From positions 1 to 40,330 of the forward strand of contig JAKANZ010000001.1 of NCBI GenBank assembly GCA_021823435.1: 40,330 nucleotides of DNA, given 5' to 3'. Positions within the stretch are counted from its first letter, which is position 1. Every line of letters starts with the position of its first letter. This document shows, piece by piece, positions 1 through 40,330 of this stretch. Origin of the DNA: Microcaldota archaeon (GTDB taxonomy: Archaea > Micrarchaeota > Micrarchaeia > Micrarchaeales > CABMGC01). The translations under genes and the position numbers were made by a program. The notes under the pieces are model-generated. The model did no database searches and was not told where the DNA came from. It was given only the letters and a program-made list of their open reading frames with translations.

Positions 1-291
1 GTGCCTGCTGCTCCTGATCAGGCCTTCTATCTCGAGCACCGAGGCAGAATCTTTTGCAGAGAAATCAGGTCCTATGCCCACCACTGCGAATACCCCCGCC
101 TTCTCTGCCAGTCTCGCGTTCTCGAAGTTGTCCTTCGCGCTTCCGCCCGCGCTGATTATTGTTCCAACCCCTTTGTTTCTCGCCCGCACCGCTGTTTCTA
201 GCGGGTCGTCAAACAGATTCAGGTGGCAGTGTGCATCAGAAAACTCGATGTGGGTCTCAGCCTTCTGTCTCTCTAGAGTCAGCGCTTGCAT
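1..291 (-). CDS. TatD-family metal-dependent hydrolase, N-terminal part (runs off left edge)
   Basis: The first 97 codons are visible, starting at ATG (289-291); the rest lies beyond the window. After about 17 residues the protein reads FSDAHCHLNLFDDP, the N-terminal His-x-His metal site of TatD-type amidohydrolase TIM barrels (commonly D-x-H-x-H-L). A glycine-rich strand (GVGTIISAGG) and a second strand (VFAVVGIGPDF) follow at the positions expected for TatD beta-strands 2 and 3. TatD enzymes are divalent-metal hydrolases, usually 3'-5' DNA exonucleases. The gene lies 21 nt after the stop of the hypothetical gene at 313-906 and is probably co-transcribed with it. The downstream catalytic residues cannot be seen, so the substrate is open. 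Confidence 0.8.
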   Translation of the reverse strand, partial: MQALTLERQKAETHIEFSDAHCHLNLFDDPLETAVRARNKGVGTIISAGGSAKDNFENARLAEKAGVFAVVGIGPDFSAKDSASVLEIEGLIRSSRH

Positions 292-312
292 CTGCTGGGG
301 CGTCCATATCCC

Positions 313-906
313 TCAGGGCTTTTCGTCAATCATCCCTGTGACATATAGGAACTTGTCTTCTTTTATGTATTTCAGGCCCCCGCCTTTCACGTGCTTGGTT
401 ATGAACGTCGTGACCACCCTCTTCATCAGCTCCACGAGTTCCCTGTCGTCAACGTTAATCGGCACGTGATAGTATTCGTCCGTGAGCGCACCCACAGTGC
501 TCTCTTCTTTCTTCAGGAGCCCCTTCGCCCTGAGTTTGAAGTTCAGCTCATTCTCCTCCACATCCCCTATCCAGATGTGGTAGATGCCTGGTATCTGCAT
601 CATCTCCCTCATCTTCTCCACGAACTTCCTGTGGACGAAGTCGCTTGCCCTGGTGTTGAACTCTATTATGTCGTCGTCTCCCGCCTTCCAGTTTGCGGTG
701 AGGTCTGACATCAGCGAACGTCCGTTGCTGAGCGTTGTCTTTACGTTTCTCAACCCCCATATGCCCAGTTCTCTCGTGGCTGTCAGGAACGCGACCTCGT
801 ACCTGCTAACCGTTGATGGTCTCTCCGCTCCATAGAATCCGGAGCGCGGTAGTTCTAGATCTTGCCTAGCCAGAGTTTGCTTCTGCGCTATCAAGGTTCT
901 CCCCAA
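313..906 (-). CDS. hypothetical protein, 197 aa
   Basis: I do not recognise this family. The protein is soluble with mixed alpha/beta character; a segment at about residues 110-120 (IPGIYHIWIGDVEENEL) and a C-terminal strand (KFLYVTGMIDEKP) look like beta-sheet elements. The start is TTG at 906: no in-frame ATG lies nearby, and a TATA-like sequence centred near 934 would place transcription start at about 908, making the mRNA leaderless. It is the first gene of a short unit with the TatD-type gene and is divergent from the DUF929 gene at 987. A downstream ATG is possible but would remove much of the protein. Confidence 0.65.
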   Translation of the reverse strand: MGRTLIAQKQTLARQDLELPRSGFYGAERPSTVSRYEVAFLTATRELGIWGLRNVKTTLSNGRSLMSDLTANWKAGDDDIIEFNTRASDFVHRKFVEKMREMMQIPGIYHIWIGDVEENELNFKLRAKGLLKKEESTVGALTDEYYHVPINVDDRELVELMKRVVTTFITKHVKGGGLKYIKEDKFLYVTGMIDEKP

Positions 907-986
907 ACACCAAACTATATCTGCGCCTTTTAATATACTTTCCCATCCAAACAGTTTACAGATAAAAACGAGCGTTAGCGAATTAC

Positions 987-2042
987 ATGAAAGCTAGGAA
1001 GTGGACCGAGGGGGCAACGAACAGGTTGCTTGTAGCTGCCATAGTTGTGGGCCTGATAGCCATAGCGATGTCCTCATATGTCATACTCAACCCGCAGGTC
1101 AAGATAGTATACAGAAACGTGACCGTTAATGGCACGGTTACGCAGGGTTACAACATAACCAGCAGCCTGCTTGTGCCGCCGACCAGCTTTCCTGACGCAC
1201 CAGTCATAACCCAGAACCAGACCTTTGGTAAGAGGCTTACAAACATAAACGCGCCATTCAACGCAAGCAACATCGGCATTATAAACAACGCGCCAAACTC
1301 GTACTTCGAGCGCGCAGGCGAGATGCTTCTCAATGGAACACTCAACAACAGCGTGGGGGCAGGCACAAAGAAGCTATCGCTCTTTATCGTGAACGGCAAG
1401 CTCACGGTGATCTACCTTGGCTCCATAACCTGCATCTTCTGCGGCGAGAACAGATGGGCGATGGCAATTGCGCTCTCAAGGTTCGGCAGCTTCTCCAACC
1501 TCTTCGAAGGTTACAGCTCGATAGGCGATGGGGACATGCCCACACTGTACTGGGCGCCCGCTCACTACAACATATCCTCAACCGTGCTGGGCAACTTCTA
1601 CCAGAGCAACCTCATCAACTTCATCAGTATAGAGGATGCCAACCCGATATCCGGCGGTTTCAATCTCAACACCCTCTCAACGATTCAGCAGAGGGTCAAC
1701 CAGACAAACAATACGGCCTATGTTGATGCCATGCGCTACATAATCAGCACCCAGGCCTTCTCCGGTACGCCGTTCACGGTATGGGGTGCATACGAGGTCG
1801 GCGGTGCAGACGCGGTGATCTTCGCCAACAACACAAGCAAGGAGGGCACAGCGCCGTTGCAGCATATGACCCACCAGGATGTCCTCAACCAGCTCTCGCA
1901 GTTCAACGACCAGTTCTCCTGGTCTGAGTACGCCGCAGCAGACCTATACGTTGCGATGATCTGCAAGACGCTCAACAACACCCCAAGCGTATGCAGCGCC
2001 ATACCTTCGATCGCAGCCATCGAGACCAAGATGGGGCTCTAA
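987..2042 (+). CDS. DUF929-family membrane-anchored thioredoxin-like protein
   Basis: A 351-aa protein with one N-terminal membrane helix (about residues 18-38, LLVAAIVVGLIAIAMSSYVI) and a large extracytoplasmic domain with many N-x-S/T sequons. Around residues 145-165 it reads ITCIFCGENRWAMAIALSRF, a thioredoxin-like C-x-x-C (Cys149, Cys152) with the E-R-W-x-x-x-x-A-L-S-R-F pattern of archaeal DUF929 proteins. Two more cysteines lie near the C-terminus (MICKTLNNTPSVCSA). The likely role is extracytoplasmic thiol-disulfide chemistry, inferred from the fold. The ATG at 987 sits about 22 bp after a TATA-like gataaaaa (961-968). The stop abuts the ATG of the next membrane protein (TAAATG), so the two are translationally linked. 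Confidence 0.75.
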   Translation: MKARKWTEGATNRLLVAAIVVGLIAIAMSSYVILNPQVKIVYRNVTVNGTVTQGYNITSSLLVPPTSFPDAPVITQNQTFGKRLTNINAPFNASNIGIINNAPNSYFERAGEMLLNGTLNNSVGAGTKKLSLFIVNGKLTVIYLGSITCIFCGENRWAMAIALSRFGSFSNLFEGYSSIGDGDMPTLYWAPAHYNISSTVLGNFYQSNLINFISIEDANPISGGFNLNTLSTIQQRVNQTNNTAYVDAMRYIISTQAFSGTPFTVWGAYEVGGADAVIFANNTSKEGTAPLQHMTHQDVLNQLSQFNDQFSWSEYAAADLYVAMICKTLNNTPSVCSAIPSIAAIETKMGL

Positions 2043-2558
2043 ATGCAACGCGCAACGGGCAAAAAAAGCAAAAGCTCGGTCTTTTTAGACATATTCTCTT
2101 CTCCCTTCTACATCGCTGTGGGGATTGCGGCCATAGCTGTCTACTACGAACTCTTCCACTATATGATAACCAGCAGCAACGAGGGCATCTTCCTTGTCAC
2201 CGTACCCTTATACATGGTCTATGCGCTCATACTGACGGCGGCAGTGTTGCTGACAACTAGTATTTACGCCGTAGGCAAATCTTTGCGGATCAAATATGCC
2301 GGGGCTGAGGGCGGCATACTGAGCATATTCACGTCCTCGGTCGGCGGTCTGGTGGTTGGTTGCAGTTGCTACGCGCCAATCTTCTCATCTGTCCTTTATG
2401 CAGTAGGCTTCGGCACGCTGCAGGTCAGCAGCGCGATATCGTTCTTGGGCGCGTACCAGGAGTGGTTTGTAGTCCTCTTTATCGCCGCGAATCTAATATT
2501 TATATACTATCAACTCGGAAGGATAATCCGAATAGGCGGCTTGCACAAAAGCAGATAG
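2043..2558 (+). CDS. integral membrane protein, 4-5 helices, unknown function
   Basis: 171 aa, almost entirely hydrophobic. Helices are visible at about residues 16-36, 48-75, 88-110 and 125-160. A Gly-rich stretch with paired cysteines (GGLVVGCSCYAPIFSSV, about residues 100-116) sits in or next to a membrane segment. The ATG directly follows the stop of the DUF929 thioredoxin-like gene. This tight link and the C-x-C pair make a redox relay (membrane electron carrier plus external thioredoxin fold) an attractive idea, similar in logic to VKOR- or DsbD-type partnerships. I see no homology to those families, so the function is open. Confidence 0.75.
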   Translation: MQRATGKKSKSSVFLDIFSSPFYIAVGIAAIAVYYELFHYMITSSNEGIFLVTVPLYMVYALILTAAVLLTTSIYAVGKSLRIKYAGAEGGILSIFTSSVGGLVVGCSCYAPIFSSVLYAVGFGTLQVSSAISFLGAYQEWFVVLFIAANLIFIYYQLGRIIRIGGLHKSR

Positions 2559-2578
2559 CCGTCCTCGCGTTGTTTGTA

Positions 2579-3589
2579 ATGCAGGCTAGGAAGGTGAAGA
2601 CGGCAAAGGTGCAGAGGCGTACAGTAGCCAAGAAAAGACAGCGCGGCCGGATTCCGCACGCTGCAGAGCGCACAATCTCGGGAAACAACGAAGAGCTCCT
2701 GCTCAAGAGAGCCACGGAGGCTGGGCATACCGTCCCTCTGCGAGGGTTGCAGATACAAGATATATTCTACAGCTCGGCTCCAGAGCTGCGCGTCCTCGCC
2801 TTCAAGTCAGGCTTCAACCTCGGCGCAGAAGCATACAGAAAATCAGGAGGGAGCATGGGCCCGCTGCAGCGTCTTCTCGAGAACGCGGGACTCGGGAAAA
2901 TCGTGTACTACCCCTTCGAGTCAAGAAGCACTTTCACTTCACGCGCTCTCAAGCACTGGGATAAAAGTCTGGGCGTCAACCTCCACGTCTTCGAATCCGG
3001 AATAATCTCAGGCTACCTTTCAGCGCACGCGGGGCGCAGTGTCATCGCTGAGGAGACGGCGTGCGTCTTCAACGGTTCCAACCACTGCATGTTCCTCGCA
3101 AAGCCGGGCTCACTGCATGCAGACCTGCACCACTCGCTAGAGTTTGCTGACATACTGCGCGCGCTCAGGTACGCGGTTGAGCATGCAGAGACGCAGCGCG
3201 GCTGGCACGGTTACTACGTGCTCGAGACGATACCACTCTTCTCCGAGCCGGTCTTCTCAGAGAGCCTGAAGTTCCTGTACCTACTCGGCAAGATGACCGC
3301 AGAGGGGCATCTGCCAAGGCCGGAGCGAGAGGTTGCTCTTGCCGCATTGTTTGTAGGCCTTGATGGCGCAAAGGTGACTTCAGCAAAGAAGCACGGGGTA
3401 AGCATCACCCTTTCCTACAGATCCGAGACTTCTCTGGGAAGATTTGTGGATATCACCTCCGCGTTCATGTCGGGGATCGTAAAGGGAGCATACGGAAGGA
3501 ACGTGAAGGTGTCGAGAACCCTGAGCGGCAGAGGGGTTTATAACGTTAAGATGGAGGTATTAGAAGGCTTCAATAACAAAGTGGCGTAG
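2579..3589 (+). CDS. V4R (4-vinyl reductase) domain protein
   Basis: 336 aa from the ATG at 2579. The reading frame is open further upstream, but that part overlaps the preceding membrane-protein gene and is its frame shadow. The N-terminus is basic (QARKVKTAKVQRRTVAKKRQR). The middle contains the V4R signature: a helix ending SGYLSAHAGRSV, then ETACVFNGSNHCMF, matching the family E-x-x-C-...-G-x-x-x-C-x-F metal- or ligand-binding motif. V4R domains are small-molecule-binding modules often attached to regulators. The C-terminal ~130 residues are unassigned. The stop codon abuts the secY ATG (TAGATG), so it is co-translated with secY. A sensor or regulatory role is inference. Confidence 0.7.
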   Translation: MQARKVKTAKVQRRTVAKKRQRGRIPHAAERTISGNNEELLLKRATEAGHTVPLRGLQIQDIFYSSAPELRVLAFKSGFNLGAEAYRKSGGSMGPLQRLLENAGLGKIVYYPFESRSTFTSRALKHWDKSLGVNLHVFESGIISGYLSAHAGRSVIAEETACVFNGSNHCMFLAKPGSLHADLHHSLEFADILRALRYAVEHAETQRGWHGYYVLETIPLFSEPVFSESLKFLYLLGKMTAEGHLPRPEREVALAALFVGLDGAKVTSAKKHGVSITLSYRSETSLGRFVDITSAFMSGIVKGAYGRNVKVSRTLSGRGVYNVKMEVLEGFNNKVA

Positions 3590-5059
3590 ATGAACCTGGC
3601 TTTCCTCGATTCCATATTGAAATACGTGCCCGGCATAGGCAAACCCGAGTCTCCACTATCATTCAGGCAGAAACTCAAGTGGACCGCTATAATAATGGGC
3701 GTCTACTTCATGATGTTCAGCACTCCGGCCTTCGGGGTGAGCACCGCGACGATAAACCAGCCGCTCATACAGCTCATCAGCGTCATCTTCGCATCGCGAA
3801 TAGGCAGCCTCATCACAGTGGGCATAGGCCCCATAGTGCTCTCCAGCATAGTGCTGCAGCTGATAATAGGAGCCGGGCTGTTCCAGATCGACCTCAATGA
3901 CCCAGAGCAGAAGGGCAGGTTCCAGGCAATACAGAAGCTGGCGGCCATGGCCATAGCGATCGTCGAGGCATACATCTTCGTCGCAACAGGCTATGTTCCC
4001 CTGGTAAGCAACGCGTACATAGGCGTGGTGGTCTTCCAGCTGGCTATAAGCGCCATATTCATAATCTTCCTCGATGAGGCGATGACAAAGTGGGGCATAA
4101 CCTCAGGCATAAACCTCTTCATAGCCGGAGGGGTTGCATACGCTATAATCGCGGGAACGAGCACTATCCTGCTCGGCGAGGCGATACAGGCCATACAGAG
4201 CGGAGGCGCCACTGCTATTCCAAATGCGATTCTCGCGTTCGGCCCGCTCTTCTTCGCGATAATAGTCTTTCTCGTGAGCATCTACGCATACGACATGAAG
4301 GTTGAGATACCGCTCGTCTTCAGCCAGCTCAGGGGCATAGGCGGCAGGCTGCCGATACCCTTCCTCTACGTCAGCGTGCTTCCGGTGATACTCGCCACAT
4401 CGTTCGAGCTGAGCATGACCGTATGGTTCAGGTTCTTCGCCGGAGTAACCGGCTCGTTCGCCAACCTTGCAAAGTTCATAGCCCTTTACCAGGTCGCACC
4501 TTCAGCTACAGGCGCATCATCGCTCAACCTGGTGGGCGGGCTCATCTACCTGATATCCCCCAACTTTCCGCTCCCCTACTCCACCACCTACGGAGGCATA
4601 GGCGGATACAGCGCCTACTTCTCCTACCTCGCAACCGGGACCAGCCAGCTCTACCTGCCGTGGGGCGGCATCGTCGCCGTACCCGAGTACGTGCACATAA
4701 TAATATACACGCTGGTGCTCGTGGTGCTCGCGGTCGTGTTCGGAAGGTTCTGGATAGAGATGACCGGCCAGAGCCCCAAGCATGTGGCCGAGCAACTCGA
4801 GGATGTGGGTTGGCAGGTACCGGGATTCAGGAGGGATCCGCGCATAGTGGAGAGCATACTCAACAAATACATACCCACGATAACCGTGCTGGGCAGCGTA
4901 TTCGTTGCGCTGCTTGCGGCGCTCGCCACACTCACCGGCGCTGTAGGAACAGGAATGGGCATCCTGCTTACCGTCGGGATAATGTACATGGTCTACCAGC
5001 AGCTTGAGCAGGAGCACGCGCTCGAGCAGTATCCGCAACTCAACAACCTGCTCTCCTGA
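3590..5059 (+). CDS. secY: preprotein translocase subunit SecY
   Basis: 489 aa, the pore-forming subunit of the Sec61/SecYEG channel that moves unfolded proteins across or into the cytoplasmic membrane. Around ten hydrophobic helices are visible. SecY hallmarks include the N-terminal amphipathic stretch, the plug-region segment STPAFGVSTATIN, helix 2 (RIGSLITVGIGPIVLSSIVLQ), and the cytosolic loop near residue 400 (PKHVAEQLEDVGWQVPGFR) typical of archaeal SecY. The length suits archaeal homologs (430-490 aa). It starts at the ATG abutting the V4R stop. In many archaea secY follows ribosomal protein genes; here it follows a V4R protein and a small membrane protein gene comes next, so the classical spc context is lost. 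Confidence 0.95.
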   Translation: MNLAFLDSILKYVPGIGKPESPLSFRQKLKWTAIIMGVYFMMFSTPAFGVSTATINQPLIQLISVIFASRIGSLITVGIGPIVLSSIVLQLIIGAGLFQIDLNDPEQKGRFQAIQKLAAMAIAIVEAYIFVATGYVPLVSNAYIGVVVFQLAISAIFIIFLDEAMTKWGITSGINLFIAGGVAYAIIAGTSTILLGEAIQAIQSGGATAIPNAILAFGPLFFAIIVFLVSIYAYDMKVEIPLVFSQLRGIGGRLPIPFLYVSVLPVILATSFELSMTVWFRFFAGVTGSFANLAKFIALYQVAPSATGASSLNLVGGLIYLISPNFPLPYSTTYGGIGGYSAYFSYLATGTSQLYLPWGGIVAVPEYVHIIIYTLVLVVLAVVFGRFWIEMTGQSPKHVAEQLEDVGWQVPGFRRDPRIVESILNKYIPTITVLGSVFVALLAALATLTGAVGTGMGILLTVGIMYMVYQQLEQEHALEQYPQLNNLLS

Positions 5060-5095
5060 CCTTTTCTTCCGCTTTTCCTTCGCAAGGGTCAAAAA

Positions 5096-5103
5096 TTATA
5101 AAG
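5096..5103 (+). promoter_or_regulatory. TATA box of small membrane protein gene
   Basis: TTATAAAG in the gap after secY, embedded in an A-rich stretch. Transcription would start near 5125. An AGGCGAT Shine-Dalgarno-like element follows at 5131-5137, just before the proposed AUA start at 5141. Confidence 0.5.
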
Positions 5104-5140
5104 CTATTTTCCACAAGGAAAACCTCCACAAGGCGATTGG

Positions 5141-5380
5141 ATACCTGTCATAAGGAGACTTGCCAGACACGCGTCACGCTCGACCATAGCCGAATTCATA
5201 GACAGCATGAGGATCGGATGGTCGAACTACAGTTTCCTTTTCTACATCGGAGGCGTATCCGCCGTGCTCGGCGGCATGTTTGGTCTCGCTGGCTGGGTCT
5301 CAGCGCCAGTTACCGTCATCTTCTTCTACTATGCTGGTCAGTTCAGGCGGTACGTGGAGCGCGAGAGCAGGAAGTTCTAG
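5141..5380 (+). CDS. small membrane protein, 57-79 aa, probable AUA start
   Basis: The conserved-looking core is a two-helix hairpin (NYSFLFYIGGVSAVLGGMF, then GWVSAPVTVIFFYYAGQFRRY) with a basic tail ending RESRKF. The first ATG in frame is at 5207, giving 57 aa and starting almost inside the first helix. The frame stays open upstream with a basic amphipathic segment (PVIRRLARHASRSTIAEFIDS) that looks like real protein. The only initiator candidates there are ATA at 5141 and ATA at 5150. The one at 5141 is preceded by AGGCGAT, a near match to the archaeal Shine-Dalgarno AGGTGAT, four bases away. I therefore favour AUA at 5141. Position after secY suggests a membrane or secretion link, but the family is unknown. 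Confidence 0.6.
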   Translation: MPVIRRLARHASRSTIAEFIDSMRIGWSNYSFLFYIGGVSAVLGGMFGLAGWVSAPVTVIFFYYAGQFRRYVERESRKF

Positions 5381-5413
5381 TACACGGCTCCTGGCCCATA
5401 TTATGCGGCGTCT

Positions 5414-5878
5414 CTAACGTTTGGTCTTCTGAATAGTTTTGAAGGTGCCGATGGCGTCTTTCGCAACAGCGTCCAACCTCTCCAGAGAAGTTCCGCTTCT
5501 TTTCAACAGCTCCGCAAGATACTCTTTATTTCTATCACGTATCACATCCCCAAAAATAGTCATCTGATACGAGTTCCCCGTCCCATGCCCACCATCTTTC
5601 GTATATTTAACGCTCTCTACCTGCCGGGTTGCTAGGAGCTCATGGGACGCGGCAGATACTTCTTGCGAACTCACGTGGAAACCTACTTCTTCAAATCGCA
5701 TCGGGAAATATGCCCCTTCTTTCTCAAGCGTCTCCACGACCAAGCCCGTCATTCTCGAAAGTTCGCCCACAGGTATGAAGAACTTGTTGTCCTCAGAAAT
5801 TTTCATGATTTCTAAGCAGAGCATCTCATACAATTCTCCAGCTTCTTTATCAGAAACTGATATGTGCCTTAGCGACAT
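5414..5878 (-). CDS. hypothetical protein, second copy of a tandem paralog pair
   Basis: 154 aa, soluble, unknown family. It is clearly related to its neighbour at 5936-6430: both share a PVGEL motif near residue 37-43, a V-E-x-L-x-K-E-G-A helix, a D-R-N-K-x-Y segment near residue 115, and a G-T-S-x-E helix after it. The helical N-terminal half resembles a winged-helix-type arrangement, but I cannot confirm DNA binding. It is last in the lemA-htpX unit; a TTAAAAA element about 28 bp upstream of the ATG (5900-5912) suggests it also has its own leaderless promoter. The sequence is slightly more AT-rich than its surroundings. Confidence 0.7.
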   Translation of the reverse strand: MSLRHISVSDKEAGELYEMLCLEIMKISEDNKFFIPVGELSRMTGLVVETLEKEGAYFPMRFEEVGFHVSSQEVSAASHELLATRQVESVKYTKDGGHGTGNSYQMTIFGDVIRDRNKEYLAELLKRSGTSLERLDAVAKDAIGTFKTIQKTKR

Positions 5879-5935
5879 GTCTTCACTAATATTTGGTTTG
5901 CAGTTTTTAACCCCTTCATCTTCTGAGCGCTTTGG

Positions 5936-6430
5936 CTATCTTTTAGCGGCCCTCAATCCCGCAGCGTATGCGGCGATGATTTCCCCTGCATATCTCTCAA
6001 ACTTTTCGATTGAGGTTCCTCCCTGCTTGAATAGTCCGTCCATGTATTGTTTGTTGCGATCATATACAAGGTCGCCAACTCCTGTCACCCAATAACTTTC
6101 ACCGTGTTGCCAGTTGTTCTTTCGCGCAAAAACGTGCCTTTCTACCTGGCCCGATTGTTTAAGCGTATGGATTGCACGGCCAACTTCACGTGAGTGGATA
6201 TCAACGTTATCCCCGCTTCCGTACTCTTGGAATCCGAGCGGCAACCATGCCCCTTCTTTCCGCAAAACTTCCACAGTCATACTTGCTATTCTGGGAAGTT
6301 CACCTACAGGTACGCAGAAATTCTGGGATTCGGCAACCCTCAAGATTCCGAGGCAGATGGTTTCCACAACCCACTCTCGCTTTTCCTGATTAACTTCCCA
6401 TAGGGGTTGCAAGGTTTCCGTTTTCGCCAT
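5936..6430 (-). CDS. hypothetical protein, first copy of a tandem paralog pair
   Basis: 164 aa, unknown family, paralogous to the product of 5414-5878. Shared features in order: a helix ending S-x-x-F-x-V/I-PVGEL-x-R, a V-E-V-L-R-K-E-G-A-W-L-P strand-turn, a Q-V-E region, then GDLVYDRNKQYMDGLF and GTSIEKFE. Its ATG is one base after the htpX stop (TAG-C-ATG), so it is translationally coupled to HtpX. Close coupling to a membrane metalloprotease hints at a role in the same envelope-stress function, which is inference from position only. No membrane helix or catalytic motif is visible. Confidence 0.7.
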   Translation of the reverse strand: MAKTETLQPLWEVNQEKREWVVETICLGILRVAESQNFCVPVGELPRIASMTVEVLRKEGAWLPLGFQEYGSGDNVDIHSREVGRAIHTLKQSGQVERHVFARKNNWQHGESYWVTGVGDLVYDRNKQYMDGLFKQGGTSIEKFERYAGEIIAAYAAGLRAAKR

Positions 6431-6431
6431 G

Positions 6432-7328
6432 CTAGTACATCGCTTGCAGTCTTTTTATCCTTTCCTCTATCGGCGGATGCGTTGAAAAGATGTTGGCGAA
6501 GTTGCCCGTCTTGAAAGGATTCGCGAAGTATAGTGAAGCCGTCACCTCGTTCGCATGCGCTACTGGAGTACTGTTCGGGTTCTTCTCATACGCCTGTATC
6601 TTCTTTAGCGCGCTCGCGAGTTCGGCAGGGTTTCTTGTGACCCTGGCCCCGTTCGCGTCGGCCATATACTCCCTCCTCCTCGATATCGCAAGGCGCGTTA
6701 GCAGCGCGAAGAGCGGCGCAAGTATTCCTACCGCAAGTGCAACCAGCAGGAGCGGGCCTTCGTTGTTTCTGCCCCTGCCTCCAAAGCCCCCAAAGAATAC
6801 GGACAGCCTCAGGTACGCGGCGATGAGTCCTATCGCTCCGGCAAACGCTATTGCGACAGTCATCACCAGTGTATCGTTGTCTGATATGTGTGACAGCTCA
6901 TGCGAGATTACGCCCTCGAGCTCGTCCCTGCCCATCATCTGCAGAAGCCCGGTTGTAAATGCAATAGAGGGCTTGCTCTTCCTTCCCGTGGCGAAGGCAT
7001 TGGGGTTCGGGTCGTTTATTATGTAGATCTTCGGCATCTTGATCTGCATCGCCGATGAAAGCCCTTCTACAGATGCGTAGAGGTTCTGGTACTGTTTCTC
7101 GTCGGCTTCCTTCGCCTTGGAAACCGCGAGCACCACCCTGTCCCCGCTGTAATACGTGAATACGGCATAGAGCAGCACTATCATAGCGCCAATGGCGAAT
7201 GCGAAGATGCCGCCGCCGAGCAGGTACACTACCAGGTAGATTATGCCGATGAATAAGGCGGCGAATATGGCAAGCAGTAGGAAGGATTTGAGATTATTGC
7301 GCGCTATTTCGTCAAAGAAACTGGCCAT
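6432..7328 (-). CDS. htpX: HtpX-family M48 membrane zinc metalloprotease
   Basis: 298 aa. Two N-terminal membrane helices (about residues 14-35 and 37-58), then a cytosolic catalytic domain with the zinc motif HELSH (residues 143-147) followed by another hydrophobic pair (VAIAFAGAIGLIAAYL and LLLVALAVGILAPLFALL). The third zinc ligand is the Glu in RRREYMADANGA. HtpX degrades misfolded membrane proteins. GGTGA eight bases before the ATG is a good ribosome binding site. The gene lies 12 nt after lemA, a pairing seen in many prokaryotes, and 1 nt before the first paralog gene. Length and motif order are normal for the family. Confidence 0.95.
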   Translation of the reverse strand: MASFFDEIARNNLKSFLLLAIFAALFIGIIYLVVYLLGGGIFAFAIGAMIVLLYAVFTYYSGDRVVLAVSKAKEADEKQYQNLYASVEGLSSAMQIKMPKIYIINDPNPNAFATGRKSKPSIAFTTGLLQMMGRDELEGVISHELSHISDNDTLVMTVAIAFAGAIGLIAAYLRLSVFFGGFGGRGRNNEGPLLLVALAVGILAPLFALLTRLAISRRREYMADANGARVTRNPAELASALKKIQAYEKNPNSTPVAHANEVTASLYFANPFKTGNFANIFSTHPPIEERIKRLQAMY

Positions 7329-7340
7329 GCTGCTTCACCG

Positions 7341-7958
7341 TTACTGCTTCTTCTGCGCTTTGGATCCCGGCGCAGTTGGCGCCGATCCGGTACCGCTGTT
7401 GTCGCTCGTCAGGTCGACCTTTATCGCGCCCGTCTCTTCCTCTGGCGCCTGGAAGAAGTCCATGCGCTTGAAGCCCATCGGGCCCGCGAGTATGTTGCCT
7501 GGGAACTGCTGGATCGCATTGTTGTAATCAAGCACGTAGTCGTTGTACGATGTCCTGACAAAGGAGATCTTGTTCTCCGTGTTCTCGAGTTCTGTCTGCA
7601 GGTTCTGGTAGGTCTGCGAGGCCTTCAGGTCAGGGTAGTTCTCCGCCACTGCAAAGAGGCTCTTCAGCGCACCGCTGAGCATGTTGTTCGCCTGCGCCTT
7701 GTCCTGCACGCTTCCAGATACTATCGAGCTCCGCAGCTGCGTGATCTGAGTGAGCACGCTCTTCTCGTACTTCATGTATCCCTTTACAGTTTCCACAAGG
7801 TTGGGGATGAGATCATACCTTCGCTTCAGCTGCACGTCTATCTGCGCCCACGCATCCTGAACGCGGTTGCGTTTGCCTATCAGGCCGTTGAATATCAGCA
7901 CCGCCGCTGCGACTATGACAACGACCACTATTCCGACTGTCGTAAGTAGATCAACCAT
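7341..7958 (-). CDS. LemA family protein
   Basis: 205 aa. One N-terminal membrane helix (VVVIVAAAVLIFNG, about residues 11-24) followed by the LemA four-helix region: NRVQDAWAQIDVQLKRRYDLIPNLVETVKGY is the diagnostic stretch (residues 31-61). The middle contains AVAENYPDLKASQTYQNLQ and ENTENKISFVRTSYNDYV, also conserved in LemA. The C-terminus is a low-complexity polar tail ending AQKKQ. LemA proteins are of unclear function and often precede HtpX-type proteases. A TTTTATA box centred near 7984 lies 26 bp before the ATG, so this first gene of the operon is probably leaderless. Confidence 0.95.
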   Translation of the reverse strand: MVDLLTTVGIVVVVIVAAAVLIFNGLIGKRNRVQDAWAQIDVQLKRRYDLIPNLVETVKGYMKYEKSVLTQITQLRSSIVSGSVQDKAQANNMLSGALKSLFAVAENYPDLKASQTYQNLQTELENTENKISFVRTSYNDYVLDYNNAIQQFPGNILAGPMGFKRMDFFQAPEEETGAIKVDLTSDNSGTGSAPTAPGSKAQKKQ

Positions 7959-8006
7959 TCAATCGCTTTAATTCGGAAGTGCAGGTATAAAACGATTCCT
8001 TTTTGT

Positions 8007-9140
8007 TTAGGCTGCGAGCATCAGCTCGTTCTTCAGTCTCAGGTTCTTGGCAAGTACCTCGTTCATGTTCGGCGTCTTCCTGAGTACCATTTTAATCTCC
8101 ATCTTGTTGTGCCTGTCTCCCTCCTTGTACCATCCAGGTGCCTGTTGCATCTCTATCGCCAGGAACGCCTCCTGGCTCGCGTGAATCCAGCGATGCAGCT
8201 CTGGGTTGAGTTCAAGTATGGTCGTGTACGTTGACTCGGGATGGGCGGTCACAAAGACGAACCCGTGCCCGTATATCACGCTGTTTGTGTCAGGCATCGC
8301 CGTGACCTTTAGCTTTCCGCTGTGCGTCGTCTCTATAAGCTCGACCGGCACGATGTACGGTATCCAGTGTATCCTGCTCAGCGCGGCCACAAGCCTGAGC
8401 CTTCCCAGCTTCTCCACTTTGAGCTTCGCTCCCAAGGGCTCGTATTCTGGAACTGGATTCAACGCCAGATTGGCCACGTTTATGACAGGTCCATTTACCT
8501 TCGTGTCCGTTTCGTACCTGGCCATGAGGAAGAGGTACTTCGCCTTTATCTTGCCCGTGCCCCAGTCGATCTCGCTCTCTACGAACGGGACTATGTGTTC
8601 GGGTCCCTTTCTCGCCACTCCGTGCTCTATGCTGCTTACCACACTTGCCCTGAACGAAAACGGCGCCGCGTCCATTGCCGCTTCCGCTTCCTTCTTGTAC
8701 TTCCTGACAGCGGCCTCCGGGTTCTCGCTCACCAAAAGCAAACGCACAAGGTCCGGCGCTATTCTGAGGCCAGGATGCGCCTCATCCAGCGTAAGCGCTA
8801 GCGCCGACCACTCTCTATTGCCCAGGTGCTCGAGAACATACTCGGCAAGTGCGCTTATCGCCTCATTGGTCTCCTCGTCCTTCACCGCCCCTCTCGCAGC
8901 CATGAGCTGCAACCGCGTGATCTTGAGTAGCACCTTCCTGCTTGCCTCGTCCGCGTTCTTTGCATTCATCACTTTTTTGGCGTAGTGCAGCTTGTCCAGA
9001 ATAACGCCTACGCTAGCGTTGTCGTTCTTCCGCAGTTCGTGTTTCAGCACGTTGAAGGCTTCCTTGCTCAGCAACTCTGTCTTGAGTTCAGCTATCTGCT
9101 TTAGCCTTGCTTCACGTGCGCCATACTCCCCAATAGGCAC
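8007..9140 (-). CDS. hypothetical protein, 377 aa
   Basis: Not recognised. The N-terminal half is helical and repeat-like (short helical pairs as in ARM/TPR-type solenoids: REWSALALTLDEAHPG, LVRLLLVSENPEAAVRKYKKEAE). The C-terminal half looks mixed (VNVANLALNPVPEY, FVFVTAHPESTYTTIL). No membrane segment or catalytic motif is seen. A TATA element lies near 9190. A strong Shine-Dalgarno GGAGGTG overlaps the formal GTG start at 9140; the spacing would fit better an ATT codon two codons downstream (9132-9134). Either start gives nearly the same protein. The gene lies downstream of the pilus locus in the same direction but has its own promoter. Confidence 0.7.
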   Translation of the reverse strand: MPIGEYGAREARLKQIAELKTELLSKEAFNVLKHELRKNDNASVGVILDKLHYAKKVMNAKNADEASRKVLLKITRLQLMAARGAVKDEETNEAISALAEYVLEHLGNREWSALALTLDEAHPGLRIAPDLVRLLLVSENPEAAVRKYKKEAEAAMDAAPFSFRASVVSSIEHGVARKGPEHIVPFVESEIDWGTGKIKAKYLFLMARYETDTKVNGPVINVANLALNPVPEYEPLGAKLKVEKLGRLRLVAALSRIHWIPYIVPVELIETTHSGKLKVTAMPDTNSVIYGHGFVFVTAHPESTYTTILELNPELHRWIHASQEAFLAIEMQQAPGWYKEGDRHNKMEIKMVLRKTPNMNEVLAKNLRLKNELMLAA

Positions 9141-9269
9141 ACCTCCTCGATCTTACGTCTTCCCCAGGCAGAATTGGCGCTTCAGATTTATACGGCTTAT
9201 GTGCAAATACGTTGATTGTTTTACTGATTTGACGATCAACGAACCCGCGTTTGCATTCTTCCGCAAGCC

Positions 9270-9650
9270 TCAGGAACGGCTAAGATACGCTGTCCCGTTC
9301 TCTATCTTGATTCCGATTGTCGCATACTCACCATCTGGGCACATCAGACCGTTCTGCGCCGAAACTCTGTAGATGAAATAGAACGTGCCGTCTCTTGTAG
9401 AGACAGAGTTTCCGGCTATCGAGGAGTTGCACAGCCCGCGGGGCAGGTAGAAGTTGCCCGAGGATGAAGAGCCCAGCATGGCTGTGTTGAGCGAGTCCAC
9501 TAATTGCGATATCTCGAACGCGCCGAAGCTTCCGGAGAGGCCGGCATAGGTTCTGGCCACCGCTCCGAGCGCCAAAGCGAATGAGAGCCCAGCCAGAGCT
9601 AGATAGAGGAGAAGCTCTAGCGACAGCTGGGCCCTCGTGCCCTCATCTAT
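9270..9650 (-). CDS. type IV pilin-like / class III signal peptide protein
   Basis: The visible frame contains a classic archaeal pilin N-terminus: T-R-A-Q-L-S-L-E followed by a hydrophobic helix (LLLYLALAGLSFALALGAVA), then an extracytoplasmic domain with three cysteines (GLCNSS, GLMCPDG) ending GTAYLSRS. The first conventional start is TTG at 9575, which would cut through the hydrophobic helix and remove the processing site, so it cannot be right. The upstream frame has no ATG, GTG or TTG. An ATA at 9650 overlaps the stop of the preceding pilin gene (ATAG). A nearby ATG is in another frame and ends after nine codons. Either AUA is the start or there is a one-base frameshift near 9640. Confidence 0.6.
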   Translation of the reverse strand: MDEGTRAQLSLELLLYLALAGLSFALALGAVARTYAGLSGSFGAFEISQLVDSLNTAMLGSSSSGNFYLPRGLCNSSIAGNSVSTRDGTFYFIYRVSAQNGLMCPDGEYATIGIKIENGTAYLSRS

Positions 9651-9913
9651 ACGCTGTTGCTCGTAAGCGAAGCAAGTTCCCTGCTTATCGCGCTGGAGAC
9701 GCTCACATTCGCGCCGTTCATGCTCACGTTGCTCACAACAGCGCCCTTGAGCTTAACGACCATGGCCAGCGCCAGCACGATCACTATGCTCGCTGCGGCC
9801 ACCATCATTATGTACTCCAGGGAGCTCTGCGCCTTCTTGCTCTTGGCAAGCGCCAAAAACGCAAGCGCGCCTGCTGGCAAGAGCCCGTATACTGTCTTCC
9901 CAATCTTTTCCAT
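9647..9913 (-). CDS. type IV pilin-like protein with class III signal peptide
   Basis: 88 aa. After a leader of about 27 residues comes K-A-Q-S-S-L-E-Y followed by a hydrophobic helix (IMMVAAASIVIVLALAMVV), the cleavage and assembly region of archaeal type IV prepilins processed by PibD/EppA-type peptidases. The mature part is short, Ser/Asn-rich, with N-x-S sequons. The leader contains an unusual hydrophobic stretch of its own (LLPAGALAFLALAKSKK), so membrane topology before cleavage is not simple. It lies between the platform gene (9923) and the second pilin-like gene, with which it overlaps by four bases. Confidence 0.8.
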   Translation of the reverse strand: MEKIGKTVYGLLPAGALAFLALAKSKKAQSSLEYIMMVAAASIVIVLALAMVVKLKGAVVSNVSMNGANVSVSSAISRELASLTSNSV

Positions 9914-9922
9914 TTTTCCACC

Positions 9923-10552
9923 TCATAGTATTCCGGTCAGATATGCATGCGAGGTAAGCGTTATCGTGATTCCCAGCCCGAGATACGGAAGAATCGAAAC
10001 AATATTCTGCACTACGCGTCTTTCGGGATGTGCGAACGCAGCGGAGAGGCAGAGCGTGACAGCCACATATAGCGACGTAACGAGCATGAAGCCCTGTGCG
10101 AGAGAACCCACAGAGCTCGACGCGCCGAGCGATCCTGTCAGAATCACTGCGCTTATTCCTGAGAAGAGGGGGAAGAAGACACCCATCCCCATGTAGACCA
10201 GCGCAAGCGGCGCGCCAGCCTTTGCTTTAAACCTATTCCCTTCCTGCATCCTGTTTTCCAGGCGCGTCTCCAAAAGGCCCAGCGCCACGCTGACGTTTGT
10301 GCCACGCTCTACTCCCTGGGTCACAAGCGCCATCAGTTCTCCGGTCGCCTCGTTTGCACAGAGCAAATGCGTGTCGCAGCAGGAGCCTGTGAGACGCAAT
10401 TCCGTGGCTATCCTTCCCAACTGTACGTTTCCGCCAGCACAAGCAAACAGTCTCTTCAGCAGCAGCCTCTTTTTTTCCATAGCAAGCTCGTGTGCTAGCA
10501 CAAGCGCGTGCTCGTCTCCCTGCCTGTTTCTCTCCGATATTGTACTACGCAA
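9923..10552 (-). CDS. type IV pilus/type II secretion membrane platform protein (TadC/T2SF-like), C-terminal module
   Basis: 209 aa. The N-terminal half is cytosolic and helical (LMALVTQGVERGTNVSVALGLLETRLENRMQ), resembling a T2SF domain. Three hydrophobic helices follow (about residues 120-142, 150-172, 185-205). T2SF proteins form the inner-membrane platform on which the pilus ATPase acts. The formal start is TTG (10552), overlapping the stop of the partner gene by eight bases; no ATG lies close by. Together with the product of 10545-11198 it adds up to about 425 aa, similar to a single TadB+TadC or FlaJ-like platform split in two. Confidence 0.75.
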   Translation of the reverse strand: MRSTISERNRQGDEHALVLAHELAMEKKRLLLKRLFACAGGNVQLGRIATELRLTGSCCDTHLLCANEATGELMALVTQGVERGTNVSVALGLLETRLENRMQEGNRFKAKAGAPLALVYMGMGVFFPLFSGISAVILTGSLGASSSVGSLAQGFMLVTSLYVAVTLCLSAAFAHPERRVVQNIVSILPYLGLGITITLTSHAYLTGIL

Positions 10553-11198
10553 ACAACCGCCTCCACATCAGAAAACTTCCGGCAGAATACATTACTGGCA
10601 TGATAAACACTAGGAAAAAGGAGAAGAGCAGCATGCCGAAATAGGCATGCGAGAGTATGCTGTCGCCTATGAAGGCAAAGACAAGAAAAGAAGGCAGAAC
10701 GGTGGATAGGAACATGTTGAAGGTGGCATATCGCTGTGCGCCTTCCTCTATGTCAGTCTTCCGTGACTCATCCCTGCGGCTATGCCTCTGTATCTCTGTC
10801 TCTATCCATCCAGTTCCCTCCCCCGCAGGTTCCGCATCCCAGTCCATCAGGCGCCCCAGCGCGTGTACCAGCGTCGATCTTCTGAGGCTTTCAATGCGTA
10901 TCTCCTTTGCAGATTCCACCAGCGACCTCGTATAGGAATGACCGGAACGCACGCGATACAGAACCCTGTGAAGATAGTCAACGAACGCGGATCCGCTGGT
11001 CTTTTCCAGGTACGTCCTCGTGTTTGCCTGGAGTAGTGCGTACATCGCAAGCGCGCACGCGTTGGCCGCAGCAAGAATACCTGCAAACCACGCCGGCCCG
11101 GGAAGGTCATTTGCATAATAGACAACGAGCGCAAGCAGTAATGCCGCAAGCTCAAGCGCAATAGTTTTCACCAACATATGCGGACGCACGCGCATCAT
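10545..11198 (-). CDS. type IV pilus membrane platform protein (TadB/T2SF-like), N-terminal module
   Basis: 217 aa from the ATG at 11198, chosen because its ATGA overlaps the TGA of the ATPase gene; a longer frame would run into that gene. Two membrane helices at the N-terminus (IALELAALLLALVVYYA and FAGILAAANACALAMYALL), a cytosolic helical domain (LHRVLYRVRSGHSYTRSLVESAKEI), then two C-terminal helices (TVLPSFLVFAFIGDSIL and GMLLFSFFLVFIMPVMY). This topology and order match archaeal FlaJ/TadB-type T2SF proteins. It is translationally coupled on both sides, which suggests a one-to-one complex with the second platform protein. Confidence 0.75.
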   Translation of the reverse strand: MMRVRPHMLVKTIALELAALLLALVVYYANDLPGPAWFAGILAAANACALAMYALLQANTRTYLEKTSGSAFVDYLHRVLYRVRSGHSYTRSLVESAKEIRIESLRRSTLVHALGRLMDWDAEPAGEGTGWIETEIQRHSRRDESRKTDIEEGAQRYATFNMFLSTVLPSFLVFAFIGDSILSHAYFGMLLFSFFLVFIMPVMYSAGSFLMWRRLFA

Positions 11199-12727
11199 GC
11201 ATATCCCTGTATCTTCTCCAAGACCTCGACCGAACTGGCGCATCCTTCGCAAGCTACCCTCAGGAATTCTGAACGCCTGTCCAACTCTTTCACAACCAAA
11301 GCTTTCGATAGTCCGTTCTTTTTAGAGAACGCCTCCACCACTTTGGATCCAGTAATGGCGCCCCTGTCCAGCCTGCCATTGCTGACAGCGCAGTTCACAT
11401 CGACTGAGTCGCTCCCCTCTATAACCGTGCCCAGCTTTTCCGTCTCCGCCCTGCTAAGCCACCTGTACTCGTACACCTCACCCAGTACCCTGCGCGAAAC
11501 ATCTATGTGCTTCATGTACAGCGCGATATCGAGCGAACTCAGCGAACGCACCTCAACATCCATGGGCGTGATGATCAGCTTCTTCACTATGTCAAGGCCT
11601 CCTGAGTTGCTGTGCATCGTTGTCATGAACGGAATGCCCAGGCTCGCGCCTGAGAAGAGCTCGCGGGTCTCGGCGCCGCGCACCTCTCCCACGACCAGCC
11701 TGTCTGGTCTCATGCGAAGGGCGTTCATCACTTGCTCCCGTGTATTCGTTCTGCCTCCACGGCCATCCCCGTAGAGCGCAACGCTGTTGTTTATATCCAG
11801 CTTTATCTTCAGCTCGTTAACCTCCTCCTCTATGGTCAGTATCTTCTCCGTTCTTGGCAGCAATCCAAAGAGTGCGCTCATCATGGTTGTCTTGCCGCTC
11901 GCCGGAGCTCCGGCTATTATGATGTTCAGTCCCGAGTCCACAGCTAGCCAGAGGTACGCAAGCGTGTCGAAGTCTGTCGTGCCTTTCTTTATCAGGTAGT
12001 TCGGGCCCACAAGCCTGTTGTCTGCAAGACGTATAGACGCAGCCGCACCGCTCAGTGCATAGGGTCTTATCTGTGCATGCACTCTCGCATCCCCGACCTG
12101 TGCATCTATGATTGGCGTGTCATCGCGCAGTTCCTTATCCGTCTCGTAAATAAGCTTGTTGATATTGTGCCTAAACGCATCCTCGTTCGCAAATCTCAGG
12201 TTTGTCGAGCATCTTCCATAGTCTACGTGGAATACGTTTATGCGTGACGAGGGCGCGTTGATCTCTATCTCCTCTATCCTCTTCCTGTCCTCCATCAGCA
12301 TGCTTATCGGCCCGTAGCCCACGGTGTCGTGAGCCACCAGGTATGAGATGAAATCGGCTCGTTCTTTCGCCGTGCTCTGGAGCAGGCTTCCCGCCGCTAT
12401 TTTGCGTGCCTTATCCAGGGCCCCCACGCTCATCTCGGCTTCACCGGAACCGGCAAACGCGTCCACAACCGCGTGTTTCGCCTCCTCTGCGTGCAGCACC
12501 TCAACGCCGCTCAGCCTCACGCACCCATTTCCGACGATATAGCGGTAACCCGTACTATCCTTCCCCAGCGCCCTGGGCACCAATCCCCCAAGCGGCTCCA
12601 CAATCCGGTACCCTTCCTCCATGTCCATGAGAAAACTTAGCCTGGAACGGAGGGGGCCTGAGACAGGTTTAGGAGTCCCAGCTAATTTATTTACTATACT
12701 CCTCAATCTTTTACTTAGGTAAAACAT
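11195..12727 (-). CDS. type II/IV secretion system ATPase (GspE/VirB11/TadA-type) of pilus assembly
   Basis: 510 aa. Walker A GAPASGKTT (about residues 273-281), an acidic box (TIEEEVNEL), Walker B region DRLVVGEVRGAE, and a His box (TTMHSNSGG). The N-terminal part contains the GSP-type VGYGPISMLMEDRKRIEEI segment typical of archaeal PilB/FlaI relatives. It hydrolyses ATP to drive pilin insertion. A TTG at 12748 would extend the frame, but a GATATAAG box (12753-12760) implies transcription start near 12731, so the ATG at 12727 is preferred. It is the first gene of the operon ATPase, two platforms, two pilins. No processing peptidase is present in the window. Confidence 0.9.
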   Translation of the reverse strand: MFYLSKRLRSIVNKLAGTPKPVSGPLRSRLSFLMDMEEGYRIVEPLGGLVPRALGKDSTGYRYIVGNGCVRLSGVEVLHAEEAKHAVVDAFAGSGEAEMSVGALDKARKIAAGSLLQSTAKERADFISYLVAHDTVGYGPISMLMEDRKRIEEIEINAPSSRINVFHVDYGRCSTNLRFANEDAFRHNINKLIYETDKELRDDTPIIDAQVGDARVHAQIRPYALSGAAASIRLADNRLVGPNYLIKKGTTDFDTLAYLWLAVDSGLNIIIAGAPASGKTTMMSALFGLLPRTEKILTIEEEVNELKIKLDINNSVALYGDGRGGRTNTREQVMNALRMRPDRLVVGEVRGAETRELFSGASLGIPFMTTMHSNSGGLDIVKKLIITPMDVEVRSLSSLDIALYMKHIDVSRRVLGEVYEYRWLSRAETEKLGTVIEGSDSVDVNCAVSNGRLDRGAITGSKVVEAFSKKNGLSKALVVKELDRRSEFLRVACEGCASSVEVLEKIQGYA

Positions 12728-12821
12728 ATGTAGTATAGTGTCGCTCAATATTCTTATATCTTTCCGTTTCTTTGCATTTTACCGCGGTTCACCGCCGCTA
12801 CGCGATGGCAAGACTGGTTAC

Positions 12822-12831
12822 ATTTATATAA
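12822..12831 (+). promoter_or_regulatory. TATA box of winged-helix regulator gene
   Basis: ATTTATATAA centred 27 bp before the ATG at 12854. This spacing is the archaeal promoter-to-TSS distance, so the mRNA is predicted to be leaderless. It supports ATG 12854 over the upstream TTG at 12833. Confidence 0.6.
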
Positions 12832-12853
12832 TTTGGTATCGAATTTAACGCGT

Positions 12854-13195
12854 ATGGCAAGGAGAGAGAGGGGCGAAGACAAGATCTGGATGCTCAGAAA
12901 GGTGCTGAGCAAACCTAACTTCGCGGTTCTGAAACTGCTGATGGAGAAGTCTCCCAGGACTACGAGGGAACTCTACCAGATACTCGGCAAACAGTTCACC
13001 AGAAAGACGCTGATCATCACGCTCAGGAATCTGTCGATGAACCTAAGCGTGCTTCAGCCAACTCACATACGCACAGAACGCGGCTACGATCTTGGCTATG
13101 GCATCAACCCAAGGCTAAAGGACGTGATCAAGCTGGTTGAGAAGTGCGAGAACATAGTAGAAAGCGTCTCCTCGTCCACCTCAAAGGCCAGCTGA
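12854..13195 (+). CDS. winged helix-turn-helix transcriptional regulator
   Basis: 113 aa. The core reads NFAVLKLLMEKSPRTTRELYQ (helix-turn into recognition-helix region), then FTRKTLIITLRNLS and a wing-like beta hairpin (LQPTHIRTERGYDLGYGINP). This order fits an ArsR/MarR-type wHTH DNA-binding protein. The C-terminal helix (RLKDVIKLVEKCENIVESV) may dimerise. The start at ATG 12854 follows from the TATA box at 12822-12831. It is divergent from the pilus ATPase gene and could control it, which is inference from position. The next gene downstream is the small ubiquitin-fold-like ORF. Confidence 0.75.
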   Translation: MARRERGEDKIWMLRKVLSKPNFAVLKLLMEKSPRTTRELYQILGKQFTRKTLIITLRNLSMNLSVLQPTHIRTERGYDLGYGINPRLKDVIKLVEKCENIVESVSSSTSKAS

Positions 13196-13238
13196 TGCGG
13201 CCCGCTCTTCCTTTCGGCTCTTTTTATAGGCGAGTGGC

Positions 13239-13430
13239 ATAAGCGGAGAGAAAAAGTACAGGGTAACTGTAAGCGGTAGCGACTTCACCTACACCGTGAT
13301 GGTGGAAGCCAACGAAAAAACGACCATGCGCCAGTTCAAAGAGCTTGCCGCAAAGAAGATAAAGGAACAGTACGGCTTCGACCTGCCCGAAGATGCTGTT
13401 GTCGATCTCGAGTTTGAAAGAGCCGAATAG
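13239..13430 (+). CDS. small protein with ubiquitin-like (beta-grasp) layout, probable AUA start
   Basis: 63 aa: a beta hairpin (KKYRVTVSGSDFTYTVMVEA), a helix (TMRQFKELAAKKIKEQYG) and a strand (DAVVDLEFE). This beta-beta-alpha-beta order and spacing resemble ubiquitin-like proteins, but no C-terminal Gly-Gly tail exists, so conjugation is unlikely. No ATG, GTG or TTG precedes the first strand; the frame opens after a TAG with ATA at 13239, and AGGCGA lies five bases upstream of it. I therefore propose an AUA start; conventional internal starts would delete the first strand. The stop lies four bases before the converging FNR stop. Coding character is clear (third-position bias); the fold call is tentative. 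Confidence 0.6.
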   Translation: MSGEKKYRVTVSGSDFTYTVMVEANEKTTMRQFKELAAKKIKEQYGFDLPEDAVVDLEFERAE

Positions 13431-13434
13431 CAGG

Positions 13435-14175
13435 CTAGCCCCACACGTCGGCGCTTACTCTATTTGCCGGAACGTTCAATGCCGTCAGCGCATCTTTGAC
13501 TGCCTTCACGAACGCAAGCGGACCGCACACGTAGGCCATTCTTTCCGGGAAATCGGTGGCGTACTTCTGTATCATGCTCGAATCCACGTGCCCCGTCTGC
13601 CCAGTCCATCCGTCCCCTGGTGCGGGTCTGGTCACTGTAACAATCGTCCTCAGATTCAACGTCTTCTCCATCTCGGCGAGCTCCTGCTTCCTGATTATCT
13701 CTGTCGGATACTTTATGCTGTAGAGCATCACTATGTCAGCATTTGTGCCCAGAACACGCATGTGCCTTAGCATGGACATGAAGGGCGAAAGTCCGGTTCC
13801 GCCCGCGATGAAGAGCACCTTCTTGTCCTTGTTCGGGTCGAACCTGAACTGGCCGCTTGGCCCTTTGAGCACGAAAGGATCGTTGATCTCAACATCAGCG
13901 AAGTGCGACCTGCCTATGTGTTCTCCGTGTATCGGATTCTTTATCACGAAGAACTCAACGTTGACGGAAGAGGGGTCTGAGGCAATTGACATGGCACGAG
14001 CAACGTGCTTCTCGCCCGTCTGCTTGTCGATTCCCGATATCATCATGAACATGCCCGGATCGAACGAATTGGGCTTGCCGTCCTCGGGTCTCATGCCGAT
14101 TATCAGAACCTCCTGTGTCTCGTCTATCTTCTCGCTTATGAAATATTTCCGTTCAACTATTGGATAGGTTGTCAT
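13435..14175 (-). CDS. FAD/NAD(P)-binding oxidoreductase, ferredoxin-NADP reductase (FNR) superfamily
   Basis: 246 aa. Flavin domain with R-A-M-S-I-A-S (the R-x-Y/x-S FAD-binding motif, about residue 59), a phosphate-binding VLKGPSGQFRF, then an NAD(P) domain with LFIAGGTGLSPFMSML and the C-terminal YVCGPLAFVKAV. It lacks an N-terminal ferredoxin or globin domain and any visible 2Fe-2S cysteine cluster, so it is a stand-alone electron-transfer module that passes electrons between NAD(P)H and an unknown carrier. A partner cannot be named from the neighbours. A TATA-like CTATTTAT near 14211 serves it. It is the last of a run of minus-strand metabolic genes. Confidence 0.85.
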   Translation of the reverse strand: MTTYPIVERKYFISEKIDETQEVLIIGMRPEDGKPNSFDPGMFMMISGIDKQTGEKHVARAMSIASDPSSVNVEFFVIKNPIHGEHIGRSHFADVEINDPFVLKGPSGQFRFDPNKDKKVLFIAGGTGLSPFMSMLRHMRVLGTNADIVMLYSIKYPTEIIRKQELAEMEKTLNLRTIVTVTRPAPGDGWTGQTGHVDSSMIQKYATDFPERMAYVCGPLAFVKAVKDALTALNVPANRVSADVWG

Positions 14176-14243
14176 AATCTGTCAGCTTAGATGTAAAATG
14201 TCAGAAATAAATAGGTTCCAGGCCGCAACCCTTACCCGCATGC

Positions 14244-14813
14244 CTATCTGGCCAGCTCCTGCGTATGGACGCCGACGGCGCGATCTATGCTGAAAGAACC
14301 GACGGTAGCCACGAGCCTCTTTCGATGTGTTCCGTTGGTGAACTCCCTCGCCTCTTTCAAAGCATCGTCGACTCCCTTTCTGACCCAGCGCGTGGGCAGC
14401 GGGATGTTTACGCTTCTGATATCGAAACGCCTCATATGAGGAGGACACCTTATGCACGTATACCTGTCGTGGAAGAAGAGCTGCTTCGTCCTCGGGAAAT
14501 ATCCTGAAACGAAAATGTCCGCATCCTTTAGCGTTTCCAGAGCGTCGCTCCTGCGTTTTGTCTTCATCAGGACGTCGTTCAGCCCCTCAATCTCCGCATG
14601 ATTGCTATAGCCCTGTCTTATCTCCCTTTCAAGCCTGAAGTGCGGATGCGATATCGCCCTGTTTTGTCCGGTCCCCACCACAGCTCCGTCTTTTACTATT
14701 ATGCAACCATATCTCTCGTTGTCACTCTTTGACTGCCTCATCAGACCTGCACAGAGCTGATATCTCTTATCTAGCGTTATCGGAGCGATTTCCATGACGT
14801 TTGTCTGCGCCAT
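14244..14813 (-). CDS. cytidine/deoxycytidylate deaminase-fold zinc hydrolase
   Basis: 189 aa. Zinc site: H-A-E in SNHAEIEGLNDVL (about residue 72) with the catalytic Glu, then C-I-R-C in YTCIRCPPHM, matching the H-A-E ... C-x-x-C signature of dCMP/cytidine deaminases. The usual Pro before the first Cys is replaced by Thr and the motif is followed by PPHM. The first strand pair (ERYGCIIVKDGAVVGTGQNR) is normal for the fold. The C-terminal ~60 residues are unassigned. Substrate could be dCMP, a tRNA base or a pathway intermediate. The gene sits 9 nt after the HIT-family gene. Confidence 0.8.
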   Translation of the reverse strand: MAQTNVMEIAPITLDKRYQLCAGLMRQSKSDNERYGCIIVKDGAVVGTGQNRAISHPHFRLEREIRQGYSNHAEIEGLNDVLMKTKRRSDALETLKDADIFVSGYFPRTKQLFFHDRYTCIRCPPHMRRFDIRSVNIPLPTRWVRKGVDDALKEAREFTNGTHRKRLVATVGSFSIDRAVGVHTQELAR

Positions 14814-14822
14814 CTTGCCACG

Positions 14823-15302
14823 TCATTTGTAGTTTCCTTTTTCAGGAATGACGTACCGCACCCCTCCCGCCGGGTTTGCCATGTCGCCGACGTATCTCGG
14901 AATTATGTGCGCGTGCAGGTGGTCTACAGTTCTTCCTGCGGCTCTGCCGTTGTTTATCCCTATGTTCTCCCCATCCCTGCGGCTTCTCAGTTCGAGGTTG
15001 AGCAACGCGTCCTTGCAGAACTCTGCAGATTTCGCGTTGAGAGGCTTATCTATGAACCGCCTGTAAACGGTGCGCAGATCCGCGGTTCTGGTCGCCTCGA
15101 GCCCCCTCTGAAGTGCGACCAGGAGATCCCTGCGTTCGTCATTCGTCAGCTCGAAGAAATCTGCCACGTGCCTCTTGGTGAACACCTCCATGTGCCCTGG
15201 CGCTACTGGGAACTTATCGAACTGGCCCGCAAACTTGCGCGTCTCGAACACCACGTCAGCGTTCTCGGCGTATATTTTACAAAATACGCAGTTTTCTGTC
15301 AT
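14823..15302 (-). CDS. HIT-family nucleotide hydrolase/transferase
   Basis: 159 aa. N-terminal zinc pair C-V-F-C-K-I (residues 5-10), a HIT-fold strand (GQFDKFPVAPGHMEVFTKRH), and the histidine triad HLHAHII near residue 129 (His-x-His-x-His). A glycine-rich GINNGRAAGRTVDHLH precedes the triad as in HIT proteins. These enzymes hydrolyse or transfer nucleoside phosphates from nucleotide conjugates (AMP-lysine, Ap4A and similar). An insertion around residues 75-105 is longer than in typical 110-140-aa HINT proteins. A GATTAAATAG TATA-like box lies about 46 bp upstream, so a short leader is likely. Confidence 0.9.
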   Translation of the reverse strand: MTENCVFCKIYAENADVVFETRKFAGQFDKFPVAPGHMEVFTKRHVADFFELTNDERRDLLVALQRGLEATRTADLRTVYRRFIDKPLNAKSAEFCKDALLNLELRSRRDGENIGINNGRAAGRTVDHLHAHIIPRYVGDMANPAGGVRYVIPEKGNYK

Positions 15303-15363
15303 GCAACCCCTTATCCCCCAAACCTTCGATCGTTATTCCAGGCCGCCTATTTAATCATTGGCG

Positions 15364-16284
15364 TTACGCGCTCTTTTCAGACAGGTACATCAGTATGGCC
15401 TGCTCAATGACAAGCTTGTTCTTCGCCTGGTCCCAGACTATGCTCCTCGAGCCATCGAGGACATCAGCGGTTATCTCCTGCCCTCTGAACGCCGGCAGCG
15501 GGTGCATCACGAGTACTTCTTTGTCAGCATACTGCAGCGCCTTTGCGTTGACCTGATAGGGGGCAAATATCCTCTTCCTCTTCTCAACCTCGTCCTGGTC
15601 CACCTTTCCAAACGTGTCGCTAATCGAGGCGAACGTGTCCGTGTATATGATGTCTGCGCCCGCCAGACCGTCCTGCATGCTGTCGAATATGTCTACGACC
15701 CCATACTCTCTCGCCCGCGTGAGGTACTGGGGGTTCGGCGGGAAGCTCTTGGGGCTCACGAGAGCCATCTCGGCCCCGAGCTTCGTGGCCGCGAGCATCA
15801 GCGAGTTGCAAGTGTTCTGGGCGATGTCTCCCGTGAACGCTATGCGCACGCCCTTTATCCTTCTCTTCGCGTTGCCTATCGTGTATATGTCTGCCAGCGA
15901 CTGAGTCGGGTGTTCGAGATCGGTGAGCGCGTTTATGACAGGTACTGTCGAGTTGTTTGCAAACTCTACCAGATCCTCATGGCGGTCCATCCTTGCTGCC
16001 ACGAAATCAACATAAAGGCTCATTATACGTGCGGTGTCTGAGATGGGCTCTCCCCTTGACATCTGCGTGGTCTTCTTGTCGATGTATATCGAGCGGCCTC
16101 CCAACCTTGACATCGCCACCTCGAACGAAACACGCGTGCGCGTCGACGGTTTCTCGAATAACAGCGCCAGCGTCGAGCCTTCCTTTAGCGACGTGGTGGT
16201 CTTTCCCTCGGTTATCTGGTCCGCTATGTCGAATATGGCGTTCATCTGGTCTCGCGAGAAGTCGTTTATGCTTAGGAAATGCAT
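15364..16284 (-). CDS. carbamoyltransferase, ornithine transcarbamoylase-like with altered substrate motifs
   Basis: 306 aa, normal family length. The carbamoyl-phosphate site is intact: FEKPSTRTRVSFE (STRTR residues 47-51) and HPTQSLADIYT (HPTQ 125-128). Overall similarity, including FAPYQVN (about 240-246), is to ornithine carbamoyltransferases. However, the ornithine-binding S-M-G loop is replaced by D-T-F-A-S-I-S-D (216-223), and the H-C-L-P motif is HPLPA (261-265) as in aspartate enzymes. The amine substrate may therefore not be ornithine. No other arginine or pyrimidine genes are in the window. Starts at ATG; lies 4 nt after the hypothetical gene at 16289. Confidence 0.85.
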   Translation of the reverse strand: MHFLSINDFSRDQMNAIFDIADQITEGKTTTSLKEGSTLALLFEKPSTRTRVSFEVAMSRLGGRSIYIDKKTTQMSRGEPISDTARIMSLYVDFVAARMDRHEDLVEFANNSTVPVINALTDLEHPTQSLADIYTIGNAKRRIKGVRIAFTGDIAQNTCNSLMLAATKLGAEMALVSPKSFPPNPQYLTRAREYGVVDIFDSMQDGLAGADIIYTDTFASISDTFGKVDQDEVEKRKRIFAPYQVNAKALQYADKEVLVMHPLPAFRGQEITADVLDGSRSIVWDQAKNKLVIEQAILMYLSEKSA

Positions 16285-16288
16285 ACTC

Positions 16289-16762
16289 TCACTGGCCGAA
16301 TATGAACCCTAGACCGCTGTCAGATTTCTGCCGCTCTTCATCTATGGTGCTTATCACCTTCTTCTCCACGTCCTCTGAAGCGCGTTGCAGCGAACTTATG
16401 CTCTTCTTGAGCTTTGCTTCTCCGGCTCCGAGAAAAGCGTCGTCGGCGCTCAGGTACAGGTAGCTCTTTTCTCTCTCCAGGCCTATGGCCGTGCCGTCGC
16501 GCAGCTGATAGTCCTGGCGAGCAAATATGATGTTAGCCTCCCTGTCGTTTTTCAGCTTCTCAGCGGCGTCTTCTATCTGCTTCTTCAGTTTCTCAGCATC
16601 CTCTTTCTCTTCCGGATGCGCCGAGAAATAACTATCATCTGCATCCTCCCACTTCTTCGGCATCTTAGGTAGCAGATTCGGGTCAAGGTAGGGATCGTAC
16701 TCGAGCATTTTTTTCAGTGCCGGTGCTTCAGATGAATCAAGCACGTAGACTCTTGCGGGTAT
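16289..16762 (-). CDS. hypothetical protein, probable AUA start after eS8
   Basis: Unknown family. From the formal GTG at 16744 it would have 151 aa, but the frame is open six codons further up and those residues (PARVYVLDSSEAPA) form a first beta-strand, suggesting the true start is ATA at 16762. GGGTGA, which forms the end of the eS8 gene, is four bases upstream. The ATG next to the eS8 stop is in another frame and ends after nine codons. The start (VYVLDSS) recalls PIN-domain proteins, but the rest does not show the acidic quartet. A long acidic coiled coil (about residues 50-75) and a helical C-terminus ending GFIFGQ follow. Confidence 0.6.
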   Translation of the reverse strand: MPARVYVLDSSEAPALKKMLEYDPYLDPNLLPKMPKKWEDADDSYFSAHPEEKEDAEKLKKQIEDAAEKLKNDREANIIFARQDYQLRDGTAIGLEREKSYLYLSADDAFLGAGEAKLKKSISSLQRASEDVEKKVISTIDEERQKSDSGLGFIFGQ

Positions 16763-16766
16763 TCAT

Positions 16767-17165
16767 TCACCCTTCGATAAGCGTGGCGTTTATGCTGCCC
16801 TCCTGGCCTGGCCTGTTTGTCACCCTGGCTTTTCCAAGTTCGGTGTTTATCATCGCGCCTTTGGTTATTATGCCCAGTCTAGCAAAGTTTCTGTTGTCTT
16901 TCGATTCAATAACTCCGGTCACCTTCGCTTTCTTGTATCCCTGTTTGGTAAGTACGTTGGCAAAGGCCACGTTTCGCAGCGCGCCTCTGGTTGTCCCTCC
17001 TCTAGCGCGCACCTTCTTCACCACCTGCTCGCTCCCCACCTTTGAGGCAGCGAAGTATCCGCCCATCTCGCTTCTTCTCTTGTCTCTTGTCCTGTTCTTC
17101 CGCTTGCCACTTCCCGAGGCTACGCGGTCGGATTTATCGTGTAGTTGTGCACCGAACTGGCTCAT
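16767..17165 (-). CDS. rps8e: 30S ribosomal protein eS8
   Basis: 132 aa. Matches the eS8 family: basic N-terminus (SGSGKRKNRTRDKRRSEMGGYF), the central RARGGTTRGALRNVAFANV, and the strand VTNRPGQEGSINATLIEG at the C-terminus. eS8 is an archaeal/eukaryotic small-subunit protein absent from bacteria. A TTATATAG box centred 26 bp before the ATG predicts a leaderless mRNA; the same box can serve the divergent Cgi121 gene. It heads the minus-strand cluster leading into the hypothetical protein and transcarbamoylase genes. Length is typical of archaeal eS8 (125-135 aa). Confidence 0.93.
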   Translation of the reverse strand: MSQFGAQLHDKSDRVASGSGKRKNRTRDKRRSEMGGYFAASKVGSEQVVKKVRARGGTTRGALRNVAFANVLTKQGYKKAKVTGVIESKDNRNFARLGIITKGAMINTELGKARVTNRPGQEGSINATLIEG

Positions 17166-17187
17166 TGTATCACAAATCAGAATGTGT

Positions 17188-17195
17188 TATATAGA
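17188..17195. promoter_or_regulatory. shared TATA box between eS8 and Cgi121 genes
   Basis: TTATATAG, readable as a TATA box on both strands. Its centre lies about 26 bp from the eS8 ATG (17165) and about 26 bp before 17217, just upstream of the GTG/ATG pair (17222/17225) of the Cgi121 gene. One near-symmetric box may drive both divergent transcripts. Confidence 0.5.
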
Positions 17196-17224
17196 TTAAC
17201 AAGGAAAGGGTTTTATTGATTGTG

Positions 17225-17680
17225 ATGACGGTATCAGATGGGACCCCCCCGGAGTTCAGGCTCAAGCCCGTGCTCTACAGTTGCAGCAACGCAAAAGGGA
17301 TAGAACAATTGGTGAAGAGCTCAAAGGCGATATCGAGAGACAAAGATTTCGTGCTTCTTTTCGATCACAAGGAAGAGGTGGCACCGAGAGTACTGCCCGC
17401 GCTCGTAAACGCCATGATAAGGATGAAGGACGGCACCATGCGAGCCAGGGAAGTGCAGATCGAGATGCTCCTGCTCCTCTGCGGTACGATGAATGTAGGT
17501 AAGGCGCTTAAAGAAATGGGTGCAAAGACAAGCAAGAGGTTCTTCGTATTCGCGACAAGCATGGCGATCTTCACAAGATTTTCCAAAGCAAACCAAATAA
17601 GAAACGCAGAGCGCGTGCCCCTTAAATTCGACGTCTCAGCAGCAGGAGATGTCGCTATAACAGAGTTATCAAAAAGCTGA
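17225..17680 (+). CDS. KEOPS complex subunit Cgi121-like
   Basis: About 151 aa. The pattern RAREVQIEMLLLLCGTMNVGKALKEMGAK, then RFFVFATS, matches the Cgi121/TPRKB family, where a helix carrying A-x-E-x-x-L-L-x-x-x-G-x-x-x-I-x-x-A-I-x-x-x-G binds the Bud32 kinase. Cgi121 recruits tRNA to KEOPS for N6-threonylcarbamoyladenosine (t6A37) synthesis. A Sua5/YrdC-type gene making the activated intermediate is at 21812. Start: ATG 17225 (GTG 17222 also possible); the TTG at 17216 coincides with the predicted transcription start. Kae1 and Bud32 are not in the window. Confidence 0.7.
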   Translation: MTVSDGTPPEFRLKPVLYSCSNAKGIEQLVKSSKAISRDKDFVLLFDHKEEVAPRVLPALVNAMIRMKDGTMRAREVQIEMLLLLCGTMNVGKALKEMGAKTSKRFFVFATSMAIFTRFSKANQIRNAERVPLKFDVSAAGDVAITELSKS

Positions 17681-17702
17681 AGAAGTGTTATATGTCTTGT
17701 GT

Positions 17703-17730
17703 CAAAAGCGCAAACATATTTACGCTTTTG
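17703..17730. repeat. perfect inverted repeat, hairpin after Cgi121 gene
   Basis: CAAAAGCG (17703-17710) and CGCTTTTG (17723-17730) form an 8-bp stem with a 12-nt loop, 22 nt after the Cgi121 stop. It could be a transcript-end structure or a binding site. The rest of the 235-bp gap (to 17915) has no convincing ORF; it carries a 10-bp direct repeat TTTGCAGCAC (17727-17736 and 17834-17843) and several short complementary G/C-rich segments. Confidence 0.5.
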
Positions 17731-17915
17731 CAGCACAGTAGTTTGGGGGCAACGGGCATGCATCCGATTTCTGGTTCTCCCCGACCCAGGTCGTCAATAT
17801 CTTGGTGTCTGCTGCCCCTCCCATCCACTCTGCTTTGCAGCACGAAGAAAAGAGAAAACGCACTGCCTCCGACGCTCAACAAATGCGTTGCCATTTATCG
17901 CGGAACGGCTTCCAA

Positions 17916-18737
17916 CTACGTCCTCTTTCCTTGAAGCAAGACCTCTGCCGCGCCCTTCAGATATGTCCTTGCTTTTTCAGCATTGAACGCGTCGTTGCCG
18001 TAGCCTTCTCCCAGCTTGTCTCGCAAGCCTCCCTCAGCGTCTATGGAGAACGATGTGGTGTTCGTGGCCCTGATAAGCCCGGACAGCTTCTCTGCGACAT
18101 TCTCGCCACTGAATCCTCCTGCGAATACAATATCTGATTTCACTCCGCCGCTCTTCAGCGTCTGGTATTCCGATGTGATTGCCTGCATGTCAAACTCTAT
18201 GCCTCTTCCGCCAGAAGAGTCCAATATTATGTAATCAATTCCGGAGTACCCATTTGCCAGTTTGACCGCCACTTGCTCCATGCTCATCCCTGCGGTCACG
18301 TGCGGGGACATCTGCAGTATGATCTTCAACTGCGGGAACTCGGCTTTGATCTCTGCCATCTGCGCCGTGGTCGGCCACACCTTGTTCAGCTGTACTCCAT
18401 CAACGAGCCCTCTGCGGTATATGGCCCCGAGCTCCAGCAGAGCTCGTAGCTGCTGCACCAGCAGCTCCGGCTGTTTGGTGTAGTAGTGTATCGTTACGAA
18501 GCCTTCGCCGTTGACCGCTTCGAGCACGTAGGGTAGGTCGTCTCTGGTTGGCACACGCCTGTTGCCTTCGCTGAATCCAAACGCAAGAGTCTTCCACGAA
18601 GCCTGAAAGCCCCACATCGGAATGTGCGCGGTCTTCATGTCGAAGCCGGCTTCTCTGAAAAGCGAAACAGAACGCTTTGCCTCCTCTACCGTAGAGATAC
18701 CGCACACACCCACGTACTGTTTGTTCCTCTCAGCCAT
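17916..18737 (-). CDS. TIM-barrel protein related to phosphoribosylanthranilate isomerase (TrpF-like)
   Basis: 273 aa from ATG 18737. Features in TrpF order: strand 1 V-G-V-C-G-I-S-T-x-E-E-A with the general-base Cys position, strand 6 DYIILDSSGGRG (Asp at the general-acid position, phosphate-binding glycines), strand 7 IVFAGGFSGENV, and strand 8 SIDAEGGLRDKLG. PRAI is usually about 200 aa; this one is longer in strands 2-4 (MWGFQASWKTLAFGFSEG). No other trp genes are near, so it may act on another phosphoribosyl compound. An ATG at 18761 lies only 12 bp from the TTATTAA box near 18773, so the internal ATG is preferred. Confidence 0.65.
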   Translation of the reverse strand: MAERNKQYVGVCGISTVEEAKRSVSLFREAGFDMKTAHIPMWGFQASWKTLAFGFSEGNRRVPTRDDLPYVLEAVNGEGFVTIHYYTKQPELLVQQLRALLELGAIYRRGLVDGVQLNKVWPTTAQMAEIKAEFPQLKIILQMSPHVTAGMSMEQVAVKLANGYSGIDYIILDSSGGRGIEFDMQAITSEYQTLKSGGVKSDIVFAGGFSGENVAEKLSGLIRATNTTSFSIDAEGGLRDKLGEGYGNDAFNAEKARTYLKGAAEVLLQGKRT

Positions 18738-18792
18738 AGAATCAGCGTGATTGCTTCCCATTCCCTCTTAATAAGAATTCATGTTAGGCAGC

Positions 18793-19434
18793 TCACTCCT
18801 CAACGAACTTCGCGTTTAGTATCTCGTATATCTTCTCCGCTTTCTTTCCCCCAATCTTGTTTACCTTCATCAGTTCGTCAGGCTCTGCAGATACAACGTT
18901 CTTTACCGTCTTGAAGTGGCTTATGAGCGATCTCGCGAGCTTGGGTCCAACGCCAGGTATGGAGCTAAGGATGAGGAGTTGCCACTGCGAATTGCTGAGC
19001 GCCCTTTTCGAACCAAGCATGCGCGGTTCCCTGCGCTCTTCCTGCTCTCTTTCTGCCAACCTCGCAAGCGTGCTGACCGTCTCCGCCGTGTCCCTCGCCC
19101 TCAGCACCTGCACGTTGTAGTCGCTGTACACGCTTATTATCGCACCCAGAACCACGTTAGGGTTCATTGCAAACTCGCTTTCCTCTCCCTCAATCAGCAG
19201 TATGGGCTTCTTGTAAGTGCCGCTGAGCCTCTCGACTTGATCGAAAAGTCGCGCATTTATTATCGAACTCTCAAGGTCATGCGCCGTCTTGCGCTCGACG
19301 CACATCCTGTCTGACAGTACATAGTCACCAACAGGGAGCTGCGCGAAGCTGAGCATGATTCCAGAGCCAGAAAGCCCCTCGAGTATGTCTAGGTTCCTCT
19401 CACGCTTGTCAACAATTATCTTGACTTCCCCCAT
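18793..19434 (-). CDS. ERCC4-type (XPF/Mus81 family) structure-specific nuclease with HhH domain
   Basis: 213 aa. Starts at ATG 19434 with VKIIVDKRER, the first ERCC4 strand; PVGDYVLS and VERKTAHDLESSI give the G-D-x(n)-E-R-K-x-x-x-D catalytic motif. The C-terminal ~60 residues contain two helix-hairpin-helix elements (LSSIPGVGPKLARSLISHF and LMKVNKIGGKKAEKIYEIL). This is the short archaeal XPF form lacking a helicase domain; it cuts branched or flap DNA next to double-strand junctions, usually with PCNA. The frame upstream of 19434 runs into the RIO1 gene and is not real. The gene is divergent from RIO1 over a palindromic promoter. Confidence 0.93.
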   Translation of the reverse strand: MGEVKIIVDKRERNLDILEGLSGSGIMLSFAQLPVGDYVLSDRMCVERKTAHDLESSIINARLFDQVERLSGTYKKPILLIEGEESEFAMNPNVVLGAIISVYSDYNVQVLRARDTAETVSTLARLAEREQEERREPRMLGSKRALSNSQWQLLILSSIPGVGPKLARSLISHFKTVKNVVSAEPDELMKVNKIGGKKAEKIYEILNAKFVEE

Positions 19435-19447
19435 ACAACCAGGCTGC

Positions 19448-19463
19448 GCTATATTGATATAGC
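19448..19463. promoter_or_regulatory. palindromic bidirectional TATA element
   Basis: GCTATAT-TG-ATATAGC, a perfect 7+2+7 inverted repeat placed symmetrically between the divergent ATGs at 19434 and 19484. Each half gives a TATA box about 25-27 bp before one start codon, predicting two leaderless mRNAs (nuclease and RIO1). Confidence 0.6.
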
Positions 19464-19483
19464 TGGTTAGGAATAAATAGCGT

Positions 19484-20245
19484 ATGGCAAGACGCAGGAG
19501 CAGGGAGAAGCAGCCAAGCAGGGAGAAGCATCCGATAAACGAACAGCTGAAGATAGAGGAGGGCATTTTCGACAACAGGACCATGCTGCGCATAGGCAAG
19601 CTCTTCAACAAGGGCGTGGTCGCGAGCATGGAGTTCATAATAGCGAGAGGCAAGGAAGCCGACGTCTATCTGGCAGATGCTGGCGAGAAGGTCGGAAGCG
19701 AGTTCCTCGCGCTCAAGGTCTTCAGGCTTGAGAATGCCAGATTCCAGAACCGCATAAAGTACATAGAGGGCGATCCCCGGTTCGGCAGGGTGAAGGGCAG
19801 CATCTTCGCGATAGTGAGCGAGTGGTGCAAGAAAGAATATGGCAACCTGCTTGTCGCTGAAGCCGCAGAGATACACGCACCGCGTCCCTACGCGTTCAGC
19901 GGCAACGTTCTCGCGATGGAGTTCCTGGGCGAGGACGGCAAGCCGGCGAAGACAATGAGGGAGGAGGGGCTGCAGGACCCTGATAAGACACTGGCTGCAA
20001 TCCTGGAGGATACGCACAGACTCTACGCAAATGAGCTGGTGCACGCAGACCTGAGCGAGTACAACATACTCATGGTCGGTGGCATGCCCTACATGATAGA
20101 CTTCGGGCAGGCGGTGCACATCAAGCATCCAGATGCAACGAGGTATTTGGAAAGAGACGTGGGAAACATACTGCACTACTTCAGCAAGACGTATGGGATA
20201 GAGAAAGATCCGACAGAGGTCCTAGGGCGAATAACAGGTAGCTAG
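19484..20245 (+). CDS. rio1: RIO1-type serine protein kinase/ATPase
   Basis: 253 aa. Basic N-terminus (RRRSREKQPSREKH), an ATP-loop in IARGKEADVYLADA, the catalytic loop VHADLSEYNIL (Asp and Asn), and the metal-binding IDFGQAV (Asp-Phe-Gly). The segment GDPRFGRVKGSIFAIVSEW is the RIO1 flexible loop region. RIO1 kinases act in maturation of the small ribosomal subunit in archaea and eukaryotes, which fits the nearby aIF1A, aIF2-beta and eS8 genes. Length is typical of archaeal RIO1 (about 250 aa). The ATG lies 26 bp after the palindromic TATA element. It converges on aIF1A, with stops eight bases apart. Confidence 0.95.
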   Translation: MARRRSREKQPSREKHPINEQLKIEEGIFDNRTMLRIGKLFNKGVVASMEFIIARGKEADVYLADAGEKVGSEFLALKVFRLENARFQNRIKYIEGDPRFGRVKGSIFAIVSEWCKKEYGNLLVAEAAEIHAPRPYAFSGNVLAMEFLGEDGKPAKTMREEGLQDPDKTLAAILEDTHRLYANELVHADLSEYNILMVGGMPYMIDFGQAVHIKHPDATRYLERDVGNILHYFSKTYGIEKDPTEVLGRITGS

Positions 20246-20253
20246 CCGCGTTG

Positions 20254-20577
20254 CTATTGCGGCACCTGAATGCCCCTGTCGCGCAGCCTGTCCCTGTCTC
20301 CTATGCTGTATCTCCAGACAATGTCCCCGCGTTCGTTGCTCTGCACCACCCACGGCTTGACAACCACGAGGTCGTTCTCCTTTATCCAGAACCTTCTCCT
20401 GAGCCTGCCCGGTATGCTGCAGATGCGCTCAAAGCTGTCGGAGCAGCGTATCTTGAACTTCGATGCACCCATCGCCTGCACCACAACGCCCACGACCTCT
20501 CCCTGCTGCGGTATCTTCAGTTCGTAGACTGGCTCTGGGCGCTTGCCGCCCCTTCCTCTACCTCTGTAGTACGCCAA
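20254..20577 (-). CDS. eif1a: translation initiation factor aIF1A
   Basis: 107 aa. OB-fold (S1-like) protein: QGEVVGVVVQAMGASKFKI, CSDSFERICSIPGRLRRRFWI, NDLVVVKPW, with the basic Gly/Arg-rich N-terminal tail (GRGRGGKRPE). aIF1A is the archaeal IF1/eIF1A homolog, binding the A site of the 30S subunit during start selection. It lies 9 nt after the aIF2-beta gene on the minus strand, so both initiation factors are co-transcribed. Given the proposed AUA starts in this window, initiation-fidelity factors encoded here are of particular interest. Nothing unusual in length or motifs is evident. Confidence 0.95.
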   Translation of the reverse strand: MAYYRGRGRGGKRPEPVYELKIPQQGEVVGVVVQAMGASKFKIRCSDSFERICSIPGRLRRRFWIKENDLVVVKPWVVQSNERGDIVWRYSIGDRDRLRDRGIQVPQ

Positions 20578-20586
20578 TCAAAAACC

Positions 20587-21009
20587 TCAAGATCTTTTTA
20601 CCGTGTACCTTGCTCCGCATGCCTCGCAGACAAGCGTCTCGTAGCCGCGTTCTGTTCCCTCGATGTGCGTGTCTGGCTTGTGGCACTCCTTGCATATAAC
20701 GTATGTCTCGAAATACTTCTTTACCTTGTCGTTCAGCGCAGCAGCCTGTACCTTGGCGCTTATAGTGAGCTTCTGATCCCCCACGCTTACCGGCGCGGCC
20801 AGTTCCTTGCTCAGATATTTCGCAATATCGGCCTCATCCCTTCGGGCTGCGTCTGCAATCTGCGAGAAGTTCCTGATCATCGTCTTGCTGCCCTGTATTA
20901 TCGAATCCACCTCTGGTACCTTGAAATCGGACTTCTCGGTAGCGAGACTGGGCAGCTTGGCGAACGCCCTATCGAGCAGTTGCTCATAGTTCGAATCCAA
21001 AAGAATCAC
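20587..21009 (-). CDS. eif2b: translation initiation factor aIF2 subunit beta
   Basis: 140 aa. N-terminal helix contacting aIF2-gamma (YEQLLDRAFAKLP), the core alpha/beta domain (KTMIRNFSQIADAARRD, YLSKELAAPVSVGDQKLTI), and a C-terminal zinc ribbon with C-K-E-C (about residue 107) and C-E-A-C (about 129). It is part of the ternary complex that brings Met-tRNAi to the ribosome. Length is normal for archaeal aIF2-beta (135-145 aa). Start is GTG at 21009, about 26 bp after TTAATAA (near 21035), so leaderless. It is divergent from the unknown gene at 21105. Confidence 0.95.
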   Translation of the reverse strand: MILLDSNYEQLLDRAFAKLPSLATEKSDFKVPEVDSIIQGSKTMIRNFSQIADAARRDEADIAKYLSKELAAPVSVGDQKLTISAKVQAAALNDKVKKYFETYVICKECHKPDTHIEGTERGYETLVCEACGARYTVKRS

Positions 21010-21085
21010 GTTAATAGTAGGTTTAAGGGGTTATTAAGCTATTCGCATCACTTTTTTTAAAGCCAATTATTATTAAGCAAAAAAC

Positions 21086-21099
21086 CTAACTCGAGTTAG
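21086..21099. promoter_or_regulatory. 14-bp perfect palindrome, putative operator
   Basis: CTAACTCGAGTTAG lies 6-19 bp upstream of the ATG at 21105, after an AT-rich TATA region (about 21050-21075). Its position at or just after the expected transcription start is typical of an operator for a dimeric repressor. The same sequence is not seen elsewhere in the window. Confidence 0.5.
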
Positions 21100-21104
21100 A
21101 TAAG

Positions 21105-21503
21105 ATGGCTCAAAACCTAAAAGTGCACACCTTTATCGACGCAGATGGGAATAAATTCAACTATATCAATGATAATAAATCCGAATGGAAAGCTTCAGGG
21201 TGGCCGCTGAGGCAGACCACTCCGATTTTGACCGGTCTCGAACTGAGAGGGCGCGAGCTTAAAGCAGAAGAGTTAGACTTCAAAGGCCACGGCAGCCCGA
21301 TGAGTTTCTGGCAAGGGGTTTACAAACTTACAACGAAAGGGATAGTGCACGGATACGCTGTGATCCCGATATCGGGAACCACCCGTGGTGGCTTCATATT
21401 CATTCTGAATCCCAGGGTTTCTAGGATCTACAGGAGCGAAGAGCTGGCTATGAAAGATTCAGGGGCGACCCTGTGCGGCGCCCGCCACGTTAAAAGGACG
21501 TAA
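21105..21503 (+). CDS. hypothetical protein, 132 aa
   Basis: Unknown family. Soluble, probably beta-rich: HTFIDADGNKFNYIND, WQGVYKLTTKGIVHGYAVIPIS and GGFIFILNPRVSRIY look like strands. No catalytic or zinc motif; a single Cys near the end. Base composition is slightly more AT-rich than the surroundings in its first third. It has its own promoter region with a perfect palindrome just before the ATG, so its expression is probably controlled separately. The SRP RNA gene follows on the same strand with its own TATA box. Confidence 0.65.
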   Translation: MAQNLKVHTFIDADGNKFNYINDNKSEWKASGWPLRQTTPILTGLELRGRELKAEELDFKGHGSPMSFWQGVYKLTTKGIVHGYAVIPISGTTRGGFIFILNPRVSRIYRSEELAMKDSGATLCGARHVKRT

Positions 21504-21510
21504 AAACGCT

Positions 21511-21518
21511 TATTAAAT
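21511..21518 (+). promoter_or_regulatory. TATA box of SRP RNA gene
   Basis: TATTAAAT, centred about 25 bp before the proposed 5' end of the SRP RNA (21539). Confidence 0.5.
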
Positions 21519-21538
21519 GCTCTCGGCATATTCTTATT

Positions 21539-21800
21539 GCAGTAGGGAGGTGGGAAGCTAGGGGTTTCCCATTCCGCAAATCCCCTTCGGCGGGCCGTAT
21601 GCCGTTTGCGTTGCACGCATGCATGTCGGGCCCTCGCCAAAGCGTCGAGGTCTTGCCTCCAGTGGCGGTCTCACGTATGAACCGGGCCAGGCCGGAAGGA
21701 GCAACCCTAAGTATGCGCGGCTGTGCTCTGGAGATACAGGGCTGAGCAGAGGCGTGGACAACTCGGCATGCTTGCCTGCGGCTAGATCGGCTCCTGCTGC
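21539..21800 (+). ncRNA. ffs: 7S signal recognition particle RNA
   Basis: The helix 8 domain is unmistakable at about 21679-21708: GAACC, then GGGCCAGGCCGGAAGGAGCA with the GGAA tetraloop and the asymmetric loop bound by SRP54. Upstream, GGGG ... CCCC and CGGCGGGCCG elements at about 21557-21600 fit Alu-domain helices 3 and 4. The ends can pair (GCAGTAGGGAG at 21539 with CTCCTGCTGC at 21791-21800), giving the archaeal helix 1. Total about 262 nt, a little shorter than typical archaeal 7S RNA (about 300). Ends are predicted by pairing and by the TATA box, so they are approximate. It works with SRP54/SRP19 and SecY in co-translational targeting. Confidence 0.93.
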
Positions 21801-21811
21801 ACGATGATCGC

Positions 21812-22420
21812 ATGGCAAAGTTCCTCAAGGCTGACGCAGACGCTGTGGCAGAGTGTGCCAGAGTCCTTGCCAGTGGAGGGATCATAGCGTACCCAACAGA
21901 AACCGTTTACGGTCTCGGTGTTGACTCTACAAACAGGGCCGCGCTGAAGAAGCTTTTCACTGCAAAGAAGAGGGATGAAAGCAAACCCGCATCCATAGCA
22001 GTCGCAAATGTGGAAAGGGCAAAGGACATAGCAATATTCAACAGAGTGGCAGAAACTCTTGCGCTAAAGTTCCTTCCCGGACCGCTGACTCTGGTAGTTA
22101 GGGCAATCACGCCAATCCCGCTACTCTCGCTGAACGGCAAGGTCGGAATAAGAATACCCAGCAATGACTTCTCTCAAAGGCTCCTGCGGCAGTTTCCAAA
22201 TCCAATAACGGCGACCTCGGCAAACATATCTGGATTCGGCAGCATCGCGCATGCCGTGGATCTGGACGAGAAGCTGCTTGGCTCTGTTGGCCTGGTTGTA
22301 GACTCAGACGAATCCGAGTACGCACAGGGGTCGACTGTGGTGGAGGTCACGGACTCAGGCTACAAGATACTGAGAGAAGGCGCGATAGGTAAGGACAAAC
22401 TTGCCAGCGCATTTGAATAA
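21812..22420 (+). CDS. threonylcarbamoyl-AMP synthase, Sua5/YrdC/TsaC family
   Basis: 202 aa, a single YrdC domain. Motifs: GGIIAYPTETVYGLG (about residues 23-37), KKRDESKP, FLPGPLTLVV, GIRIPSND, and TATSANISG. These bind ATP, threonine and bicarbonate to make threonylcarbamoyl-AMP, the substrate KEOPS transfers to A37 of ANN-decoding tRNAs. The C-terminal Sua5 domain is missing, as in bacterial TsaC and some archaeal forms. The gene follows the SRP RNA by 11 nt and may be read from its promoter. It complements the Cgi121-like gene at 17225. Confidence 0.93.
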   Translation: MAKFLKADADAVAECARVLASGGIIAYPTETVYGLGVDSTNRAALKKLFTAKKRDESKPASIAVANVERAKDIAIFNRVAETLALKFLPGPLTLVVRAITPIPLLSLNGKVGIRIPSNDFSQRLLRQFPNPITATSANISGFGSIAHAVDLDEKLLGSVGLVVDSDESEYAQGSTVVEVTDSGYKILREGAIGKDKLASAFE

Positions 22421-22445
22421 GCCGCTCTTAATTGCCGCGGCAGCC

Positions 22446-22679
22446 TCATGCCCTCTTTTGCGTCGGGTCCTGCAATCTCTCAACTTCGCCTAGAAGGAAT
22501 CCGATGTTTGACCTTGCAGTGCTCTGAAATGCTCTGACCTGATCTATCTCCTCAATGTAATACGCATAGGGGTCATTGATGTGCTTGTCTCGCTCTGACA
22601 TCAGTTTCCTGATCTCTGCTACTCTCTCAGTTCTTTGTTTTTCAGTAAGGCTCACGGTTTTTTGTTTCCCATCCGCCAT
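22446..22679 (-). CDS. small helical protein, 77 aa, unknown
   Basis: Highly charged and helical (TEKQRTERVAEIRKLMSERDKH, then EEIDQVRAFQSTARSNIGFLLGEVERLQ), probably a coiled-coil dimer or helical hairpin. Family unknown. Starts at ATG 22679, with GTTTATATAG centred about 26 bp before the predicted transcription start near 22688, leaving a nine-base leader with GTGGG. The stop converges with the Sua5 stop 25 bp away. Confidence 0.7.
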   Translation of the reverse strand: MADGKQKTVSLTEKQRTERVAEIRKLMSERDKHINDPYAYYIEEIDQVRAFQSTARSNIGFLLGEVERLQDPTQKRA

Positions 22680-22886
22680 TTTCCCACGTCGCTATTGCGG
22701 AGCTTCTCTATATAAACGCTTGTAAGAAAAACGTTTAGCATATTTTCTTTTGACAAGGAAATCATAGCCGTATCTGTGGGTCCCGGCCGCAAGATCCCGA
22801 TGTGGTGCGCGACACGCACAGATCAATCGGCCAGCGCGCCAGAACAAACGCATAGCTTTTAATTGCTGAATTCCTATTCCCACCGT

Positions 22887-22972
22887 GCTGGGTTCGCCTA
22901 GTGGTAGGGCGGCAGCCTGCTAAGCTGTTTGGCTAGAAATGGCCTTCGCGAGTTCGATTCTCGCACCCAGCG
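22887..22972 (+). tRNA. tRNA-Ser, anticodon GCU
   Basis: Acceptor GCTGGGT pairs with ACCCAGC, discriminator G. Anticodon stem GCAGC/GCTGT with loop CTGCTAA gives anticodon GCT (serine AGC/AGU codons). A long class II variable arm (about 22930-22950) as expected for Ser, and T-arm GCGAG-TTCGATT-CTCGC. No intron. A TTTTAATT element about 28 bp upstream can serve as promoter. CCA is not encoded. Confidence 0.95.
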
Positions 22973-23061
22973 TCTTCTGTTCAAAGCGTAATTCTTTCTT
23001 ACAAAACCTTACGCTGCTACAGCATTTATTAAATCCAACGTAGCAAATAGTCAGGTATAAG

Positions 23062-24405
23062 ATGAACAAACTGGCTCCTGTTGTGGTTCTGATTGCGATT
23101 CTGATAGTTGCGATATTCCTGCTTCTACCATCCTCAAGCGCCACTAAGAGCAACCTCGTAGCGCTGCAGCTGACGGATCCTGCGCAGGTGCCAGCCGGCA
23201 CTTCTGCTCTTATCATAAACTACTCGTCTCTCGAGGCGCACCTCAGCAACGCCGGGAACGAATCAGGCTGGGTCTCGGCGAGCGGATCAGGAAGCATAAA
23301 TCTTCTTGCGGTTCTTAACCTGAGCCAGACGATGGGCACTATTACTGTGCCAGCGAACGCAAGCATAGGGATGGTAAGGTTCAACGTCACCTCGGCCACC
23401 ATAACTGTGAACGGCACCACTCACAACGTAACGGTCCCGAGCGGGGCTGTGACCGCACACATAAACGGCAGAACCGCGCTCAACGGCAACGCGAGCGTTC
23501 TCGTAGACCTTTCGCCTGTGGTAGCAAGCATAATTACTAACACGTCCACAGTCTTCGTGCTCGTGCCCTCAGTAAGGGCTGTTGTTGTGGGCAACGGAAG
23601 TAGCAAGGCGGCACTCCACGTAGGCGCAAGGGCATCGCTTACAAAAAACGAGGCCGCAGATCTGGAAGAAACAAGGCCCAACATTTCAATAACATCCGCG
23701 TCACTCTCTGTCGCTTCCGGCAACGTAACTCACTTCTCAATAACACTGAAGGACAACTCAAACACGAGCGTGGCGGTGAAGCAAGTAGGCTTCAAGGGCA
23801 ACCTTAGCGTACGATACAACTCTAGCGCGCTTGTGGCAAGAGCCTATGCCTTTACCACAAACATGACCAGGCACATAAGCAATAGCACGTTCTGCGCTGT
23901 AGCGAACACAAGCCAGAACGGCAGCGATCGCACGAACCTCTCATCGGAACAGAGGGACAGGATAGAAACCCTGCTTAGAAACAGTTCCTTCGGGAGCCAG
24001 ATACCCGACTTCGAGGTCAGCGTGGGCGCAGGCGAAACGGTGCAGGTAAACAGTAGCGTCTGCACTTCAGCAGGCTTGGCAAACTTCACATCTCGTCTGC
24101 AGCAGTTCGTGCTGAACCGCAGCACCGAGATACAGGCAGAGCAGAGCGACAGGAAGCTCGTGATCTTCTCTGTGCAGAGCAACGGCGCCCTTTCTGTGCC
24201 TCTTGGCACCGAAGACTTTGAGAACGCGAGCCAGAGCTACACGCTGCAGTCAGGACAATCGGCAACGCTGAGCTTCAACGGCACCATCTCGTTCGGCCAT
24301 GGCATGTTCGCGATAAGTCCGAAGCTCGGGTCGCAGTATCAGGTTGGCGCGCAGGTGGAAGGCGTGGGGATAGTCTTCACTAACGTGACGTCCGCGTCAA
24401 GTTAG
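23062..24405 (+). CDS. secreted DUF4382-type protein, heavily N-glycosylatable
   Basis: 447 aa. N-terminal signal or anchor helix (APVVVLIAILIVAIFLLL, residues 5-22). Residues 30-180 follow the DUF4382 layout: VALQLTDPAQVPAGTSALIINYSSLEAH, GWVSASGSGSINLLAVLNLS, VPANASIGMVRFNVTSATITVNG. The rest is Thr/Ser/Asn-rich beta-sandwich-like sequence with well over a dozen N-x-S/T sequons and one likely disulfide pair (Cys in STFCAVAN and SSVCTSAG). Likely a cell-surface or lipoprotein-like structural protein. The stop overlaps the converging zinc-protein stop by three bases. Confidence 0.75.
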   Translation: MNKLAPVVVLIAILIVAIFLLLPSSSATKSNLVALQLTDPAQVPAGTSALIINYSSLEAHLSNAGNESGWVSASGSGSINLLAVLNLSQTMGTITVPANASIGMVRFNVTSATITVNGTTHNVTVPSGAVTAHINGRTALNGNASVLVDLSPVVASIITNTSTVFVLVPSVRAVVVGNGSSKAALHVGARASLTKNEAADLEETRPNISITSASLSVASGNVTHFSITLKDNSNTSVAVKQVGFKGNLSVRYNSSALVARAYAFTTNMTRHISNSTFCAVANTSQNGSDRTNLSSEQRDRIETLLRNSSFGSQIPDFEVSVGAGETVQVNSSVCTSAGLANFTSRLQQFVLNRSTEIQAEQSDRKLVIFSVQSNGALSVPLGTEDFENASQSYTLQSGQSATLSFNGTISFGHGMFAISPKLGSQYQVGAQVEGVGIVFTNVTSASS

Positions 24406-24893
24406 CCCTTCCACGCAGCAACCTTTGGAATCAGGAAGTCGTAGCCGTCGCGTTTTCCTTTCTCTCTTTTGATCGCGTCAGCATGTCTTTCGCAGAGGTA
24501 GATGCTCTTCCCGTTCCTAAGCGTGATTAGCATGTTTGCCAGCACATAGCTCATCTCCTCGTGCACGCAGAAATCACAGCACGTGTATGCCAATCGCACT
24601 TCCTGGGGGTTTGTCACACCCGTTATATCCTTGTTTATCTGCGGAATCGCCCCCTGAACCACATATGCATTGCCGCACTCCTTGCACTCTGCTATGCCGT
24701 ACCATTCGAAAGGCATGCGGCCCTGCCATTCCAGCACGAACTCCTTGCCGCCCAGTGCAGCCGTTATCCTCAGATCCGGCTTGTGCGCGTAGTAGGCATT
24801 CTGCTCTGTGTCATTCAGGCAGAAAGGGCAGCGCCTTATCACAAGCATTGTGCGCTGTAACCGCATCACCTTCCTCTGCGAAACAACGGCCAT
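24402..24893 (-). CDS. zinc-binding protein with several Cys pairs, unknown function
   Basis: About 163 aa from ATG 24893. Cysteine groups in order: C-P-F-C, C-K-E-C, C-C-D-F-C with following H, and C-E-R-H near the C-terminus. They look like two zinc-ribbon-type sites; the final C-x-x-H is reminiscent of HNH or ClpX-type zinc fingers. A TATA box (24921-24928) predicts transcription start near 24899, so the ATG at 24893 is preferred; a longer frame to 25016 would overlap the divergent gene. It ends DYFLIP-like (GYDFLIPKVAAWKG). RNA or DNA binding is plausible but unproven. Confidence 0.65.
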   Translation of the reverse strand: MAVVSQRKVMRLQRTMLVIRRCPFCLNDTEQNAYYAHKPDLRITAALGGKEFVLEWQGRMPFEWYGIAECKECGNAYVVQGAIPQINKDITGVTNPQEVRLAYTCCDFCVHEEMSYVLANMLITLRNGKSIYLCERHADAIKREKGKRDGYDFLIPKVAAWKG

Positions 24894-25001
24894 GGCAACA
24901 TTCCCCATATCTCTGTCAAGCTTATATAGCCAGAGCCCTCGCGTTACAAAACCTGAGAAATCATTATAAACCACGGCGTCAAAGACGGATTGGTTGCTGG
25001 C

Positions 25002-25730
25002 ATGGTGTTCGGTCACAAGAGCGCAGATGTCCGCTCAAGGCTCCAGGAAAAGTTTGGCACGGAAATAGCAGAAGCACTACTGAAAGAAGACACCGTGCCC
25101 AGATCGAAACTTCTGCCTAAGGAGATCTCTGACAAAATCCTGAATGACTTCCTTCTCGCCGGACCTGGGGAGGAGCTGGTAAAGAAGATCAAGAAGAACG
25201 CGCCGGTCTCAACCGAGACGCTTTCAAGCATAGTGCTCTACATGGAGAGGCTAATGGAATACTCTTTCGTGTCGCAGACAGCACTCTTCGGCATGGAGGC
25301 TGGGATACTGGTGCACGCTCTCGAAAAAGATCCAGGGCTGACAAGCGACGCGCTCTCAGTACTAACAAAATTCTGCGATCAGGCCTTTCCGCTGATGGCG
25401 CTTCCCGAAATAGATATTTTATCGTTGTTCACCGGAGGCAATCTGAAGAGCAAAGTACTTTCCGGCTATCTCCACCTCACAGACGCCATATACTTCAGCT
25501 ACAGCAAGGTCGGGAACGGCGGCACGATGGCATTTGTCAGCAGGATAGGAAAGATACTCGACGAGGCGCCCACCTTCTCACAGGTGAATGGCAACGTTTC
25601 CTCGGCAAAAGTGGACTTGAATGGCGTGATCCAGATGATCGGCGAGATTCACAAGGAGAGCAACAACGTATGCCCAGAAGCCGAGAGGCCAAACATCCAT
25701 GAGAAGAAGCGGGGTCTGCTGCGCGACTAG
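25002..25730 (+). CDS. hypothetical helical protein, upstream of MoxR-VWA pair
   Basis: 242 aa from ATG 25002 (a TTG at 24990 is possible; a TATTATAAA-type box near 24967 puts transcription start at about 24993). Almost all alpha-helical with amphipathic helices (SADVRSRLQEKFGTEIAEALL, LSSIVLYMERLMEYSF, DALSVLTKFCDQAFPLM). A long middle segment (LLSLFTGGNLKSKVLSGYLHLTDAIYFSYSKV) is moderately hydrophobic but not a clear membrane helix. Family unknown. It precedes the MoxR gene by 129 bp with a separate promoter there, so linkage is suggestive only. Confidence 0.65.
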   Translation: MVFGHKSADVRSRLQEKFGTEIAEALLKEDTVPRSKLLPKEISDKILNDFLLAGPGEELVKKIKKNAPVSTETLSSIVLYMERLMEYSFVSQTALFGMEAGILVHALEKDPGLTSDALSVLTKFCDQAFPLMALPEIDILSLFTGGNLKSKVLSGYLHLTDAIYFSYSKVGNGGTMAFVSRIGKILDEAPTFSQVNGNVSSAKVDLNGVIQMIGEIHKESNNVCPEAERPNIHEKKRGLLRD

Positions 25731-25859
25731 ACAGCCCCCGCACCGTTTCCTCTAGGTGCCAGCCCCGATAGTTCAAAATAACAATTTATACTGTTAAAAG
25801 TGCGAATTTTACCTATGCTTAAATACAGGAAACCGCACATGCACTAACCAAGTGATACG

Positions 25860-27167
25860 ATGAGTGGAATTACTGGGGCAAGGAATGTTATGGCGAGCGT
25901 GCAGCAGGAGGCCGTTGACCAGAACGTGTTCGACAAGCTTCTTCGCATGCTTTCGAGACCTTTCGGCAACTCTACAGAAGAGAAGCAGAAGAAGCTTCAG
26001 ACTCTCTATTCGCAGGTAAGCGGCGAGTTCGCTGGTCTGGAGTCTCCAGTGTCTGCGATTCTCGCCTCTATGATAGCGTTCAAGCCCGCAATAGAGATTG
26101 GGCTGTGGGGGGAGGGCAAAACTAGGATAATAGATGAATTGGCGTGGGGGATAGACGGCGCAAGCTACTTCTACTACCCTGCCACCCCAGAAACCGACAA
26201 GGACTCGGTTCTCGGCCCGATAAACATAGAGGACTACAAGAAGGGCCATTTGACCAGGATACACAGCGCAATATACAACTCTGACATAGTGTTCATAGAC
26301 GAACTCATGAGAGGCGGAAGGAACATAAGGGACCTGATGCTCGACGTCCTGTCGAAGCACGAGGTCGTGGAGGGCGACTCAGTGGAGCACCTCAAGTACC
26401 GAGCGTTCTTCACCGCAACCAACACAACTCCCACCGCAGAGGAGGACATGGCATTGTACAGCCGATTCCCGGTGAGGGTGTTCTTCAATGAAGTCCAGAA
26501 GGAGCTGCTTCCGTCAGCAATAAGCAAGGGGCTGAACGGAGAGGTAGAGCTGCTCGAAAAGGAGCTCGAGGGGCTCAAGGCAAAGGCGATGGCCCAGGTT
26601 ACAAGGAAGAAGCCGCTTTCGGTAAATGACCTCGGCAACATACAGCTCGAGGTAAACGACAAGACACTGAGGTTCGCAAACAATCCCGCATTCACATCGA
26701 CCATAGCCAACCTTGTTGTAGCGCTGAGAGAGAAAGGCATACACCCCTCAACCAGGACGGACATAAGCCTGGCGAGGCTGGCCGTTGCGTTCTCATACCT
26801 GAGAGGTAACAAGGATGTCGATAGGGAGGACCTCGCGCTCTCGCTCTACTACTGCGGGCCCAACACACAGGACGACCTGGCAAAGATAGAGCGCATCATA
26901 GTAGAGCAGAAGCTGAGCTTAACCCAGGAGAAGATAGAGAAGGTCGAGGAGGAGTTCCAGAAGCTGAAGGAAATGGAAGAGATAGCAAAGACGACGCCCA
27001 GCGAAATAACCTTCAAGGCGCTGAGGAGAGAGATAGCCAACGCCGACACGCTTCTGGGAACAATGAAGAACGATCCAAAGATGCCCGAGTTCACGAGCTA
27101 CCTATCTGACCTCGTGGTGGAGGCAAAGGCTGCGGTCAAGAAGCGCGATGAGGAAGACCTGAATTGA
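25860..27167 (+). CDS. MoxR-type AAA+ ATPase (RavA-like)
   Basis: 435 aa. An AAA+ core with a variant Walker A GLWGEGKT (81-88), Walker B DIVFIDEL (142-149), and sensor 1 region FFTATNTTP (about 181-189). DMALYSRFPVRVFF contains the Arg-finger-like S-R-F. The MoxR lid follows (SLARLAVAFSYLRGNKDVDREDL), then a C-terminal coiled coil (EKVEEEFQKLKEMEEIAK). MoxR ATPases act with VWA proteins as chaperone-like remodellers of metal or protein complexes. The VWA partner follows 21 bp downstream. A TTAAATA box near 25822 and GTGAT before the ATG support the start. The glycine-poor P-loop is unusual. Confidence 0.88.
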   Translation: MSGITGARNVMASVQQEAVDQNVFDKLLRMLSRPFGNSTEEKQKKLQTLYSQVSGEFAGLESPVSAILASMIAFKPAIEIGLWGEGKTRIIDELAWGIDGASYFYYPATPETDKDSVLGPINIEDYKKGHLTRIHSAIYNSDIVFIDELMRGGRNIRDLMLDVLSKHEVVEGDSVEHLKYRAFFTATNTTPTAEEDMALYSRFPVRVFFNEVQKELLPSAISKGLNGEVELLEKELEGLKAKAMAQVTRKKPLSVNDLGNIQLEVNDKTLRFANNPAFTSTIANLVVALREKGIHPSTRTDISLARLAVAFSYLRGNKDVDREDLALSLYYCGPNTQDDLAKIERIIVEQKLSLTQEKIEKVEEEFQKLKEMEEIAKTTPSEITFKALRREIANADTLLGTMKNDPKMPEFTSYLSDLVVEAKAAVKKRDEEDLN

Positions 27168-27188
27168 CCTCGTTAGGGGGTGGTTCGC

Positions 27189-28637
27189 GTGCCTGAGAAA
27201 AAGGAAAACAAGAAGCGCAACATACAGAGCAACCTCCTGGTCTACAGCCAGAAGAGAGCCGAGGCGAAGCTAGAGCAGGCAGTGGAAAAGCTTAGCGACC
27301 CGGCCCAGGTGCCCGGCGGCGATCCCCAGCTCTTTTCCATGCCAGAGGCAAAGACAGTATTCTCAGACGCATACCAGCTCCAGTACTCGCTCAGACCTAT
27401 GGTGGTACAGAAGAACGAGGATCCGGCGATGGAGTATGTGCGCGGCCTGATGGAGCAGTACGCGCAGAGCGAAGAGTACAAAAGCTCCAGGGAGCAGACG
27501 CTTCTGCACGACAACGAATCGACGCAGGTGGCGGCAAAGAAGACAGAGTTCTTCCTGAAAGAGTTGCAGAAGAAACGCGATGAGCTCGAGGAAAAGAAGA
27601 GGGAGGAGGCAGAGAACGAGAGGCAGATAGAAGAGCAGATAGAAGAACAAGCCGAGCCGAACGACGTAAATGGGAAAGTTAGGAACGGGATCTCAAAACT
27701 TAGAGACATAATGAACCAGGACGTTTCAGACACCTTGGCCAACATGGCATCTGCGATAGGAAAAGGAGGGAAAAACGCGGCGCATGCTCTCGGAATGGGC
27801 TACTCTCACGAGGAAACCGAGATGTCTCGCGAGATAATAGATTTGGCCGCGCAGATACTTTCGGCTCACGACGTGGAGAAGATACTCACCTCACAGAAGA
27901 AGTCACAGAAGGTAACCGAGGAGTCATTCGTAAAGGTAAACGAGAGCAAGCACGGCGAAGTCGGCCCTGGCTATCGCTTCACGCACAACATCCAGGACGT
28001 TCTCCCAAAGGAGCTTGCGATGCCCGACGCGATATTCGAGCGCAAGCTGATAATGGGCGAGCTGGAATCCAGGACAAGGTATGGGATAACCGTAGAGGGG
28101 AAAAAGGGAATAACGATAAACACGACGGTCGATGACGCGCCCGGAGCCTACTACGTGCTCCTGGACATATCTGGAAGTATGTATGGCGAGAAAACCGTGT
28201 GGGCAAGGAGCGTCGCGCTCGCAATTCTCATACTCGCAAGGAGGGAGCACAGGCCCTACTACCTCAGATTCTTCGACGACAAAACCTATGCTAGGCAGTC
28301 CGAGCCGGACAAGGTGATGAACGCGTTGATCACCCAGGGCGAAGGGGGAGGGACGAACATTAACAAGGCTCTTGCAACCTCGCTTAGGGACCTAAGAAAT
28401 GACGACATATGGAGGTCCACGAACTCAATTGTGCTGATAACCGACGGCTACGACTACGTGGACAACTGGAAGAAGGCGTTTAAGAGCAGCAAAGCCAAGC
28501 TGATAAGCATAATGATAGACGGCTACAACGACAGCCTTAAGGCTACTTCCAAACAGTTCTTCAACGCCACGCCTTCGGTAGAGGGCGCGCTGCACCTCAT
28601 AGATGCGCTCGAAAAGCAGGAAGAGAGCACGAACTGA
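27189..28637 (+). CDS. von Willebrand factor A domain protein, partner of MoxR ATPase
   Basis: 482 aa from GTG 27189; the AGGGGGTG Shine-Dalgarno at 27175-27182 fits this GTG rather than the one at 27180 that overlaps it. The N-terminal ~270 residues are helical, with a Glu/Lys/Arg coiled coil (about 120-155). The VWA domain starts at about residue 318: YYVLLDISGSMYG carries the MIDAS D-x-S-x-S (326-330); GEGGGTNINKAL gives the MIDAS Thr; VLITDGYDY the later Asp. Architecture matches ViaA/CoxE-type VWA proteins encoded beside MoxR ATPases. Cytosolic; no signal peptide. Confidence 0.9.
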   Translation: MPEKKENKKRNIQSNLLVYSQKRAEAKLEQAVEKLSDPAQVPGGDPQLFSMPEAKTVFSDAYQLQYSLRPMVVQKNEDPAMEYVRGLMEQYAQSEEYKSSREQTLLHDNESTQVAAKKTEFFLKELQKKRDELEEKKREEAENERQIEEQIEEQAEPNDVNGKVRNGISKLRDIMNQDVSDTLANMASAIGKGGKNAAHALGMGYSHEETEMSREIIDLAAQILSAHDVEKILTSQKKSQKVTEESFVKVNESKHGEVGPGYRFTHNIQDVLPKELAMPDAIFERKLIMGELESRTRYGITVEGKKGITINTTVDDAPGAYYVLLDISGSMYGEKTVWARSVALAILILARREHRPYYLRFFDDKTYARQSEPDKVMNALITQGEGGGTNINKALATSLRDLRNDDIWRSTNSIVLITDGYDYVDNWKKAFKSSKAKLISIMIDGYNDSLKATSKQFFNATPSVEGALHLIDALEKQEESTN

Positions 28638-28696
28638 TTGCGCATATGGCTTGCGCTAGCCAGCCATACCTTTCTTAGCAAAAAGAAAAGTTAAGC

Positions 28697-28984
28697 CTAA
28701 GCTGCTGGTGCTGCCGCGTCAGTCGGTTCGCCGATTGCGAATCTGGTTCTGACGTCAGTTACCTTGACTGTCAGCTTGTCTCCAGGCTTCGCTCCCTTCA
28801 CAAAGATCACAAAGCCGTCCTTCTTCGCTATTCCGTCTCCTCTTGAGGCAGACCCTTCTATGGTCACCTCCAGTACATCTCCGACCTTGACAGGCTTGGG
28901 CAGGAAATAGTTGGGGTTCATTCCTCTCCTTTCTCCTCTCTCGCCTCTGCCGTGTCCTCCTTCTTCGTCTTCTCCGTATGCCAT
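28697..28984 (-). CDS. TRAM-domain RNA-binding protein
   Basis: 95 aa. A Gly/Arg/Glu-rich N-terminal tail (GGHGRGERGERRG) and one TRAM domain: KVGDVLEVTIEGSASRGDGIAKKDGFVIFVKGAKPGDKLTVKV. Stand-alone TRAM proteins in archaea are abundant RNA chaperones, some cold-induced. The tail, RG-rich, is not usual and recalls RGG RNA-binding regions. Upstream, TTTATATAG near 29058 predicts a leader of about 48 nt ending in AAGAGG, so it is one of few genes here with a long 5' UTR. The C-terminus is an Ala/Pro-rich tail. Confidence 0.9.
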   Translation of the reverse strand: MAYGEDEEGGHGRGERGERRGMNPNYFLPKPVKVGDVLEVTIEGSASRGDGIAKKDGFVIFVKGAKPGDKLTVKVTDVRTRFAIGEPTDAAAPAA

Positions 28985-29094
28985 TTTATTTTCCTCTTAT
29001 ATCTGCAGAATTAGCTGTAAGCTGTCTGCAAGTAGTTGTTATTTGCATTGTTGCCTATATAAACCTATGTTTACGTCGGAAGAGCGAATCCGTG

Positions 29095-29730
29095 TCAAGC
29101 AGATTCCATCTCGCGAAGAAGCGCACCAAGGTGTGGGAACACACGGATTGGCTTCTCTGCGCGCAGCTCGTCTGCAGAAGCTATACCGTCTGCCACTCCC
29201 ACAGATGCGATTCCAGCCAGGCGCGCCGTGAGCATGTCGCCCGCCATATCTCCTATGTAAATACTTCTCTTCCTGCGTGCGCGGAATCTACCCATCACCA
29301 CAAGCAGCCCTGTCGGGTCTGGTTTGTAGCGGCCTATCGACTCCGCGGCGAGGGCAAAATCAACATAATCAGCTACGCCCAGAACCCTCATCTCCTTAAG
29401 CAGCCTGTATGCCTTTGAGTCGCTGAAGATCGCCACCTTTTTCTTCCTCTTCTTAAGAAATTCCAGCAGAGGAACCGCATCGCGTTTGAGCCGAGGGCAG
29501 AAAACGAAAGAATATACATCATCGAAAAACGAGTAGATTCTGCTAACCTCTTCTTTTACCTCCACGTTCTTAGCTGAAAAATCGGCTGAGCTCATGTTCC
29601 TCAGTTTCTCTGCGCGCGCCTTCTTGGAGTGCGCCCTCGCCATTCCGAGGAGACCAACAGCGAGAGTAGATGTTGTCAACGTGTGGTCCCAATCAAAGAT
29701 GAAGAGATCGTATTCGGAAAGAAGTCGCAT
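29095..29730 (-). CDS. HAD-superfamily phosphatase/hydrolase
   Basis: 211 aa from ATG 29730. Motif I DLFIFDWDHTL (D-x-D-x-T), a helical cap inserted after it (about residues 20-75), motif II VAIFSDS, a Lys in GRYKPDP, and motif IV YIGDMAGDMLTARLAG. These are the four catalytic motifs of HAD phosphatases related to phosphoglycolate phosphatase. Trp in motif I and Ser-Asp-Ser in motif II are slightly atypical. The frame is open up to 29901, but that part is poor in coding character and the TTTTTATT box near 29758 fits ATG 29730. Substrate unknown. Confidence 0.88.
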   Translation of the reverse strand: MRLLSEYDLFIFDWDHTLTTSTLAVGLLGMARAHSKKARAEKLRNMSSADFSAKNVEVKEEVSRIYSFFDDVYSFVFCPRLKRDAVPLLEFLKKRKKKVAIFSDSKAYRLLKEMRVLGVADYVDFALAAESIGRYKPDPTGLLVVMGRFRARRKRSIYIGDMAGDMLTARLAGIASVGVADGIASADELRAEKPIRVFPHLGALLREMESA

Positions 29731-29836
29731 AGCGTTTATAATCCTGTTTAACGAATAAAAATGCATATGATGACAAAGGTGATCGCTGAGCTTAGGCGAT
29801 GACGAGAGATAGGCGGTCTGATACATAGGCGTTCGT

Positions 29837-30712
29837 GTGCAGGTTGGGGGAAGTGGTGTTCTCAAGAGGCTCGGGAAGAGCTCGATACTAGTGACAGACA
29901 TAGCAAATCAGTTCTGGTGTGAGAGGCAGATGGAGTTCAACTACCTCTACGGGAAGAAGTACACGAAGTTCATGGAACGGGGGAAGCAGATGCACGAGGC
30001 TCTGCAGGACGAGGTCTATGTGCCGCTCACGATAGAACCCGTTACCTACGAGGACCTCATGTACAAGATAGCGTACGAGAACTATCGCTCGCTGCTCTCG
30101 CTTAAAGACAAGGGAATCTGCAGGGAGTTAAGGATCTACGGCTCGATAAACGGCTACAAGCTCTCCGGCCAGATAGACGAGATGAAAATAGTAGAGGGCA
30201 AGGCGAAGGTTATAGAGCGCAAGACGACAGATGCGAACAGGAAGTTGACAGAAGTATATTCGCGACCCCATCTTGTGCAGGTGAAGCTATACAGGAAGAT
30301 GCTTGGAGACATAAAGGCGAAGAGATATACGCACGAGAACTTTACCAAGATATACGGACTGACAAAGAACGGCCTTTCTGATGTATTCAAGCGCGAGCTG
30401 CAGGCGATGGGTGTCAGGGACGAGCTGATCAATCCATACTCCATATCAGAAAAGATGTTCAACGAGATATACGCGCTTCCGGAGCTCAGCGACAGGGTCG
30501 AGGTGGTGTACGTTGACAGGTTCAGCGGAAAGCAGATAAGCAGTACCGAAATAGAGTACAACGAGAACGAGATAATGGACAGCGTGGCCTACGCGATGAA
30601 GTTCTGGAACGGCGAGAGGGAATCCGCTCCAGTAGTCGAGGCTGAGAACTGGAAATGCAGGTTCTGCAAGTTCTTCGGAAATGAGTGCAAGGCGTGGTGG
30701 ACGGGTAAGTGA
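29837..30712 (+). CDS. Cas4/RecB-like PD-(D/E)XK nuclease with Fe-S cysteines
   Basis: 291 aa. Four cysteines in the Cas4/AddB arrangement: Cys28 (FWCERQMEF) and Cys274, Cys277, Cys284 (CRFCKFFGNEC), which ligate a 4Fe-4S cluster in this family. Nuclease core: His53 (KQMHEAL), Asp114 (SGQIDEM) and Glu127-x-Lys129 (VIERKTT). These nucleases degrade single-stranded DNA ends; Exo5/DEM1 relatives are also similar. No CRISPR array or cas1/cas2 lies in the window, so a repair role is more likely. Start is GTG 29837; an in-frame ATA at 29825 exists. The stop abuts the alaS ATG. Confidence 0.85.
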   Translation: MQVGGSGVLKRLGKSSILVTDIANQFWCERQMEFNYLYGKKYTKFMERGKQMHEALQDEVYVPLTIEPVTYEDLMYKIAYENYRSLLSLKDKGICRELRIYGSINGYKLSGQIDEMKIVEGKAKVIERKTTDANRKLTEVYSRPHLVQVKLYRKMLGDIKAKRYTHENFTKIYGLTKNGLSDVFKRELQAMGVRDELINPYSISEKMFNEIYALPELSDRVEVVYVDRFSGKQISSTEIEYNENEIMDSVAYAMKFWNGERESAPVVEAENWKCRFCKFFGNECKAWWTGK

Positions 30713-33397
30713 ATGATTGCTATAAGTCCAGAGAAAGTGAGCAAGACTGCGCTGATCTCAGAATTTTCCAAGCGCTCTGAGGAGTACTACTCAACTAAGC
30801 TATTCGGGGAAAGGGGCTTCAAGAGGCAGAGGTGTCGCATCTGCGGGAAATGGTTCTGGGGCATAGCCGAAACAAACAATTGCGGCGACTCGATACACAC
30901 GCCGTACTCGTTCTTCAAGGAAAGGCCAGATGGCATAAGCTACACAGACTTCTGGAAAAAATTCTCAGGCTTCTTCAGGAGAAACGGTCACGCGATAGTA
31001 AAGAGGTATCCCGTGGTAAGCAGGTGGCGCCAGGATCTCTACTTTACCATAGCAGGCATACAGGATTTCCAGCGCATAGAGAATGGACGCATGAGCTTCG
31101 AATACAGCGCAAACCCGCTTCTCGTTCCTCAACCGTGCCTCAGGTTCAAGGACATAGAGAACGTCGGCGTTACGGGCAGGCACTTCACCACCTTCGTCAT
31201 GGCCAATCAGACATCATTCAACTATCCCAAAGAGGGCTATTGGCGCGACAAGACAATAGAGCTTAACTTCAACTTCCTGACAAAGATAATGGGCATAGAG
31301 GAAGAGGAGATAAGATATCAGGAAGACGTGTGGGCGATGCCCGATTTCTCAGAGTTCGGTCCGAGTCTGGAGTTCTTTGCCAAGGGCGCAGAGCTGGGCA
31401 ACAACGTCTTCACGCAGTTTGAATTGAGCGATGGAAAGATTGGAGAACTGTCAGGCAAGGTGGTTGACACTGGCTGGGGATTCGAACGCAACTTCTGGTT
31501 CTATACCGGGCTTCCCACTGCCTACGATGCAGTCTTCAGCAACACGCTCGCGAAGGTTGAGGACGAGCTCAACACAGAATTCGACCGTGGCTTCTATGCC
31601 AAATTTGCCAGGTATGCGGGAGTACTGAACCGCGAGGATGTGCGCAACTACGCAGAAGAGGAAAGGCACGTACTCCTGGAAGCGAAGATAAGCCCTCGCG
31701 ATTACGAGAAGAAGATAAAGCCGATGCAGGCTGCATACGCGCTTCTCGACCATACCCGCACGCTGCTCTTCGCAGTAAACGACGGCTCTCTGCCCTCGAA
31801 CGTGGGCGGCGGCTACAATCTCAGGATACTGCTCAGGCGCGCGTTCGACTTCATAGAGGAATATGGCTTCAAGATAGAGTTGAAAACGCTCGCAGAGTTA
31901 ATCGCGGACGAGCTTAAGCCCATGTATCCCGAACTGGCGGGCAAGCACGATGTCTTCTCTAAGGTCGTTGACGTGGAGAGGGACAGATACGGGCGCGCAC
32001 GGGAAGGCGCAAGACGTGCTGTGGAGGTGTTGCTCTCCAAGAACAGCACGATAACAAGAGAGCAGATGAAGACCCTGTACGAGAGCCAGGGCGCCACGCC
32101 AGAACTCATCGCAAAAGTTGCGGCAGAGAAGAAGATCAGGCTTGAGCTGCCCGAAGGAGCGTACACGGAGATGGTCAAGGCAGACATGGCAAAGAAAGAG
32201 AAGAAGACGCCCTTGGCAGTCTCGCTTCCAAAAGACCTGCCTCCGACAAAGAAGCTTTACTACGACTTCGTAACAAACACAAAGGCAAAGGTGCTTTTCG
32301 CGAAAGGCAACCACGTCGTTCTAGACAAGACTCCCTTCTACCCCGAAGGCGGGGGACAGGTTGCGGACACCGGCACTGTTGACGGAATCAAGATAACCGA
32401 CGTACAGAAAGTGGGCGACATCATAGTGCACTTCACCGAAAAGAGCAGCGGCATGAAGAAGGGGGAGATAGTCGATGCGGTTGTAGACGCGGAACGCAGG
32501 GACGCGATAATAGCGCATCACACCGCCACGCACCTGATCAGTGCAGCCGCGAGGAAGGTGCTGGGAGAGCACGCATGGCAGGAAGGCGCAAAGAAGGAGG
32601 AGCACAAGGCGCACATAGACATAGCCCACTATGACAAGCTGAGCGAGAAAGAGGTCAAGGCGATAGAGACAATGGTCAACGCCTGGCTCTTCAACGGCAT
32701 AAGGGTGAAGGCTGAGGAGATGAGCCGCGGGAAAGCAGAGAGCAGATACGGCTTCTCAATCTACCAGGGCCACGGTGCGCCAGCAAAGAGGATGCGCATA
32801 GTCACGATAACAACCAAAGAGGGCAAGCTGATAGACGCGGAGGCGTGCGGCGGCATACATGCGGTCGGCAGGGAGAACCTGCTGGGCATGGTCAGCATAA
32901 CGGGCACTGAGAGGATACACGACGGCATAGACAGGATCGAGTTCGTCGCCGGCCCTGCTGCGCTGAGGCGCTTCGAGACGATGCACCAGCAGCTTGACAG
33001 ACTGTCAAAGGCGTTCAACGTAGAGCCCATGATGGTCGCGGGAAGGGTGGAGCAGCAGCAGGAGGAGATAAGGGCGATGCACAAGCTTATAGAAAAGAAC
33101 AACGAGCTTCTCGCTGACAGTATAGCCGAAGCAATTTCCGACGCTGAGATAGTGGAGCGGGAGCTGGCCGTGGACAGGAAGATGCTGATAAAGATAGCTG
33201 ACCTGCTGGTCAAGCGTAACAGCGAAACCGCCGTATTCCTGAAGAACAAAGAAGGCTTTGTGATCTGCATGACCGGCGCGGCTTCTAAGGTAAATGCGGC
33301 AGAGCTGCTGGACTCGAAGCTGAAGGGTCAAACCTTCCAGGGCGGCGGCTCAAAGAGGTTTGCAGAAGCAAAGATAGACCAGAAACAGGCGCACTAG
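30713..33397 (+). CDS. alaS: alanyl-tRNA synthetase, archaeal type
   Basis: 894 aa. The N-terminal extension with Cys residues (CRICGKWFWG, NCGDS) and the class II core (FFRRNGHAIVKRYPVVSRWRQDLYFTIAGIQDF) are archaeal-type. Catalytic motif 2 lies near MSFEYSANPLLVPQPCLRFKD. The editing domain has the zinc site H-H-T-A-T-H (about residue 602) and C-G-G-I-H (about 710), which hydrolyses Ser-tRNA-Ala and Gly-tRNA-Ala. A C-terminal coiled-coil (QQQEEIRAMHKLIEKNNELL) and a small C-Ala domain ending FQGGGSKRFAEAKI follow. Full length is normal. It is coupled to the upstream nuclease gene and to carS downstream. Confidence 0.97.
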   Translation: MIAISPEKVSKTALISEFSKRSEEYYSTKLFGERGFKRQRCRICGKWFWGIAETNNCGDSIHTPYSFFKERPDGISYTDFWKKFSGFFRRNGHAIVKRYPVVSRWRQDLYFTIAGIQDFQRIENGRMSFEYSANPLLVPQPCLRFKDIENVGVTGRHFTTFVMANQTSFNYPKEGYWRDKTIELNFNFLTKIMGIEEEEIRYQEDVWAMPDFSEFGPSLEFFAKGAELGNNVFTQFELSDGKIGELSGKVVDTGWGFERNFWFYTGLPTAYDAVFSNTLAKVEDELNTEFDRGFYAKFARYAGVLNREDVRNYAEEERHVLLEAKISPRDYEKKIKPMQAAYALLDHTRTLLFAVNDGSLPSNVGGGYNLRILLRRAFDFIEEYGFKIELKTLAELIADELKPMYPELAGKHDVFSKVVDVERDRYGRAREGARRAVEVLLSKNSTITREQMKTLYESQGATPELIAKVAAEKKIRLELPEGAYTEMVKADMAKKEKKTPLAVSLPKDLPPTKKLYYDFVTNTKAKVLFAKGNHVVLDKTPFYPEGGGQVADTGTVDGIKITDVQKVGDIIVHFTEKSSGMKKGEIVDAVVDAERRDAIIAHHTATHLISAAARKVLGEHAWQEGAKKEEHKAHIDIAHYDKLSEKEVKAIETMVNAWLFNGIRVKAEEMSRGKAESRYGFSIYQGHGAPAKRMRIVTITTKEGKLIDAEACGGIHAVGRENLLGMVSITGTERIHDGIDRIEFVAGPAALRRFETMHQQLDRLSKAFNVEPMMVAGRVEQQQEEIRAMHKLIEKNNELLADSIAEAISDAEIVERELAVDRKMLIKIADLLVKRNSETAVFLKNKEGFVICMTGAASKVNAAELLDSKLKGQTFQGGGSKRFAEAKIDQKQAH

Positions 33398-33398
33398 G

Positions 33399-33899
33399 AT
33401 GGTTGACCTGCTATACATACTGCTTGCCTACCCGATAATCTTCATACTTCCGGCCTGGATAGCCAACGGCGCTCCTGTACTCTTCGGAGGCGGTGCGCCT
33501 CTGGATCTCGGCAGGAAGCTTTTGGGCAAGCCCATATTCGGCAGACACAAGACCGTCAGTGGTACGGCTTCTGGCCTTCTGGGAGGGCTCGTCACAACGG
33601 CGCTGCTGTACATCTTTCTGTCCTATCCGCTGCTCCTCGGTGCCGCTGTTACGCTTGGAGCCGTAGTGGGAGACCTGCTAAACAGTTTCATAAAAAGGCA
33701 GGCCGGACTTAAGGAAGGCACAAACGTGATACTTCTTGATCAGTACTCATTCTTCGTAGTCGCGCTCCTGTTCTCTCTGCCCTTCGGCGGCCTTCCAAAC
33801 TACTTCGGGATCGTCGTTATCACGGTGCTTACCGGAGTGTTGCACAAGGGCACAAACATACTGGCCCATAGAGCCAAGATAAAGAGCGTGCCCTGGTGA
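33399..33899 (+). CDS. carS: CDP-archaeol synthase
   Basis: 166 aa, four to five membrane helices. The N-terminal motif PAWIANGAPVLFGGGAPLDLG, then IFGRHKTVSGTASGLLGG, and GDLLNSFIKRQAGLKEG are hallmarks of CarS (DUF46). It activates unsaturated archaetidic acid (DGGGP) with CTP to CDP-archaeol, the last common step toward archaeal ether phospholipids. Its presence shows the cell makes or at least remodels archaeal lipids, which is noteworthy because many DPANN lineages lack lipid genes. The ATG is one base after the alaS stop. It converges with the gene at 33900 with no intergenic base. Confidence 0.95.
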   Translation: MVDLLYILLAYPIIFILPAWIANGAPVLFGGGAPLDLGRKLLGKPIFGRHKTVSGTASGLLGGLVTTALLYIFLSYPLLLGAAVTLGAVVGDLLNSFIKRQAGLKEGTNVILLDQYSFFVVALLFSLPFGGLPNYFGIVVITVLTGVLHKGTNILAHRAKIKSVPW

Positions 33900-34454
33900 T
33901 CATTCAGAAGTAAGCCTAAGCGCATCTTCCATGATGTGCTTCTCACCTTCGGAGAACACGTTCTCTCTGACAAACTGCTTGTTCTTAAGTGCGTAGTCAA
34001 GCACCTCGCGCCTCTTTTCATCCTTTTTGATGGTCTTGGCCATGATCTCTGCAGCGTCTCGTCCCTTCAGCTCCTTCTCAGCGTCAGCCAACCAGCGCTC
34101 ACATTCTTTTGCGTAGCCGTCGAGCAGCACTATCTGCCTGAGTTCCAACAGGAACCTTCGCAGCCCCTCCGCTCTCGCCATCGCGGTTTTGTCAAGCCCG
34201 GCCACCTCCAGGTACTCGCCGAACTGCCTCTCCATGTTCTCATGCTGCTTGACTATCTGCTCCAGCAGGAAAGCGTCGCGCTCCTTTTCGCTCCCTTCCT
34301 CGCTCGCGCTCGGAAGCTGTCCCTCTAGTGCTATGTGCTTCTTTTCCAGCTGCTCGCGCATCGCGGAAACAGCCTGCGAGAGGATCTCGTCGCGCATCTT
34401 AGAGATCAGCTCGTCGCAAACCATCCACGCGGGTGTGTCATTGTCATTCTGCAT
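33900..34454 (-). CDS. hypothetical coiled-coil protein, 184 aa
   Basis: Unknown. Nearly all helical and charged: DELISKMRDEILSQAVSAM, FLLEQIVKQHENMERQFGEYL, WLADAEKELKGRDAAEIMAK. No catalytic motif or membrane helix. ATG 34454 is chosen; a GTG three codons upstream (34463) is also near the predicted transcription start, given a TTTATAA box about 34487. The stop is immediately adjacent to the carS stop on the opposite strand. Such helical proteins can be scaffold or chaperone-like, but nothing supports a specific role. Confidence 0.65.
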   Translation of the reverse strand: MQNDNDTPAWMVCDELISKMRDEILSQAVSAMREQLEKKHIALEGQLPSASEEGSEKERDAFLLEQIVKQHENMERQFGEYLEVAGLDKTAMARAEGLRRFLLELRQIVLLDGYAKECERWLADAEKELKGRDAAEIMAKTIKKDEKRREVLDYALKNKQFVRENVFSEGEKHIMEDALRLTSE

Positions 34455-34512
34455 AATACGCACGATCCCAGATAATCACCTGGTTATAAACTTCGTTTCG
34501 TGTCGTAGTAAC

Positions 34513-34607
34513 CTATATAAACCTTTTCATGCCTAATGTTCCTTCACGTGTTAAGGTGCCTTATATTTTATCCCCACCCACCACACCTTAACACCTCTTT
34601 CTTTTTA
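34513..34607 (+). ncRNA. candidate orphan small RNA: TATA box, 11-bp hairpin, T-run
   Basis: On the plus strand: CTATATAAA (34513-34521), then about 25 bp later the expected start near 34543, then GTGTTAAGGTG (34548-34558) and its exact reverse complement CACCTTAACAC (34584-34594) with a 25-nt pyrimidine-rich loop, then CTCTTTCTTTTT (34595-34606). This arrangement looks like a 60-nt independent transcript with terminator. No ORF is present. Alternatively the TATA box serves the minus-strand gene at 34454 and the inverted repeat is a protein-binding site. Confidence 0.4.
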
Positions 34608-34613
34608 AAAAAA

Positions 34614-34835
34614 TCAGGGCCAGCGCAGAAGTTCTTCCGTCATCCTCCTTCTTTCCCGTTTCTCCCTTCTTCGTGCTGTCACCAGCAGTGATGCCAGCTC
34701 GTCGTCAAGTCCTGAGGTTTTACGCGTCTGTTGCCTGAGCAGCAGTTTGCTCACGTGCCTGAGCTCATTCGTACTAAGGAACATCTCCAATCCCGTCTTC
34801 TCTCCCGATATGTACTGCTGGAGTTGACGAGTCAT
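34614..34835 (-). CDS. small basic protein, 73 aa, unknown
   Basis: Helical and basic: QLQQYISGEKTGLEMFL, NELRHVSKLLLRQQTRKTSG, LASLLVTARRREKRERRRMTEELL. The Arg-rich C-terminal helix suggests nucleic-acid contact. ATG at 34835; a GTATAAAT box near 34889 gives a leader of about 28 nt. Minus-strand T-rich sequence directly after the stop (TTTTTTTAAAAAG read on that strand) may end transcription. Family unknown. Confidence 0.55.
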   Translation of the reverse strand: MTRQLQQYISGEKTGLEMFLSTNELRHVSKLLLRQQTRKTSGLDDELASLLVTARRREKRERRRMTEELLRWP

Positions 34836-34922
34836 TTTAATGTCCGTGTTACTCCCCGGTCGCGAGGGTAGATAAAGAAGAAAGATTTATACGTCTAGCG
34901 TATTGGTATGGCGATTGTTCTA

Positions 34923-35357
34923 TCAGCGTCCGTGCCGCTTTACCGCATTTCTATCCTTGGCCACTATCGCTTTCGCCTTCTCAACCTCTTTCGGGAACTC
35001 CTTCCCACGGTTGAGTAGGTTCGTCTCTACCTTCTTAGCCCTGAACTTGCCCGAGATGTAGCCGATTGCCTTGTCCGTGTCGAACGCCTTGCACGAGAAG
35101 ATGTCTACCGACGCGTACCTCTGGTGCACGAAGGTGTGTATGCTTATGTGCGAAGTGGCTATGAGCACAAAGGCTGACACTCCGCCTTTGTCAAACGTGC
35201 CCGGCGAACCCTCATAAGGCAGGATTTGAGGTATGCTTATCTTCTTCATCTTCAGAAGCGAGGGCATCTCGTCAAGTATGCGGTACACGTGAGTCGCGTC
35301 GCTGAGCAGCTTCGCATCGCAGCCGTACAAATCAATAGTTAGGTGTGGCCCGAACAT
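34923..35357 (-). CDS. S-adenosylmethionine decarboxylase proenzyme (SpeH-like)
   Basis: 144 aa. The signature ATSHISIHTF places the pyruvoyl-forming Ser69, His74 (processing) and, 15 residues on, Cys89 in ASVDIFSCKAF; the Ser-to-His and His-to-Cys spacings equal those of class 1B SpeH enzymes (Ser63, His68, Cys83 in Thermotoga). Other conserved strands: MFGPHLTIDLYGCDA and LPYEGSPGTFDKGGVSAFVLI. It makes decarboxylated AdoMet for polyamines. Unusual: the residue before the Ser is Thr instead of the usual Glu of the ES cleavage pair, and HTWPE is HTFVH. Autoprocessing may still occur, but a divergent decarboxylase is possible. Confidence 0.8.
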   Translation of the reverse strand: MFGPHLTIDLYGCDAKLLSDATHVYRILDEMPSLLKMKKISIPQILPYEGSPGTFDKGGVSAFVLIATSHISIHTFVHQRYASVDIFSCKAFDTDKAIGYISGKFRAKKVETNLLNRGKEFPKEVEKAKAIVAKDRNAVKRHGR

Positions 35358-35522
35358 TTCTAGCCTTTATTTCCCCGAGCCCACAGTAGCATTGAAAGAA
35401 AAGACAGAAACAGCGCCGTTTCCAGTTGTCGCTTTAGCGAACAGTTCCAATGGTGAAACCATCCCTATCCTTTTGTTGTTAGGAGAATGTGCGGTAATAA
35501 GTATTTAAGCTTGATTGCTGCG

Positions 35523-35554
35523 CGGCCTGCATGGAGTTTCAGACCGGCAGGCCG
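35523..35554. repeat. inverted repeat spanning the stop of the 35539 gene
   Basis: CGGCCTGC (35523-35530) and GCAGGCCG (35547-35554), 8-bp G/C-rich stem with 16-nt loop, containing the stop codon of the minus-strand gene. It may help end or stabilise that transcript. No T-run follows. Confidence 0.4.
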
Positions 35555-36024
35555 TTCTGCATGCGCCAGTGGCGCATGAGCACGGCACCAGAAGGCGGTT
35601 CGGTGCGGAGCTCGTCAGATCTCTCCTCGATTTGAAGTCGCAGCGCGGAAGTCAGCGTCAGCGTTTTGTCTACATATCTCTCAAGCTTCGCGTGGATGTG
35701 GTCGTTCAGCGTCCTCCCGCTTCTACTGCCTTCCTCTGAAAGATCGTTAAGGAATGACTCAGACACTATCATGTGTAGCATCACGTAGTCCGAAGGGTAT
35801 CCATTGAGCTGGCCATTGCCCCAACGTCTCTCTAGTTTGAGCTTCGGTTTGCCTCCGCTCAAAGTAAGTCCTTCTGCAATAACATCAACCAACGAGACAT
35901 TTCTCTGCGCCGCTATCTTCTCGAGTTCCGCAAACCTCTTGTTTTCCAGCACAAACATTCTGCCCACCAGCCCAGATTCTGCTCTTGTTTCTGTTGCTAC
36001 CATCAGAATCAGAGTTTCTTCCAT
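35539..36024 (-). CDS. hypothetical protein, 161 aa
   Basis: Unknown family. A helix-rich segment (VLENKRFAELEKIAAQRNVSLVDVIAEGLTL, about residues 24-54) has the spacing of a ribbon-helix-helix-type or CopG-like unit (basic strand, R-N-V-S-x-x-D-V-I-x-E-x-x helix). A second similar unit may be SRSGRTLNDHIHAKLERYV (about residues 100-118). If both are RHH units, the protein would be a DNA-binding regulator; this is tentative. It is divergent from metG. The start is ATG 36024, about 30 bp after TTATTTAT. Confidence 0.55.
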   Translation of the reverse strand: MEETLILMVATETRAESGLVGRMFVLENKRFAELEKIAAQRNVSLVDVIAEGLTLSGGKPKLKLERRWGNGQLNGYPSDYVMLHMIVSESFLNDLSEEGSRSGRTLNDHIHAKLERYVDKTLTLTSALRLQIEERSDELRTEPPSGAVLMRHWRMQNGLPV

Positions 36025-36073
36025 ATCGGAGTTTATATTTCTTGTGTGCTGATAAATAACAGCAAGTGGTCAA

Positions 36074-37720
36074 GTGGCAAGAGTAATCGTTACCGCCGCG
36101 CTGCCGTACGTCTACTCCGTGCCCCATCTGGGCAACTTCGTGGGGTCAGTGCTACCGGCCGACGTGTACTTTAAGTACCTGAGAATGAACGGAGACGACG
36201 CAATATTCATATGCGGCTCAGACCAGCACGGCACACCAACAGAGCTTGCTGCTATAAAGAAAGGCGTAGAACCGTCCGCGCTGGCAGATGAGATGCACGA
36301 AAAAATCAAAAAACTTTTCGAGAAGTACGAATGCACGTTCACACATTACGGCAAGACAAATACTCCAGAAAACAAAGAAGTGGTGTACAGCATCTTCAAC
36401 GAATTGTATAACAACGGCTACCTGTTGGAAAGGGAAGATATGCAAGCGTATTGCAATGTTGACAAACGTTTCCTCACCGATAGGCTTATACAAGGAACAT
36501 GCCCCTACTGCCATAGTCGAAGCGCACGCGGAGACCAGTGCGATAACTGTGGACGACTGTTAGAGCCATCTCAAATAATAGACCCGTTTTGTTCTATCTG
36601 CAGCAAGAGCGACATAACTTTTGTTAAGACTAAGAACCTTGCATTAGAGCTTAACAAACTGCAACCCGACATAACTAAATTCATAAGAGCCAATTCTAAA
36701 TACAATTGGAGTAAAGATGCGGTAAACAAGTCTCTAAGTATGCTAAAAGAAGGATTGAAGCCTAGAGACATAACAAGGAACATGAAGTGGGGATTTCCAG
36801 TTCCGCTCATAGGTTACGAGAACTCCGTAATCTATGTCTGGATAACAGGCCTGATTGGTTATATTGGAATAACCAAAGAGTGGGATACGAAGAGATGGCG
36901 CGATTACTGGCAGAATGAACATACTTTTCTTATGCAATTTCTCGGAAAGGATAACACAATTTTTCACACAATAATCTGGCCTGGTATGGCAATAGGGTCA
37001 AGATTAGGTTTCATATTGCCTCACACTATAAAAGAGTCTCAGTTCTTGGTCTCCAAGACCGTTAAATTCTCGAAGAGTCGCGGTGTAGGGCTGAACATGA
37101 GCAGCGCGCTGGAAATACTCTCCGCCGACTACTGGAGGTTTGTGCTGATATATATGTACCCAGAGAACTCGGACAGCGAGTTCACAGAACATGGCCTGGT
37201 TGAGATCGTAAACACAATAATGAATGATAAGATAGGCAATCTGGCGCAGCGTGTGCTAAAACTGTCGAAGAGCAACAAGTTTCTGATCGAGGACGAGATA
37301 TCAGCAATTGGCAATTCCACGGTGAAGAGGTTTGCCGAAGAGTACAGCGACGCATTCAACGAACTTCGGCTCAAGAAAGCGATAGGCGTGGTGGTGAAGC
37401 TCGCCGATGCAGGAAATGGAATAATGAGCAATAAAGAACCATGGCTGCTTGCGAAGAAAGCGAAGGACGAGGAGAAGACCGAAAAGCAGGCGAGGAAGAT
37501 CTTCTCAGAACTGCTTGAGATCACATACGCAATAGGCATTCTGCTGTATCCTTTCTCGCCGAAGGCGAGCGCCGAGCTCCTTTCCTACTTCGGTGTTAGC
37601 TCGGAACCCACTCTGAAGATGCTTGAGGACAAGGTCAGGCCCAACCTCAACGAGGAGCCCAAGCCTATCTTCCACAAGATGACCAGCAGCGAGATAGAGA
37701 AGCTGAAGAAGTACGCCTAG
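36074..37720 (+). CDS. metG: methionyl-tRNA synthetase
   Basis: 548 aa, class I synthetase. PHLGN (variant HIGH, about residues 14-18), zinc knuckles C-P-Y-C-H ... C-D-N-C and C-S-I-C, KFSKS (about 330-334), then the helical anticodon domain (EIVNTIMNDKIGNLAQRVLKL). No C-terminal EMAP/Arc1p-like tRNA-binding domain is attached, so it ends soon after the anticodon-binding domain. Start is GTG 36074. The middle third is strikingly AT-rich compared with the C-terminal third and with neighbouring genes (see findings), suggesting a mosaic or transferred gene. The stop is followed directly by the convergent pilin stop. Confidence 0.97.
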   Translation: MARVIVTAALPYVYSVPHLGNFVGSVLPADVYFKYLRMNGDDAIFICGSDQHGTPTELAAIKKGVEPSALADEMHEKIKKLFEKYECTFTHYGKTNTPENKEVVYSIFNELYNNGYLLEREDMQAYCNVDKRFLTDRLIQGTCPYCHSRSARGDQCDNCGRLLEPSQIIDPFCSICSKSDITFVKTKNLALELNKLQPDITKFIRANSKYNWSKDAVNKSLSMLKEGLKPRDITRNMKWGFPVPLIGYENSVIYVWITGLIGYIGITKEWDTKRWRDYWQNEHTFLMQFLGKDNTIFHTIIWPGMAIGSRLGFILPHTIKESQFLVSKTVKFSKSRGVGLNMSSALEILSADYWRFVLIYMYPENSDSEFTEHGLVEIVNTIMNDKIGNLAQRVLKLSKSNKFLIEDEISAIGNSTVKRFAEEYSDAFNELRLKKAIGVVVKLADAGNGIMSNKEPWLLAKKAKDEEKTEKQARKIFSELLEITYAIGILLYPFSPKASAELLSYFGVSSEPTLKMLEDKVRPNLNEEPKPIFHKMTSSEIEKLKKYA

Positions 37721-38248
37721 CTAAGTGTATCTGACGTTGAGGCTAGCCACCTGCTGTATAACATTGCCGTAGCTCGGAACTGTGTAGTTCAGCCAGACGA
37801 ACCCATCGAAACCGTCACCCAGCGTGCCGGTTGCCACGCCGCTGTCGCCGTAGCAGTAGAAAACCATTGTGTTGGCCGAACCGCTGTAAACTGGTATGCC
37901 GGAGCCAGGAGCGTTTGTTCCGAAATAGTAGCCGGCTGTTGGCGTTACCCCTATGTTTCCGTACGCTGGCTTGTTCCCGGTAACGTTCGGCTGTGAGGAG
38001 CACGCGGCTCCATGTATGGTGATTGACCCTCCCGTAGCCTGCGAGAGCTGCAGAGTGAGCACGCCGCTGGTGTTGAGCGCGAAGGCCTCGCACGAGAAGC
38101 CCGGAGAAGCGGTGCACGACGAGACTGCCAACGCGGGGGAGAGTATGGTGACCTTATAGATCACTGCTATGGCTATGAAGATGATTATTAGCGCTATGCC
38201 GTATGACATCATGAAGTCAACGGCCGCCTGAGCCTTGAGAAGCAGCAT
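37721..38248 (-). CDS. type IV pilin-like protein with class III signal peptide
   Basis: 175 aa. A very short leader (MLLLK) then A-Q-A-A-V-D-F and a hydrophobic helix (MMSYGIALIIIFIAIAVIYKV), typical of archaeal pilins cleaved by a PibD-type peptidase; Asp replaces the usual Glu at +5. The mature part is Ser/Thr/Gly-rich, beta-type, with four to five cysteines (SSCTASPGFSCEAF, AACSSQ, FYCYGDSG) that could form disulfides and N-x-S/T sequons. It is far from the pilus ATPase locus (11195) but likely uses it. Disulfides would fit the DUF929 oxidoreductase at 987. Confidence 0.8.
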   Translation of the reverse strand: MLLLKAQAAVDFMMSYGIALIIIFIAIAVIYKVTILSPALAVSSCTASPGFSCEAFALNTSGVLTLQLSQATGGSITIHGAACSSQPNVTGNKPAYGNIGVTPTAGYYFGTNAPGSGIPVYSGSANTMVFYCYGDSGVATGTLGDGFDGFVWLNYTVPSYGNVIQQVASLNVRYT

Positions 38249-38282
38249 GAATAGGTATCAGAATTCAGTTTATTTAACTTAC

Positions 38283-38774
38283 TCACACGCGGCGCATATT
38301 GCAAACGGGCTCCGGCTTCCATCCATTATCTCTTCTTAGTCCCAGTTTCTCAAAAAGTGCAACCGTTTCTTCACGCGATAGGTACGAAGGGACAGAGTGC
38401 ACTCTTGTGATCGTGCCGTCAGCTATCTCGTAAACCCCTATGCCTCGTCTGAATGCATGCTCGGCTTCCTGTCCGACGCCCGCCATAACAAGTCCCCGGA
38501 ATCTCTTGTAGACGAGGTCATCGCACCGCTCCACAATTCCCAGGTAGAAGCCCATATCTCTTATCTTGTAACTGCTCACTGCGGCAGGGTTGACCAGGTG
38601 ATGATCTGGGAAATATGCCCCGATGACATCCGCGTCACTTTCTTCTTCTGCTGTTCCGTATATCGGCTGGACGTGAGCATAATACACATTTTTGACTGCG
38701 CCTCTAGGTATGAGAATTGCTGCCGCCTCTTTAACAATTTTCGGATCAACACCTAATTTTTCTACTTCAGCCAT
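38283..38774 (-). CDS. hypothetical protein, 163 aa
   Basis: Unknown. Alpha/beta character: KIVKEAAAILIPRGAVKNVYYAHVQPIYG, DADVIGAYFPDHHLVN, FRGLVMAGVGQEAEHAFRRGIGVYEI. A C-terminal helix and Cys (EPVCNMRRV). No motif recognised. ATG 38774 lies 10 bp after the stop of the zinc protein at 38785; a GTG at 38798 would overlap that gene by 14 bases. Probably the second gene of a two-gene unit. Confidence 0.6.
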   Translation of the reverse strand: MAEVEKLGVDPKIVKEAAAILIPRGAVKNVYYAHVQPIYGTAEEESDADVIGAYFPDHHLVNPAAVSSYKIRDMGFYLGIVERCDDLVYKRFRGLVMAGVGQEAEHAFRRGIGVYEIADGTITRVHSVPSYLSREETVALFEKLGLRRDNGWKPEPVCNMRRV

Positions 38775-38784
38775 CTCATCCAGC

Positions 38785-39480
38785 CTACGCTGTTTCACGA
38801 TATTCTACGAAGCGATTGGCAACCTTAGGAGCATAGTAGCCAAGCATGGGCTCCTTGGCGACGCCATTGGTGCGTACAATCTTGCGTATCGCTGCACGGA
38901 AAGACCCAATCTCCTCTAAACTTAGCGTCTCTGGCAGATAGATTCTAGAGGGCGCATCGCCGATTGCGCCAATAATCTGATCCCACCTAACCCTGCGAGC
39001 GTCGAATGGCACGCGCGCCTTGTCTGCGTATTCTGCTGCCTCAGAAAGGTTATACTTGACGCTGACTATGCTGCTGATGGCCGGCCATGAGAAGTACTGT
39101 GATGACTCTGGATGGCAGACCGGGCACGGGATGAAACCCAGATCGACGAATTTGGCTAGCCCCGCATCACCGACTCCAAGTATGACCTCACCTGCGTTCT
39201 TCGGGCCCCTGTTTCCGGAGGGGCAGGTCGTCAACCCGAACAACCCGGTCGATAGGCGCGCAGACCATAGAACCGGATTGGCTTCGAAGAAGGCTCCATC
39301 TACCGTAGCTTTCCTGAAGCTACCTTCTCTAAATACATAATACTGTTTGGGCGTTTTCAGCTCCGTCGCAGGTTGAGCCAATCCAACAGCCTGCTTCAGA
39401 TCCTGCCCCTTTCCCTCCGCCTCATCAGGTTTGTTTTTCTGCGCAGGCACCCCCTCTGACCGCCATTGTGGATTTAGCAT
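38785..39480 (-). CDS. hypothetical protein with CxxC zinc knuckle, 221-231 aa
   Basis: Unknown. The N-terminal ~30 residues are polar and low-complexity (VPAQKNKPDEAEGKGQD). The central part has T-T-C-P-S-G-N-R-G and F-I-P-C-P-V-C-H-P-E, about 35 residues apart, a likely three- or four-Cys zinc site. The C-terminal half is helical (SLEEIGSFRAAIRKIVR). The ATG at 39480 directly abuts a TATA sequence (CTATAAAA on the minus strand, 39481-39488), so transcription would start near 39459 and the real initiator may be GTG 39450. The frame beyond 39480 runs into the rps2 gene. Confidence 0.6.
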   Translation of the reverse strand: MLNPQWRSEGVPAQKNKPDEAEGKGQDLKQAVGLAQPATELKTPKQYYVFREGSFRKATVDGAFFEANPVLWSARLSTGLFGLTTCPSGNRGPKNAGEVILGVGDAGLAKFVDLGFIPCPVCHPESSQYFSWPAISSIVSVKYNLSEAAEYADKARVPFDARRVRWDQIIGAIGDAPSRIYLPETLSLEEIGSFRAAIRKIVRTNGVAKEPMLGYYAPKVANRFVEYRETA

Positions 39481-39509
39481 TTTTATAGATTCTTTTGAAA
39501 ACCGCAACT

Positions 39510-40124
39510 TTACTTGACCTTTATGTCTATCTTGGCTTCGAAGTCTGAAACGCTGTGCTTGAATTCGTCGTCGCTCTTTATCAGGCCCTTCTCCTTCATG
39601 AACTCCCTGGCAAGCAGCCAGTAGACAAGGGCTATCGACCTGCGGCTCTTGTTGTTGCAAGGTATGATCATGTCTACGAACTTGATCCAGTTGTCCGTGT
39701 CGCAGAGTGCAACCACCGGCGCGTTTATCTTGCTCGCCTCCTTGACCGCCTGTCTCTCGTTCCTGGTGTCGCTGACGAGCACGATATCTGGCTCAAAGAA
39801 ATCGCTCCTGTTCGGGTTTGTGAATATGCCAGGCATGACCCTGCCTTCAACGAGCCTCACGCCAGTTATCTCAGCGAACTTCTTCGCTGGAGTTATAGCG
39901 TATATTCGCGAAGCTGTCACAGCAATGACCTTCTGGTCGTACCTGGCCAGCATCTTCGCCGCAGCCTTTATCCTCCTGTCCGTATCCTCCATTTTGAGAA
40001 GGTAAAGGCCGTCGCCCCTTCGCTTGTCTATGAACCTGCTCATGCCAGGCGTTCGCACCATCGTTCCCGCCTGTATGTGTGAGTATACGTACTCCTGCCG
40101 GTCCACAAGCATCTCATCGCTCAT
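39510..40124 (-). CDS. rps2: 30S ribosomal protein uS2
   Basis: 204 aa, normal for archaeal uS2. Conserved segments: YVYSHIQAGTMVRTPGMSRFI, DTDRRIKAAAKMLARY, GRVMPGIFTNPNRSDFFEPDIVLVSDTRNERQAVKEA, PVVALCDTDNWIKFVDMIIPCNNKSRRSIALVYWLLAREFM. It binds the 30S head near the platform. Eighteen bases upstream ends an intron-containing tRNA gene; no separate TATA box fits between them, so uS2 is probably read from the tRNA promoter. GGTG lies seven bases before the ATG. Confidence 0.96.
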   Translation of the reverse strand: MSDEMLVDRQEYVYSHIQAGTMVRTPGMSRFIDKRRGDGLYLLKMEDTDRRIKAAAKMLARYDQKVIAVTASRIYAITPAKKFAEITGVRLVEGRVMPGIFTNPNRSDFFEPDIVLVSDTRNERQAVKEASKINAPVVALCDTDNWIKFVDMIIPCNNKSRRSIALVYWLLAREFMKEKGLIKSDDEFKHSVSDFEAKIDIKVK

Positions 40125-40142
40125 TCTTGCACCATTCTTTTA

Positions 40143-40237
40143 CGGGGTCGCCGCGATTTCCAGGCAGATGTCTGCCATTTGAACGCGGGTCTTGTGCGCC
40201 CTAGGCACAAAGCCTAACCAAGCTAGCCGACGACCCC
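40143..40237 (-). tRNA. tRNA with 21-nt T-loop intron, predicted anticodon AGG (Pro)
   Basis: Acceptor GGGGTCG pairs perfectly with CGACCCC, discriminator G. Anticodon stem TGTGC/GCACA with loop CTAGGGC gives anticodon AGG with the invariant U33. The T-stem CCGCG/CGCGG encloses TTCAAA, then 21 extra bases (40157-40177), then T. The extra segment forms a bulge-helix-bulge: central helix TTCA/TGGA with 3-nt bulges AAT on opposite strands, and an inner GGCAG/CTGCC hairpin. Splicing restores a normal TTCAAAT loop and a 74-nt tRNA. D-stem is weak (GGCT with GGCT), so identity and anticodon should be verified. Confidence 0.8.
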
Positions 40238-40260
40238 GCAGCTAGTTTATCGCGCACGAT

Positions 40261-40270
40261 GTTTTTATAT
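40261..40270 (-). promoter_or_regulatory. TATA box of tRNA-rps2 unit
   Basis: ATATAAAAAC on the minus strand, centred about 29 bp upstream of the tRNA 5' end. It is the only good promoter candidate for both the tRNA and the downstream rps2 gene. The rest of the right edge (to 40330) shows no gene. Confidence 0.55.
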
Positions 40271-40330
40271 CCGATTCATTAGTGTTTCAACATTCTCAAT
40301 TTTATCCTTTATAGGATTATGCGGACCTTT

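Follow-up and report, generated by a model that had tools for sequence, protein, structure and literature searches.

The tRNA-Pro locus

The window, an archaeal (Micrarchaeota) DNA stretch of 40,330 nucleotides, is one contig of a 688-kb draft genome (55 contigs, 78% complete). Direct reading of its minus strand gives a tRNA-Pro gene interrupted by a short intron between tRNA positions 59 and 60 (Table 1). The acceptor stem has 7 bp (GGGGTCG/CGACCCC) with discriminator G, the D-stem 3 bp (GCT/GGC), and the anticodon stem 5 bp (TGTGC/GCACA) around the loop CTAGGGC, followed by a variable region of 4 nt and the T-stem CCGCG/CGCGG. The T-stem strands enclose 28 nt instead of 7, in the order TTCA-AAT-GGCAG-ACAT-CTGCC-TGGA-AAT. 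This is a strict 3-4-3 bulge-helix-bulge (BHB), with TTCA/TGGA as the central helix and one 3-nt AAT bulge on each strand. Cuts placed two bases into each bulge would take out the intron and leave the T-loop TTCAAAT in a standard 74-nt cloverleaf, with the layout of the intronless orthologue in the relative G041. An earlier note on this DNA had placed the tRNA and its intron at exactly these coordinates, and the T-stem, central helix, opposed bulges and GGCAG/CTGCC hairpin that it described can all be read on the minus strand.

Table 1. Features at the tRNA-Pro locus of the window
Feature	Position	Strand	Evidence or remark
tRNA-Pro(AGG) gene	40143-40237	-	95 nt with intron, 74 nt spliced; direct reading, Pro covariance model, orthologues in 72 genomes
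Exon 1, tRNA positions 1-59	40178-40237	-	60-nt match to congeners; 100% in G001, G006, G007
Intron, 21 nt, between positions 59 and 60	40157-40177	-	missing in orthologue G041; length and sequence variable elsewhere
Exon 2, tRNA positions 60-73	40143-40156	-	direct reading; comparison with relatives
Central 4-bp BHB helix, 5' strand TTCA, positions 54-57	40180-40183	-	4/4 pairing with intron in 63/63 distinct inserts
Central helix, 3' strand TGGA	40159-40162	-	then 3-nt bulge AAT, 40156-40158; TGAA/TGGA/TGAG across relatives
Intron hairpin GGCAG-ACAT-CTGCC	40163-40176	-	compensatory changes at 5/5 pairs in 18 equal-length introns
Anticodon AGG (A34), loop CTAGGGC	40200-40202	-	A34 in 72/72 family orthologues; sister-family orthologues GGG
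Ribosomal protein S2 gene	39510-40124	-	18 nt downstream of tRNA; Pfam PF00318, E 1.8e-19
Possible promoter element TATAAAAA	40262-40269	-	about 25-32 nt upstream of tRNA; from sequence only

The surroundings of the gene recur in relatives. An S2-like N-terminus lies downstream of the tRNA in 45 of the 51 relatives with enough sequence, as judged by a loose motif, and many relatives also have an A/T-rich stretch upstream of the orthologous tRNA. Elsewhere in the window (21541-21798, plus strand) is an SRP RNA gene that matches the Rfam bacterial large SRP family with 71.7 bits, yet the genome is archaeal.

The tRNA gene is missed by ARAGORN and by the Rfam model RF00005. A proline-tRNA covariance model from relatives matches it end to end with 86.8 bits; the 14 sequences of this model include the spliced form of the window gene, and the match is therefore not independent. 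Single-sequence folding of the locus is moderately better than that of shuffles (z -2.8), and it is the comparative evidence, not this fold, that excludes chance.

Conservation of the T-loop intron

Relatives were retrieved by the alanyl-tRNA synthetase of the window and are nearly all Micrarchaeota MAGs. Orthologues of the tRNA gene were found through the family with the spliced sequence and parsed singly, with duplicated loci counted once; most of the genomes are drafts. An orthologue is present in 72 family genomes, and 69 of these carry the insert at 59/60, either as the only one (53 genomes) or together with a second insert at 53/54 (16 genomes). Two have the 53/54 insert alone and one has none. 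The shortest 59/60 intron has 11 nt and the longest 32 nt. The intronless gene, in G041 (L047), is a contiguous 74-nt orthologue and a natural copy of the predicted spliced product.

The splice motif is constant across this variation. In all 63 distinct inserts at 59/60 the four bases ahead of the last three pair 4/4 with the exon TTCA, leaving a 3-nt 3' bulge, and no shifted register of the central helix does so. The exon side of this helix is invariant because it is the T-loop, and the intron side is limited to TGAA, TGGA and TGAG because of the pairing demand. The 18 distinct introns of 21 nt have a covariation score of 0.518; shuffling lowers it to 0.184, and slid structures do not exceed 0.087. 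Pair cells in this set are standard in 99.6% of cases. Both sides of the pair have changed in 44 cells, where shuffles give 14. Compensatory changes are found in all five pairs of the intron hairpin. Conservation, covariation and the natural intronless orthologue strongly support a BHB intron at 59/60 in a functional tRNA gene. Together with the 3-4-3 geometry, they also bear out the earlier proposal of an exact BHB substrate that leaves a TTCAAAT loop.

A rival reading of the locus is a pseudogene or decayed tRNA gene into whose T-loop a hairpin was inserted by chance, as might be suspected from its being missed by standard finders and from an A34 that is unexpected for archaea. However, the stems are intact, three further species of the genus share all 60 nt of exon 1, and the exact BHB geometry and covariation extend over the 63 distinct inserts. 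In addition, the congener G001 has no other proline tRNA that reads CCU/CCC (see below). On conservation and covariation the pseudogene reading was rejected, and it is very improbable. An equally improbable reading keeps the insert in the mature RNA, as an extension of the T-arm in an unusual tRNA or another small RNA. In favour of this, the hairpin is conserved as a structure, but it sits exactly in the endonuclease motif and the insert varies almost threefold in length. The insert is also missing from G041, G015 and G018, whose T-loop reads TTCAAAT if any 53/54 insert is disregarded.

Noncanonical BHB introns in the D-arm, T-arm and acceptor of archaeal tRNAs have been described in Crenarchaeota, Caldiarchaeum, ARMAN-1 and ARMAN-2 (PMC4033280, PMC6379350, PMC3293823). 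The window intron resembles these in its BHB, which is strict or relaxed among them, its short length and its T-loop placement, and ARMAN-1 and ARMAN-2 likewise have tRNAs with multiple introns. It differs in that one site can be traced across an entire family of Micrarchaeota, in which the intron has been lost in places and in others is joined by a second one at 53/54, with a 6-nt exon between them. The permuted tRNAs of Thermofilum pendens (PMC3218864) share the 59/60 junction with a BHB, whereas the halves of the window tRNA are in normal order around a plain intron.

Tandem introns at 53/54 and 59/60

Where both introns occur in the proline tRNA, the exon between them is TTCAAA. Tandem-intron loci include L058, L062, L063, L065, L148 and L155, and in the sister family L241 and L271-L274. 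At 53/54 the motif has CCCG/CGGG as its helix, flanked by 3-nt bulges, and 4/4 pairs in 16 of 17 distinct cases. T54 is a bulge base in the 53/54 motif and a central-helix base in the 59/60 motif. The two motifs as drawn are thus mutually exclusive, suggesting that removal is ordered, with the 53/54 intron probably excised ahead of the 59/60 intron. Folding of the double-intron T-arms gives no single clear splicing order.

The splicing endonuclease

Of 78 relatives, 74 have the endonuclease family PF01974, in most cases with a strong and a weak match inside a single frame of about 380-450 aa. The G006 protein and the ARMAN-2 epsilon2 EndA (PDB 4FZ2, 9W2K; PMC12397907) align over their full length, with an E-value of 4.8e-141 and about 55% identity. 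The triad Y236, H251 and K282 and the ARMAN-loop lysine K161 are retained in all 23 relatives checked. By these alignments, the congeners encode a three-unit epsilon2 splicing endonuclease. Identity to the ARMAN-2 enzyme is 51-61% in the family of the window and 62-66% in the sister family, so ARMAN-2 looks nearer to the sister family.

The three-unit endonuclease, one of the two types that the earlier note had suggested looking for, is thus present in congeners. A search of the window's own draft, by the Pfam model at relaxed E-value and by a congener protein, did not detect it. This is weak evidence, and is read as a gap in the incomplete assembly, not as absence of the gene. The same note held that a T-loop intron needs an endonuclease of broad specificity. 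The strict 3-4-3 motif of the window intron makes no such demand by itself, and the short and tandem introns of the relatives are better evidence for one. Other tRNAs of the window's own genome are also interrupted by introns, at 37/38 and in the D-arm, in keeping with an active broad splicing system.

Apparent noncanonical introns in the same genome (G000) lie in the D-arm of tRNA-Ile(GAT) and the D-loop of tRNA-Leu(TAA), and a tRNA read as Trp(CCA) has a long insert; the loci are L038 (G000:C16:9825-9895), L040 (G000:C2:23377-23448) and L041 (G000:C24). Two tRNA-like stretches do not fold as whole tRNAs: L213 (G001:C1:56721-56788) seemingly lacks the D-arm, and L039 (G000:C17:23149-23239) has a disrupted T-arm. 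These could be split, interrupted or decayed genes.

A proline tRNA with A34

The more unusual feature of the gene, absent from the earlier note, is its proline anticodon. The 7-nt loop with U33 gives AGG, with G35 and G36, and identifies a tRNA-Pro of the A34 type. All 72 family orthologues have A34, in the loop CTAGGGC in the genus of the window and TTAGGGA in most of the family. Other registers were rejected: positions 32 and 38 of CTAGGGC are unable to pair, and in TTAGGGA the alternative register, with a 32-38 pair, leaves only five loop bases.

In the sister family, 16 orthologues have the anticodon GGG, in the loop TTGGGGT or ATGGGGT, and most of them have the same introns. The 59/60 intron occurs alone in G055, G058, G059, G061, G067, G069, G156 and G169 and with the 53/54 intron in G047, G048, G053, G063 and G068. 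G060 has the 53/54 intron alone, and the genes of G050 and G166 are intronless. The simplest history would start from an intron-bearing GGG tRNA in the shared ancestor of the two families, with A34 replacing G34 at the root of the family of the window. One sister-family genus, g33 (G052, L219; G072, L233), has AGG on a CGG-like tRNA body with the T-loop TCCAAAT, and GGG is not among the best eight model matches in either genome. This suggests a second origin of AGG in g33.

The proline tRNAs of G001 (97% complete) are AGG, UGG and CGG only, based on 45 RF00005 matches and a reading of the intron-bearing gene; this is the one genome in which the absence of GGG was checked fully, and a GGG tRNA with large introns could have been missed there. 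The four-codon boxes of G001 other than proline use G34. CCC is a common codon in the window genes, with 68 CCC and 44 CCT. According to surveys (PMC11066159; PMC6000648, 167 genomes), archaea have no, or almost no, tRNA genes with A34, and in E. coli CCU and CCC are decoded about equally by a proline tRNA with unmodified A34 (PMC11066159). The Mycoplasma tRNA-Thr and the engineered E. coli tRNA-Pro(AGG) (PMC11066159) are similar cases in which unmodified A34 reads a four-codon box. Unlike these, the A34 of the window tRNA is natural, family-wide and archaeal, and replaces GGG.

ARAGORN calls a tRNA-Ile with anticodon UAU at G000:C55:5141-5215 (L005) and at G001:C3:516357-516431 (L172). A tRNA-UAU was reported in only 2 of 167 archaeal genomes (PMC6000648).

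Neither deaminase model, PF00383 or PF14437, has a match in G001, and both match 10 of 10 bacterial controls. Taken with the decoding by the E. coli tRNA, the missing deaminase matches make an unmodified A34 reader plausible. The main rival is that the intron is real and A34 is deaminated to inosine by an unrecognised enzyme, giving an IGG reader as in the eukaryotic proline tRNA. About half of the relatives do have CDA-fold proteins (29 of 59 with PF00383), and the window itself encodes, at 14244-14813 on the minus strand, a small protein with a weak CDA-fold match to PF00383 (26 bits), adjoining a HIT-domain gene. However, A34 is present in all family members, while a CDA-fold deaminase has no match in G001 or in most of them, and NCBIfam does not assign the window protein to TadA. 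Deamination to inosine is accordingly considered unlikely, though less so for those family members, the source of the window included, that encode CDA-fold proteins. As a wobble deaminase the window protein is a poor candidate, given its weak score, the missing TadA match, and its absence from the congener stretches compared. G002, G004 and G005 likewise have weak CDA-fold matches no more than about 15-18 kb from the tRNA.

It is likely, then, that throughout this archaeal family CCU and CCC are read by an A34 proline tRNA that replaced the G34 form, without a TadA-type deaminase. The change would have arisen once at the root of the family, in a tRNA that already had the intron, and a second time in g33, on a CGG-type tRNA that became AGG.

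Proposed mechanism and implications

The locus is very likely a functional archaeal tRNA-Pro gene with a T-loop BHB intron that is cut by an epsilon2 enzyme, and whose AGG product is most likely the sole CCU/CCC reader, with A34 probably unmodified. The transcript would fold into the strict BHB at the T-loop, and an epsilon2-type endonuclease would cut each AAT bulge ahead of its third base to release the 21 nt. A ligase would then join the exons and restore the normal T-loop. The mature tRNA, charged with proline, would decode both codons through A34.

T-loop introns and the epsilon2 enzyme type are already known, and the window intron adds a further, well-documented case to this class, in which about 70 species show drift, loss and tandem occurrence with the splice motif fixed. 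The anticodon matters more than the intron, given that published surveys find A34 absent or nearly so from archaea. The A34 tRNA may have escaped notice because its gene, with the T-loop intron, is missed by standard finders. If true, a family-wide proline tRNA with A34 and no evident deaminase would offer a natural test case for unmodified A34 as the reader of a codon box.
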